Source of the DNA: an uncultured Prevotellaceae bacterium
GTDB lineage: Bacteria; Bacteroidota; Bacteroidia; Bacteroidales; Bacteroidaceae
Length of the DNA stretch: 50,457 bases
Direction: 5' to 3'
Assembly: GCA_902779455.1 (NCBI GenBank)
Contig: CACZBS010000027.1
Span: 1-50,457, forward strand
The notes under the pieces are model-generated. The model was not told where the DNA came from, made no database searches, and saw nothing but the letters and a program-made list of their open reading frames with translations. Made by a program: the position numbers and the translations under genes. Every line of letters starts with the position of its first letter. Positions within the stretch are counted from its first letter, which is position 1. Below, piece by piece: positions 1 through 50,457 of this stretch.

Positions 1-199
1 TTCATATCATTTTGCATTATTCTATAAAAATCATTTTCTTTCAAAAAAGCCCCAAAGTCGCGATAAAGTTTGTGAATAAGGTTAAAAACGCCGACGATCA
101 CTAATCCCGCCCTGATACAATAAATTGCGGCTGGAGGCGTTTCTAACAATGACAAGCAACAAGCTCACCGTCACTTTTTCAGCATTGTATTGACAGATT
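1..199. other. Gene-free left edge
   Basis: AT-rich stretch before the first gene. I see no convincing reading frame, RNA gene or clear TAnnTTTG promoter close to the following start codon. It probably contains the leader of the TrpF-like gene, but I cannot place the promoter. Confidence 0.4.
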
Positions 200-889
200 A
201 TGAAGATAATTGTAAGCGGAATGCGCGACGCCGGCAACATTCGCGACGTCGCTGCACTGGGGGTCGACTACATCGCGCTGGACTTCAACCCCAAGTCGCC
301 ACGGGTCGTCACCATGACGCCCACCCATGCGGGCATCATACCCGACAAGGCCTCGCCCACACGCGGAAAGCTGGGCGGGACGGCGATGGTAGGCGTCTTT
401 GTCGACGAGATGCCTCAGAACATCATCACACGCGTGGTCAACTTCGGACTCGACGTCGTTCGGCTCGACGGCAGCGAGATGCCCACACTCATCCGCAACC
501 TGCGCCACACGATCGACCCTGACCTGCACCCAGGGCTCCAGATATGGAAGACCATCGTCCTGCCCGCCTCGGCCGACCGCGACGCATGTCGTGAGGTCTT
601 CGCCTTCGCCAGCCAGTATGAATCCTGCGTCGACGCCCTGCGCTTCGTCATCCGCTCTTCAGGCGAAGACGGCAGTGGCGGGCACTCCGACTGGAGCGTC
701 CTCGACGACTACGACGGCCCGCTGCCGTTCATCCTCAGCGGCGCCATCGGCCCTGACGACGCCACACGGATCCGTACATACAGCCATTCCAGATTCATGG
801 GCTTCGACCTCGACAGCCGTTTCGAGGCCACGCCCGGCATGATGGATGTGCAGGAGCTCAAGTCTTTCACAGAGCAATTAAAGCGCTGA
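200..889 (+). CDS. TrpF-like protein lacking both catalytic residues
   Basis: A 229-residue protein with the fold signature of phosphoribosylanthranilate isomerase (tryptophan synthesis). Matching blocks are GMRDAGNIRDVAALGVDY near the N-terminus, GVFVDE, DWSVLDDY, PFILSGAIGPDDA and a C-terminal DLDSRFEATPGMMDV segment. Genuine TrpF uses a Cys in the N-terminal KICGM motif as general base and an Asp in the (L)FDTK motif as general acid. Here the first motif reads IIVSGM (Ser6), and the second, aligned backwards from GSGG-DWS, reads FVIRSS (Val150). QLHG is also altered to RLDG. The substrate-phosphate end of the barrel (GAIGPDDA) is kept. There are no other trp genes nearby. Either a degenerate paralogue or a repurposed barrel; the fold assignment is firm, the isomerase activity doubtful. 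Confidence 0.75.
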   Translation: MKIIVSGMRDAGNIRDVAALGVDYIALDFNPKSPRVVTMTPTHAGIIPDKASPTRGKLGGTAMVGVFVDEMPQNIITRVVNFGLDVVRLDGSEMPTLIRNLRHTIDPDLHPGLQIWKTIVLPASADRDACREVFAFASQYESCVDALRFVIRSSGEDGSGGHSDWSVLDDYDGPLPFILSGAIGPDDATRIRTYSHSRFMGFDLDSRFEATPGMMDVQELKSFTEQLKR

Positions 890-940
890 GCGAAAGCCGG
901 CAATGCGGCTCCATGGAGGCGGCCGGATGGTCTGGAAGAC

Positions 941-1022
941 TGAAATCACGCCGTGATTTCATGCCGTCACGACGTGATTTCATGCCGTCACGTCGTAATT
1001 TCATGCCGTCACGTCGTGATTT
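941..1022. repeat. 21-bp palindromic tandem repeat
   Basis: Three and a third head-to-tail units of about 21 bp, starting at 953, 974, 995 and 1016 (GTGATTTCATGCCGTCACG plus two bases). The first junction, 941-961, is a near-perfect palindrome with TGAAATCAC and GTGATTTCA arms. Units differ by one or two bases. It lies between the TrpF-like gene and the promoter of the pectinase operon, so it could act as an operator array or as a structured 3' end; neither can be decided from sequence. Confidence 0.8.
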
Positions 1023-1129
1023 GAGTTTTCAGTTTCCCTTTCCCAATCTTTGTCTGACGCCTCCCGACGTTTAATACAGAGCCAGCGTAAACCTTTACGT
1101 AGATTTTAACACTTTACGGCCCCTCGGGA

Positions 1130-1161
1130 TTTGGCATTCTCGAATTTTATCACTATCTTTG
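1130..1161 (+). promoter_or_regulatory. Bacteroidota-type promoter of the GH28-GH105 gene
   Basis: TTTG at 1130-1133 followed after 20 nt by TATCTTTG at 1154-1161, which matches the Bacteroidota -33/-7 consensus TTTG-N19-21-TAnnTTTG. The start codon is 31 nt further downstream. Confidence 0.75.
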
Positions 1162-1192
1162 CACCTTAAAGCAACTAAAACTATAATAACCA

Positions 1193-4100
1193 ATGAGAAG
1201 ATTTTACAGCCTGCTCACACTGGCCATCATGCTGCCATTGAGCCTCATGGCACAATGGAACGACCAGCTCTACCAGCAGATTGAACAGAGCATCCAGGCT
1301 CCGCAGTTCAAGGACGCCGAGTACGTCATCACCAAGATGGGCGCCAAGCCGTCGGCCACGGCCGCCCAGAACCAGAAGGCCATCCAGAAGGCCATCGACC
1401 GCTGCTCGAAGAAGGGCGGCGGACGCGTCGTCGTGCCTGCCGGACAGAAGTTCCTCACGGGCGCTATCGAGCTCAAGAGCGGCGTCAACCTCGTCGTCGA
1501 GGAGGGAGCCGTGCTCGAGTTCGCCTTCCAGCCCGAGCTCTACCCCATCGTCGAAACGTCGTGGGAGGGACTGGAGTGCTTCAACCTGTCGCCATGCGTC
1601 TATGCCTTCCGGGCTCACGACATCGCCATCACTGGCCTCGGCACCATCGACGGCGGTGGCAGCAACGACACGTGGTGGCCATGGTGCGGCGCCACACGCT
1701 ACGGATGGAAGGAGGGCATGATCAGCCAGAAGCTGGAGGCCCGCCCCCGACTGCTCCGCAACGGCGAGGACGGCATCCCCATGTACGACGAACAGGGACG
1801 GCGCTCGCCTGAGCGCGTCTTCGGCCCGAAGGATGGACTGAGGCCGCAGCTCGTCTCGTTCAACAAGTGCGAGCGCATCCTGCTCGAGGACGTCACGCTG
1901 CTGCGCTCGCCCTTCTGGGTGATTCATCCCCTGCACTCGACGGACGTCACCGTGCGCCGCGTGAAGATGATCAACGACGGCCCCAACGGCGACGGCTGCG
2001 ACCCGGAGTGCTGCGACCGCGTGCTCATCGAGGACTGCTTCTTCAACACGGGCGACGACTGCATCGCCATCAAGAGCGGACGCAACCGCGACGGGCGTGA
2101 GCGCAACATGCCCTCGAAGAACATCATCATCCGCCGCTGCGAGATGAAGAACGGACACGGCGGCGTCGTCGTCGGCTCAGAGATCTCGGGCGGCTGCCAG
2201 AACGTCTACGCCCACGACTGCGTGATGGATTCGCCCAACCTCGACCGCGTCTTGCGCATCAAGACCAACTCGTGCCGCGGCGGCGTCATCGAGAACATCA
2301 ACATGCGCAACATCAAGGTGGGACAGTGCGGCGAGGCCGTGGTGAAGATCAACCTCGACTATGAGCACAACGAGGTCTGCTGCCGGGGATTCAACCCGAC
2401 CGTGCGCAACGTCAACGTCGAGAACGTCACCTGCGGCAAGTCGAAGTACGGCGTACTCGTCATTGCCCTCGACACCGTCTGCAACGTCTACGACGTCAAC
2501 CTGCGCAACTGCCGCTTCGACGGCGTGCAGCAGGGCAACAAAATTACCGGTCTGACGCGCAACATCAACTACGACAACTACTTCTGCAACGGATCGCTCT
2601 GCCTCAACGAGATGCCCTATAAGCACTACTCGGAGTGGATGACCCGCTCTGAGATGAAGCGCGTGCCGAAGTCATACCTGCTCGATTTCTCGACACGGCC
2701 CAAGTGGTCGTACGTCATGGGCATCGAGCTCGAGAGCATGCTCGACACCTATCTGCGCTACGGCGGCGACGACATCCGCCGCTACTGCCAGGAATACACT
2801 GACACGATGATCAACGCCAAGGGCGACATCCGCGGCTACAACATTCTCGACTACAACCTCGACAACATCCGCACCGGCCACTTCGTCACGCGCATGTACC
2901 AGCAATGGCCCGAGGCCAAGAACCTCAAGGCCATGCAGACCATGATGAAGCAACTGCAGGACCAGCCGCGCACCAAGGCCGACAAGGTGTATTGGCACAA
3001 GGCCATCTACGCCTACCAGGTATGGCTCGACGGCATCTTCATGGGCCTGCCCTACCGCTGTCTGACCGCCCCCATCACAGCCGCCGCCAATAAGAAGGCA
3101 TCCGCCCGCTCCCGTTCTGCCGCCCGTTCCCGTTCGGTGATCCGCAACACTGTTGCGGATCCCTCATCCATCTACGACGACGCCGTCGACCAGCTCAAGA
3201 TCACCTACGAGCGCACCCTCGACCCGAAGACGGGCCTCAACCGCCATGCCTACGACGAGACGCGCAAGGCCTTCTGGGCCGACCCGCAGACGGGTCTCTC
3301 GCAGCACTGCTGGGGCCGCGCACAGGGATGGTATACGATGGCGCTCATCGAGGTGCTCGACGCACTGCCCGAGGACTACAGCCGCCGCTCGGAGGTCATC
3401 GACCTGCTGCGCCGCGACTTCGACGCCATTCTGAAGTGGCAGGACAAGCAGTCGGGCGTCTGGTATCAGGTGATGGACTCGCCTGGACGCGAGGGCAATT
3501 ACCTCGAGTCGACCTGCTCAGCCATGTTCACCTACGCCCTGCTCAAGGCCTACCGCAAGGGCTATGTCGGCGCCAAATATCGCGATGCAGGCATACGCGC
3601 CTACCGCGGCATCATCAACAACTTCATCCGCGTGAATGACGACAAGACCATCTCGCTGACCAACTGCTGCTCAGTCGCCGGACTCGGCCCTGCCGCCACT
3701 GACGAGGTCGTCGCCGCCATGAAGCAGGTGAACCCAAAGGGCTCGGTCAAGGAGAACCGCCGACGCGACGGTGGCTACGACTACTACCTCTCGGAGCCCA
3801 TCCGCGACAACGACGCCAAGGGCATTGGCCCGTTCATCTGGGCTTCGCTCGAGATGGAGCAGATGGGCTATGACACCACGAACGCCCTCGCCGAGATCAA
3901 CCGTCAGGCCGTCGTCAGCCGCAACAACCCCGTCATCACCGAGGCCGACCCGCTGGCCTCGCTCACCGTCGGCAACGGCCACTTCGCCACGACGGTCGAC
4001 GTCACCGGTCTGCAGTCCTTCCCTTTTGATTATGAGGCAGGTGTGCCTCTGACAGCCATGTCCGACTGGGGATGGCATAAGTTCGAAAACACCAGCGCCC

Positions 4101-6091
4101 TGATGCGCTCGGAGACCGAGAAGTCCTTCGACCTCGGCCACGGACATCAGGAGGTCTACGCCGTGGAGTATAAGCAGAAAAGTGTGGTCGGCAGTTCAGC
4201 TGCCGACAGCATCGCCGCCCTCCGCCGCGTTGCCGCCACGGACTACTTCCGCGTCAACCCCCATCGCCTCAACCTCGGGGCCATCGGACTTGACATGAAG
4301 CATGCTGACGGCTCGAAGGTTGAACTGAAGGACCTCACCGACATCCGCCAGGAACTGCAGCCCTACGACGGCAAGATTGAGTCGCACCTCGCGGTCGACG
4401 GTTTTCCCGTCGACGTCACCACCGCCGCTCTCCAAGACCGCGACGCCGTCATCTACCGCATCAAGACGCCCCTGCTTAAGGATGGGCGCGCCATGGTGAG
4501 CATACGCCTGCCCTACCCCACGGGCCGACATGCCGACGCCGCCAGCGACTGGACCAAGCCCGAACGCCACACGTCGCGCATCATCGACAGCGGTGCCAGC
4601 TATGCCGTCATTGAGCACAGCCTTGACTCTACACGTTACTACATCACCCTCCACTGGGAAGGCAACGCCACCTTGACGGAGCGCGCTCCCCACGATTTCG
4701 CCCTGACCACCAACGCTGACGTCCTCGCATTCAAGGCTATTTATAGTCCGGAACGTGGCGATGTCGTGGCCACCTCACTCGTCTTCGACCAGGAGCTGCG
4801 GGCCATCATCCGGGCATGGAACCGCTGGTGGCAGCAGGGCGCCATCGTCGACTTCTCCCAGTGCACCGACCCGCGCGCCAAGGAGCTGGAGCGCCGCGTC
4901 GTCCTCTCGCAATATCTGACTCAGGTGAACTGCGCCAACGCACAGCCGCCGCAGGAGACGGGCCTGACCTATAACTCTTGGTTCGGACGCCCGCATCTTG
5001 AGATGACATGGTGGCACATGGTCGACTTTGCCCTATGGAACCGCCCAGAGGTCGTGGCACAGGTGCTCGACTGGTATAATCGCGTGGCCTATCCCGAGGC
5101 AAAGAAGATAGCCCAGCGTCAGGGCTTCCGCGGCATACGCTGGATGAAGATGACCGACCCCTGGGCCGGCGAGGCCCCGTCAAACACGGGCTCGTTCCTC
5201 ATCTGGCAACAGCCACATTATATATATATGGCTGAGGAGATGTATCGCAACGACCCCTCTGCCAAGACGCTCGAGCGATATGGCCGGCAGGTGGAGGAGA
5301 CGGCTGAGTTCATGGCCGACTTCGTCAGCTATGACGCCAAGACGAAGACGTATTATCTTCGTGGGGCTACAGCCATGCAGGAGTCCATGTCGAAGGACTT
5401 CTCCTACAATCATCCCTTTGAGCTGGCCTATTGGGCCTATGGACTCAGCGTAGCACAACAGTGGCGCGAGCGTCAGGGACAGCAGCGCCACAAGGAGTGG
5501 GACGACATCATCGCCCACCTCTCGCCCCTGCCGCAGAAGGACGGCGTACTCGTCGCAGGACTGCCCATCCGGCCCTTCGACAAGAAGGCCAAGAGTCAGG
5601 CTTTCGATCCCTTCGACACGTCGACCCACATGACCGCCAAGGAGATCTCTGAAGCTGACTTCGCCCTCAAGAACCGCTCCGACCATCCCGCCGTGCTCGG
5701 CCCCCTCGGCATGCTCCCGCCCTGTCCGGTGAGCTGCGACAATGTCGCAGCTAACAAGACCCTCGCCTGGGTCATGGAGAACTGGAACTGGCCCACCACC
5801 TGGGGATGGGACTACGGCATGACAGCCATGGCCGCCGCCCGCCTCGGCCAGCCCGAGACGGCCCTCGAGGCTCTGCTCATCGACACGCAGAAGAACACCT
5901 ACCTCAAGCAGGGCCACAACTTCCAGACGGCCGACCGTCTGCGTCTCTATCTGCCAGGCAACGGGGCACTGCTCACGGCCGTCGCCATGATGTGTGCCGG
6001 CTGGGACGGCTGTCCCCAGCCCCTCAACCCCGGTTTCCCCCAGGACGGCACATGGCGTGTCCGCTGGGAAGGCCTCAACCGCATGCAATAA
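1193..6091 (+). CDS. Trimodular secreted pectinase: GH28 + GH105 + third glycosidase-like module
   Basis: A 1632-residue secreted enzyme with a signal peptide (residues ~1-20, ending SLMAQ). Residues ~45-440 are a GH28 right-handed beta-helix (polygalacturonase/rhamnogalacturonase type) with D267 in NGDGCDP, D288-D289 in NTGDDC, H322 in NGHGG and R355-I-K357, the expected catalytic set. Residues ~500-915 are GH105, the unsaturated galacturonyl/rhamnogalacturonyl hydrolase; D613 in YQVWLDG and the WGRAQGWYTMAL block are family hallmarks. Residues ~925-1632, starting LTVGNGHFATTVDVTGLQ, look like an (alpha/alpha)6 six-hairpin glycosidase of unknown specificity. Normally these are separate genes; the fusion would couple release of galacturonate with removal of the unsaturated sugar left by lyases such as the next gene. 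An Arg/Ser-rich insert interrupts GH105 at residues ~635-660. GH28 and GH105 calls are strong; the third module is tentative. Confidence 0.88.
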   Translation: MRRFYSLLTLAIMLPLSLMAQWNDQLYQQIEQSIQAPQFKDAEYVITKMGAKPSATAAQNQKAIQKAIDRCSKKGGGRVVVPAGQKFLTGAIELKSGVNLVVEEGAVLEFAFQPELYPIVETSWEGLECFNLSPCVYAFRAHDIAITGLGTIDGGGSNDTWWPWCGATRYGWKEGMISQKLEARPRLLRNGEDGIPMYDEQGRRSPERVFGPKDGLRPQLVSFNKCERILLEDVTLLRSPFWVIHPLHSTDVTVRRVKMINDGPNGDGCDPECCDRVLIEDCFFNTGDDCIAIKSGRNRDGRERNMPSKNIIIRRCEMKNGHGGVVVGSEISGGCQNVYAHDCVMDSPNLDRVLRIKTNSCRGGVIENINMRNIKVGQCGEAVVKINLDYEHNEVCCRGFNPTVRNVNVENVTCGKSKYGVLVIALDTVCNVYDVNLRNCRFDGVQQGNKITGLTRNINYDNYFCNGSLCLNEMPYKHYSEWMTRSEMKRVPKSYLLDFSTRPKWSYVMGIELESMLDTYLRYGGDDIRRYCQEYTDTMINAKGDIRGYNILDYNLDNIRTGHFVTRMYQQWPEAKNLKAMQTMMKQLQDQPRTKADKVYWHKAIYAYQVWLDGIFMGLPYRCLTAPITAAANKKASARSRSAARSRSVIRNTVADPSSIYDDAVDQLKITYERTLDPKTGLNRHAYDETRKAFWADPQTGLSQHCWGRAQGWYTMALIEVLDALPEDYSRRSEVIDLLRRDFDAILKWQDKQSGVWYQVMDSPGREGNYLESTCSAMFTYALLKAYRKGYVGAKYRDAGIRAYRGIINNFIRVNDDKTISLTNCCSVAGLGPAATDEVVAAMKQVNPKGSVKENRRRDGGYDYYLSEPIRDNDAKGIGPFIWASLEMEQMGYDTTNALAEINRQAVVSRNNPVITEADPLASLTVGNGHFATTVDVTGLQSFPFDYEAGVPLTAMSDWGWHKFENTSALMRSETEKSFDLGHGHQEVYAVEYKQKSVVGSSAADSIAALRRVAATDYFRVNPHRLNLGAIGLDMKHADGSKVELKDLTDIRQELQPYDGKIESHLAVDGFPVDVTTAALQDRDAVIYRIKTPLLKDGRAMVSIRLPYPTGRHADAASDWTKPERHTSRIIDSGASYAVIEHSLDSTRYYITLHWEGNATLTERAPHDFALTTNADVLAFKAIYSPERGDVVATSLVFDQELRAIIRAWNRWWQQGAIVDFSQCTDPRAKELERRVVLSQYLTQVNCANAQPPQETGLTYNSWFGRPHLEMTWWHMVDFALWNRPEVVAQVLDWYNRVAYPEAKKIAQRQGFRGIRWMKMTDPWAGEAPSNTGSFLIWQQPHYIYMAEEMYRNDPSAKTLERYGRQVEETAEFMADFVSYDAKTKTYYLRGATAMQESMSKDFSYNHPFELAYWAYGLSVAQQWRERQGQQRHKEWDDIIAHLSPLPQKDGVLVAGLPIRPFDKKAKSQAFDPFDTSTHMTAKEISEADFALKNRSDHPAVLGPLGMLPPCPVSCDNVAANKTLAWVMENWNWPTTWGWDYGMTAMAAARLGQPETALEALLIDTQKNTYLKQGHNFQTADRLRLYLPGNGALLTAVAMMCAGWDGCPQPLNPGFPQDGTWRVRWEGLNRMQ
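3097..3172 (+). repeat. In-frame low-complexity insert with a perfect hairpin inside the GH105 domain
   Basis: Encodes a basic Ser/Arg-rich peptide (ASARSRSAARSRS and onward) between the WLDG motif and the helix beginning YDDAVDQ, where GH105 proteins usually have a short loop. The DNA contains direct repeats of a CCCGTTC word and a perfect inverted repeat, GATCCGCAAC at 3139-3148 and GTTGCGGATC at 3152-3161, with a 3-nt loop. It reads like an inserted repeat that kept the frame. Confidence 0.6.
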
Positions 6092-6153
6092 ACAACGGAA
6101 TAACGAAATATCGAAATAACGAGATTCGAAATAACGAAATAACGGAATAACGA
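6092..6153. repeat. Short A-rich repeats between GH28-GH105 and pectate lyase genes
   Basis: The 67-nt gap is filled by repeated variants of the word GAAATAACG (at least six copies, some as GGAATAACG). No promoter motif is seen, so the two genes are probably co-transcribed. Confidence 0.65.
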
Positions 6154-6158
6154 TAAGA

Positions 6159-8474
6159 ATGAAGCTTCTCCTTACACATCTGTTCCTCTTCGCCGCCATG
6201 ACAGCCGCCATGGCCCAAGCCCCGGCCTTCCCTGGCGCCGAGGGCCACGGCCGCTACGTCACTGGCGGTCGCGGCGGCAAGGTCATCCACGTGACCAACC
6301 TCAACGACTCGGGCACCGGCTCCTTCCGCCAGGCCGTCAGCGGCAGCGACAAGAAGATTGTCGTCTTCGACGTCGGCGGCGTCATTGCCCTCAACAGCGA
6401 CGTCAGCATCGGCGCCAATACCACCATCATGGGACAGACGGCCCCCAGCCCGGGCATCACCTTGCGCTACTACACCGTCTCGCCCGCCGGCAACAACATC
6501 ATCATGCGCTATCTGCGCGTGCGCCGCGGCCAGGAGCGAAACGTCAACGACGGGGCCGACGCCTCATGGGCACGCCATCTGACAGGCATCATCATCGACC
6601 ACTGCTCCTTCTCATGGAGCATCGACGAGGTGGCGTCGTTCTACGACAACAACAACTTCACCCTCCAGTGGTCGACCATCGGCGAGAGCCTCATGAACGC
6701 CGGCCACGGCAAGGGTGCCCACGGCTACGGCGGCATCTGGGGCGGCAAGCTGGCCTCCTTCCACCACAACCTGCTCATCCACCACGGCAACCGCACGCCC
6801 CGCTTCAACGGCGCCCGCTACGACTGGAAGGGCTACACCGCCAACCGGCTCTACCTGCAGTATCAATGGGAGAACGCCGTGCAGGCCGAGAACGTCGACT
6901 TCCGCAACTGTGTCGTCTACAACTGCGGCAACGGATGCTACGGCGGACCCGGCGGCGGCAAGGTCAACATGGTGGGCAACTACTACAAGAGCGGCCCCGC
7001 AGCCTCCACCACCCGACTGACGACGGTCACCGTCGGCGCCAAGGGCAACTCGGAGGGCTATCCCACGTACTGGGGCATGACCAGCCGCTACTATCTCGAA
7101 GGCAACCTCATCGACGACGCTGCTGCCGGCTGGGGACAGATGAGTTACGACAGCGGCACCATCACCCACGACGGCGACCACTACTCGAAGGATCCAGGCC
7201 GCTACAACGGCGCCGACACCGAATACCTCACCCAAGGCACCACCGACTACGTGCGCATCCGCCTCGACGAGCCCGCACCGGCCGGCAAGGTGACCACGCA
7301 CGACGCCGCCACGGCCTACACGCAGGTGCTGGCCCATGCAGGCGCCTCGCTCTATTCCGACGAGGTGGACACCCGCTACGCCTACGAGGCAGAGAATGGC
7401 ACCGCCCTCTACAGCGGCTCCGTCACCGGCAAGGCCGGCCGCATCGACCTCGTCAGCGACGTTGAGGGCTACACCGAGCAGAACTTCGGCCGTGGCAGCC
7501 GCCCGACTGGATTCGACAACGACAAGGACGGCATGGCCGACGAATGGGAGCTGGCCAACGGGCTTGACCCCGACGACGCCTCCGATGCCAGTGCCTACAC
7601 CGTCGACCCTGCCAAATGGTACACCAACGTCGAGGTCTACTGTAATCAGCTCGTTCAGCAGATCATGCTTGCCGAGAACGAGGACGCTGCCGACGCCCTG
7701 CGCGACTACTATCCCCCCTACTACAACGAATGGGAGGTCCTGGTGAAGGCCATCAACGAAGACATCACCACCGAGGTGGGCCCTACTCCCAGCGACGGTG
7801 ACGTGAAAGCCACGGGCACCATCACATGGAAGCTCAACACGGGCAAGGCCGAGACGGGTGAGGTCAGCACCGAGCTGGCACCTTACGTCACGGCCGCAGC
7901 GGTCACCGTCGGTTCTAACCTGACGATGAGCGGCACGCGCCGCAGCCTCATGACCGACTTCAAGGCTGCGGCCAAGGAGAACGGCCCTGCGGCGTCGAAT
8001 GCCGTCACCTTCAGTCTCACGGCTGCCGACGGCTACCGGTTTCAGCCCACCAAGGTAGCCTTCTACACCGAGCGTGGCGGCACCAACTCCGGCGTCGAGG
8101 CCGTCACGTGGCAATCCTCGGAGAACACCATCATCGAGAATGCCCTCGAGCCGGCCCGCGATGCCTACACGGAATATGAGAAGACCATCACTGACGCCGT
8201 CCCCAGCGAGGGCACGAGCCGGCTCGTCATCAATATCTACGGGCTGAATGCCGGCAAGGCCACTGCCATCGGCAACGTCGTCATCACGGGCGACGTCATC
8301 CAGGAGGGGACAGGTGGCATCACCACCGACACGATCCATATTGTCGGCCAGCATCGCCCGGACTACTACAACCTGAACGGGCAGCGCATCGCCCGCCCCG
8401 CAAAGGGCATCGCCGTTGAAGCTGTCAGCCGCCCCGGACAAGGCCGTACGGCCCGCAAGATTATCGTCAAATAA
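6159..8474 (+). CDS. Secreted pectate lyase, PL1 family
   Basis: A 771-residue protein with signal peptide MKLLLTHLFLFAAMTAAMAQ. The PL1 signature begins right after it (AFPGAEGHGRYVTGGRGG, then VTNLNDSGTGSFR). The calcium-site region DHCSFSWSIDE (D147 onward) and the catalytic arginine motif RTPRFNGAR (R212-R215) are present. It cleaves homogalacturonan by beta-elimination, yielding 4,5-unsaturated oligomers that the GH105 module of the upstream gene can process. Residues ~450-475 hold an acidic calcium-binding-like linker (DNDKDGMADEW). A beta-sandwich-like region follows, then a YYNLNGQRI tail ending in Lys, of the kind found on many Prevotella cell-surface proteins. Lies 67 nt after the GH28-GH105 gene and 33 nt before the pectinesterase gene, hence probably one operon. 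Confidence 0.9.
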   Translation: MKLLLTHLFLFAAMTAAMAQAPAFPGAEGHGRYVTGGRGGKVIHVTNLNDSGTGSFRQAVSGSDKKIVVFDVGGVIALNSDVSIGANTTIMGQTAPSPGITLRYYTVSPAGNNIIMRYLRVRRGQERNVNDGADASWARHLTGIIIDHCSFSWSIDEVASFYDNNNFTLQWSTIGESLMNAGHGKGAHGYGGIWGGKLASFHHNLLIHHGNRTPRFNGARYDWKGYTANRLYLQYQWENAVQAENVDFRNCVVYNCGNGCYGGPGGGKVNMVGNYYKSGPAASTTRLTTVTVGAKGNSEGYPTYWGMTSRYYLEGNLIDDAAAGWGQMSYDSGTITHDGDHYSKDPGRYNGADTEYLTQGTTDYVRIRLDEPAPAGKVTTHDAATAYTQVLAHAGASLYSDEVDTRYAYEAENGTALYSGSVTGKAGRIDLVSDVEGYTEQNFGRGSRPTGFDNDKDGMADEWELANGLDPDDASDASAYTVDPAKWYTNVEVYCNQLVQQIMLAENEDAADALRDYYPPYYNEWEVLVKAINEDITTEVGPTPSDGDVKATGTITWKLNTGKAETGEVSTELAPYVTAAAVTVGSNLTMSGTRRSLMTDFKAAAKENGPAASNAVTFSLTAADGYRFQPTKVAFYTERGGTNSGVEAVTWQSSENTIIENALEPARDAYTEYEKTITDAVPSEGTSRLVINIYGLNAGKATAIGNVVITGDVIQEGTGGITTDTIHIVGQHRPDYYNLNGQRIARPAKGIAVEAVSRPGQGRTARKIIVK

Positions 8475-8507
8475 CCATTTCAATCCATCATTAAACAACA
8501 TCCAACT

Positions 8508-11500
8508 ATGAACTACAAAAACCTAACTACGAAGCTGCTGATGATGCTCGCCCTCAGCGGCATGGCTTCAGCCAACGCCAATGCCCAAGGCGGAAAGACG
8601 TTCGAAGACGCCGAGGGCACCATCTACTGGCCCGTCGGCAACGAGCAGAGCGGCACCGTCAGCGCCGACATTGCTGACGCCATCTCGATTGCATCGGTCA
8701 GCACCGGCACCGGCCTGACCGTTGAGACAGCCACTTACTTTAATACCCAGATGGTGAAGTACACTCCCAAGACGAGTAACTCCGGCACCACCGAGAGCGT
8801 CATGGTCGAATATCGCGTGAAGGCCGCAGCCGGCGTCACCTTCGAGCCCACCAACGTCAGCTATGCCGCCGTCAAGGTCGGCACCGACGGCGCCACCTAC
8901 TCGTGGAGCTACACCCTCGACGGCCAGGAGAGCAGCATCACCAAGATCGACCCCAAGCCCGACCTGCTGCGCAACAACGGCGTCAACGGCACGACCGAGT
9001 ATGGCGGCACGGGCACGGCCAAGCTCATGCACAGCCACGACCTGAACGTCAAGCCCGTCAGCGAGTTCACCTTCCGTTTCTATATCTCCGACTGCGCCAA
9101 CAATAAGAACATCTGCATCGGCAAGCTCACCATCACCGGCATCGCCAACGGCGAGACCATCGACGTCGCCACCTTCGACCTGAGCGCCCAGGCGTCGCCT
9201 GCCGAGGGCGGCACGGTGAGCGTCTATCCCGCCGCAGCCGAGTATGAGGAAGGCAGCGAGGTCACACTGACCGCCACGGAGGCCTTCGGCTACGACTTCG
9301 TCAACTGGACGGATGCCGACGGCAGCGTCGTCTCTGAGGAGCCCCGCTTCGTCTACACCGTCAATGCCGACGCCGTCCTGACAGCCAACTTCACGAAGGT
9401 AGAGACCTACGCCCTGAACCTCACCGTCGACGGCACCAACGACTATATGGTCAAGATCTCGCCCGAGCCCACCATGGTCGACGGCCGCATGATGTATGAG
9501 GCCGGACAGGCCGTGCAGCTCTCGGCCGACCAGTATGAGGGGCTCGTCGCCTTCACCAACTGGAGCGACGGCGACACCAACTCGCAGAAGCTCATCCCGA
9601 TGACGGCCGACGTCGACCTGACGGCCTACTATTCCGAGGCCGACATCATCGCCGGTTGGGACTTCTACCTCGCCGGCGGCAGCGGACGTAAGGCCGACTT
9701 CGCCTCCGAGGACAATGAGACGGCCGCCCTCTCGCTCGTCTATCCCGACGGTCACACCTCGGGGTGGCTCGACAAGAGCACCATGGCCGCCGGCGGCTAC
9801 GAGTCGTTCGCCGGTGCTGCCGTCAACTGGCGCAACGACGTCGAGATCGGCACCACCTGGTGGCAGACCCGCGTCAACGCCGCCAATTTCACTGACATCA
9901 ACGTTCAGTTCCAGATGCTCTACAACTACAACGCCTATCAGACCTACGACGCAGAGTATTCGCTCGACGGCGAGAAGTGGACCAAGTTCGGCAGCATCAC
10001 CATGACAGCCGCCAAGAAGGCTGCCTCCTTCAGCAAGCAGCTGCCTGCCGAGGCCAACAACCAGGCTGAGCTCTACATCCGCATGAAGGCCGACATGGAC
10101 TCCAACGTCGACGGCACCTCGTCGGCCAACGACGGCAACACGCTCGCCATGTTCTTCATCACCGGCACACCTAAGCTCGTAGACGACGGCATGGCACCTG
10201 TCCTCGTCTCGACCGTCCCCGCCGACGGCGCCACCGGCGTATCGGCCTCGGGTCGCATCGTGCTCACCTTCGACGAGCGCATCCAGATGGCCGCTGATGC
10301 CGTGGGCTACATCAACGACACGCGCATTAACAGCGTTACGCAGAATCCCACCAAGGGCAAAGTCAACGGCAAGACCATCACCTTCGAGTATAAGGGTCTC
10401 GAATATTCCACCGAATACGTCTTCAAACTGTCCGAGGGCAGCGTCAGCGACCTCACCGGCAACACCCTGCAGGAGGATATCGTCATCAACTTCACCACGA
10501 TGGTGCGGCCCACCGTCGAGAAGCACCTCTACGACTTTATCGTGCCCGACGACGGTACCCTGGCCGAGGCCCTCAAGGCCGCCGCTGCCCGCACGAACAC
10601 GACAGAGCGCTATCGTATCTTCCTGCGCCAGGGCGACTACGTGCTGCCCGCCAACCAGACAGCCAAGATCGTGGCCGACGGCGACCACGGCGACGGCAAC
10701 TACTATGCCGACCCGCGCACCTACTTCAACACGCCCAACGTCTCGCTCATCGGCGAGAATCCCGATCTGACCACCATCACCAACGAGATGCCGACTGCCA
10801 TGGTTGACGGCCAAAACGTCCTCGAAGGCATCCGCTCCAGCGGCGTGCTCTATCTGCAGAGCGGTGCCACCGACACGTACATGCAAGACCTGAAGCTGCA
10901 CACAACGACCGGCGATGCCACCGGCCGCAACGTCATCCTCGTCGACGGCGGCACACGCAACGTCTACAAGAACGTGACGCTCTGGGCCTACCAGGACACC
11001 TACGTGCCCGACAACGAGCGCGGCGTGACCTACCATGAGGGCGGCATCATCCGCGGACGCACCGACTTCATCTGCGGCGGCGGTGACGTCTACTTTAACC
11101 GCGTCACCCTCATCATGTCCGAGGACGGCGGCTACCTGACCGCCCCGCGCGGCAACACGCACTACGGCTATGTCTTCAAGGACTGCACCATCAAGGGCGG
11201 CACATCGAAGGTCGACGGCAACTACTATCTTGGCCGTGCATGGACCGGTGGTGCCGAGTCCTACTTCATCGACACCCGCATGGAGGTCCTTCCGCGCGCC
11301 GAGGGGTGGAGCGACTGGAACAACGGCCCGACGCGCTTCGCCGAGTTCAACTCCATGACCGCCAGCGGCACCACCGTCGACCTGTCGCAGCGCAAGAAGT
11401 CGTTCAAGAACAAGGATGCCGCCAACAGCGACAACGCACCCGTGCTGACGCCCGACGAGGCCCTCGAGATCGGCAACATGAAGAACACCTTCGGCGACTG

Positions 11501-11879
11501 GGATCCCACGCTGCTCACCGAGCAGGCCCCCACCCCGCTGAACGTCGAACTCGCCGGCACTAAGCTCACCTGGACGGGCAGCAACTACGCCCTGCTCTAC
11601 GCCATCGTCAAGGACGGCCGCGTCGTCGGCTTCACCACCGACAACACCTACACCGTTGACGACACCGAGGCCCAGTGGGCCGTTCGCGCAGCCAACGAGA
11701 TGGGCGGTCTGGGCGAGGCTGCCACTGCCGACATCGCCACGGGCATCAAGGTAATGTACAATGAACAATGTACAATGAACAATGATGTCTACGACCTGCA
11801 GGGACGTAAAGTCAATCGACAGGACATGCAGCCAGGCATCTTCATTGTCGATGGACGAAAGGTCGTCGTCGGGAAATAA
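8508..11879 (+). CDS. Secreted pectin methylesterase (CE8), multidomain
   Basis: A 1123-residue protein with signal peptide (to ~ASANANAQ). N-terminal beta-rich modules come first, including a bacterial-repeat domain around residues 225-300 (SPAEGGTVSVYP) and an Ig-like Big_5 domain at ~565-665 (VSTVPADGATGVSASG). The CE8 beta-helix follows from ~residue 680. Catalytic landmarks are present: Q829-D830 in AYQDTY, D853 in GRTDFICGGG, and R910/W912 in YLGRAW. The enzyme removes methyl esters from homogalacturonan, making it available to the lyase encoded upstream. The C-terminus has a VYDLQGRKV tail ending in Lys, preceded by a repetitive linker (see 11757-11789). Start chosen at the ATG giving a clean signal peptide. 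Confidence 0.9.
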   Translation: MNYKNLTTKLLMMLALSGMASANANAQGGKTFEDAEGTIYWPVGNEQSGTVSADIADAISIASVSTGTGLTVETATYFNTQMVKYTPKTSNSGTTESVMVEYRVKAAAGVTFEPTNVSYAAVKVGTDGATYSWSYTLDGQESSITKIDPKPDLLRNNGVNGTTEYGGTGTAKLMHSHDLNVKPVSEFTFRFYISDCANNKNICIGKLTITGIANGETIDVATFDLSAQASPAEGGTVSVYPAAAEYEEGSEVTLTATEAFGYDFVNWTDADGSVVSEEPRFVYTVNADAVLTANFTKVETYALNLTVDGTNDYMVKISPEPTMVDGRMMYEAGQAVQLSADQYEGLVAFTNWSDGDTNSQKLIPMTADVDLTAYYSEADIIAGWDFYLAGGSGRKADFASEDNETAALSLVYPDGHTSGWLDKSTMAAGGYESFAGAAVNWRNDVEIGTTWWQTRVNAANFTDINVQFQMLYNYNAYQTYDAEYSLDGEKWTKFGSITMTAAKKAASFSKQLPAEANNQAELYIRMKADMDSNVDGTSSANDGNTLAMFFITGTPKLVDDGMAPVLVSTVPADGATGVSASGRIVLTFDERIQMAADAVGYINDTRINSVTQNPTKGKVNGKTITFEYKGLEYSTEYVFKLSEGSVSDLTGNTLQEDIVINFTTMVRPTVEKHLYDFIVPDDGTLAEALKAAAARTNTTERYRIFLRQGDYVLPANQTAKIVADGDHGDGNYYADPRTYFNTPNVSLIGENPDLTTITNEMPTAMVDGQNVLEGIRSSGVLYLQSGATDTYMQDLKLHTTTGDATGRNVILVDGGTRNVYKNVTLWAYQDTYVPDNERGVTYHEGGIIRGRTDFICGGGDVYFNRVTLIMSEDGGYLTAPRGNTHYGYVFKDCTIKGGTSKVDGNYYLGRAWTGGAESYFIDTRMEVLPRAEGWSDWNNGPTRFAEFNSMTASGTTVDLSQRKKSFKNKDAANSDNAPVLTPDEALEIGNMKNTFGDWDPTLLTEQAPTPLNVELAGTKLTWTGSNYALLYAIVKDGRVVGFTTDNTYTVDDTEAQWAVRAANEMGGLGEAATADIATGIKVMYNEQCTMNNDVYDLQGRKVNRQDMQPGIFIVDGRKVVVGK
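11757..11789 (+). repeat. ACAATGAACA-type tandem repeat before the C-terminal tail of CE8
   Basis: Three to four copies of the word ACAATGAACA/ACAATGTACA, read in frame as VMYNEQCTMNND directly before VYDLQGRK. A very similar repeat lies at the same place in the CE12 gene (17546-17575). Confidence 0.7.
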
Positions 11880-11881
11880 GA

Positions 11882-11976
11882 GATGAAAGATGAGAGATGA
11901 GAGATGAAAAATATGATTAGTTCTTCAAGCAATATGCCTAATCATATTTTTCATCTCTCATTTTTCATCTTTCATC
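11882..11976. repeat. Long inverted-repeat element with purine/pyrimidine arms and ATTAG core
   Basis: Two 39-nt arms (11882-11920 and 11938-11976) pair with only two mismatches around a 17-nt loop. The left arm is purine-rich GATGA/GAGAT repeats ending TATGATTAG; the right arm is the complement. Sited between the CE8 stop codon and the promoter of the TrmH-family gene, so it would also work as a strong transcription-ending hairpin. The TATGATTAGTTCT core recurs in the element at 31557-31720. Confidence 0.85.
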
Positions 11977-11984
11977 CCTCTTCA

Positions 11985-12016
11985 TTTGCCGGTTAGAAGA
12001 AAAAGTCGTAACTTTG
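11985..12016 (+). promoter_or_regulatory. Promoter of the TrmH-family gene
   Basis: TTTG at 11985-11988, 20-nt spacer, TAACTTTG at 12009-12016. The ATG at 12026 is only 10 nt beyond the -7 box, so the transcript should have almost no leader. Confidence 0.75.
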
Positions 12017-12025
12017 CAGCCAGTT

Positions 12026-12820
12026 ATGATTATCAACGAGACCATCACCAGCGCACAAAACCCGCGCATCAAGCATCTTCTGGCCCTTCAGCAGAAGTCT
12101 TCCCTGCGCCGTAGCGAGCAGCTCTTCGTCGTAGAAGGCCGCCGCGAGCTCGACCACTGTCTCCAGGCCGGCTACGAGGTCGACACCATCTTTATGTGCC
12201 CAGAGCTCGCCCGCGAAGCCCCTCCTCTCACCTCTCACTTCGCACCTCTCACTTCGCATGTCTCCCCCCAGGTCTACGAGCGCATCGCCTACCGCGGCAC
12301 CACCGAGGGCATCGTCGCCATCATCCGCTCGCGCGACCTCACGCTCAGCGACCTCCAGCTGCCCGAGAGCCCACTCATCGTCGTCCTCGAGAGCGTTGAG
12401 AAACCCGGCAACCTGGGCGCCATCCTCCGCTCCGCCGACGCAGCAGGAGCCGATGCCGTCGTCGTCTGCGACCCGCTGACCGACCTCTACAACCCCAACC
12501 TCATCCGCTCGTCCATCGGCGCCCGCTTCACCGTGCCCACCGTGGCCACGACGTCGGACGAGTGCATCGCATGGCTCCGCGACAAAGGCATTGCCATCCT
12601 CACCGCCCAGCTGCAGGACTCCAGCCCCTACTACGACGTCGACATGCGCCGCCCCACAGCCATCGTCATGGGCACCGAGTCGACCGGCCTCACCCAGCCC
12701 TGGCGCCAGGCCGCCACGGCCCACATCCGCATCCCCATGCTCGGCCGTCTCGACTCGCTCAACGTCTCGGTCTCCGCCGCCATCCTCCTTTTCGAGGCCG
12801 TCCGGCAGCGGCAGTTGTAA
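12026..12820 (+). CDS. TrmH/SpoU-family RNA 2'-O-methyltransferase
   Basis: About 264 residues from the ATG at 12026 (an upstream TTG at 12014 overlaps the promoter -7 box, so I reject it). The N-terminal substrate-binding domain begins ITSAQNPRIKHL. The SPOUT catalytic knot shows all three motifs: NPGNLGAILRSADAAGA, IVMGTESTGL and IPMLGRLDSLNVSVSAAI. These bind S-adenosylmethionine and methylate the ribose 2'-OH of rRNA or tRNA; the precise target cannot be read from sequence. Residues ~66-82 (LTSHFAPLTSHVSP) are a low-complexity insert between the two domains. The gene has its own promoter and is flanked by hairpins, so it is independent of the pectin genes around it. Confidence 0.88.
   Translation: MIINETITSAQNPRIKHLLALQQKSSLRRSEQLFVVEGRRELDHCLQAGYEVDTIFMCPELAREAPPLTSHFAPLTSHVSPQVYERIAYRGTTEGIVAIIRSRDLTLSDLQLPESPLIVVLESVEKPGNLGAILRSADAAGADAVVVCDPLTDLYNPNLIRSSIGARFTVPTVATTSDECIAWLRDKGIAILTAQLQDSSPYYDVDMRRPTAIVMGTESTGLTQPWRQAATAHIRIPMLGRLDSLNVSVSAAILLFEAVRQRQL
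12220..12270 (+). repeat. Pyrimidine-tract repeat inserted in frame in the TrmH-family gene
   Basis: Repeats of CTCTCACTTCGCAC/CTCACCTCTCAC, with hardly a purine other than A, encoding LTSHFAPLTSH. Same sequence type as the arms of the element at 31557-31720 and the insert in queG. Confidence 0.75.
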
Positions 12821-12892
12821 ACATTTTTCGTAATGTTTTGTTAAATTTTTACAACTCGCTGATTTCCAGACAGATTACGAATCTCTAAAAAT

Positions 12893-12929
12893 AAAGCACC
12901 GCTTCTCGATGAAAGAAGCGGTGCTTTTT
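12893..12929 (+). terminator. Rho-independent-type terminator after the TrmH-family gene
   Basis: A 14-bp perfect stem (AAAGCACCGCTTCT at 12893-12906 with its complement at 12914-12927), 7-nt loop, ending in five T. It is built from the same repeat words as 12938-12969. Confidence 0.75.
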
Positions 12930-12937
12930 GCATCAAA

Positions 12938-12969
12938 AAGCGGCACTTCTCGGGCCGCGAAGCGGTGCA
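12938..12969. repeat. Dispersed AAGCGGCACTTCTCGGGCCG repeat, copy 1
   Basis: The 20-mer at 12938-12957 is identical to 44631-44650 some 32 kb away. It is followed by CGAAGCGGTGCA, a variant of the neighbouring terminator stem. The remaining sequence of the 375-nt gap (12821-13195) holds the regulator's promoter and nothing else I recognise. Confidence 0.8.
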
Positions 12970-13166
12970 TTGTTCGTAGATACACCTCCATTTGTAAATC
13001 ATTTTGACACTTTTCTACAGCCTTCGGCCGACTATGGAAAAGAAAGATTGACGAATGAGCCTGCTGAAGCCGAAATCGACGAAGGCCTCTAACTCGCTAT
13101 ACCCCATCTTAGGGCCGAAAAAAGCAAATAATCCGCTTATCATAACGAAAAAACAGAAAAAAGCAT

Positions 13167-13174
13167 TATCTTTG
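13167..13174 (+). promoter_or_regulatory. -7 box of the AraC regulator gene
   Basis: TATCTTTG, 22 nt before the ATG at 13196. No clear TTTG -33 box at the usual spacing. Its position rules out the longer reading frame start at 13055. Confidence 0.6.
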
Positions 13175-13195
13175 CACATAAAATTGACGCCGGCA

Positions 13196-15652
13196 ATGTT
13201 ATTCGAATCAAAAAAGCGCCTCACAGCCATCCTCCTGAGAGTCGTCTGCCTGCTGTCCGCCATGATGCTCATGTCAACGGAAGCCAAGGCTCAGACGAGC
13301 CATGAGCTGTACCACTACGACGAGTTCAACAGCGACCTGCAAGGACATGCCACCCAGATACTCACCGACCGCGACGGGCTGCTCTGGATAGCAACGTGGA
13401 ACGGACTCTATCGCTTCGACGGCTACGAGTTCATGCGCTTTACGCCCACCCCCGGCGACGGCTGCCACATGGGCAGCGTCAGGCTGCGCGACATCTGGCT
13501 CGACGACGACGGTCACATCATCTGCATGACCGACGACGGCATCTTCCGCTTCAGGATTGACACCTACCGTTTCTCCGACATCACCGCCGAAGAGGACCGC
13601 CGCCAGGCAGCTGAGGCCCGTTTCCACCAGACGTCGCGCGGTTCGGCAGCCGGCGGAAGCGTTGACTACACCGACGCCCGACGCCTGCACTGGAACCTGC
13701 AGGGCGGTTGCCTCAGATGTTCTTCGCTTCGCCAGCCGCCTGCCAAGCCGATAGCCATCCGCCAGCCAGCCCAGGTGAGATGTCTGTGGGCAGACACAGA
13801 GGGGCGCATCTGGATAGCGACCAAGGACGATGCCGCCCTGGCGCTCTACGACACCTCCGGTCGTTGTCTTGGCTACATCGGGCCCGACGGCCGTCTCGGC
13901 ACGGCCTATCGTTCTTTTGGCAAGCCCGTCTACTCCATCGGGGCGACAGGCGATGGCAGCATCTGGCTCGGGTGCAAGCCTGGCGGGCTCGTCAGACTCA
14001 GTAGGACCGACGGTGGGTTCAGGCCAGAGCCTGTCGAGGCACTTGCCAACAGCGGTATCTATGACCTCGCCACCGACCGGTTCGGACGACTGTGGGCTGC
14101 CACGCTTGGCGACGGACTGGCCTGCATACCCGACCCCGGCGCCCAACGCCCCGACGTCATTCTGAATCCAGGCGACTACCCTGACAGCGCAGCCCAGCGC
14201 ATCCGCAGACTCCATATCACCCGCGACGGACAGACCATCATTGCCGCCACAACCGAAGGGCTCGTCACCGCTACGTTGTCCGGCCAGACTGATGCCATGC
14301 ACTTCCGACGCCACACCAAAGAGCCCGACCGCCCCACCAGCCTCAGCGACAATGCCACGACCGACCTTGCCGAGACTACTGACGGCCAGCTCTTTGTCAG
14401 CACCGAGACAGCGGGCATCTGCGAGGTGGCCGCCAGCCAGCTCGGCGCCGACACCCTCAACTTCCGCCACTACAACGTCGACAACGGCCTCATGCCCAAC
14501 GACATCACGCAGGCCATGACGCTGGCTCCCGACGGCCGGCTCGTCGTCACGGGCAGTTCGCAAGTCGTCTTCCTCGACGTCAACCGACCAGCCTACACCA
14601 ACCTCGATCGGCATTTCTTCATCCATCCCTACCGCTTCAGCGAGGCACGTCCCATGTTCACCGCCGGCCGTTGGTTCTTCGGGCTCACTGACGGCGCCAT
14701 CGCCCTGCCGCAGGACAGCACCCGACTGACGCCCTTCGTGCCGCCATTGCTGCTGACCGCCATCGACATCCATCAGGAGGGCACCGACAGCCGCCGGATG
14801 ATGGCCGTCGCCACGATGGACACGCTGCGGCTGACGCCCGCCGAGCGCAGCCTGACGATCCACTTTGCCGCCCTGGACTACACCGACCCGACGGCCGTCA
14901 GCTATCAGTTCCGCATCGGATCGCAGCCCACTGGTGAATGGGTGAACCTAGGGCACGACCACTCCATCACACTGCCCAAGCTGGAATCTGGCACCCACCT
15001 GCTATGTCTGCGCTCCACCAATGCCAACGGGCAATGGACCGACAACGAGCGCCGACTGACCATCATCGCACAGCCCGCCTTCCACGAGACCTTGCTGGCC
15101 CGCATCCTCTTCATGCTGGCGACGCTCGCCGCCGTCGTGCTGGCCATCAGCTATGTGTTTCACACCCGGAGCATCGAGCGCCAGCAGAAGGAGACGCTTC
15201 AGAAATATCTCGAACTGCTCCGCCGCACGGAGGAGGCCCATCAGCCAACTGAGGCACTCCAGTCGGCCGCCCCCACTGTCAATATCCCTGACATAGAAAG
15301 CGACGAGACACCCGGGCGCGACGATGCCTTCATGCAACGCGTCATCCACTTCGTTGAACAGAACATTGCCAACGACGAGGCCGATGTAGCCCTGATGGCT
15401 GAGTCGTGCGCCGTCAGCCGCTCTGTGCTCCAGCGACGCATGAAGCAGCTCACGGGCATCACCCCCACCGACTTCCTCCGCGAGGCCCGTCTGCAGCATG
15501 CCTGCCAGATGCTGCGCGCTGCCGACCTGCCCGTGGCCGACGTGGCCTATCAGTGTGGCTTCAGCGACCCCAAATACTTCAGCCGATGCTTCAAGCAGCA
15601 CACCGGCCTGTCGCCTTCCGACTATAAGCGCACGAATGGATTTGAGAATTGA
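13196..15652 (+). CDS. Membrane-bound AraC-family regulator with periplasmic Reg_prop sensor
   Basis: Starting at the ATG at 13196 gives 818 residues with a clear signal/anchor (RLTAILLRVVCLLSAMMLM). The periplasmic part carries Reg_prop beta-propeller repeats (DRDGLLWIATWNGLYRFDG and others) and a YYY domain (~residues 540-625). One transmembrane helix at ~633-655 follows, then a coiled linker and an AraC-type double HTH (~710-815, DVAYQCGFSDPKYFSRCFKQ). The architecture resembles hybrid two-component sensors (HTCS) but lacks the histidine kinase, ATPase and receiver domains, making it a one-component transmembrane regulator. It would sense a pectin-derived oligosaccharide in the periplasm and control the flanking pectin genes; this is inferred from location. 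Its promoter is separate from both neighbours. Confidence 0.88.
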   Translation: MLFESKKRLTAILLRVVCLLSAMMLMSTEAKAQTSHELYHYDEFNSDLQGHATQILTDRDGLLWIATWNGLYRFDGYEFMRFTPTPGDGCHMGSVRLRDIWLDDDGHIICMTDDGIFRFRIDTYRFSDITAEEDRRQAAEARFHQTSRGSAAGGSVDYTDARRLHWNLQGGCLRCSSLRQPPAKPIAIRQPAQVRCLWADTEGRIWIATKDDAALALYDTSGRCLGYIGPDGRLGTAYRSFGKPVYSIGATGDGSIWLGCKPGGLVRLSRTDGGFRPEPVEALANSGIYDLATDRFGRLWAATLGDGLACIPDPGAQRPDVILNPGDYPDSAAQRIRRLHITRDGQTIIAATTEGLVTATLSGQTDAMHFRRHTKEPDRPTSLSDNATTDLAETTDGQLFVSTETAGICEVAASQLGADTLNFRHYNVDNGLMPNDITQAMTLAPDGRLVVTGSSQVVFLDVNRPAYTNLDRHFFIHPYRFSEARPMFTAGRWFFGLTDGAIALPQDSTRLTPFVPPLLLTAIDIHQEGTDSRRMMAVATMDTLRLTPAERSLTIHFAALDYTDPTAVSYQFRIGSQPTGEWVNLGHDHSITLPKLESGTHLLCLRSTNANGQWTDNERRLTIIAQPAFHETLLARILFMLATLAAVVLAISYVFHTRSIERQQKETLQKYLELLRRTEEAHQPTEALQSAAPTVNIPDIESDETPGRDDAFMQRVIHFVEQNIANDEADVALMAESCAVSRSVLQRRMKQLTGITPTDFLREARLQHACQMLRAADLPVADVAYQCGFSDPKYFSRCFKQHTGLSPSDYKRTNGFEN

Positions 15653-15666
15653 AATTTTAATGCGGG

Positions 15667-15716
15667 GGATTATTGCGTCGTTCGGGTGGAGAATGCCCCG
15701 TCCGACGCAATAATCC
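15667..15716 (+). terminator. Strong hairpin after the regulator gene
   Basis: Perfect 14-bp stem: GGATTATTGCGTCG at 15667-15680 and its complement at 15703-15716, with an inner CGGG/CCCG pairing in the loop. The following T tract is weak, so it may be a terminator or a 3'-stabilising structure. Confidence 0.55.
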
Positions 15717-15761
15717 ACTTTATTGACGCATTTTTCCCCCTAATTTCTCACCTTTTCTTTT

Positions 15762-15769
15762 TATCTTTG
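15762..15769 (+). promoter_or_regulatory. -7 box of the CE12 gene
   Basis: TATCTTTG 24 nt before the start codon at 15793; no TTTG -33 box at the standard distance, which is common for regulated promoters. Confidence 0.6.
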
Positions 15770-15792
15770 CATCACAATCTATCCATATTAGA

Positions 15793-17670
15793 ATGAATGC
15801 AAGAACTCTATTGATGTCATTGGCCATGATGCTCACGACGACAGCATCGGCCAAGATTGTACACACACTGGGCGACTCCACCATGGCACCCTACGAAGAG
15901 GAGGCCACCGTCACCCGCGGCTGGGGCATGTACTTCGGACAATTCCTCACCGGCGGCTGGACCAGCATCAACTATGCCAAGGGCGGACGCGACTCCTACG
16001 GCGGCTACGACGAACTCTGGCAGACGGCCAAGAAGAAAGTGGAGCCGGGCGACTATGTCATCGTCTCGTTTGCACACAACGACGAGAAGAACGGCGGCAT
16101 GGACGGCCGACAGCTGCGCGACTACTACCTCAGCATCGGCGACCAGGCCAAGGCCGACGCCGTCGACCTGCGTGGCAGCATCCCCTCGACCACCTACAGG
16201 GAGAACCTGAAGAAAATCTGCGACGAGGTGCGCCAGCTTGGCGCACAGCCCATCCTCGTGGGAGCCGTCTGCCGCAGCTACTTCACCGGCAACAGCATCC
16301 GGCGCAACGGCCGCCACGACCTGGGCGACTCTTTTTCTATTCTCACCGAGCATGGGCCCACAACAGGCAACAAGGTGGCAGACGACGACCACCGCATGGA
16401 CTACACCTACCACATGGAGCAACTGGCTCAGGAAGAGGACATCCCCTTCATCAACCTCACCGAGGCGACGGCCCGGCTCTACGAGAGCTACGGCCCGACG
16501 AAGTGCAACGGCATGCTGTTCGACGGTCAGGGGTCGACCCACTTCAACACCACGGGCGCCCTGCTCGTGGCCCGCACCTGTGCACAGCTGATGAAGGAGC
16601 AGGGCATCCTCTCCGAGCACATCGCCATTCCCGAGGACCTGTCGGTGACGCCCCTCGACGGCAACTTTGGACAGGCTTACGTCGGTCAGACGCTGAGCAA
16701 GGAATTTACGCTCAGCGGATTCGCCCTGCAGCCAGAGAGCGGACAGGTCAGCATCAGCGCCACCGACGGCATTGAGCTATCGACCGACAAGACCAGCTGG
16801 CAGTCCACGCTCAGCGTCAGCTATCAGGCCTCGACCCTCATTCAGCTGTTCTATGCCCGGGTGACGATCGCCGACAGCACGCCCCTGGAGGGACGCATCA
16901 CCATCGCCTCGGGCGACAAGACCATCGAGATTCCCGTCGCGGCCTCAGCCGTCGTGCTGGAGGGTGGCACTGAGGTCACTGCCTACTGGCGGCTGGAGCA
17001 GGACGACAGCTACACCCTCGATGGTCCAGCCACCATCACACCCGAAAGCTGGACGGGCATGTACGTGCAACGCTATGCCAACCCTAACGCCAAGACGGTA
17101 TGGCCCGAATGGACCGGCTTCGACGCCAGCCGTAAGACGCAGCGCAACCTGCTCACTGGCGACAACTGGCCTGCCGACGAGATCGACGACAACCCCGACC
17201 GCTACATCCAGTGGGGCATCAAGCCCGCTGACGGCATGAAGCTCGACATCGACCAGATCTCGCTATTCGTCACGGGCTGCGGCGGCAACGGCATGTGCTG
17301 CCACGTCTACTACTCGACCGACAACTTCGAGACCCGCACCACCATCTTCGAGATGAACAAGATGCCCGCCAACAACCCGCAGTGGGTGGAGGCCAAGCCG
17401 GTGCTCACCATAGGACCCGGACAGGAGCTGCTGGTGCGCGTCTATCCCTGGTACAATGGTGCCGCCACGGGCAAGACCATCTGTCTCTCCGACCTCACCA
17501 TCCACGGCATGGCCAGCGGGGCCGCTACCGAAGGCATCAGCAAAATAATGAACAATGAACTAAGAACTATGAACTCATACGACCTTCAGGGCCGCCCTTT
17601 CGCTGAGCCTCGGCACGGCATCGTCCTTGTCCGCGCCGAAGGAGGACCGACAAAGAAAATCATTCACTAA
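15793..17670 (+). CDS. Secreted rhamnogalacturonan acetylesterase-like SGNH esterase (CE12 type)
   Basis: A 625-residue protein with signal peptide (to ~TTTASA). Residues ~22-280 form an SGNH hydrolase: S29 in LGDSTMAPY (block I), KGGRDS (block II), SFAHND (block III) and STHFNTTGA with H250 (block V). CE12 enzymes remove acetyl groups from rhamnogalacturonan I or related pectins. In family members the catalytic Asp usually stands three residues before the His; here that position is Gly247 and the closest Asp is D244, so the triad geometry should be checked. Residues ~290-600 are beta-rich accessory modules. The C-terminus has a SYDLQGRPF tail preceded by a repeat-derived KIMNNELRTMN linker. 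The CE8 gene follows after 33 nt, probably in one operon. Confidence 0.85.
   Translation: MNARTLLMSLAMMLTTTASAKIVHTLGDSTMAPYEEEATVTRGWGMYFGQFLTGGWTSINYAKGGRDSYGGYDELWQTAKKKVEPGDYVIVSFAHNDEKNGGMDGRQLRDYYLSIGDQAKADAVDLRGSIPSTTYRENLKKICDEVRQLGAQPILVGAVCRSYFTGNSIRRNGRHDLGDSFSILTEHGPTTGNKVADDDHRMDYTYHMEQLAQEEDIPFINLTEATARLYESYGPTKCNGMLFDGQGSTHFNTTGALLVARTCAQLMKEQGILSEHIAIPEDLSVTPLDGNFGQAYVGQTLSKEFTLSGFALQPESGQVSISATDGIELSTDKTSWQSTLSVSYQASTLIQLFYARVTIADSTPLEGRITIASGDKTIEIPVAASAVVLEGGTEVTAYWRLEQDDSYTLDGPATITPESWTGMYVQRYANPNAKTVWPEWTGFDASRKTQRNLLTGDNWPADEIDDNPDRYIQWGIKPADGMKLDIDQISLFVTGCGGNGMCCHVYYSTDNFETRTTIFEMNKMPANNPQWVEAKPVLTIGPGQELLVRVYPWYNGAATGKTICLSDLTIHGMASGAATEGISKIMNNELRTMNSYDLQGRPFAEPRHGIVLVRAEGGPTKKIIH
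17546..17575 (+). repeat. ATGAACAATGAAC-type repeat before the C-terminal tail of CE12
   Basis: Repeated AATGAAC/AAGAACT words, in frame, encoding MNNELRTMNS directly before YDLQGR. Counterpart of 11757-11789 in the CE8 gene. Confidence 0.65.
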
Positions 17671-17703
17671 TACATTTATATTATTAACTAAAACAACAAA
17701 TCT

Positions 17704-20700
17704 ATGAAACAGACAAAGCTTTTCATCGCCTGCCTGACCGCTCTCCTCTCATGGACAGCCGCGCAGACGAAGGCCGACCCAGTGAAGCTGGCCAGCTGGA
17801 CGTTCGAAACGGGCTACACCGTAGCCGACAACGTCTACACGCCCAGTACAGCTGACTGGGCCGAAGTGAGTGCCCAATGGTTCAATGCGGGTCAGCCGAT
17901 GATTGTGGCCAACGAAGCCGTCGGAACCGCTGCCGACTACATCATCACCGGTCGCACCGCACGCTACTGGCAACTCTGTTCCGGCTGGAACAACCACGTC
18001 TTCCGTGTGGTCAACGACACCGAGGCCAGCAACATGACCTCACTGACCGATGCCTCGCAGCACGCCAATTACTACGAGGTGCAGTTCCCCACCAAGGGCT
18101 ATAAGAACATCAGCCTCTCACTGGCCTGCTCCTACGGCGGCAATGCCGAGGCCATGCTGCAGGCAGTCGTCAGCACCGACGACGGCAAGACCTGGACAGA
18201 ATGTGGTGAATACAAAACCGCCGGCACATGGTGGACCTACAACGACGGAACCATCAGCGTTCCCGCCGTCAATAAGGACAAAGCCATCGTCAGGCTCCTT
18301 TTTGCCAACGGCTTCAGTTCCAACTGGAACCTCGACTACCTCACCATCAACGGCGAGGAATATGTGGCTAACCCCAACGCCATCAGCCTGCCTGCCGAAG
18401 ATCCGTTAGACCTCTCGCTGGCTACGCTGGTGAACGGCGTCATCAAGACCGACGGCGTCGACGACCCGCAGTTCGATTCCTTCCGCAATCCCGGTTCGGC
18501 TACGTTTGCGCTGAACAACACCGTTGACGGTGCCGTCTATCAGATTTCATTGGGTGCCGCTACGGCCAATGCCGGCAACACGCTGCGCCTCGTCATCACC
18601 GACGACGCCACTGGTCGAACCGAACTGGACAAGACCATCAGCGTCGAAGCCAACGGATGGCAGAACTTCAAGACCTACACCGTGACCACTGCCCAGATGG
18701 CCGAAGGCGAGAAGACCTTCGTCGTCAACTTCCTCAGCGGTGGCGGCTACACGTCGAATGTTAACAACATCGTCTTCAGCGAACTGGAGGTGGGCGACCT
18801 CTGCCTGCTCACCACGGAGGTCACTCCCGCCGGTGCCGGACAGGTGACGTCGGCCAGTACGCTCTATGCGCCGGGTGCTGAAGTCACCATCACGGCCACA
18901 GCCAATAAAGGCTATGAATTCAGCTGCTGGCTGGACGCAGAAGGCAACAAGATTTCGGAGGACAATCCCTACACCTTTACTATTGAAGAGAACACCAGCA
19001 TCGTGGCTTCGTTCAGCGAAGTGGAAGTGGTGAACGTCATACCCACCACGGCAGAAACGCCTTGGGTGATGGAGAACGGCGAACTACACGGCTCGCGCGC
19101 CTCGTTCGGCTCCGACCATCACATCGACTGGATGAACAATGGCGACTATGCCGTCTATAAGATTGACAACCGGATGAATGCCTCCTACTACGACGTCAGT
19201 TTCACCGCCGGCACGACCCAGCCTAACGTGAGCATCAACTTTGTCATAACGAATGCTGAAGGCCTGGAAGTATGCAACGAGACGGTCGACATCGAGAACA
19301 ACGGCAACTGGGACAGCGCCTCGAAGAGCTACTCACTACGTACGGGTGAGATGCTGAAGGGTCGCTACGTCATGACAATCAACTTCAACTCTGTCGGTGG
19401 CAACGGCACCACGGCCAACATCAACAACTTCGCGTTCAACGGCAAAGAGAAGTTCGTGGCTGAGACGCTCGAGGGCGAGTCGGCCACCATCACGTTCCCC
19501 TTCAATCAGGGCAGCGAAGGTCAGGTGGCCACGTTCGACGAGGCCTCGGCTCCCTACTTCAAGACCAGCTATGTGGAGCATGGCGACAACCTGACGCTGA
19601 AGGATGCCAACAGCGGCCAGACGCGCTTCCAGCCCGTCAACAGCAATGAGGGCGGCGCCAACGACGGCAACCGCATCGACTTCATGGTGATTCCCGTGGC
19701 CGGACTGAAGTTCCTGCCTACGAACGTCAGGTTCAAGACCACCCGCTTCGGCACCGACGGCGGCAAGGTGGACGTCAGTTGGATCAATTCCGACGGCACG
19801 ACCTCGACCATCGCTACGGCCGTGACGCCCGCCCGCAACAATGCTACGCCAAACGTCACCGAATTCGACGAGCCCATCGACAACGCGAAGCCGTGCGACG
19901 GCCTCTGCGGCCTGCGCCTGAACCTCTACGGTCTGGGCAATTCAAAGCAGGTTGGCTTCGCCGACATCATCATCGAGGGTGAGCTCTCGGGCACGACGCA
20001 GGATGTGGCCCACTATACGCTCAACGTGAAGTTAGAAAGCGACGAGGCCGGCAAACTGACCATCACGCCGAACGCCACTGAGTTTGACGAGGGCGACGAG
20101 GTGTCGGTCAGCGTTCAGGAGAGCTTCGGCTATCACTTCACCGCCTGGGTCGACGCTGAGGGCAACGAAGTCTCGACCGAGAATCCCTTCACGTTCACCA
20201 TGACGGCCGACACGGACCTGACAGCCACCTTCACAAAGAGCAACACCTATGCCCTGAACCTGACCCTCACTGAAGGGGCTCGTGACAATCTGGTGCAGAT
20301 TCAGCCCGAGGGCACCATGATTGACGGCAAGCGCATGTATGAGGAGGGCCAGGACGTGAAGCTCACGGCCCTGTCGAACAAGGTGCTCACGTTCATCGGA
20401 TGGGAGGACAACACCACCGACATTGAGCGCACCATCCATATTGACAGCGACAAGTATCTCACAGCCAATTTCTCAGCCGAAGACTACATCGTGGGATGGG
20501 ACTTCTACTATGACCAGCCCGCTCAGGAGCGTGCCGCCGACTACAAGAGCGACTCTGAGAACGCCGGACTGCTCTCGCTGCACAACGACAACGGCGAGAC
20601 CAGCGGATGGCTGACACGCGGCATCGGCAACGGCGCCGAAAACGGCCGTTGGGCTGCCCGCATCTGGAAGCTCCGCTCGCAGGGGCTCTATTTCGAGGCT

Positions 20701-22662
20701 TCGTTCTCTACCAAGGGCTACAAGAACATCAAGGTGACGAGCTCGCTGGGTTGCAGCTACAACACCTACAGCGTCAACAACCTGCAGTATTCTGTCGACG
20801 GAGTGAACTATACCACCGTCGAAACCTTCAACATCACCGGCTCGGGCTGGTTCGACAAGGAGGACGTCGCCCTTGGCAGCGATGCCGACGAGCAGGAGCG
20901 CGTCTACGTTCGCTGGATGCCCGACCGCGACAGCGAGCTGGTGGGCAATGACACCGACTACGACGGTCTGGCCATCACTGACATCTTCGTCACCGCCGAC
21001 GCCGGCACACTGGCCGACGAGGAGGCTGTGCTGGTGAGCAGCAATCCCGAGCAGGGGGCTGAAGGCGTCAGCGCCAACGGCTCAGTCATCCTCACCTTCG
21101 ACAAGAAGATCAAGGCCGGCAAGGGCTGTGCCACTCTCAACGGCAAGCAAATCGAGCCCATCATCAGCGGCAAGAGCGCCGTCTTCAAGTACATCGGGCT
21201 CGACTATGCCACCGAATATGCTTTCGAAATGCCTGAAGGCGTACTGCTCAGCCGCAGCGGACAGCCCGTTGCTGCCGCCACCATCCGCTTCACCACGATG
21301 GAGCGCCGTCAGCCCGCAGCGCGCCTCTACGACGCCGTCGTCGACGCCAACGGCACCGCACCCTCCGGTTTCGCCGGTGGGGTCTACAAGACCGTCCAGG
21401 CAGCCATCGACGCGGCTCCCGCTGACCGTGCCCTGCCTTGGCTCATCTTCATCAAGAACGGCGAGTATAAAGGTCATGTGAACATCCCGGCCAACAAGTC
21501 CTACATTCACCTGATCGGACAGAACCGCGACAAGACCGTCATCATGAACGATGCCCTCTCGGGCGGCGACACCTCGGTAGGCACTGACCTCGGCGCCACG
21601 CTCACCGTGAAGTCTGGCAACGACTTCTTCGAGAACCTGACCATCGAGAACAGCTGGGGACACGAGAAACAGGCCGGTCCGCAGGCACTGGCACTCAACA
21701 CCATGGGCGACCGCATCGCCCTGAACGGGGTGCGCCTGCTCTCCTATCAGGACACCTGGATCACCACTTCGACCTCGAACAACCGCCACTACATCAAGAA
21801 CTCGCTCATCGAGGGTGCCGTCGACTTCATCTACAACAGTGGCAACGTCTATCTGGACGGTGATACGCTCGAAATCAACCGACCCAGCGGCGGCTTCATC
21901 GTCGCTCCTTCGCATGGTGCCGACGTGAAGTGGGGCTACGTCTTCATGAACAACGTGCTGCGGCCCATCAAGGGCATGAACGTCACCGACGTCTGGCTCG
22001 GACGCCCCTGGCACAACTCGCCCAAGACGGTCTTCATCAACCTGCAGACCTTCATCAACATCCCTGCTGCTGGCTGGTACGAGACGATGGGCGGTCTGCC
22101 CGCTCTGTGGGCCGACTATAACACGGTCGATGCAGAGGGGAACCCCGTCGACCTCTCACAGCGACGCGACACCTATTATTATACTGACGACGATGGTAAT
22201 CGTGTCTACGGTAAGGCCAAGAACTACCTCACCGCTGAGGAGGCTGCCGAGTACACCCTGAAGAACGTCTGCAGCGGCGACGACAACTGGCAGCCAGACC
22301 TGATGTGCGAGGCCTGCGAGGCTCCCGTCACGACTGTGCTCGACGGCAAGATCAGCTGGGAGGCCGTGCCTTACGCCATCTGCTACGTTGTCACTTGTGG
22401 CGACGAGGTGGTCGGTTTCACCACCGACACCGAGTTTGCCACCGAGGCTGGCGCCGACTATAAAGTGCAGGCCGTCAACGAGTTCGGCGGACTGTCGAAG
22501 TTCAGCACGAAGGACACCGCTGTCGGCATCACTACGCTGAAGCAGCAGGCGACCGCCACTCAGACCGTCTTCACGCCCGACGGCAAGCGCGCCGGTCAGT
22601 CCACCCGCGGCCTCGTCATCATTCGCCACGAGGACGGCACGGTGAGCAAGTCTGTCAAATGA
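17704..22662 (+). CDS. Large secreted pectin methylesterase (CE8) with CBM-like and Ig-like modules
   Basis: A 1652-residue protein with signal peptide (~1-24). Residues ~30-440 contain beta-sandwich modules and a bacterial-repeat domain (TPAGAGQVTSAST). Residues ~445-580 resemble a CBM6/CBM35-like sandwich (ENGELHGSRASF). A second bacterial-repeat region lies at ~770-850, another sandwich at ~920-1095, a Big_5 Ig-like domain at ~1100-1200, and the CE8 helix at ~1210-1520. CE8 residues seen: Q1349-D1350 in SYQDTW, D1374 in GAVDFIYNSG, R1434/W1436 in WLGRPW. It de-methylates pectin; the extra modules suggest a substrate or surface anchoring role. The C-terminus lacks the clear YDLQGR form but ends in a basic, tail-like segment (FTPDGKRAGQ). 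Shares ~33 nt spacing with CE12 and has no promoter of its own. Confidence 0.88.
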   Translation: MKQTKLFIACLTALLSWTAAQTKADPVKLASWTFETGYTVADNVYTPSTADWAEVSAQWFNAGQPMIVANEAVGTAADYIITGRTARYWQLCSGWNNHVFRVVNDTEASNMTSLTDASQHANYYEVQFPTKGYKNISLSLACSYGGNAEAMLQAVVSTDDGKTWTECGEYKTAGTWWTYNDGTISVPAVNKDKAIVRLLFANGFSSNWNLDYLTINGEEYVANPNAISLPAEDPLDLSLATLVNGVIKTDGVDDPQFDSFRNPGSATFALNNTVDGAVYQISLGAATANAGNTLRLVITDDATGRTELDKTISVEANGWQNFKTYTVTTAQMAEGEKTFVVNFLSGGGYTSNVNNIVFSELEVGDLCLLTTEVTPAGAGQVTSASTLYAPGAEVTITATANKGYEFSCWLDAEGNKISEDNPYTFTIEENTSIVASFSEVEVVNVIPTTAETPWVMENGELHGSRASFGSDHHIDWMNNGDYAVYKIDNRMNASYYDVSFTAGTTQPNVSINFVITNAEGLEVCNETVDIENNGNWDSASKSYSLRTGEMLKGRYVMTINFNSVGGNGTTANINNFAFNGKEKFVAETLEGESATITFPFNQGSEGQVATFDEASAPYFKTSYVEHGDNLTLKDANSGQTRFQPVNSNEGGANDGNRIDFMVIPVAGLKFLPTNVRFKTTRFGTDGGKVDVSWINSDGTTSTIATAVTPARNNATPNVTEFDEPIDNAKPCDGLCGLRLNLYGLGNSKQVGFADIIIEGELSGTTQDVAHYTLNVKLESDEAGKLTITPNATEFDEGDEVSVSVQESFGYHFTAWVDAEGNEVSTENPFTFTMTADTDLTATFTKSNTYALNLTLTEGARDNLVQIQPEGTMIDGKRMYEEGQDVKLTALSNKVLTFIGWEDNTTDIERTIHIDSDKYLTANFSAEDYIVGWDFYYDQPAQERAADYKSDSENAGLLSLHNDNGETSGWLTRGIGNGAENGRWAARIWKLRSQGLYFEASFSTKGYKNIKVTSSLGCSYNTYSVNNLQYSVDGVNYTTVETFNITGSGWFDKEDVALGSDADEQERVYVRWMPDRDSELVGNDTDYDGLAITDIFVTADAGTLADEEAVLVSSNPEQGAEGVSANGSVILTFDKKIKAGKGCATLNGKQIEPIISGKSAVFKYIGLDYATEYAFEMPEGVLLSRSGQPVAAATIRFTTMERRQPAARLYDAVVDANGTAPSGFAGGVYKTVQAAIDAAPADRALPWLIFIKNGEYKGHVNIPANKSYIHLIGQNRDKTVIMNDALSGGDTSVGTDLGATLTVKSGNDFFENLTIENSWGHEKQAGPQALALNTMGDRIALNGVRLLSYQDTWITTSTSNNRHYIKNSLIEGAVDFIYNSGNVYLDGDTLEINRPSGGFIVAPSHGADVKWGYVFMNNVLRPIKGMNVTDVWLGRPWHNSPKTVFINLQTFINIPAAGWYETMGGLPALWADYNTVDAEGNPVDLSQRRDTYYYTDDDGNRVYGKAKNYLTAEEAAEYTLKNVCSGDDNWQPDLMCEACEAPVTTVLDGKISWEAVPYAICYVVTCGDEVVGFTTDTEFATEAGADYKVQAVNEFGGLSKFSTKDTAVGITTLKQQATATQTVFTPDGKRAGQSTRGLVIIRHEDGTVSKSVK

Positions 22663-22798
22663 CGCCCCGTCAGCTTCCCCCCCTCTTCCAAGAGGCTGTG
22701 TCAAAATGAATGGATACGCTAAAGCGTGAAAAACAAGCAAAACACTCCCCTCCAAGGCGCTCGAGCTCTGCTCGCTTGCTACCGAAGGGACACAAGAA

Positions 22799-22850
22799 AG
22801 GTCTAACTCTACTCCCCGCCTAAAAAAGGCGGGGAGTATTAATTAGACCT
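22799..22850 (+). terminator. Terminator downstream of the CE8 gene
   Basis: Perfect 10-bp stem ACTCCCCGCC (22811-22820) / GGCGGGGAGT (22828-22837) with a TAAAAAA loop, embedded in a wider inverted repeat (AGGTCTAA ... TTAGACCT). Probably ends the CE12-CE8 transcript and may be a member of the G/C-rich palindromes seen elsewhere. Apart from this and the purD promoter, the 470-nt gap 22663-23134 shows no gene. Confidence 0.65.
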
Positions 22851-23093
22851 GCAAGCCAAGAGAAAAGGGTGACATATCCTAACCTTTGCAATGCGTATTA
22901 AAAACCACCGAGAGCGCAACTGAAATCATTTTTCACGGCATGAAATAGTTATTTCGCCATGCGTAGTGTTTGCAAACTCACCTGCTGGTCTTTTTTCCGG
23001 AATTCCCATGCCATGATTGTGCCTGCTGCGGTGTCATTGCCGCCTTTTTGCTTTTTTTATCTATTGCGCTGTCGTATTTCGGATTTTTTTTCT

Positions 23094-23101
23094 TACTTTT
23101 G
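23094..23101 (+). promoter_or_regulatory. -7 box of purD
   Basis: TACTTTTG 33 nt before the purD ATG, following a T-rich stretch. No good -33 box. Confidence 0.5.
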
Positions 23102-23134
23102 CACGCATATTGAATCAATAACCCATAAAACGTT

Positions 23135-24406
23135 ATGAAGATCTTACTCTTAGGCAGCGGCGGCCGCGAGCACGCACTGGCATGGAAGACGGCTCAAAGC
23201 GAGCGAGTGGAGAAACTGTTCATCGCCCCCGGCAACCCCGGCACGGCCCAGGTGGGCACGAACGTCAACATCAAGGCTGACGACTTCGAGGCCATCAAGC
23301 AATTCGTCTGCGACGAGCACATCGACATGGTCGTCGTAGGTCCAGAGGACCCGCTGGTGAAGGGCATCTACGACGAGCTGAAGCAGGACGAGCGCACGGC
23401 CCACGTCGCCGTCATCGGCCCGTCGAAGGCCGGCGCCGTGCTCGAGGGCTCTAAGGACTTTGCCAAGCGATTCATGCAGCGCCACCACATCCCCACGGCC
23501 CGCTATGAGACGTTCGACGGCGAGCACCTCGACGAGGGTCTCCGCTTCCTCGAGACGCTCCAGCCCCCCTACGTGCTGAAGGCCGACGGTCTCTGTGCCG
23601 GCAAGGGCGTGCTCATCCTGCCGACGCTCGACGAGGCCTGTAAGGAGCTCCGTGAGATGCTTGGCGGCATGTTCGGCAATGCATCTTCGCGCGTGGTCAT
23701 CGAGGAGTTCCTCAGCGGCATTGAGTGCTCCGTCTTCGTGCTGACCGACGGCGAGCACTACAAGATTCTGCCCGAGGCCAAGGACTACAAGCGCATCGGC
23801 GAGGGCGACCAGGGCCTCAACACGGGCGGCATGGGCTCCGTCTCGCCCGTCCCGTTCGCCACGAAGGAGTGGATGCAGAAAGTGGAAGACCGCATCATCC
23901 GTCCGACTGTGCTTGGACTGAAAGATGAGGGTATCGTCTATAAAGGCTTCATTTTCTTTGGGTTAATCAACGTCGGCGGCGAGCCGATGGTCATCGAATA
24001 CAACTGCCGCATGGGCGACCCCGAGACCGAGTCGGTCATGCTGCGACTGAAGTCTGACATCGTCGACCTCTTCGAGGGCGTGGCCAAGGGCGACCTCGAC
24101 CGCCGGCCCATCACGTTCGACGAGCGGGCTGCCGTCTGCGTCATGCTCGTCTCGGGCGGCTATCCGCAGAGCTACAAGAAGGGCTATCCCATCAGTGGCA
24201 TCGACCAGGTGGAGGGCAGCGTCGTCTTTCATGCCGGCACGGCCCTGAACGCCGACGGACAGGTGGTCACCTCCGGCGGCCGCGTCATCGCCGTCTCGTC
24301 CTATGGCAAGGACAAAGCCGAAGCCCTGCGCCGCTCGTTCGAGGGCGCCAAGAAGATTGCGTTCACTGACAAGTATTTCCGTCGCGACATCGGCGCCGAC
24401 CTGTGA
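23135..24406 (+). CDS. purD: Phosphoribosylamine-glycine ligase
   Basis: A 423-residue cytoplasmic ATP-grasp enzyme for step two of purine synthesis: 5-phosphoribosylamine + glycine + ATP to GAR. The N-terminus [17 protein letters not shown] is diagnostic. GPEDPLVKG, the ATP-grasp segment [14 protein letters not shown], the conserved [18 protein letters not shown] loop and the metal site [10 protein letters not shown] are all present. Length is normal. The next gene starts at a GTG overlapping the stop codon (GTGA), indicating translational coupling with a membrane protein. Confidence 0.97.
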
Positions 24407-25350
24407 AAAGACTCCAGAACAAGATAGCCGAGAGCGGACTGCTGCTGCCCGCGGCCGCCCTCGTCGGCGTCGTCTCAGTGGCTGCCAGCCTGCTGGGGGC
24501 CCTGCCCACGTATGAGGGCTGGGCCTCGCTGGCGTGCTTTGCCCTGACGGCCTATATCATGGTCGAGATGAGCAACGCCAACGCACTGATCCGTGTGCGC
24601 AGCCGCATGGTGACCAGCACGTTCATCATCCTCTCAGCCGCGGCGGGATTCCTCATCGGGCCCATCCCGCCCGTGGTCACCCAGCTCTCCTTCGTTGCCG
24701 CCAGCCTCATCATCTTCACCACCTATCAGGACCGTCAGGCTTGGGGGCGCACCTTCTACGCCTTCTTCTTCATCGGACTGGCCTCGTGTACCTTCGTCCA
24801 GACGTTCCTGCTCGTTCCCCTACTGTGGATTCTCATGGCCACACAGCTCCAGTCGCTGAGCTGGCGATCATGGATGGCGTCGCTGCTGGGCATCGCCACC
24901 CCCTACTGGCTCATGCTCCCCTGGCTCATCTTCGAGGGCGACTTCACCCTATGGACAGCCCACGTCGAACGTCTCATGACGCTCCACACGCCGTTCGACC
25001 TCTCCGTCGTCAGTCTCCCGCAGATCCTCATCTTCGTCTTCACCCTCGTCCTCAGCATCATCGGCATGGGCCACTTCTGGAGCCGCAGCTATGAGGACAA
25101 GATCCGCATCCGGCTGCTCTACGGTCTCTTCACGACGATGACCCTCGCCTGTGCCGTCATGCTCGTCGTCCAGCCGCAGCACTATGCCACGCTGATGCGA
25201 CTCATGATCGTCTTTGCCAGTCCCCTCATCGCCCACTTCTTCACCCTCACCTCGTCACGGCTGACAGGCATCCTCTTCATCGTCGCCATCGTCCTGGCCG
25301 CCATCATCGGCGTGCTCACCCAGATCTGGCCCTTCATCGCCACCCCATGA
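24403..25350 (+). CDS. Multi-pass membrane protein of unknown function
   Basis: A 315-residue very hydrophobic protein starting at GTG, which overlaps the purD stop. About seven to eight membrane helices are visible (for instance [20 protein letters not shown], and a C-terminal [16 protein letters not shown]). No catalytic motif is recognised. The coupling to purD and to the YqaA-like gene downstream (ATGA overlap at 25347) indicates one operon. I do not recognise the family. Confidence 0.8.
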
Positions 25351-25790
25351 CCGACCTGCTCGTGCAATATGGCTACTGGGGCATGCTCGCCGCCGCCTTC
25401 CTTGCCGGCAGCTTCTTCCCCTTCTCCAGCGAGGCCGTCATGCTGGCCCTGCTGGCCACCGGGCTCGACACCTGGCAGCTCGTCGTCTACGGCACCATGG
25501 GCAACGTGCTCGGCTCCGTCGTCAACTACGTCATCGGGCGCATGGGGCGCATGGAGTGGATCGAGCGCTATCTGCACGTCAAGCCCGAGAGCCTGCGGAA
25601 GGCCGAGCGCTTCATGGCCGGTCGCGGCGCATGGATGGGCTTCTTCGCATTCCTGCCCGTCCTCGGCACCGCCATCGTCATCGTCCTCGGACTCATGCGA
25701 GCCAACCCCCTGATCACCCTCGTCAGCATCGCCTTGGGCAAGTTCCTCCGCTACCTGCTCCTACTCTACGGCGCCGACCTGATCATCTGA
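25347..25790 (+). CDS. YqaA/DedA-like small membrane protein (VTT domain)
   Basis: 147 residues. The segment YGYWGMLAAAFLAGSFFPFSSEAVMLAL followed by GNVLGSVVNYVIGR resembles YqaA-type VTT (SNARE-associated/DedA) proteins: an initial re-entrant segment with an acidic residue, G-N-x-x-G, and two C-terminal helices. Such proteins are linked to lipid scrambling or membrane homeostasis; a specific function cannot be assigned. Start overlaps the preceding stop. The 3' end overlaps the convergent HU-like gene by 30 nt. Confidence 0.8.
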   Translation: MTDLLVQYGYWGMLAAAFLAGSFFPFSSEAVMLALLATGLDTWQLVVYGTMGNVLGSVVNYVIGRMGRMEWIERYLHVKPESLRKAERFMAGRGAWMGFFAFLPVLGTAIVIVLGLMRANPLITLVSIALGKFLRYLLLLYGADLII

Positions 25791-26216
25791 CGCGTCGTCG
25801 TCTGACGGGTCGGCCACCCAGAACTTCAGGCCCTCCAACAGCGGATAGCGCATGCGGCGCGAGCCCGGCTCGCGATGGCCGACGGGCAGGAATCGGCAGA
25901 GGATGCGCTTGATGTGGCGGCGGGGGTCGAAGTCCTCCGGACTGTCGAACAGCTCGCTGCGCACCGAATAGCTGAAGCGTCCCAGGTCGCCCAGCACCAC
26001 CGTGTGGCCGTTAGCCATCTGCTGCTTCATCACGTCGACCACGTCGATGAGCACCGCCAGGGCCGTGCCCCGCGACATGCCGGCACGCCGTGCCAGCAGC
26101 TTCGAGATGTCGTCGAGGTCGACCTCTTCCATTTTCTTCGTCTTGGCAAACCATTTGCCGTCGATCTCCTTGTTCTTGCTGTCCTTGTGTCTGTAGAGTT
26201 TCAATGCGATTGCCAT
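25761..26216 (-). CDS. HU-like DNA-binding protein (Bacteroidota HU-family)
   Basis: 151 residues. Residues 1-125 match the Bacteroidota HU-like family: an N-terminal extension (IALKLYRHKDSKNKEIDGKW), a helical dimerisation region (ISKLLARRAGMSRGTALAVL) and the HU beta-arm region (VVLGDLGRFSYSVRSE). The C-terminal ~25 residues are an acidic low-complexity tail. Probably a nucleoid-associated or phase-specific DNA-bending protein. The 3' end overlaps the convergent membrane gene. The leader carries small inverted repeats (26278-26297, 26330-26344) that might be operator sites. Confidence 0.8.
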   Translation of the reverse strand: MAIALKLYRHKDSKNKEIDGKWFAKTKKMEEVDLDDISKLLARRAGMSRGTALAVLIDVVDVMKQQMANGHTVVLGDLGRFSYSVRSELFDSPEDFDPRRHIKRILCRFLPVGHREPGSRRMRYPLLEGLKFWVADPSDDDASDDQVGAVE

Positions 26217-26436
26217 AGCGTAATAATTTTGTTTGAATGGTTTAACGTCAATTATCGGGAAATGGCGCTTCTTGAAAGTAATATACCCCTATATTACCTT
26301 CGAGAATGGGCACTTTCCGTTGTAATATGCCCCCAAATTGGGGGAGTCATTCTTTGTTTGCCTGTTGCTGAAAGAGGGTAGCTTGGGCTGGCTACCCTAT
26401 CTTGGCCGTTGTGCTTCGGTAACGGTCTGGTATTTC
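26217..26436. other. Leader of the HU-like gene with small inverted repeats
   Basis: No gene. Contains GTAATATA/TATATTAC (26278-26297, 4-nt loop) and CCCCC-AAATT-GGGGG (26330-26344). Direction and distance fit operator or attenuator sites of the HU-like gene, but no TAnnTTTG box was found on the minus strand. Confidence 0.35.
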
Positions 26437-26637
26437 AACGCCCCCTGGCCCCCTCTAATCTTAGAGGGGGAATTAGTTACCTCTGTCGCTGACATGTCAG
26501 CAGCAGGGCTTCCCGATTCCCCCATCCGATGCAGGTCTAACCGGCTCCCCATCCGATGCAAGTCTAACCGACTCCCCATCCGATGCAGGTCTAACCAGCT
26601 CCCCCTCTAAGATTAGAGGGGGTCAGGGGGCGTTGAC
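26437..26637. repeat. Inverted-repeat element next to the DUF559 gene (copies R1 and R2)
   Basis: R1 (26437-26480) and R2 (26595-26637) are the same ~43-bp sequence in opposite orientation, each centred on a palindrome CCCCCTCTAA-TC-TTAGAGGGGG and edged by CAACGCCCCC. Between them are three units of a 27-bp tandem repeat (TCCCCATCCGATGCAGGTCT plus seven bases). The DUF559 stop codon lies inside R2. Confidence 0.85.
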
Positions 26638-27374
26638 TCCCCGCGGATCGTTGACTCCCCATCCGATGCAGGTCTAACTAACTCCCCCTCTAAGATTAGA
26701 GGGGGTTGGGGGGCGTTGACACCCCGTCGACCATTGACTCCCCGCGGATCGCTGACTCCCTGCGGGCCATTGTCTCCCTTTGCCCTCTCGGCCTGCACTT
26801 GCAATATGCTATTGATGATTGCCTCCAGCTGTTGGAAGACCAGCTTGTTTTCAAACCGCAAGGTACGGATGCCATACTTTTGCAGCAGTTCTTCGTCGCG
26901 AGCCAGGTCGTGCTCGGGCATGGCCCCATAGTAATGGTAGTTGCCGTCAAGTTCGATGGCAAGTCTCAGGGCTGGACAGTAGAAGTCGAGGATGTGTGGG
27001 CCTACGGAGAACTGACGTCGGAACTGAAGGCCCCCCACCTGCTTGGCTCTGAGATGTCTCCATAGTGCACCCTCTGCGGGTGTGCCGTTGGTGCGGAGAT
27101 TGCGGCGGAGAGATTTCAGGTCCCCGGTGTTCATGACATGTTCAGTCGTCAAAGGCACCTCGGCGGTTGTCAACGCCCCCCGGCCCCCTCTAATCTTAGA
27201 GGGGGAGCTGGTCAGACCTGCATCGGAGAGGGAACTGGTCAGACCTGCATCGGAGGGGGAGCTGGTTAGACCTGCATCGGAGGGAGAGCTGGTGTCACCT
27301 TTCTCGTAGCCCCAGCCGGCCCACCTCTTTGCGAAGTCGGCCGCAGCTACCGCCTGCTGTCTTTCAGTATTCAT
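26613..27374 (-). CDS. DUF559 endonuclease-like protein with repeat-derived ends
   Basis: 253 residues. The core, residues ~81-192, is a DUF559 domain of the PD-(D/E)XK/Vsr-like nuclease group: LRRNLRTNGTPAEGALWRHL, then ILDFYCPALRLAIELDG with D130, E141 and D143, then YGIRTLRFEN. Residues 1-28 (ending RWAGWGYEKGD) are unrelated to DUF559 and resemble the N-terminus of MmeI-like restriction-modification enzymes. Residues 29-66 are four copies of SSPSDAGLT and a palindrome-derived SPSKIRGGRGAL. Residues ~200-253 are again translated repeats (PPLILEGELVRPAS). Met81 is the likely ancestral start, so the product could also begin there (27134). Expression from the TATCTTTG box at 27409-27416 would give the long fusion. 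DNA cleavage is inferred from the family. Confidence 0.8.
   Translation of the reverse strand: MNTERQQAVAAADFAKRWAGWGYEKGDTSSPSDAGLTSSPSDAGLTSSLSDAGLTSSPSKIRGGRGALTTAEVPLTTEHVMNTGDLKSLRRNLRTNGTPAEGALWRHLRAKQVGGLQFRRQFSVGPHILDFYCPALRLAIELDGNYHYYGAMPEHDLARDEELLQKYGIRTLRFENKLVFQQLEAIINSILQVQAERAKGDNGPQGVSDPRGVNGRRGVNAPQPPLILEGELVRPASDGESTIRGESTPPDPL
26641..26722. repeat. Repeat copy R3 plus a 27-bp-type unit, coding for the DUF559 C-terminus
   Basis: R3 (26680-26720) is in the R2 orientation, preceded by one 27-bp-type unit (26655-26680) and by CGCGGATC words shared with 26748-26756. The DUF559 gene reads through it (PPLILEGELVRPASDGES). Confidence 0.8.
27171..27294. repeat. Repeat copy R4 and 27-bp tandem units (mirror of the left flank)
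   Basis: R4 (27171-27212) has the R1 orientation, followed by three and a bit 27-bp units (ACTGGTCAGACCTGCATCGG plus seven bases). These are the reverse complement of the units at 26519-26600 on the other side of the nuclease core, so the core is bracketed by inverted copies. Confidence 0.85.
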
Positions 27375-27408
27375 TATTTTTTGTATAATGTATAGTCGTT
27401 TCTGAGTG

Positions 27409-27416
27409 CAAAGATA
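27409..27416 (-). promoter_or_regulatory. -7 box upstream of the DUF559 fusion gene
   Basis: CAAAGATA on the plus strand, i.e. TATCTTTG reading toward the gene, 35 nt before its ATG. Probably the promoter of the gene that was interrupted. Confidence 0.6.
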
Positions 27417-27524
27417 AGCAAAAAGAGCGAAAAAGAAGTGACGACGGCAGGAAAAAGTAAATTAAAAATCTTTAAGGCAAGGCAATTTGTTGGCCCTGCA
27501 TTATCGTGTGTGCATACTTTTTTG

Positions 27525-27532
27525 TAACTTTG
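27525..27532 (+). promoter_or_regulatory. -7 box of the DUF2723 gene
   Basis: TAACTTTG, 45 nt before the chosen ATG at 27578. This places the start after the longer open frame beginning at 27506. Confidence 0.65.
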
Positions 27533-27577
27533 CAGGCGCAAACAAGCATTTTAACGTTAAAACATATCTTTTGTAAG

Positions 27578-30500
27578 ATGAAACAATTTCGCCTTGTGGA
27601 CAACGTCGTGGGCTGGCTGACCTTCCTTATCGCCGCCTTCGTCTATTGCTCCACCATTGAGCCGACAGCCTCATTCTGGGACTGCCCTGAGTTTATCACC
27701 ACTGGTTACAAGATGGAAATCGGCCACCCGCCAGGTGCACCCTTCTTCATGCTGACGGCCAACCTGTTCTCGCAGCTGACGAGCGACCCGACGCAGGTGG
27801 CACGCATGGTCAACACGATGAGCGCCCTGCTGTCGGCCACGTGCATACTGTTCCTCTTCTGGACCATCACCCACCTGGTGCGGCGTCTGCTCATCGACCG
27901 CTGGGAGGAGCTCTCAGTGGCTAAGATGGTCGCTATAGAGGCCTCCGGACTCGTCGGCGCACTGATCTACACGTTCAGCGACACCTTCTGGTTCTCAGCC
28001 GTCGAGGGCGAGGTCTATGCCTACTCGTCGGCCTTCACGGCCGTCGTCTTCTGGCTCATCCTCAAGTGGGAGGACCATGCCGACGAGCCCCACTCTGACC
28101 GCTGGCTCGTGCTCATCATGTACATGACGGGCCTGTCGATCGGCGTCCACCTGCTCAACCTGCTCTGTCTGCCGGCCATCGTGCTCGTGTGGTACTACAA
28201 GCGCTTCCCGCAGGCCAACCTGAAGGGCTCGCTCGTGGCCCTCTGCGTCTCGTTTGTCATCCTCGCCGCCGTGCTCTACGGCGTCGTGCCCGGCATCATC
28301 ACCGTCGGCGGATGGTTCGAGCTGCTGTTCGTCAACGTGCTCAACATGCCGTTCAACACGGGTCTCTACGTCTACATCGTGCTCCTCGTCGGCACCGTCA
28401 TCTGGGCCATCTGGGAGACGCAGCATGCCACGGAGCAGAACTTCAAGCGCCAGAACATCGCCTTCATCGCGTCGTTCGCCCTGCTCGGCGTGCCCTTCTA
28501 CGGCTTCGGCTTCTCGGCCGTCGTCATCGGCATCATCATCCTGGCCGTGCTGGCCTATGTCCTCTTCCGCCGCTATCAGAAGCAGCCGCTCGTCTCGCCC
28601 CGCCTGAAGAACACGGCCCTGCTCTGCATGCTGATGCTCATGATCGGCTACTCGACGTATGCCGTCATCGTCATCCGCTCGGCTGCCAACCCGCCCATGG
28701 ACCAGAACTCGCCCGAGGACATTTTTACGCTCGGCAACTACCTCAGCCGCGACCAGTACGGCTATCGCCCCCTGCTCTGGGGACAGGCCTACTCGTCGGA
28801 ATATGAGATCACCGACGACGGACACATCAAGATGGACGACGGCGCACCCATCTATCAGCGCCGCGAGAAGGCATCGCCCGACGAGCCCGACCGCTACTTC
28901 ATCGTCTCGACGAAGGACAAGCCCCGCTACGCGCAGAACATGCTCTTCCCCCGCATGTACTCGTCGTCGCAGAACCCCGGCGCCAATCATGTGCAGTTCT
29001 ATCAGGACTGGCTCGGAGGCATCAAGGGCTATCAGCGCCCCTCGAACTACCGCCAGGGCGACTACGTGACGATTCCCACGCAGTGGGAGAACCTCCGCTT
29101 CTTCCTCAGCTATCAGTGCAACTTCATGTACTGGCGCTACTTCATGTGGAACTTCGCCGGACGACAGAACGACATCCAGGGCAACGGCGAATTGGAGAAG
29201 GGCAACTGGATCACCGGCATACCCTTCATCGACAACGCACGCCTGGGCGACCAGTCGCGACTGCCCGACGTGCTGAAGCAGAACAAGGGCCACAACGTCT
29301 TCTACTGCCTGCCGCTCATCCTCGGACTGCTCGGACTCTTCTGGCAGGGCATGATGCGCGGCCAGAAGGGCATCAAGCAGTTCTGGGTCGTCTTCTTCCT
29401 CTTCTTCATGACCGGACTGGCCATCGTCGTCTACCTCAACCAGACGCCCTTCCAGCCGCGTGAGCGCGACTATGCCTACGCCGGCTCGTTCTATGCCTAC
29501 GCCATCTGGTGCGGCATGGGCGTGGCCGCCATCATCACGATGCTCAACAAGCTGCTGAAGAAGAAGGAGAGCCTCGTCGTCTCGGCGCTGGCCGGCCTCG
29601 TCTGCCTGCTCGTGCCCCTGCAGATGGCCTCGCAGACGTGGGACGACCACGACCGCTCGGGCCGCTACACATGCCGCGACTTCGGACAGAACTACCTCAT
29701 GTCGATGCAGGAGGAGGGCAACCCCATCGTCTTCACCAACGGCGACAACGACACCTTCCCCCTCTGGTACAATCAGGACACGGAGGGCGTGCGCACCGAC
29801 GTGCGCGTCTGCAACCTCAGCTACCTGCAGACCGACTGGTATATCGACCAGATGCGCCGGCCCGCCTACGACTCGCCCTCGCTGCCCATCACGTGGAGCC
29901 GACTGGAGTATTGCTCCGGCACGAATGAGTCGGTTCAGGTTGACCCGCGGCTGAAGCAGGAGGTGCTCAAGTTCTACCAGCAGGACCCCGAGGGCGCCCG
30001 CAAGTCGTTCGGCGATGAGCCCTTCGAACTGAAGAACATCCTCAAGTACTGGGTGCGCTCAGCCAATAAGGACCTGCAGGTCATTCCGACCGACACCGTC
30101 TACATGACCATCGACAAGGAGGCCGTGCGCCGCAGCGGCATGAAGCTGCAGGGCGACTCCATCCCCGACCGCATGGTCATCTCGCTCAAGGGCCTCAGCT
30201 ATCTCGACAAGAGCAAGCTGATGATGCTCGAGCTCATCGCCCAGGCCAACTGGGAGCGGCCTATCTACGTGGCCTACACCGTCGGACAGGAGAACTACAT
30301 GAACCTCGGCGACAACTTCGTGCAGGAGGGACTCGTCAACCGCATCACGCCCTTCACCACCAACATCGACGGACGCCCCGTCGAGGGCATGACCGACTTC
30401 GATACGGAGAAGACCTACCACAACGTCATGCACCGCTTCAAGTTCGGTGGCATCAACGCTGACGACATCTACATCGACGAGACCGTCATGCGCATGTGCT

Positions 30501-30925
30501 ACACCCACCGCCGACTCATGGTCAAGCTCGCCATGGAGCTCGCTCTCGAAGGCAAGGACAAGGAGGCCCTCGAGGTGCTCGACCGCTGCCAGGAGGAGAT
30601 ACCCTCCAGGAACGTGCCCCACGACTATCAGAGCAGCTCCATCGACATGGCCCGCGTCTACGCCGCTCTCGGCCAGAAGGACAAGGCCCGCGTGGTGCTC
30701 GAGGACATGTGGACGAAGTCGGTGCAGTATGTCGACTACTACTGCTCGCTGCCCGCCCAGGCCTTCAAGAACAGCCAGCAGAACTGCCGCATACAGTTCT
30801 ACATCATGCAGAGCATGCTCGACATTGCCAGCGACGTCGACACCAAACTGGCCGACACGTTCACCAACCAGCTGCAGCAGTCGATGGGACTCTTCATGAG
30901 CAAGGGGGGGAACTTGAGGAATTGA
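27578..30925 (+). CDS. DUF2723 family membrane glycosyltransferase-like protein
   Basis: About 1115 residues from the ATG at 27578. The N-terminus (DNVVGWLTFLIAAFVYCSTIEPTASFWDCPEFI) is the DUF2723 hallmark, with WDCPEF and GHPPGAPFF loops typical of GT-C-fold, protein O-mannosyltransferase-like enzymes. About ten membrane helices cover residues 10-690, followed by a large periplasmic domain with TNGDNDTFPLWYNQ and a C-terminal TPR-like helical part. Common and conserved in Bacteroidota, where such proteins are proposed to transfer sugars from lipid carriers; the substrate is unknown. The polysaccharide deacetylase gene follows after a short purine-repeat gap, perhaps in the same transcript. 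Confidence 0.9.
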   Translation: MKQFRLVDNVVGWLTFLIAAFVYCSTIEPTASFWDCPEFITTGYKMEIGHPPGAPFFMLTANLFSQLTSDPTQVARMVNTMSALLSATCILFLFWTITHLVRRLLIDRWEELSVAKMVAIEASGLVGALIYTFSDTFWFSAVEGEVYAYSSAFTAVVFWLILKWEDHADEPHSDRWLVLIMYMTGLSIGVHLLNLLCLPAIVLVWYYKRFPQANLKGSLVALCVSFVILAAVLYGVVPGIITVGGWFELLFVNVLNMPFNTGLYVYIVLLVGTVIWAIWETQHATEQNFKRQNIAFIASFALLGVPFYGFGFSAVVIGIIILAVLAYVLFRRYQKQPLVSPRLKNTALLCMLMLMIGYSTYAVIVIRSAANPPMDQNSPEDIFTLGNYLSRDQYGYRPLLWGQAYSSEYEITDDGHIKMDDGAPIYQRREKASPDEPDRYFIVSTKDKPRYAQNMLFPRMYSSSQNPGANHVQFYQDWLGGIKGYQRPSNYRQGDYVTIPTQWENLRFFLSYQCNFMYWRYFMWNFAGRQNDIQGNGELEKGNWITGIPFIDNARLGDQSRLPDVLKQNKGHNVFYCLPLILGLLGLFWQGMMRGQKGIKQFWVVFFLFFMTGLAIVVYLNQTPFQPRERDYAYAGSFYAYAIWCGMGVAAIITMLNKLLKKKESLVVSALAGLVCLLVPLQMASQTWDDHDRSGRYTCRDFGQNYLMSMQEEGNPIVFTNGDNDTFPLWYNQDTEGVRTDVRVCNLSYLQTDWYIDQMRRPAYDSPSLPITWSRLEYCSGTNESVQVDPRLKQEVLKFYQQDPEGARKSFGDEPFELKNILKYWVRSANKDLQVIPTDTVYMTIDKEAVRRSGMKLQGDSIPDRMVISLKGLSYLDKSKLMMLELIAQANWERPIYVAYTVGQENYMNLGDNFVQEGLVNRITPFTTNIDGRPVEGMTDFDTEKTYHNVMHRFKFGGINADDIYIDETVMRMCYTHRRLMVKLAMELALEGKDKEALEVLDRCQEEIPSRNVPHDYQSSSIDMARVYAALGQKDKARVVLEDMWTKSVQYVDYYCSLPAQAFKNSQQNCRIQFYIMQSMLDIASDVDTKLADTFTNQLQQSMGLFMSKGGNLRN

Positions 30926-30946
30926 GAATTGAGAGTTGAGAACTAA
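30914..30946. repeat. Purine-tract repeat between DUF2723 and deacetylase genes
   Basis: GAGGAATTGAGAATTGAGAG and onward, covering the end of one gene and the leader of the next. It may double as a purine-rich ribosome-loading region for the GTG start at 30947. Confidence 0.7.
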
Positions 30947-31561
30947 GTGTTCATAGAGCAACCTGCCATCTATCTCCGATGGCTCTATCCGAGAGCCTAC
31001 TGGCGAATGGACCGTCGCGAAAGGTCAGTCTACCTGACCTTCGACGACGGCCCAATCCCTGAGGCTACGCCCTTCATCCTCGACACGCTCAGCCACTACG
31101 GCATCCACGCCACCTTCTTCTGCGTCGGCGACAACGTACGCAAATACCCACAGCTCTTCCAGCGAATCCTCGACGAGGGCCACCAGGTGGGCAACCACAC
31201 CCACAACCACATCAGCGGCGCACGCCACACCCTGCGCACCTACAGCTACAACGTCGAGAAGGCCAACGCCTACATCCACAGCCGCTACGTCCGGCCACCC
31301 CACGGATGGATGCGTCTCGACCAGTATGCCTGGCTCAGCCGGAAGTACAAGATCGTCATGTGGGACGTCGTCACCCGCGACTACTCCCGCTGGCTGTCGG
31401 CCGAAGACGTCTTCAACAACGTCCGCCGCTACACCCGCCCAGGCAGCATCATCACCTTCCACGACTCACTCAAGTCTATCGACAAGCTCCGCACGGCGCT
31501 GCCCCAAAGCATCGAGTGGCTCATGGCCGAAGGCTACTCGTTCAAGACATTTGAGAAGTGA
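30947..31561 (+). CDS. Polysaccharide deacetylase family protein (NodB homology domain)
   Basis: 204 residues from a GTG start (no suitable ATG). The NodB/CE4 motifs are visible: TFDDGP (catalytic Asp and metal-binding Asp), GNHTHNH (metal-binding His pair), RPPHGW and the C-terminal ITFHDS. This family removes N- or O-acetyl groups from peptidoglycan or other glycans; no signal peptide is evident and the substrate is unknown. The 3' end runs directly into the inverted-repeat element at 31557. Confidence 0.9.
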   Translation: MFIEQPAIYLRWLYPRAYWRMDRRERSVYLTFDDGPIPEATPFILDTLSHYGIHATFFCVGDNVRKYPQLFQRILDEGHQVGNHTHNHISGARHTLRTYSYNVEKANAYIHSRYVRPPHGWMRLDQYAWLSRKYKIVMWDVVTRDYSRWLSAEDVFNNVRRYTRPGSIITFHDSLKSIDKLRTALPQSIEWLMAEGYSFKTFEK

Positions 31562-31720
31562 GAAGTGAGAGGTGAGAAGTGAGAAGTAAAAGGTTGAAAA
31601 AGAGATATGAAAAGTATGATTAGTTCTGACGATAATAAAGACGCCACGAATGCAGACGAGTCATCAGCCTGCAACACTAATTATACTTCTCACTTCTCAC
31701 TTCTCACTTCTCACTTCATA
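31557..31720. repeat. Inverted-repeat element with GAGAAGTGAGA arms, contributing the queG start
   Basis: Left arm: purine repeat of GAGAAGT units from 31557. Right arm: TTCTCACTTCTCACTTCTCA type from ~31684 to 31720. They pair over ~33 nt with one mismatch, then ATGATTAGT/ACTAATTAT. Inner sequence 31616-31676 is unique. TATGATTAGTTCT is shared with 11913-11925. The queG ATG (31607) lies inside the left half. Confidence 0.8.
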
Positions 31721-32668
31721 AAATCCTCCGCCCTCCAGCTCGGATTCTCTGCCTGCGGCATCGCCAAGGCAGAGCCCGTCGACGAGGACACAGCCCGGGC
31801 TTACCGCCAATGGATTGCTGACGGCAGGCAGGCTGACATGCACTACCTTGAGGCCAACATCGACAAGCGCCTCGACCCCACCCTGCTCCTGCCCGGCGCC
31901 CGCTCAATCATCGTCGTCGCCATGAGCTATGCACCCGCGCGACGTCTGCCAGAGGGCGAATACCAGATAGCTGACTACGCACTGGGCCGCGACTATCACG
32001 ACGTGATGAAGCAACGGCTCAGACAATTAATACCAGGGCTCATCTGCGTCGACACCGTCCCTATCCTTGAGCGCTACTGGGCCGTTCGGGCCGGCCTCGG
32101 CTTCATCGGCCGCAACCATCAGCTCATCATCCCTCATCGGGGTTCCATGTTCTTCCTTGGCGTCATCGTCAGCACGCTGGAGGCCGACAGCTACGACGAA
32201 CCGCTGTCCCTATCGGCCGATCCCTGCGGCACCTGCCGGCGCTGTCTTGACGCCTGCCCGACGGGAGCACTCACCTCTCACTTCTCACCTCACACATCTC
32301 ACCTCTCACCTCTCACTTCTCACCTCTCACCTCTCACCTCCAGCGCCTGCCTCTCCTATCAGACCATCGAGCACCGCGGGCCACTCGCCGAGGACGTGAG
32401 CGACAAACTCGGCACGACCATCTACGGCTGCGACCGCTGCCAGCGCGTCTGTCCATATAATCGCCATGCAGAGCCGACGACCATCCCTGAGCTGCAGCCC
32501 AGCGATGCCCTGCTCGGCATGCATCGCGACGACTGGCACCGCCTCAGCCGCGAAGACTACCAACGGCTCTTCCGCGGATCAGCCGTCAAGCGCGCCAAGT
32601 ACGAAGGGCTCATGCGCAACATCGAGGCGGTCGAACACAATCTAAAGACAACGAACCAAGACGAATGA
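31607..32668 (+). CDS. queG: Epoxyqueuosine reductase
   Basis: 353 residues. Cytoplasmic cobalamin and iron-sulfur enzyme that reduces epoxyqueuosine to queuosine in the tRNA wobble base. Family blocks: ALQLGFSACGIAKAEPVD, RSIIVVAMSYAP, WAVRAGLGFIGRN, then the ferredoxin-like clusters DPCGTCRRCLDACPTGAL and GCDRCQRVCPYN. Two oddities: the first ~37 residues come from the repeat element, and ~25 residues made of LTSHFSPLTSH repeats are inserted right after CPTGAL, before the conserved CLSYQTIEHRGPL. No other start codon lies upstream of the conserved core, so the element seems to supply the start. Whether the enzyme tolerates the insert is unknown. The stop codon lies in the left arm of a long hairpin. 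Confidence 0.93.
   Translation: MKSMISSDDNKDATNADESSACNTNYTSHFSLLTSHFIKSSALQLGFSACGIAKAEPVDEDTARAYRQWIADGRQADMHYLEANIDKRLDPTLLLPGARSIIVVAMSYAPARRLPEGEYQIADYALGRDYHDVMKQRLRQLIPGLICVDTVPILERYWAVRAGLGFIGRNHQLIIPHRGSMFFLGVIVSTLEADSYDEPLSLSADPCGTCRRCLDACPTGALTSHFSPHTSHLSPLTSHLSPLTSSACLSYQTIEHRGPLAEDVSDKLGTTIYGCDRCQRVCPYNRHAEPTTIPELQPSDALLGMHRDDWHRLSREDYQRLFRGSAVKRAKYEGLMRNIEAVEHNLKTTNQDE
32268..32342 (+). repeat. Pyrimidine-tract repeat inserted in frame in queG
   Basis: About nine copies of CTCACNTCTCAC-like words with the repeat unit 7-15 nt, coding for a Leu-Thr-Ser-His-rich loop between two iron-sulfur motifs. Same family as 12220-12270 and the right arm at 31684-31720. Confidence 0.85.
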
Positions 32669-32711
32669 CGCGAATTATTTATTTGTAATCCGTGTCATTC
32701 GTCTTGGTTCG
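32652..32711. terminator. Bidirectional hairpin between convergent queG and Rpn nuclease genes
   Basis: Perfect 18-bp stem: CGAACCAAGACGAATGAC at 32652-32669 and its complement at 32694-32711, with a 24-nt AT-rich loop. The queG stop codon is part of the stem. The position between converging genes fits a terminator for both. Confidence 0.7.
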
Positions 32712-32760
32712 CTATCTTACAAAGAGGCCTTATCTTAGCTTGGATGAGCCGGGGAAGGCA

Positions 32761-33843
32761 TCAGCCGCCCAGTTCCTCTTCTTTTTCCTCCTCGATATAG
32801 TCTCTGACGCGATTCAGCAAGCTCTGCACTGAAGCCAAATCCATGCCTAACTGAGCTGCTATATCTTCGGGCGACAACGAGGCCTTATACAACATCTGGA
32901 CTGACTTGCGCAACTGCGCGCTCTGCTCCTCAAGCTGCGCATTCTGCTCCTCGAGCTGGGCGCTCTGCTCCTCAAGCTGGGCACTCTGCTCCTCAAGCTG
33001 GGCACTCTGCTCCTCAAGCTGCGCGCTCTGCTCCTCAAGCTGAGCGTTCTGTTCCTGCAACTGCACTTTCTGCTTTGCCAGTTCGTAGTCGCGGTTCAGT
33101 ATTTCCGTCTCGCGGCGCTCTATGACCGACATGAATTCTGCCTCAATATTGATGCGGCGGCGCATCTCGCTGCTTGCGGCAGCCTGGGTGAGCCGGGTGA
33201 TGATGCGCTCCATCTCGACGTCGTCAGAATACTTCGTGTCGTCAATCTTCAGGATGCGGAAGTCATCGCTGTCCCTCTGCGTCTGGTCGAAAATGCTCAG
33301 CAGGCGCTCCAGCCTGTTATGGACATGCCCATGCAGCAGGGGAATCTGAACGATGATACTGCTGTGCGTCAGGCTCTCCACAAAGGGGTTAGGCATGCCT
33401 TTGGTCACGGGCTGGTCATTGTAGTCCATGGCATGGTGGTTGACGTAGAGGACAGGCTCCTCGATGTCGCCCACACGATGGCCAAGCAGATAGACGGCGA
33501 CCATCGGCACGGCGTGCTTGCCGTCCTCGGCCATGTTGCGCGGATTCTCATACTGCAGTCCGAGATACTGGCGGAAGCGCAGCGTCTCAGTCTCCACCCA
33601 CGTCTTCTGCAGCTCTATGAGCACCAGATGCTCACTGCCGTCAGCCTCGCGCACCGTGGCGCCGAAGTCAATGCGCAGCATGGTGAGGCTCGTGCCCTTG
33701 TCGTTGATAAACTCATGGGGGCGCATCTCAACGTGCACGATGTCCTTCTTCAGCAGGGCCGAGAGAATCGTCCGGGCGATGCGCTCGTCCTCCATCAGGT
33801 ATTTGAACACCACGTCATAGATAGGGTTGGCAATGCTTATCAT
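32761..33843 (-). CDS. Rpn/PD-(D/E)XK family recombination-promoting nuclease-like protein with coiled coil
   Basis: 360 residues. The N-terminal ~230 residues match the Rpn/transposase-associated PD-(D/E)XK family: NPIYDVVFKYLMEDE, LRIDFGATV with the catalytic Asp, and LVLIELQK with the E-x-Q-K motif. Residues ~255-300 are a heptad array (LEEQSAQ repeats, about seven copies) predicted to form a coiled coil. The C-terminus (LSPEDIAAQLGMDLASVQSLL) is helical, HTH-like. Related Rpn proteins nick DNA and stimulate RecA-independent recombination; that role is inferred. The heptads arise from a 21-bp tandem DNA repeat likely to vary in copy number. Confidence 0.87.
   Translation of the reverse strand: MISIANPIYDVVFKYLMEDERIARTILSALLKKDIVHVEMRPHEFINDKGTSLTMLRIDFGATVREADGSEHLVLIELQKTWVETETLRFRQYLGLQYENPRNMAEDGKHAVPMVAVYLLGHRVGDIEEPVLYVNHHAMDYNDQPVTKGMPNPFVESLTHSSIIVQIPLLHGHVHNRLERLLSIFDQTQRDSDDFRILKIDDTKYSDDVEMERIITRLTQAAASSEMRRRINIEAEFMSVIERRETEILNRDYELAKQKVQLQEQNAQLEEQSAQLEEQSAQLEEQSAQLEEQSAQLEEQNAQLEEQSAQLRKSVQMLYKASLSPEDIAAQLGMDLASVQSLLNRVRDYIEEEKEEELGG
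32911..33060 (-). repeat. 21-bp tandem repeat encoding EEQSAQL heptads
   Basis: About seven near-identical 21-nt units in the Rpn-like gene (unit core CTGCTCCTCAAGCTG on the plus strand), alternating Ser/Asn at one position. Unit length divisible by three keeps frame on expansion or contraction. Confidence 0.9.
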
Positions 33844-33890
33844 TTTCGTCTACATTTGATTAGTTATTCTGCTACCTGAATGCCAGTGCC

Positions 33891-34643
33891 TCAGGCGGAG
33901 GGAAGTTTCGGATAGCGGCGCGTCCAGCCGTCCCAGCGCAGACGCATGACGCCGAAGAAGGCCTCGGAGAAGATGCCACCCGACATCTTCGACGTGCCCT
34001 CGCGACGGTTGACGAAGACGACTGACACCTCCTTGATGCGGAAGCCGATCTTATAGGCCGTATACTTCATCTCGATCTGGAAGCCGTAGCCCTTGAAGCG
34101 GATCTTGTCGAGCTCGATGGTCTGGAGCACCCGACGGCGATAGCAGACGAAGCCAGCCGTCGTGTCGCGAACGGGGAAGCCGGTGACCAGCCGCACATAG
34201 ATCGAGGCGCCGTAGCTCATGAGGATGCGCCCAATGGGCCAGTTGACCACGTTGACGCCACTGACATAGCGGGAGCCGACGGCGACGTCGTAGCCCTCGT
34301 CATGGCAGGCAGCATAGAGGCGCGGCAGGTCGGCGGGGTCGTGGCTGAAGTCGGCGTCCATCTCGAAGACATATTCATAGGTGTGCTCCAGCGCCCAGCG
34401 GAAGCCTGCGATATAGGCGGTGCCTAGACCCTGCTTGCCTGAGCGCTCAAGGATGAAGAGGCGGTCGGCAAACTCGACGGCCATGAGACCCTTGACAATC
34501 TGGGCGGTGCCGTCGGGCGAACCGTCGTCGATGACGAGGATATGGAATGGCTTGTCGAGCGCGAAGACGGCACGGATGATTTTCTCGATGTTCTCCTTCT
34601 CGTTGTAGGTGGGGATGATGACGATGCTGTCGCTCTGGTTCAT
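33891..34643 (-). CDS. Dolichol-phosphate-mannose-synthase-like GT2 glycosyltransferase
   Basis: 250 residues from the ATG at 34643 (the open frame continues upstream past the promoter). GT2 motifs: IVIIPTYNEKENI, VIDDGSPDG, EMDADFSHDP and GSRYVSG. Closest to polyprenol monophosphomannose synthases (Dpm1 type without a membrane anchor), which make a lipid-linked sugar donor. A DUF2723 GT-C-like protein is encoded about 3 kb away, so it could provide lipid-linked sugar for it, but that link is inferred. Divergent from the DUF1846 gene. Confidence 0.9.
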   Translation of the reverse strand: MNQSDSIVIIPTYNEKENIEKIIRAVFALDKPFHILVIDDGSPDGTAQIVKGLMAVEFADRLFILERSGKQGLGTAYIAGFRWALEHTYEYVFEMDADFSHDPADLPRLYAACHDEGYDVAVGSRYVSGVNVVNWPIGRILMSYGASIYVRLVTGFPVRDTTAGFVCYRRRVLQTIELDKIRFKGYGFQIEMKYTAYKIGFRIKEVSVVFVNRREGTSKMSGGIFSEAFFGVMRLRWDGWTRRYPKLPSA

Positions 34644-34675
34644 AGTTGCGGATAGTGGGTTTGTTATCTTTTTTG

Positions 34676-34683
34676 CAAAGGTA
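34676..34683 (-). promoter_or_regulatory. -7 box of the GT2 gene
   Basis: CAAAGGTA on the plus strand (TACCTTTG toward the gene), 33 nt before the start codon at 34643. Confidence 0.65.
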
Positions 34684-34722
34684 GTTATTTTTTCGGCTCG
34701 GCGGCACATTATTGCGAGTTTT

Positions 34723-34755
34723 TTTGCTTTTTTTGCTTTTTTATTTGTACCTTTG
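34723..34755 (+). promoter_or_regulatory. Promoter of the DUF1846 gene
   Basis: TTTG at 34723-34726, 21-nt spacer, TACCTTTG at 34748-34755; the ATG is at 34794. Confidence 0.65.
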
Positions 34756-34793
34756 TGCTCGATTTTTCACACAGCACTTAAAAAGCAGACAGA

Positions 34794-36260
34794 ATGAAAA
34801 CGGGTTTCGACAACGCTAAGTATCTGAAAATCCAATCAGAACACATCCGCGAGCGCATCGCACAATTCGACGGCAAGCTCTATCTGGAGCTGGGAGGCAA
34901 ACTCTTCGACGACCACCACGCATCGCGCGTGCTGCCAGGATTCCGGCCTGACTCGAAGCTGGCCATGCTGCAGCAGATGGCCGACTCGATTGAGATCGTC
35001 ATCGTCATCAGTGCCGACGACATCGAGAAGAACAAGGTGCGCGCCGACCTGGGCATCACCTACGACGAGGACGTGCTCCGCCTGCGCGACGAGTTCATGC
35101 AGCGCGGATTCATGGTGGGGTCGGTCGTCATCACCCACTACAACGGACAGCGTGCTGCCGACCAGTTCCGCCACCGGCTGGAGCGCCTCGGCATCCGTAG
35201 CTACATCCACTACCTCATTGACGGCTACCCGCACAACGTGGAGCTGATAGCCTCCGACGAGGGCTTCGGCAAGAACGACTACGTGGAGACGTCGCGCGAG
35301 CTCGTCATCGTCACCGCCCCGGGTCCGGGCAGCGGCAAGATGGCCGTCTGTCTGTCGCAATTATATAATGAGAACAAGCGGGGCACCAGGGCGGGCTATG
35401 CCAAGTTTGAGACGTTCCCCGTATGGAACCTGCCGCTGAAGCATCCCGTCAACATCGCCTACGAGGCGGCTACGGCCGACCTCGACGACGTCAACATGAT
35501 CGACCCGTTCCATCTGGAGGCTTACGGCAAGATAGCCGTCAACTACAATCGCGACATCGAGATATTCCCCGTGCTCAACGCCCTGTTCGAAGGCATCTAC
35601 GGCGAAAATCCCTATAAGTCGCCGACCGACATGGGTGTCAACATGGTGGGATTCTGCATCTCGGACGACGAGGTCTGCTGTCAGGCCTCGCGCGACGAGA
35701 TTATTCGCCGCTACTACACGGCGACCAACAAGCTGGCCGACGGGGCCGACGTGGAGCGCGAGGTGCAGAAGATCCTGCTGCTCTTCAACCAGGCTAAGAT
35801 CACGACGGCCTATCGCCGCGTCACCGTCGCCGCAGCCGCCAAGCAGGAGCTCACAGGACACACGGCAGCCGCCATCGAGCTGAGCGACGGCGCCATCATC
35901 ACGTCGAAGTCGTCGCCGCTGCTGGGATGCAGTGCGGCCCTGCTGCTCAACGTGACGAAGCACATGGCCGGCATCGACCACGACGTGAAACTCATCCCGC
36001 AGAGCATGATAGAGCCGATACAGAAGACCAAGATAGAATACCTGGGCGGTCGCAACCCGAGGCTCCACACGGACGAGGTGCTCGTGGCCCTGTCTGTATT
36101 GTCGAAGGACGACGAGCTGTGCCGCCGCGCCCTCGAGCAGCTGCCGCAGCTCAGGGGCTGCCAGGTGCACTCGACGGTGATGCTGTCAGAGGTCGACCGC
36201 AAGATCTTCAAGAAGCTGGGCTGCGGACTAACCTGCGACCCCGTGCGTAAGAAGCTGTAA
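34794..36260 (+). CDS. DUF1846 family protein
   Basis: 488 residues, cytoplasmic. Full-length match in style to DUF1846: MKTGFDNAKYLKIQSEHI at the N-terminus, KLYLELGGKLFDDHHASRVL, then VTAPGPGSGKMAVCLSQLYNE, a P-loop-like GPGSGK segment, and NPYKSPTDMGVNM. The family is widespread and structurally known but its biochemical role is not settled; I make no functional claim. It has its own promoter and is followed after 27 nt by mfd. Confidence 0.92.
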   Translation: MKTGFDNAKYLKIQSEHIRERIAQFDGKLYLELGGKLFDDHHASRVLPGFRPDSKLAMLQQMADSIEIVIVISADDIEKNKVRADLGITYDEDVLRLRDEFMQRGFMVGSVVITHYNGQRAADQFRHRLERLGIRSYIHYLIDGYPHNVELIASDEGFGKNDYVETSRELVIVTAPGPGSGKMAVCLSQLYNENKRGTRAGYAKFETFPVWNLPLKHPVNIAYEAATADLDDVNMIDPFHLEAYGKIAVNYNRDIEIFPVLNALFEGIYGENPYKSPTDMGVNMVGFCISDDEVCCQASRDEIIRRYYTATNKLADGADVEREVQKILLLFNQAKITTAYRRVTVAAAAKQELTGHTAAAIELSDGAIITSKSSPLLGCSAALLLNVTKHMAGIDHDVKLIPQSMIEPIQKTKIEYLGGRNPRLHTDEVLVALSVLSKDDELCRRALEQLPQLRGCQVHSTVMLSEVDRKIFKKLGCGLTCDPVRKKL

Positions 36261-36287
36261 GAGTCATTTCCCCTGCGCGCTATAGTG

Positions 36288-39200
36288 ATGGACATTCAGG
36301 ATTTGCAGAAACGCTATGCTGCCTCTGCGCTGACGACCGAGCTGACGAAACTGATCGGGAAGAAGACGGTGAAGACCATCTTCGCCGAGGGACTGCTGGC
36401 CTCCAGCGCCCCCATGGTGTTCAGCGCCGTGCGGACGTCGGTGCCTCTGCTCTTCGTGCTGCAGGATGCCGACGAGGCTGGCTATTTCTATCACGACCTA
36501 TGCCAGATCATGGGGACTGACGACGTCCTGTTCTTCCCCTCCAGCTATCGCCGCGCCATCAAATACGCCCAGAAGGACCCCGCCAGCGAGATCCTGCGCA
36601 CCGAGGTGCTCACCCGGCTCACCTCTCAATCCTCACCTCTTAATTCTCAACTCTACGTCGTCACCCACCCCGAGGCGCTGGCCGAGATGGTGGTCACGCG
36701 GCAGAATCTCGACAGCCGCACGCTGACCCTCACCCAGGGACAGACCGTCGACCTGGAGCAGACGATGCAGACGATGCGCGAACTGGGATTCCATGAGGTC
36801 GACTACGTCTACGAGCCGGGGCAGTTCGCCCTGCGTGGCTCTATCCTCGACATCTTCTCCTTCAGCCACGAATATCCATTCCGCATCGACTTCTTCGGCG
36901 ACGACATCGACTCGATACGCACCTTCGAGGTCGAGGACCAGCTCTCGCGCGAGCGGCGCGACAGGGCCGACATCGTGCCCGAGATGAGCACACAGGTGCA
37001 GAAGGAGTCGCTATTCAGATTCCTGCCACGCGAGACGGTGCTGGTCTTTAAGGATTATCTGTACGCACGTGAAGCTGTCGAGCGCACCTATCAGGAGGGA
37101 TTCTCCACCCAGGCGCTGACAGAGCGCATGGAGGGTGCCACGGAGGTGGAGCAGCGCGAAATCATGCGCGAGATGCAGCGCGACGCACAGATCATCACCG
37201 GCACGCAGTTTGCGGCCGACAGCGCCGACTTCCGTCGCATCGAGTTCGGCCATCGCCCCTCCTCCACCCCACAGGCATCGCTCAGCTTCCACATCTCGCC
37301 CCAGCCGCTGTTCCACAAGAACTTCGACCTGCTGGGTCAGACCTTCGGCGACTACGCCCTCAAGGGCTATCAGCTCTGCGTGCTGGCCGACAGCCAGAAG
37401 CAGATTGAGCGGTTGCGCGAAATCATGCACGAGACGCAGTTTGAAGGCGTCAACAAGACGCTCCACGAAGGATTCATCGACCACGACCTGCGCCTCTGTC
37501 TGATGACCGACCATCAGATCTTCGACCGTTTCCACAAGTACAACCTGAAGAGCGACAAGGCACGCTCGGGCAAGGTGGCGCTGACGCTGAAGGAGCTGCA
37601 GCAGTTCGAGGTGGGCGACTACGTGGTCCACATCGACCACGGCATCGGCAAGTTCGGCGGACTCGTGCGCATGCCCATCACCAATGCTGCGGGCAAGGAG
37701 GCCTTCCAGGAGATGATCAAGATCATCTACCAGCGGGGCGACGCCATCTACGTCTCCATCCACTCGCTCTACAAGGTGTCGAAATACAAGGCACAGGAGA
37801 GCGGCGAGCCGCCACGCATATCGACACTCGGCACGGGGCAGTGGGAACGGCTCAAGGAGCGCACCAAGAAGCACATCAAGGACATCGCACGCGACCTCAT
37901 ACGCCTCTACGCCACGCGACGCCACCAGCGGGGCTTCGCCTTCAGCCACGACACCTACCTGCAGCACGAGCTCGAGGCATCGTTCCTCTATGAGGACACG
38001 CCCGACCAGCTCAAGGCCACGCAGGACGTCAAGGCCGACATGGAGCGCCCGCAGCCCATGGACCGACTGGTCTGTGGCGACGTCGGCTTCGGCAAGACCG
38101 AGGTAGCCGTCCGCGCCGCCTTCAAGGCCGCCGTCGACGGCAAGCAGGTGGCCGTACTCGTGCCCACGACGGTGCTGGCCTATCAGCACTTCCGCACCTT
38201 CCAGGGTCGCCTGAAAGACATGCCCGTGCGCGTCGACTACCTGACGAGGGCCCGCACGGCGAAGCAGACGACGGCCCTGCTGAAGGACCTCGAGGAGGGC
38301 AAGATCGACATCCTCATCGGCACCCACAAGCTCATCGGCAAGACGGTGAAGTTCAAGGACTTGGGACTGCTCATCATCGACGAAGAGCAGAAGTTCGGCG
38401 TCTCAACAAAGGAGAAGCTGCGCCAGATGAAGACCAACGTCGACACCCTCACGATGTCGGCCACGCCCATACCTCGCACCCTGCAGTTCTCGCTCGTCGG
38501 CGCACGCGACCTGAGCACCATCCAGACGCCGCCGCCTAACCGCTACCCCATCCAGACGGAGATTCACAGCTTCTCGGCCGAGATCATTGCCGACGCCATC
38601 AACTTCGAGATGTCGCGCAACGGACAGGTCTACTTCGTCAACAACCGCATCAGCCAGCTGCAGGAGCTACGCGACATGATTCTCAAGTACATCCCCGACT
38701 GCCGCGTCGCCATCGGACACGGGCAGATGAAGCCGGAGGAGCTGGAGCGCATCATCCTCGACTTTTCCAACTACGACTACGACGTGCTGCTCTCGACCAC
38801 CATCGTCGAGAACGGCATCGACATCCCCAACGCTAACACCATCATCATCAACGGGGCCCACAACTTCGGACTCTCTGACCTTCACCAGATGCGCGGACGC
38901 GTAGGACGAGGCAACCGCAAGGCCTTCTGCTACCTGCTCGCACCGCCACTGTCGGCCCTACCCGTCGATGCCCGCCGTCGCCTCGAGGCACTCGAGAACT
39001 TCAGCGAGCTGGGCTCAGGCATCAACATCGCCATGCAGGACCTCGACATCCGCGGCGCAGGCAACCTGCTGGGGGCCGAGCAGTCGGGATTCATCAGCGA
39101 CCTGGGCTACGAGACCTACCAGAAGATTCTCAACGAGGCCATGGCCGAGCTTAAGAGTGAGGAGGGCATCGTTGAAAGTGAAAAAGGAAAAGTGAAAAAT

Positions 39201-39740
39201 GAAAAAATTGCTCCCGCAGTAGTATCGGCAGAAAGGGCAGCGGAAGCAGATTCTTCACTCTTCACTCTTCAATCTTCACTTTACGTCGCCGACTGCACCC
39301 TCGAGAGCGACCTCGAGATGTACTTCCCCGACCAATACGTGCCCAGCGACTCGGAGCGCATGCTGCTCTATCGCGAGCTCGACAACACACGCGACGACCG
39401 CGAGCTGGAGGCCTATCGCACGCGGCTCGTCGACCGCTTCGGCCCTCTGCCGCCACAGGCCGAGGAGCTGCTCCACGTCGTCGCCCTGCGCCGTCTGGGC
39501 AAGCAGCTGGGCTGCGAGAAGATCATGCTCAAGCAAGGCCGCATGAATCTCTTCTTCGTCTCCAACGCCCTCAGCCCCTTCTATCGCAGCGCCACGTTCG
39601 ACCGCATCATCGACTTTGCCACGCAGAATGTGCGGCGATGCCAGCTGCGCGAGCAGAACGGGCGCCGCTCGATGCTCATCGGACAGGTGCCGACGGTGGA
39701 AGCCGCCGTCCACGTGCTGCAATCCATCCTAAAGACATAA
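36288..39740 (+). CDS. mfd: Transcription-repair coupling factor
   Basis: 1150 residues from the ATG at 36288 (a GTG immediately before it is the alternative). Mfd displaces stalled RNA polymerase and recruits UvrA. Domains: UvrB-like N-terminal region (~1-330), RNA-polymerase interaction/CarD-like domain (~430-500, FEVGDYVVHIDHGIGKFGG), SF2 motor with Walker A K603 in GDVGFGKTEVA, DEEQ box from D698 (IIDEEQKFGV) and motif VI QMRGRVGRGNRKAF, then the C-terminal TRCF domain. Two inserts are unusual: SQSSPLNSQL at ~111-123 and a ~40-residue stretch (VESEKGKVKNEK ... SSLFTLQSSL) at ~960-1000 just before the TRCF domain, both coded by purine/pyrimidine tract repeats. Confidence 0.95.
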   Translation: MDIQDLQKRYAASALTTELTKLIGKKTVKTIFAEGLLASSAPMVFSAVRTSVPLLFVLQDADEAGYFYHDLCQIMGTDDVLFFPSSYRRAIKYAQKDPASEILRTEVLTRLTSQSSPLNSQLYVVTHPEALAEMVVTRQNLDSRTLTLTQGQTVDLEQTMQTMRELGFHEVDYVYEPGQFALRGSILDIFSFSHEYPFRIDFFGDDIDSIRTFEVEDQLSRERRDRADIVPEMSTQVQKESLFRFLPRETVLVFKDYLYAREAVERTYQEGFSTQALTERMEGATEVEQREIMREMQRDAQIITGTQFAADSADFRRIEFGHRPSSTPQASLSFHISPQPLFHKNFDLLGQTFGDYALKGYQLCVLADSQKQIERLREIMHETQFEGVNKTLHEGFIDHDLRLCLMTDHQIFDRFHKYNLKSDKARSGKVALTLKELQQFEVGDYVVHIDHGIGKFGGLVRMPITNAAGKEAFQEMIKIIYQRGDAIYVSIHSLYKVSKYKAQESGEPPRISTLGTGQWERLKERTKKHIKDIARDLIRLYATRRHQRGFAFSHDTYLQHELEASFLYEDTPDQLKATQDVKADMERPQPMDRLVCGDVGFGKTEVAVRAAFKAAVDGKQVAVLVPTTVLAYQHFRTFQGRLKDMPVRVDYLTRARTAKQTTALLKDLEEGKIDILIGTHKLIGKTVKFKDLGLLIIDEEQKFGVSTKEKLRQMKTNVDTLTMSATPIPRTLQFSLVGARDLSTIQTPPPNRYPIQTEIHSFSAEIIADAINFEMSRNGQVYFVNNRISQLQELRDMILKYIPDCRVAIGHGQMKPEELERIILDFSNYDYDVLLSTTIVENGIDIPNANTIIINGAHNFGLSDLHQMRGRVGRGNRKAFCYLLAPPLSALPVDARRRLEALENFSELGSGINIAMQDLDIRGAGNLLGAEQSGFISDLGYETYQKILNEAMAELKSEEGIVESEKGKVKNEKIAPAVVSAERAAEADSSLFTLQSSLYVADCTLESDLEMYFPDQYVPSDSERMLLYRELDNTRDDRELEAYRTRLVDRFGPLPPQAEELLHVVALRRLGKQLGCEKIMLKQGRMNLFFVSNALSPFYRSATFDRIIDFATQNVRRCQLREQNGRRSMLIGQVPTVEAAVHVLQSILKT
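36618..36657 (+). repeat. Pyrimidine-tract repeat in frame in mfd (first)
   Basis: CCTCTCAATCCTCACCTCTT followed by AATTCTCAACTC, i.e. the complement of GAGAATTGAGAG. It encodes SQSSPLNSQL between LTR and YVVTHPEAL of the UvrB-like region. Confidence 0.7.
39166..39290 (+). repeat. Inverted purine/pyrimidine tracts in frame in mfd (second)
   Basis: Purine tract 39172-39212 (GTTGAAAGTGAAAAAGGAAA and on) and complementary pyrimidine tract 39254-39285 (TTCTTCACTCTTCACTCTTC and on) enclose a ~40-nt unique loop. Same architecture as the elements at 11882 and 31557 but translated in full. Confidence 0.75.
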
Positions 39741-39756
39741 ACAAACACTAACCACT

Positions 39757-41511
39757 ATGAGACATTTCTATCTTATCATCCTGATACTCGGAACCCTCTC
39801 AGCCCATGCTATCACCAGGGAAGACCTGGCCGAGTATGCCAAGTCCCTCAAAGGACTGAAGAAAGAGCAGTTGAAGACGGCCATACACAATCTGACTGGG
39901 TCGCCGAAGACGCTATCCTATGGAAGCGGCAGCAATGCAACATGGTCAGGTTTTTATCAGACCGACCGCAACCCCGTGAACAACGAATGCATCAACCGCT
40001 ACAGCGCCAACAAGTTCTATTTTCCCAACACCAATACCGGCTCATCCATCAGCGGCATGAACATCGAACACTCCTTCCCTAAGAGCTGGTGGGGAGGAAC
40101 TGAGAACAGTGCCTATAGAGACCTTTATAACCTCTACCCGTCTGATCAGAGTGCCAACTCCTCAAAGAGCAATTATCCGATGGGCATTGTTACTAATGTC
40201 AAGGAGGAGGAAGAAGGCTACGACAAAGTTGGAACAGGCACCATCGACGGCGTCGGCGGACGCAACTGCTGGGAGCCCGGCGACCAGTATAAGGGCGACT
40301 TCGCACGGGCCTATATGTACATGGCCACGGCCTATCAGAACCTGACATGGCAGGGCAAAGAAGGTCTTCAGCAGTTAGAGAACGACGCCTGGCCGACACT
40401 AAAGCAGTGGGCCTACACGCTCTATCTCACCTGGCTGGAGGCCGACCACGTCGACAGCCTGGAAATCGCCCGCAACAACGCCGTGGCCGTCATCCAGGGC
40501 AACCGCAACCTCTACGTCGACTACCCCTATCTGGCCGAATATGTCTGGGGTGACTCCGTCGATGTGGCCTTTAATCCCTACACCTCGGTGACGACGGCCG
40601 ATGACGACGCACGCTATACGGGCAGCGCCATAGTCGCGACGGTGGCCAAGCCGACCTTCTCGCCCGACGGCGGCTCCTACGGCAGCACGCAGGTCGTGAC
40701 CATCTCTTGCACGACGCCTGGCGTGACCATCTATTACACCATCGACGGCTCATCGCCTACCACCGACGGCATCGTCTACACCGAGCCCCTGACAATCAGC
40801 GAGACCACCACGCTCAAGGCTGTCGCCGTCGACGCTGACGGCACGATGAGCAACGTCGCCACGGCCATCTACGTCATCTACGCCGCCACGACTGACTTTG
40901 CCGAGACCTTTGATAAATGCAATGGTACGGGAGGCAATGATGATCAATTCAATGGAACTGGAGTCGCCTCGTCCTCAAAGACTTACCATCCTGATAATGA
41001 CGGATGGAAAGCTACGAGTTATTTCGGCGGCGACAAATGCGCCCGCTTTGGCAGCACCAAAAGCGCAGGTGAAGTGACCACTCCCGAGTTTGCTGTCAAC
41101 GGCGTCTCTACGTTCACCTTTAAGGCTGCGCCATGGGTAGGCGACGGCACCTCGCTGAAGCTCTCTGTCGACGGCAATGCCGAGCTGTCCGAGACCTCAC
41201 TGACGATGGAGGCGGGCAAATGGACCACCTACACACTGACGCTGACCGGCCAGGGCAACGTCAAGATCACGTTCACCCCGTCCAAGCGCTTCTTCCTCGA
41301 CGAAGTCTACGCCAAGTCGCAGCGCATCGTCGGCGACATCAACAAGGACGGCCTGCTGTCCATGGCCGACATCACCGCCCTGGCCGACATCATCCTTGGC
41401 GTCATTCCCCCCTCCTCCACCGACTATGACATGGAGGCTGCCGACGTCAACAACGACGGCCAACGCTCCGTCGCCGACCTGACGCAGCTCATCGACATGA
41501 TTCTCAAGTGA
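39757..41511 (+). CDS. Secreted endonuclease I family nuclease with dockerin-like tail
   Basis: 584 residues. Signal peptide MRHFYLIILILGTLSAHA. Residues ~40-270 are endonuclease I (EndA/NucM type), with the metal/His motif NIEHSFPKSWWGG (H105) and YNLYPSDQ; these are non-specific periplasmic or extracellular nucleases. Residues ~295-370 are a chitobiase-like Ig fold (ATVAKPTFSPDGGSYGSTQV), residues ~380-520 a beta-sandwich, and ~525-584 a pair of dockerin/EF-hand-like calcium loops (DINKDGLLSMADITAL, DVNNDGQRSVADLTQL). The tail resembles that of the GH128-like protein at 44913. Likely scavenges extracellular DNA. Lies 16 nt after mfd. Confidence 0.88.
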   Translation: MRHFYLIILILGTLSAHAITREDLAEYAKSLKGLKKEQLKTAIHNLTGSPKTLSYGSGSNATWSGFYQTDRNPVNNECINRYSANKFYFPNTNTGSSISGMNIEHSFPKSWWGGTENSAYRDLYNLYPSDQSANSSKSNYPMGIVTNVKEEEEGYDKVGTGTIDGVGGRNCWEPGDQYKGDFARAYMYMATAYQNLTWQGKEGLQQLENDAWPTLKQWAYTLYLTWLEADHVDSLEIARNNAVAVIQGNRNLYVDYPYLAEYVWGDSVDVAFNPYTSVTTADDDARYTGSAIVATVAKPTFSPDGGSYGSTQVVTISCTTPGVTIYYTIDGSSPTTDGIVYTEPLTISETTTLKAVAVDADGTMSNVATAIYVIYAATTDFAETFDKCNGTGGNDDQFNGTGVASSSKTYHPDNDGWKATSYFGGDKCARFGSTKSAGEVTTPEFAVNGVSTFTFKAAPWVGDGTSLKLSVDGNAELSETSLTMEAGKWTTYTLTLTGQGNVKITFTPSKRFFLDEVYAKSQRIVGDINKDGLLSMADITALADIILGVIPPSSTDYDMEAADVNNDGQRSVADLTQLIDMILK

Positions 41512-41530
41512 TCTCTTTAACAGAAGTTAC

Positions 41531-41677
41531 AGACCCCACCCCCGACCCCTCCCCTTGAAGGGAGGGGAGTAGCTGCGCCGTCATTCCGTGCGAGCAGTGC
41601 GGCAGCCCCCCCTCCTTCGGAGGGGTCGGGGGAGGCTACTCCCCTCCCTTCAAGGGGAGGGGATGGGGGTGGGGTCT
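41531..41677. repeat. 147-bp G/C-rich composite palindrome
   Basis: Arms 41531-41572 and 41636-41677 (42 nt each) pair with two mismatches; each arm itself contains CCCTCCCC/GGGGAGGG type pairing. An inner hairpin sits at 41604-41638. A short related hairpin (CCTCCCC-TTC-GGGGAGG, 41797-41813) follows, ending GGGGTCT like the arm termini. The 391-nt gap 41512-41902 holds only these repeats and the terminator at 41837. Confidence 0.8.
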
Positions 41678-41836
41678 CTAACTTTATCACCAGTCAGTTA
41701 TCATCATATAAGAAAACGCAAGGGACAAACACTCCCCCCCCCTCAAATAAAGAGCTCTGGCCGCTTAGTCCGCCGCGAATGACGGCGCAGCCAACTCCTC
41801 CCCTTCGGGGAGGCCGGGAGGGGTCTAATGGAAAAA

Positions 41837-41869
41837 GGCGCCACCACCCTTCATCAGGGTAGTGGCGCC
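41837..41869 (-). terminator. Terminator of the small secreted protein gene
   Basis: 14-bp stem with one mismatch (GGCGCCACCACCCT, 41837-41850; AGGGTAGTGGCGCC, 41856-41869); reading leftward it is followed by CTTTTTCC, a T-rich tract. Confidence 0.7.
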
Positions 41870-41902
41870 ACATTTTGTTTGAATCATTTACTTGTTGTTC
41901 TC

Positions 41903-42268
41903 TTACTTCAATCCACGATTCACGAGCGTGGCCTGCAGCAGCTGCAGATACAGACGATACTGCTTCTGGTTGAGCACGTAGTGCATGTAGCGGATATCCT
42001 TCTTCACAGCCTGGTCGACAAGCTGTGCGCGCTCATCCTTCTCGGCATAGGCAGCCAGCATCATCTCGTTCTGGAAGTTGCGATGAATGTCGGCGACAGC
42101 CTCCATTTGGTCGACCGTCAGTCCCAGCGTGACAGCCAGGCGACGGATGTTGACCGTCATGTCGTAAGCCTCGACGTCCTGCGTCGTGTTCGTGTTCTCG
42201 TTCTCAGCGTTCACATTCATATTGGTGAGGCTGAGCATGGCCATAACCATCAAAACAATCTTTTTCAT
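41903..42268 (-). CDS. Small secreted protein of unknown function
   Basis: 121 residues. Signal peptide MKKIVLMVMAMLSLTNMNVNA. The mature part is mostly helical and charged (VTLGLTVDQMEAVADIHRNFQNEMM, then LNQKQYRLYLQLLQATLVNRGL), reminiscent of small periplasmic Bacteroidota proteins whose helical core (NQKQYRxYLQLL) recalls Spy/CpxP-type sequences. No enzyme motif; I do not assign a function. Confidence 0.8.
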   Translation of the reverse strand: MKKIVLMVMAMLSLTNMNVNAENENTNTTQDVEAYDMTVNIRRLAVTLGLTVDQMEAVADIHRNFQNEMMLAAYAEKDERAQLVDQAVKKDIRYMHYVLNQKQYRLYLQLLQATLVNRGLK

Positions 42269-42450
42269 ACTCTTTTTTCCTTTCTTTTTTTTTTACTCGG
42301 GGCTTTGTTGTGTTATCCTGATGCCCCTACTATCTTTAAATGTTTTTTGTTATCCTGTTTTGTCTTTCGACGGTGCAAGTTCAGTGCAAGCCGAACGCAG
42401 AAGAACTTGTTCTTATGCTGAGGCGCAGCCTGAATTCGCATTTGCTGGTG

Positions 42451-42458
42451 CAAAGGTA
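42451..42458 (-). promoter_or_regulatory. -7 box reading toward the small secreted protein gene
   Basis: CAAAGGTA (TACCTTTG on the minus strand), giving a leader of about 180 nt. The leader contains a weak AGAAC-TT-GTTCT hairpin and no other recognisable element. The rest of the 348-nt gap is the slyD promoter region. Confidence 0.45.
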
Positions 42459-42575
42459 CGGCGATTTTCGGTAGGTTGTATCATTTTTGGGCCACTGTGT
42501 GCGGAAACAGCCCCTTTTGTTGACCGAAATCAAATAAAAAGGGATGAAGGAAACAATAATTCAGAATATTTTTAG

Positions 42576-42583
42576 TACCTTTG
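42576..42583 (+). promoter_or_regulatory. -7 box of slyD
   Basis: TACCTTTG 33 nt before the slyD ATG. Confidence 0.65.
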
Positions 42584-42616
42584 CCTACAATTTAAAATCA
42601 GTATCATTTATATTAT

Positions 42617-43210
42617 ATGGAGAACAAAGTGAACAAATACCTGTCGGTGAGCTATCAGCTCTATTCCATCGACGAAAACGGTGGCAAGCACCTTGAGGAA
42701 CAGACCCAGCAGGGACAGCCCTTCCAGTTTATCAGCGGCTTCGGCTTCTCGCTCGACAGCTTCGAGCAGCAGATCGTAGCCCTGGAGCAGGGCGCCAAGT
42801 TCGACTTCACCCTGACGCCAGCCCAGGCTTTCGGCGAATACGACCCTGAGGGCGTCCACAAGATGAAGCGCGACGTGTTCAGCATCAATGGCCACTTCGA
42901 CCACGAGAACATCTACCCCGGCGCCGTCATCACCCTCATGGATGCCGACGAGCGCCGTTTCATGGCCCGCGTGGAGAAGGTGGAGGACGACGGCGTCACC
43001 ATCGACACCAACCACCCCCTGGCCGGCCAGACGCTGCAGTTCACAGGTCTGGTGCTTGAGAACCGCGAGGCCACGAAGGAGGAAATCCAGCACATGCTCA
43101 ACCACATGAGCGGCGAAGGCTGCGGCTGTGGCTGCGAAGACTGCGACGACGGCTGCGGCCATCATCACCACGAGCACGAAGGGGGCTGCGGCTGCGGACA
43201 TTGCCACTGA
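42617..43210 (+). CDS. slyD: SlyD-like FKBP-type peptidyl-prolyl isomerase
   Basis: 197 residues. FKBP/SlyD fold with the IF insertion: MENKVNKYLSVSYQLYSI, FQFISGFGFSLDSFEQQIVALEQGAKFDF (FKBP core), LTPAQAFGEYD, and the insert-in-flap region ALEQGAKF...GHFDHENIYPG. The C-terminus is a Cys/His metal-binding tail (CGCGCEDCDDGCGHHHHEHE). SlyD catalyses prolyl isomerisation and acts as a chaperone and nickel donor. Length and tail are normal for the family. Confidence 0.93.
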   Translation: MENKVNKYLSVSYQLYSIDENGGKHLEEQTQQGQPFQFISGFGFSLDSFEQQIVALEQGAKFDFTLTPAQAFGEYDPEGVHKMKRDVFSINGHFDHENIYPGAVITLMDADERRFMARVEKVEDDGVTIDTNHPLAGQTLQFTGLVLENREATKEEIQHMLNHMSGEGCGCGCEDCDDGCGHHHHEHEGGCGCGHCH

Positions 43211-43244
43211 GAAGAACTGAGAGTTGAGAACTGAGAATTGAGAG
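43211..43244. repeat. Purine-tract repeat between slyD and aroC
   Basis: GAGAAGAACTGAGAGTTGAG and onward, the same GAGAATTGAGAG type seen at 30914 and 31557. It directly precedes the aroC ATG at 43247 and supplies a purine-rich leader. Confidence 0.75.
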
Positions 43245-43246
43245 GT

Positions 43247-44332
43247 ATGCGCAACACGTTCGGACATCTGTTCACACTGACCACCTTTGGCGAAAGCCAC
43301 GGGGCGGCCGTCGGCGGCGTCATCGACGGCATGCCCGCAGGCATCGAGGTCGACCTCGACTTCGTGCAGAGCGAGCTCAACCGCCGCCGCCCCGGCCAAA
43401 GCGCGCTGACCACCCAGCGCTCCGAGCCCGACCACGTAGAGCTGCTCAGCGGCATCTTCGAAGGGCGCACGACCGGCGCCCCCATCGGCTTCATCGTCAG
43501 AAACGAGAATCAGCATTCCGAGGACTACGAACACCTGCGCACCCTCTTCCGGCCCTCCCATGCCGACTACACCTATTATTATAAATATGGTACGCGCGAC
43601 CACCGCGGTGGCGGACGCTCGTCGGCTCGCATCACGCTGAGCCGCGTCGTCGGTGGAGCCTTGGCCAAGTTGGCCCTCCGCCAGATGGGCATCACCGTGG
43701 TGGCCTACACCTCGCAGGTGGGCCCCATCGCTCTCGACCACGACTACCGCCACTACGACCTCAGCCTGGCCGAGCAGAACGCCGTGCGCTGTCCCGACCC
43801 TGAGAAGGCCCGCCAGATGGAAGCACTCATCGCCGAGGTGAAAGCCGACGGCGACACCATCGGCGGCATCGTCACCTGCGTCGTCCGCGGCTGTCCCCCA
43901 GGCGTCGGCGAGCCGGAGTTCTCCAAGCTCCATGCCTCGCTCGCCCAGTCGATGCTGAGCATCAATGCCGCCAAGGGCTTCGACTACGGAGCCGGCTTCA
44001 GCGGCGTCGACCAGCGTGGCAGCCAACAGAACGACGTCTTCATCACGTCGCCCGCCGACCCCTCCGCCATTGCCACCATGACCAACAACAGCGGCGGCAT
44101 CCAGGGCGGCATCTCCAACGGCCAGGACATCTACTTCCGCGTGGTGTTCAAGCCCGTGGCCACCCTGCTGCGCGAGCAGCAGACGGTCGACACTGAGGGC
44201 CGTTCCACCACCTTCACCGCTCACGGACGTCATGACCCCTGCGTGTTGCCAAGAGCTGTCCCTGTAGTCGAGTCAATGGCCGCCATGACCCTCCTTGACT
44301 ACGTTTTATGTTCTAAAACATCAAAAATCTAG
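43247..44332 (+). CDS. aroC: Chorismate synthase
   Basis: 361 residues from the ATG at 43247 ([19 protein letters not shown]; an upstream TTG in the repeat gives two extra residues and is rejected). Family signatures: [35 protein letters not shown], the FMN-binding [20 protein letters not shown] and the C-terminal [20 protein letters not shown]. Converts EPSP to chorismate with reduced FMN, the last shikimate-pathway step. Spaced ~36 nt from slyD. Confidence 0.97.
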
Positions 44333-44371
44333 AAAATATTCGGCAAAATTGCAAATTTCTTCGACAAATCC

Positions 44372-44402
44372 TTTGTCGTTTCAGAAATTTTGCTTATCTT
44401 TG
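44372..44402 (+). promoter_or_regulatory. Promoter of a candidate small RNA
   Basis: TTTG at 44372-44375, 19-nt spacer, TATCTTTG at 44395-44402, one of the best matches in the window. No gene follows; a terminator lies 70 nt downstream. Confidence 0.65.
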
Positions 44403-44408
44403 CACTCG

Positions 44409-44506
44409 CAAACTTCGGGCTTGTGAAAGTCTGAGTTGCTTTAGTTAAGTCTAGTTTAGTTTTTGTGTTGGTTGAGGGCTGCCAATTGGCAGCCCTCAAA
44501 TTTTTC
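44409..44506 (+). ncRNA. Candidate ~100-nt small RNA
   Basis: Sits between a consensus promoter (44372-44402) and a perfect 28-bp palindrome followed by a T tract (44472-44506). The internal sequence has complementary words (GCAA...TTGC, ACTTC...GAAAGT) and no plausible reading frame with a ribosome site. I do not recognise the RNA family. Confidence 0.5.
44472..44506 (+). terminator. Perfect palindromic terminator
   Basis: TTGAGGGCTGCCAA and its exact complement with no loop bases (44472-44499), then ATTTTTC. A classical intrinsic terminator shape, downstream of a strong promoter. Confidence 0.8.
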
Positions 44507-44586
44507 GAATAAAGGAAGCGTCTTCCTGCCGACACAAGCAACAAGAACGGTAACTTTTATTTACAAACGAAGCTTTGGCGATCAAG

Positions 44587-44665
44587 AAGCGGCACTTCTC
44601 GAGGCAAAAAGCACCGCTTCTCGACTCAAAAAGCGGCACTTCTCGGGCCGAAAAGCACCGCTTCT
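44587..44665. repeat. Dispersed AAGCGGCACTTCTCG / AAAGCACCGCTTCT repeat, copy 2
   Basis: Four alternating units: AAGCGGCACTTCTCG at 44587-44601 and 44631-44645, AAAGCACCGCTTCT at 44608-44621 and 44652-44665. The two unit types are mutually pairing. The sequence at 44631-44650 equals 12938-12957. The rest of 44333-44912 holds the small RNA, the promoter at 44815 and no gene. Confidence 0.8.
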
Positions 44666-44756
44666 GTTTCGCGGCGATAATACACGACTGAGAATCAAAC
44701 AGTTACAAAAGCAAAGCTATAAATTGTCAGTTTATTTTACAAACGCCCCATCTGCT

Positions 44757-44822
44757 CTATCATAAACATTCCTAATTGTGAGGGTAAAATCGCAGGAAAA
44801 CGGAAAAAAATGTGTATCTTTG
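44757..44822 (+). promoter_or_regulatory. Promoter region of the GH128-like gene, similar to the carbonic anhydrase promoter
   Basis: CTATCATAAACATTCCTAAT at 44757 onward, GTGAGGG, then TATCTTTG at 44815-44822. The same arrangement with most bases identical is found at 48044-48109, so the two genes may share a regulator. Confidence 0.6.
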
Positions 44823-44912
44823 TCACTTGATTTAGGAATTATCCAATGCGTAAAGCTAACGCCGACGGACATCCCTCCTTTGAGACCATCGGATAAAAAC
44901 AAGGAATGACAT

Positions 44913-47729
44913 ATGAAGGCAATCAGACAAAAACCGACATTTCTCAGAGTGCTGGCAGTACTCTTTCTGTCAATGGTGGGCTGCATGGCATGGGCAGCCA
45001 ACTCAAGACAGACCGTCAGTCAACTCAACAGCACCAGGACGGTCTCTGGCGACGTTGACTTTATCATCACCGCCGACACGCCTTTTGGCTCAAACGGCGT
45101 CGTCAACATCACGAATGTCGAGCATGCCGTACTCATACTGTCCAAGGTGCGCCCCTCGGCTGCCATTACGCTGCTGCCAGGCCATGTGAAGATCAACGGA
45201 GCACAAGCCGTCGACGGACAGAACTGTCAGGTGAAGATGTACGGTCAGGGCACCATCATCATGCCTTATGCCAGCGACATCAAGCCACTGACCGTCTATT
45301 CGGGACAGAACTTTTCCGGGGAGGCCGTCAACGACTTCGGACTGGAGGACACGAATGGGTTTATGAACACGCTGACCGACGCGAAGCTCAACAACCGTAT
45401 CCGTTCGTTCCGACTGAAGCGAGGCTACATGGTCACCTTCGCGCTGCGGCCCGGCGGCTATGGCTACAGCCGATGCTTCATTGCTGCCGACGCGGACCTG
45501 GAGATGGCCAGCCTGCCGACCGTCATGGATGAGAAGATTACATCGTATCGGGTGTTTAAGTGGAACGACACGAGCAAGAAGGCGTTGGCCACAGCCGACG
45601 GCGATTTCTCTATTTGCTCTGCTCTCAACGTGACGAGCACCTATACGTGGGGCGTCGGTCAGGACATGACGCCGGACGTGGAGAGCGTCCCTCACCATAT
45701 CAAGGAGAACTGGCCGACAGCTACGGAGCTGGGAGCAGCCACCTGGTCGCCACACATGAAGACCAACAACGAGCCTCAGAACACGAATGACGACCCATGG
45801 GTGAAGCAGAGCGTCAACGAGATTCTTGCCAACTGGGAGGGGCTGATGGCCACGGGCATGCGCCTTTGCTCGCCTTCCTCATGGGACGGCAGCGACTACT
45901 GGAACGCCACGGGCTTCCTGAAGGAGTTCTTCGACAGCATTGATGCACGCGGTTGGCGATGCGACATCATCGACCTGCACGGCTATTGGCTGCTGAGCAA
46001 TTTCCAGACCAACATCCCCAACTGGTACAATGCCGTCAGGCGGCCCGTATGGGTGTCCGAGTGGGTGTGGGGTGCCTCATGGAACGCCGACGGTGCCTTT
46101 GCCGGCGGCGTCACGGAGGCCGGGAACGCAGCCAACGTCAAGAGTATCTGCGAGTACATGAACGGCCTGCCCTATGTGGAGCGCTACTTCTACTGGAACA
46201 ACGAGGCCGACATCTCAAAACTCTACAAGGACGGAAAACTCACCGCGGCCGGCGAATACTATGCTGCGATGGACCCAGGGCTTGGCTACACCGGGGCTGC
46301 CGGCTATGTGCCAGCCGAGCCGACGATCAAGGCCCCCACCCTATCGAATGTCACAGCCGCAGGCAAGGTCAACCTGAGGTGGAACAATGACTACGGCGAC
46401 CTGTATCAGAGTATGACACTGGAATACAGCAGCGACGGCGGCTCGTGGCAGACGGTGGCAACCTACGGCCAGGATGATGTTCTCACGACATACACTCACG
46501 AGGCAAGCATGGGCGGAGGGCGATACCGTGTCCGGGCGGTTGACTATCTGGGCAACGAGCATGTCTCGGGAGTGGTCAGCGTGACGGGCGGCAATGTGTT
46601 CTACCTCTACAACGTGGGGGCACAGCAGTGGCTCACGTCGGGCAATGCCTGGGGCACGCACGCCTCACTGGCACCTTATGGCGGCATCGACGTGATGACG
46701 ACGGAGACGGCCGACGGCCATTACACCATCGACACACAGCTTGTCAATGGCGACAACCACTTCATGAACATACTTGACAATGGCCCCTGGATGGACCAGA
46801 CACCCGGGCAATGGACATTCACCGAGGCCGGCGGCGGTGCTTTCCTGCTGACCTGCAACGGTAAGAACCTGGTCTACGACGGCTCGTCGGCGTCACTCAT
46901 CGGCAGCGATGCCACTGACGCAGGCGCCCAGTGGCTGTTCATGACCCGCGACGACCGCATGGAGCAGCTCAGAATGGCTACCACTGAGCGTCCCGTCGAC
47001 GCCTCATTCCTGATCGTCGACAACGATTTTGCCCGCTATAACGACACGCGGCGTGCCTACTGGCAAGGCGGCCCGGTGGTGGGAGGGCATTTCGACGGGA
47101 CCAAAGGGAACCAATGCGCAGAGAAGTACAACACCACCTTCGATGTCTTCCAGACCATCAGCGGTGCTCCTGCCGGAATCTATAGGTTAGCGGTGCAAGG
47201 CTTCTACCGCAACGGTGGCTATGCCGAGGCTGCAACGAAGCACAACAACGGGACGGAGCGCCTCGATGCCGTGCTCTATGCCAACAACGAGAGCGTGCCC
47301 CTGCCGTCGATCTTCGCCGAGGCAGGAAAGCTTGACGTCGGCGTGACGACCGGCGGTATCAACGGTAAGTTTCCGAACACGATGGATGATGCCGCATTGT
47401 TTTTCCTGGAAGACACGCTCTATAAGACGACGCTGGAGTTTACACTTGAGGAGGGACAGGACCTGCGCATAGGCATACGGAAGTCCATGGCCACTGCCGG
47501 CGACTGGACCATCTTCGACAACTATCGACTCGACTACCTCGGGCTGCCACCCGTGTCCTACGACGTGAATGGCGACGGGCGAGTCTCGATAGCCGACGTA
47601 GCAACACTGGTGAGCATCATCTTAGGCAACAATATAGGCATACGGGCCGATATGGACGGCGACGGCTCCGTGACGTCTGCCGACGTGACTGTCTTGCTGG
47701 ACATCATCATGGGGCAAACGGAGCCTTGA
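44913..47729 (+). CDS. Secreted GH128-like (Glyco_hydro_cc) glycosidase with dockerin tail
   Basis: 938 residues with an N-terminal signal segment (LAVLFLSMVGCMAWA). Residues ~60-240 are beta-rich. Residues ~265-460 look like the glycosyl-hydrolase catalytic core (GH128/Asl1-like, beta-1,3-glucan-type): acid/base candidate E287 in NNEPQNTND, and nucleophile candidate E383 in WVSEWVWG. Fibronectin-like (~470-540) and beta-sandwich modules follow, and residues ~883-938 are a dockerin-like pair of calcium loops (DVNGDGRVSIADVATL, DMDGDGSVTSADVTVL). Substrate could be beta-1,3-glucan; only the fold and acids support that. The dockerin and the promoter set it apart from the pectin genes. Confidence 0.82.
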   Translation: MKAIRQKPTFLRVLAVLFLSMVGCMAWAANSRQTVSQLNSTRTVSGDVDFIITADTPFGSNGVVNITNVEHAVLILSKVRPSAAITLLPGHVKINGAQAVDGQNCQVKMYGQGTIIMPYASDIKPLTVYSGQNFSGEAVNDFGLEDTNGFMNTLTDAKLNNRIRSFRLKRGYMVTFALRPGGYGYSRCFIAADADLEMASLPTVMDEKITSYRVFKWNDTSKKALATADGDFSICSALNVTSTYTWGVGQDMTPDVESVPHHIKENWPTATELGAATWSPHMKTNNEPQNTNDDPWVKQSVNEILANWEGLMATGMRLCSPSSWDGSDYWNATGFLKEFFDSIDARGWRCDIIDLHGYWLLSNFQTNIPNWYNAVRRPVWVSEWVWGASWNADGAFAGGVTEAGNAANVKSICEYMNGLPYVERYFYWNNEADISKLYKDGKLTAAGEYYAAMDPGLGYTGAAGYVPAEPTIKAPTLSNVTAAGKVNLRWNNDYGDLYQSMTLEYSSDGGSWQTVATYGQDDVLTTYTHEASMGGGRYRVRAVDYLGNEHVSGVVSVTGGNVFYLYNVGAQQWLTSGNAWGTHASLAPYGGIDVMTTETADGHYTIDTQLVNGDNHFMNILDNGPWMDQTPGQWTFTEAGGGAFLLTCNGKNLVYDGSSASLIGSDATDAGAQWLFMTRDDRMEQLRMATTERPVDASFLIVDNDFARYNDTRRAYWQGGPVVGGHFDGTKGNQCAEKYNTTFDVFQTISGAPAGIYRLAVQGFYRNGGYAEAATKHNNGTERLDAVLYANNESVPLPSIFAEAGKLDVGVTTGGINGKFPNTMDDAALFFLEDTLYKTTLEFTLEEGQDLRIGIRKSMATAGDWTIFDNYRLDYLGLPPVSYDVNGDGRVSIADVATLVSIILGNNIGIRADMDGDGSVTSADVTVLLDIIMGQTEP

Positions 47730-47830
47730 GCGACATCATGAAGCGGTGGACATAACCGATGCCCGCGAAGGCGGCCATCACGAAAAGGACCGCCCAAGCC
47801 CAATCGCTCTGAGAGAAGGGATTGATTTCA
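47707..47830 (-). pseudogene. Out-of-frame membrane-segment remnant downstream of the small gene
   Basis: In the frame shifted relative to the gene at 47828-47983, the minus strand reads NPFSQSDWAWAVLFVMAAFA and GIGYVHRFMMSLKAP before a stop at 47707, a plausible membrane helix. There is no start codon; the open frame joins the small gene after a one-base shift. It also overlaps the end of the GH128-like gene. Either a frameshifted C-terminal half or chance. Confidence 0.35.
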
Positions 47831-47983
47831 ATACTCGTCGTTTATGTAATTCTTTGTGCTCATGTCATAATATAGAGCCTCCAGCTCCTGAAGCGTCAAC
47901 TTTTCTACAGAGTGTTCTATTATCCGTATCAGCTCATCACGCCGATAGTCATCTAACTGTCCGAAACGTCCTGTATATGCCAT
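47828..47983 (-). CDS. Small 51-residue protein
   Basis: Minus-strand frame MAYTGRFGQLDDYRRDELIR and onward, ending KNYINDEY, then a stop. A perfect Shine-Dalgarno AGGAGG lies 9 nt before the ATG (seen as CCTCCT at plus 47993-47998), rare in this group, which supports real translation. Helical, charged and reminiscent of small regulatory or toxin-antitoxin-like proteins, but I do not recognise it. A membrane-type segment follows in another frame (47707-47830). Confidence 0.65.
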   Translation of the reverse strand: MAYTGRFGQLDDYRRDELIRIIEHSVEKLTLQELEALYYDMSTKNYINDEY

Positions 47984-48043
47984 GTTTTTTACCCTCCTAT
48001 TATCAGCCGCGAGACTTAGGCTTCTGGCTAATTTCTAACCTAC

Positions 48044-48109
48044 CTATCATAAACATTCATAATTATGAGGGCAAAATTACTAAAAATCGGGCAGAAATGA
48101 CTACCTTTG
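48044..48109 (+). promoter_or_regulatory. Promoter region of the carbonic anhydrase operon
   Basis: CTATCATAAACATTCATAAT at 48044 onward, ATGAGGG, and TACCTTTG at 48102-48109; the counterpart of 44757-44822. The transcript would have a ~20-nt leader before the ATG at 48134. Confidence 0.6.
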
Positions 48110-48133
48110 CTTGCTGATTTAATAAGATTTAGT

Positions 48134-48679
48134 ATGATAGACCAAATAATTGCCTACAACAAGACCTTCGTGGCCCAAAAAGGCTACGAGAAGTATCTGA
48201 CGGATAAGTACCCTGACAAGAAACTGGCCGTACTCTCATGTATGGACACCCGCCTGACCGAACTGCTCCCTGCAGCACTGGGCCTGAAGAACGGCGATGC
48301 CAAGATTGTCAAGAACGCAGGCGGACTGGTGATTTCGGCTTTCGATTCAGCCATGCGCAGCCTGATCGTCGCCATCTACGAACTAGGGGTGGAAGAGATT
48401 ATGGTGGTGGCACATTCGCAATGCGGAGCCTGCCACATGAGCTTCAGCCACTTCCGCCACGAGATGATAGCCCGTGGCGTGACGGACGAGACGTTGGACA
48501 CCATCCAGAAGTGCGGCATCAACCTGCATCACTGGTTGGAGGGCTTCAAGGACACGCCAGAATCGGTCCGAAAGACCGTAGAGACCATCAAGACACATCC
48601 GCTGGTGCCCAAGGACATCGTGGTTCGCGGCTTCATCATTGATTCAGAGACAGGAGCACTGGAGGAGATTAAGGACTGA
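48134..48679 (+). CDS. Beta-class carbonic anhydrase
   Basis: 181 residues from the ATG at 48134 (a TTG further up lies at the promoter and is rejected). The zinc site is C36 in SCMDTR (with D38/R40), H94 and C97 in AHSQCGAC, as expected for beta carbonic anhydrases of the smaller bacterial subgroup. Hydrates CO2 to bicarbonate in the cytoplasm. Its stop codon overlaps the next start (TGATG), so it leads an operon of small genes. Confidence 0.92.
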   Translation: MIDQIIAYNKTFVAQKGYEKYLTDKYPDKKLAVLSCMDTRLTELLPAALGLKNGDAKIVKNAGGLVISAFDSAMRSLIVAIYELGVEEIMVVAHSQCGACHMSFSHFRHEMIARGVTDETLDTIQKCGINLHHWLEGFKDTPESVRKTVETIKTHPLVPKDIVVRGFIIDSETGALEEIKD

Positions 48680-48879
48680 TGGACTACTTACCCAAAGACC
48701 CGGCCATTCTGGTTTCGAGCGTCAACATGCTTTTGCGTGACGAGGAGTTCGACAGCCTCGAATCGCTGTGCTATGCCTTCAGCCGAGAGCCAAAGCAGAT
48801 CAAGGCCTACCTGATGGGCAAAGGCTTCGTATGGAGTGAGCAGCAGAAACAGTTTAGACCCATAGGCTACGACGCATGA
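48679..48879 (+). CDS. DUF4250 family protein
   Basis: 66 residues. MDYLPKDPAILVSSVNMLLRD and LCYAFSREPKQI match DUF4250, a small family with no known function. Overlaps the carbonic anhydrase stop and the next start. Confidence 0.85.
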   Translation: MDYLPKDPAILVSSVNMLLRDEEFDSLESLCYAFSREPKQIKAYLMGKGFVWSEQQKQFRPIGYDA

Positions 48880-49136
48880 TCACCCGTGACAGCATAGAGA
48901 CGGCCTACAGTTTCCTGCATCAGAAGCGGCAGGTCTATATCCATTCTTCGCTCGACTGGCAGAAGGATGACATCGAGATTGCCATCGCCTCATACGCTGA
49001 TGATATGTGTCAGGAGCTGTATGATGCCATATCCGATGGCCACTCAGTCTTTCTCCGTGACCACTGCAGGTTCGAAGAGGACATAACGAAAGCAGTAGAA
49101 CAATTAGGAAATATATGCTATAATGGAACAATTTGA
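48876..49136 (+). CDS. Hypothetical protein, 86 residues
   Basis: Starts in an ATGA overlap with the DUF4250 gene. Acidic, helical (YSFLHQKRQVYIHSSLDWQK, then ELYDAISDGHSVFL). No recognised domain. The operon position supports it being real; 14 nt overlap with the next gene. Confidence 0.7.
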   Translation: MITRDSIETAYSFLHQKRQVYIHSSLDWQKDDIEIAIASYADDMCQELYDAISDGHSVFLRDHCRFEEDITKAVEQLGNICYNGTI

Positions 49137-49653
49137 AGAAAAGCTACGTCAGGACTTGCACCAGTTCCTTCTGTCAATGAAGGAGGTTGACGAGCGACTG
49201 CCTGAGTGTCCTGACGTGGAAGAGAAGTGGGAATCAATCGCCAAGGCATACATTCCCGACGGCATCAGGGAGTTTCAGGACTTTCCTTCGGCATCCCTCG
49301 GCTGGATGATGTATATCGGCATGGCCGTGGCTAAACTGTGGGATACGGAATGGGATATTTACTCGAAGATAGACGACCTCTATGCCTATCTGCGCGACAA
49401 GCGAGGCTACGACTCGCTGGACGAATATATCCGCGAAGAAGTGCTGCTACTGAGAGGCGTTGACTATACCGTATTGGAGAAACTGGTCGGTGAATGTGCC
49501 TCGCGTGTCTATAATGCACTTCGTCACCAGAACATAGAGCCGGGTACGAAAGAGGCTTTCAATGCCTACGTCTCGTGCCTCCATCAGCTCTACCTGATGG
49601 GGACAGCCATGCAGCTGAAGCGCATGGGCTATCACATGAAAGGCTACGGGTAG
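49123..49653 (+). CDS. Conserved-looking hypothetical protein, 176 residues
   Basis: Helical and acidic, no signal peptide: MEQFEEKLRQDLHQFLLSMK, SASLGWMMYIGMAVAKLWD, VDYTVLEKLVGECASRVYNAL. The sequence has a consistent pattern of a compact helical domain but no motif I can name. Last gene of the overlapping carbonic anhydrase cluster; its 3' end abuts a MmcQ/YjbR remnant. Confidence 0.7.
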   Translation: MEQFEEKLRQDLHQFLLSMKEVDERLPECPDVEEKWESIAKAYIPDGIREFQDFPSASLGWMMYIGMAVAKLWDTEWDIYSKIDDLYAYLRDKRGYDSLDEYIREEVLLLRGVDYTVLEKLVGECASRVYNALRHQNIEPGTKEAFNAYVSCLHQLYLMGTAMQLKRMGYHMKGYG

Positions 49654-49784
49654 GCGAGTTTGCTCGGGAATGCAAAAAGCATTGGAGCGATCTCGTTCTG
49701 GACAAACTTGATGATGATTTTGTTAAGCAACAGATAAAGGCATCATACGACCTCGTGGTCAGTAAGGTGCCTAATATCAGATAA
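49653..49784 (+). pseudogene. C-terminal remnant of an MmcQ/YjbR-family gene
   Basis: Frame reads GEFARECKKHWSDLVLDKLD and IKASYDLVVSKVPNIR then a stop. This is the end of MmcQ/YjbR-like proteins (W-x-x-V-x-L-D...SYDLVV-K-P). No start codon or N-terminal half exists here; it was joined to the end of the previous gene by a deletion or rearrangement. Confidence 0.55.
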
Positions 49785-49830
49785 AGGGGGATTTGTTGAT
49801 GAAAGTATTACACGAAAGTTACGATAAAGG

Positions 49831-50256
49831 ATGATGACCATAGACGATTATCTGGAGAAGCCCTACTGGCTGATTGACATCCTGCCCAAGCAGGTGCCTG
49901 CAAATAGCCGGGGGCAGTATTTCAAGATAGAAAGATACTGGCTGGAGCAGCCGCAGTTCAGCAGGATTTGCCGTAAGTTTGCCAGTCTGCTGATGAAGCT
50001 GAACTGCTACTATGGGATCGCGGTGGCAGATGCCTCCGGTGCTGTTCCTGTCTGCCTTCAGCCAGAATCTCTGGAGAAGATGCTCACTGGCGGTGATGCC
50101 GTCTATATGGTCATGGACTCTGAGAATGCGATGATAGGCTTCAACGGCGATGACCACTACATGACCCTCTATAATCCCAGTAAGGAACTGCTGGAGTTGG
50201 TTTCCCTCCTGGCGAATTCTGAGGGGCTGTTTGTCTGGAAGCCTGATAATAAGTAA
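49831..50256 (+). CDS. Hypothetical protein, 141 residues
   Basis: ATG at 49831 with a second ATG three bases on. MTIDDYLEKPYWLIDILPKQ, KIERYWLEQPQFSRICRKFA, YNPSKELLELVSLLANSEGL. Alternating hydrophobic pattern of a small alpha/beta protein; not recognised. Likely its own unit after the remnant. Confidence 0.65.
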   Translation: MMTIDDYLEKPYWLIDILPKQVPANSRGQYFKIERYWLEQPQFSRICRKFASLLMKLNCYYGIAVADASGAVPVCLQPESLEKMLTGGDAVYMVMDSENAMIGFNGDDHYMTLYNPSKELLELVSLLANSEGLFVWKPDNK

Positions 50257-50297
50257 CGAGATTTGAGCTTTATCAGGTGGCCCATAGGGACGCTTCA

Positions 50298-50457
50298 TCA
50301 GTTGTCGCAGGAGGCACTGAGGATAACGGCAGAGCACCTGAACGGTTCAAGCGCCCGTTGAGTACGGTTCACTTCGGTGCCATCTTCCGTTCTGCTGGAC
50401 TTTGTCACCTTTATCACAAGAATGCCACGCTTAACATTCTGATTATCAGTCAGTGTT
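50298..50457 (-). CDS. Possible C-terminal fragment of a gene cut by the window edge
   Basis: The minus strand is open from the window end for 52 codons, reading RGILVIKVTKSSRTEDGTEV and then NRTQRALEPFRCSAVILSAS, before a stop at 50298-50300. Composition is protein-like but it may be chance; I recognise no family. Confidence 0.3.
   Translation of the reverse strand, partial: TLTDNQNVKRGILVIKVTKSSRTEDGTEVNRTQRALEPFRCSAVILSASCDN

Follow-up and report, generated by a model that had tools for sequence, protein, structure and literature searches.

A mobile repeat system resembling REP/REPIN probably has as its dedicated enzyme a nuclease of the DUF559 family (Vsr/EDxHD-type PD-(D/E)XK), in the place that RAYT proteins take in known systems; we put the probability of this reading at roughly 0.65. 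Many bacterial genomes are strewn with short palindromic repeats, some of which have no known mobilising enzyme. The unit of the proposed system would be a hairpin with a C-run tag, arranged as C-run, 2-4 nt (often (Y)RR), C-run, loop and G-run. Two such units, most often inverted, would enclose either the nuclease gene (the autonomous form) or a short spacer (the nuclease-free form). If this reading is correct, a Pfam 'protein of unknown function' family gains a role and a repeat class gains an enzyme, and the system shows how an essential enzyme can host a selfish element in frame, with no need of splicing.

The locus from which the analysis started lies in a stretch of 50,457 nt, hereafter the window, which is contig C27 of a 3.70-Mb genome of an uncultured Prevotellaceae bacterium (49 contigs, 93% complete). 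The DUF559 domain occupies residues 87-193 of a 253-aa ORF (E = 7e-26). The original prediction, made from the letters of the window, described a DUF559 core bracketed by inverted palindromes, 27-bp tandem units in mirror orientation, a further inverted pair (R1-R2) beside it, and a protein whose two ends are translated repeats. Each of these features was recovered (Table 1). R1 and R2, inverted over 45 nt, form a tag-outward pair. The tags closest to the nuclease gene face inward, which counts against the proposed system. The locus has a bracketing score of 77, whereas 50 dinucleotide shuffles reach 11 at most. These shuffles, together with a backwards control that returned 0 sites, rule out a chance or low-complexity origin of the window repeats. 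Of the neighbours of the nuclease, those tested are an HU-type and a TMEM260-like protein; other gene names used here, LeuS excepted, come from reading the sequences rather than from family searches.

Table 1. Features of the window and locations of the four nuclease genes of the host genome. Positions are those of the window unless a contig is named.
Feature	Position	Strand	Basis
253-aa ORF, DUF559 nuclease, repeats translated at both ends	26613-27374	-	ORF and profile search
DUF559 (PF04480) catalytic domain, Vsr/EDxHD-like fold	26796-27116	-	profile search and structure comparison
R1, F1-family repeat: tag TCAACGCCCCC.. on the left, hairpin CCCCCTCTAATCTTAGAGGGGG next	26435-26479	+	
27-nt tandem units, three copies (CCCCATCCGATGCAGGTCTAACCGGCT..)	26520-26607	+	sequence comparison
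R2, 91% complementary to R1 in inverted orientation; tag on the right	26592-26636	-	sequence comparison
One more copy of the 27-nt unit	26657-26690	+	sequence comparison
R3, inverted copy; tag facing the nuclease gene	26675-26719	-	sequence comparison
R4, F1 repeat beyond the other side of the gene; tag facing the gene	27170-27206	+	sequence comparison
Mirror-orientation 27-nt tandem units; translation gives TSSPSDAGL repeats	27199-27306	-	sequence comparison
Inverted arms bracketing the DUF559 gene, 116 nt, 89% complementary	26522-26637 / 27169-27284		
Nuclease-free tag-outward F2 pair, one F4 unit nested within	about 41531-41678	.	by eye
Another hairpin with a G-run tail (CTCCTCCCCTTCGGGGAGGCCGGGAGGGG), possibly a fifth family	41795-41830		
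F1 family, nuclease	window (C27)		
F2 family, nuclease	C9		
F3 family, nuclease	C19, between gltX and KDO-transferase gene		
F4 family, nuclease	C6, between yicC and gmk; ORF continues in frame into gmk		

The palindrome is not local. With up to three mismatches, the F1 repeat (CCCCCTCTAAKMTTAGAGGGGG) has 62 sites in the genome and 0 in the backwards control, as would be expected of the dispersed repeat originally envisaged. Among the 50 of 62 sites listed, 25 neighbour pairs lie within 250 bp of each other, and the tags point outward in 17 of these. From 20 stretches fetched, 11 nuclease-free F1 pairs align as closely similar elements, running from TCAACG to CGTTGA, at different sites. The exact ends of the F1 element are unsettled because extra bases outside the tag are common to most copies; this outer sequence, met only together with F1 in a scan of stretches chosen for their repeats, is a possible longer F1 end. 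At three loci (L339, L340 and L342), F1 copies are expanded into multi-unit arrays.

What had been taken for the single nuclease-bearing copy proved to be one of four DUF559 genes in the host genome, each amid a different G/C-rich palindrome family (F1 to F4). The second palindromic region of the window (41531-41677), thought to be of a comparable type, is indeed nuclease-free and G/C-rich, but its repeats belong to other families. The F2/F4 pattern has 294 sites (152 + 142) against 5 (2 + 3) in the control, and the F3 pattern 26 (15 + 11) against 0. An F4-type tail (..GGGGGAGG) is present in 22 of the 100 F2/F4 sites listed (294 in total); all three listed sites close to the C6 nuclease have it, and all five close to the C9 nuclease lack it. 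Within the same 100 listed sites, tags are outward in 31 of 50 neighbour pairs at most 250 bp apart. F3 palindromes also occur in frame within the gltX-like and KDO-transferase-like ORFs that flank the C19 nuclease gene (L002). Four nucleases in four families, each gene flanked by its own family, is the layout of RAYT/GTAG REPs; one enzyme per repeat family is described for TnpAREP REPtrons in a portion of PMC6006769. With one gene per family, inverted pairs and nuclease-free copies, the analogy to RAYT/REP drawn at the outset is a good one.

Given this likeness, the repeats could be ordinary REPs moved by Y1_Tnp, with DUF559 a mere neighbour, an explanation to which we give very little credence. 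A profile search of the host genome (93% complete) gave no match to a Y1_Tnp/RAYT gene, and RAYT was rejected as the driver there; the same genome has the highest pattern excess of 148 genomes. We classed these 148 by their matches, taking E < 1e-20 as strong DUF559 and counting 12 with weak matches alone as without. An excess of at least 20 pattern sites occurs in 3 of 6 genomes with strong DUF559 only, 14 of 39 with both enzymes, 10 of 62 in which Y1_Tnp is the sole enzyme, and 0 of 41 that lack both. Across the 148 genomes, with kinship left in, the link between pattern excess and DUF559 presence is significant but loose. The Y1_Tnp-only genomes with an excess, which favour RAYT as the driver, count against strict dependence of the repeats on DUF559; either DUF559 is not the sole route or the pattern is too unspecific.

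RAYT loci themselves carry another type of palindrome. Among 20 Y1_Tnp loci of the order Bacteroidales, hand-picked mainly from repeat-rich genomes, 11 are bracketed by repeats with a score of at least 20, and therefore the bracketing test works. The C-run motif is found at only 1 of 18 of these loci within 500 bp (2 of 20 within 600 bp), and the palindromes look different. Conversely, the GT[AG]G foot is found in 0 of the 78 repeats nearest DUF559 genes.

The association of DUF559 with repeats extends across phyla. A genome-collection scan confirmed 573 DUF559 relatives, the best 80 of which form the cross-phylum set; DUF559 was also found in 57 of 148 sampled genomes of the order Bacteroidales. 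Many DUF559 genes have the C-run, 2-4 nt, C-run, loop, G-run architecture nearby, a typical repeat reading ..CCTCACCCC-YRR-CCCCTCTCC..GGAGAGGGG, and the (Y)RR linker is present in 51 of the 78 nearest repeats. The motif occurs within 500 bp of 48 of 72 cross-phylum loci; for control genes of these contigs the count is 21 of 619 and, for small genes, 5 of 174. Two thirds against about 3% agrees with the original expectation that most DUF559 genes of the clade sit in repeats. It is likewise present at 16 of 31 Bacteroidales-order loci, a set that has no control positions. Loci with flanks shorter than 300 bp were omitted from the motif counts (8 of 80 cross-phylum, 2 of 33 Bacteroidales-order and 2 of 20 RAYT loci). 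The motif is absent from 24 of 72 and 15 of 31 loci in the two sets, which counts against the system.

Bracketing gives a similar picture. Direct or inverted repeats with a score of at least 20 bracket 32 of the 70 cross-phylum loci with 500-bp flanks (10 of the 80 had shorter ones), compared with 30 of 1982 control positions from those contigs. In the shuffle-tested set, 14 of 29 loci reach this score, four mis-centred loci (L080, L081, L098 and L100) being left out. Of 12 loci taken from 45 matches in a plasmid collection, seven are bracketed above their own controls and five are not; bracketed examples come from Deinococcus, Alphaproteobacteria and Neisseria, the last scoring 78 where its controls reach 51 at most. 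Overall, repeat-bracketed DUF559 genes occur in at least eight phyla. In 35 genomes, those behind 35 of the 80 cross-phylum loci, the C-run pattern was set against its backwards control: it is at least double in 24, Planktothrix for example having 1763 pattern sites against 123, and falls short of that in 11, which counts against the system. Where the motif lies on both sides of the gene (36 of 103 loci), the tags are out/out in 16, in/in in 9 and mixed in 11, and motif and domain are separated by a median of 82 bp on the left side and of 44 bp on the right.

Related nucleases tend to occupy related repeats. Over 71 loci, nuclease similarity tracks the similarity of the nearest repeats (Mantel r = 0.29, p = 0.0005, with host kinship left in). 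At a locus of another uncultured Prevotellaceae genome (L179), which is not bracketed, a nuclease 50% identical to that of the window adjoins nearly the same palindrome. One repeat is common to loci from two phyla, in Phormidium (L154) and Armatimonadetes (L155).

In an AlphaFold model of the window domain (pLDDT 88.7), the fold resembles I-Bth0305I and Vsr. The top Foldseek match is the Neisseria DUF559 structure 3HRL (E = 1e-7), followed by the catalytic domain of the homing endonuclease I-Bth0305I (3R3P, E = 1.5e-3). PvuRTs1I and Vsr come further down (E = 0.005-0.03; Vsr 0.02), with mitoribosomal proteins intermixed. An alignment of 45 DUF559 sequences has 15 invariant columns, including T22, E25, D54, E65, D67, H71, D80 and R83, and residues of active-site type are invariant throughout. 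A Thermosynechococcus DUF559 gene is placed in the EDxHD homing family in the relevant part of PMC9403480.

This nearness to a homing endonuclease lends some weight to the main rival of our reading, in which the palindrome is a target and DUF559 a passenger that homes into pre-existing repeats spread by something else. Repeat sites also far exceed nuclease genes in number, a further point in its favour. We consider this rival unlikely, mainly on the evidence of genes that occur both with and without the element. The LeuS editing domain (PF13603) gives a strong match (E < 1e-50) in 144 of 148 genomes, eight of which, from seven families, carry DUF559 in frame within the LeuS ORF. Five filled alleles compared with 30 empty ones place the insertion at exactly one position, by reading a short turn, and 0 of the 30 empty alleles has repeats; these 30 loci were the best-scoring matches and so are biased to uninterrupted domains. 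Inspection of the DNA by eye revealed an inverted repeat pair in six of the eight insertions and none in two, the latter counting against the proposed system. The LeuS turn is a tolerant insertion point. In one genome (L241, G041), it holds an in-frame short tandem repeat (CTCAGAA..) in place of the nuclease. Long LeuS ORFs in three others (G031, G074 and G091) have a second weak DUF559-like match elsewhere in LeuS, perhaps an older, decayed insertion. A scan of 11 loci, three of them LeuS insertions, found no Rfam intron, which makes intron hosting of DUF559 less likely.

A second set of alleles is provided by the region upstream of gmk. The end of yicC directly precedes gmk at 18 of 23 gmk loci; the other five, with no yicC end in view, carry no motif. 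A nuclease with a tag-outward pair occupies 3 of the 18 yicC-gmk junctions, a decayed nuclease with a pair occupies one, a lone tag remnant another, and 12 are free of the repeat; in the host genome, the right end of the element replaces the start of gmk. The remaining junction, from another family (L318), holds a nuclease-free tag-outward pair and speaks for homing into repeats. The 12 free junctions and the 30 empty LeuS alleles speak against it: because empty alleles are repeat-free, gain and loss of the nuclease appear to be coupled to those of the repeats. Furthermore, no Y1_Tnp that might have spread the repeats beforehand was detected in the host genome.

DUF559 is also found in frame in an HsdM-like ORF (L085), a capsule-type epimerase, a DegT-like aminotransferase (L273) and the front of argB. 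The DegT-like ORF has another repeat-like peptide elsewhere. Since the repeats in such fused ORFs are read through without a stop, an insertion can preserve the frame and be tolerated. No target-site duplication was evident by eye at the gmk or LeuS junctions. The original prediction anticipated strains whose filled and empty alleles differ by the element. Alleles that differ by nuclease plus repeats were found, but all of the pairs are between species; no same-species pair emerged from E. coli ycjD, the only case examined at strain level. Between species, presence and absence of the nuclease go with presence and absence of the repeats, also where the element lies in frame in a host gene.

The DUF559 gene ycjD has matches in 3365 of 5426 E. 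coli genomes, at one locus. C-run hairpins follow the gene, and a 51-base query of one of them finds a median of 19 places per genome. Four strains without ycjD (L290-L293) have efflux or TetR-family regulator genes beside sapF or fabI; in these strains the locus has undergone allelic replacement, and no empty site is seen. In another strain (ETEC6, L296), IS1 splits ycjD. The gene looks stable within E. coli, and RAYTs are likewise said to be stable within species in a passage of PMC6006769.

Such persistence at one locus would suit a domesticated enzyme, that is, a Vsr-like mismatch or hairpin-processing nuclease for which the repeats are binding or regulatory sites, immobile today. Excerpts of a study of the Caulobacter DUF559 protein VsrA, which report a functional link to a cytosine methyltransferase and propose a mismatch-repair-like role (PMC12907096), point the same way. 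Yet a motif screen, run without a positive control, found a C5-methyltransferase-like ORF within 3 kb at 0 of 80 loci, on which ground a linked cytosine methyltransferase, a Vsr trait, was rejected; this result concerns linked partners only. The in-frame insertions in LeuS, DegT-like and HsdM-like proteins and those upstream of gmk also fit a mobile element better, and we regard domestication as improbable.

We therefore return to a mobile system served by DUF559. In the mechanism that we propose, the nuclease would recognise its own tag-hairpin and nick or cut at the target, and repair of the break would then copy the element, or a nuclease-free derivative, into the site, as in homing. Nuclease-free pairs would be mobilised in trans. 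The suggestion that DUF559 proteins spread such palindromes is thus upheld as regards association, dispersal and filled and empty alleles; that the nuclease itself drives the movement is what we infer from these. A literature search of open-licence PMC papers found no report of a link between DUF559 and palindromic repeats or of an in-frame LeuS insertion with a homing endonuclease, and no mention of the repeat sequence GGGGGATTTAGGGGG.

Among known systems, RAYT/TnpAREP with GTAG REPs (REPtron, REPIN) is alike in having one enzyme gene per family, flanked by repeats, and in its inverted pairs, dispersed enzyme-free copies and several families per genome. The DUF559 enzyme, however, is PD-(D/E)XK rather than HUH-Y1, its repeats lack the GT[AG]G foot (0/78) and have a second C-run as the tag, and its nuclease-bearing elements are found at varied sites, in some cases in frame with a host gene. 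CGTC-tagged REPs are also palindromic, form inverted dimers and lie inside genes, and in excerpts of Di Nocera et al. (2013; PMC3733652) they are described as having no known mobilising enzyme or dedicated transposase. DUF559 was rejected as their missing partner, since the CGTC foot is found in 3 of the 78 nearest repeats and the CGTC repeats found at a Neisseria locus lie more than 2 kb from DUF559.

EDxHD/Vsr-like homing endonucleases such as I-Bth0305I are alike in fold and active-site type and in entering the same site of a conserved gene (LeuS) in separate families. In contrast, DUF559 is flanked by hairpin repeats and remains in the host ORF, and the 11 loci scanned gave no Rfam intron. 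Rickettsia palindromic elements are palindromes translated in frame inside unrelated proteins. They share this feature with the elements described here, but their sequence differs, and DUF559-type elements can bear their own nuclease gene. MITEs and IS-derived miniature elements are likewise enzyme-free, multi-copy units with inverted repeats, whereas the partner here is a hydrolytic nuclease, not a DDE or Y1 transposase, and no target duplication is evident by eye. As the system is neither RAYT/GTAG nor CGTC REP, and is REPtron-like with an unrelated enzyme, we place it as a new kind. On balance, we lean towards a third, phylum-wide class of mobile REP-like palindromes, tagged by a second C-run and independent of RAYT, for which DUF559 would be the dedicated enzyme. 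Such a class would spread units both with and without the nuclease, and its insertions would lie in frame in essential genes, leuS among them.
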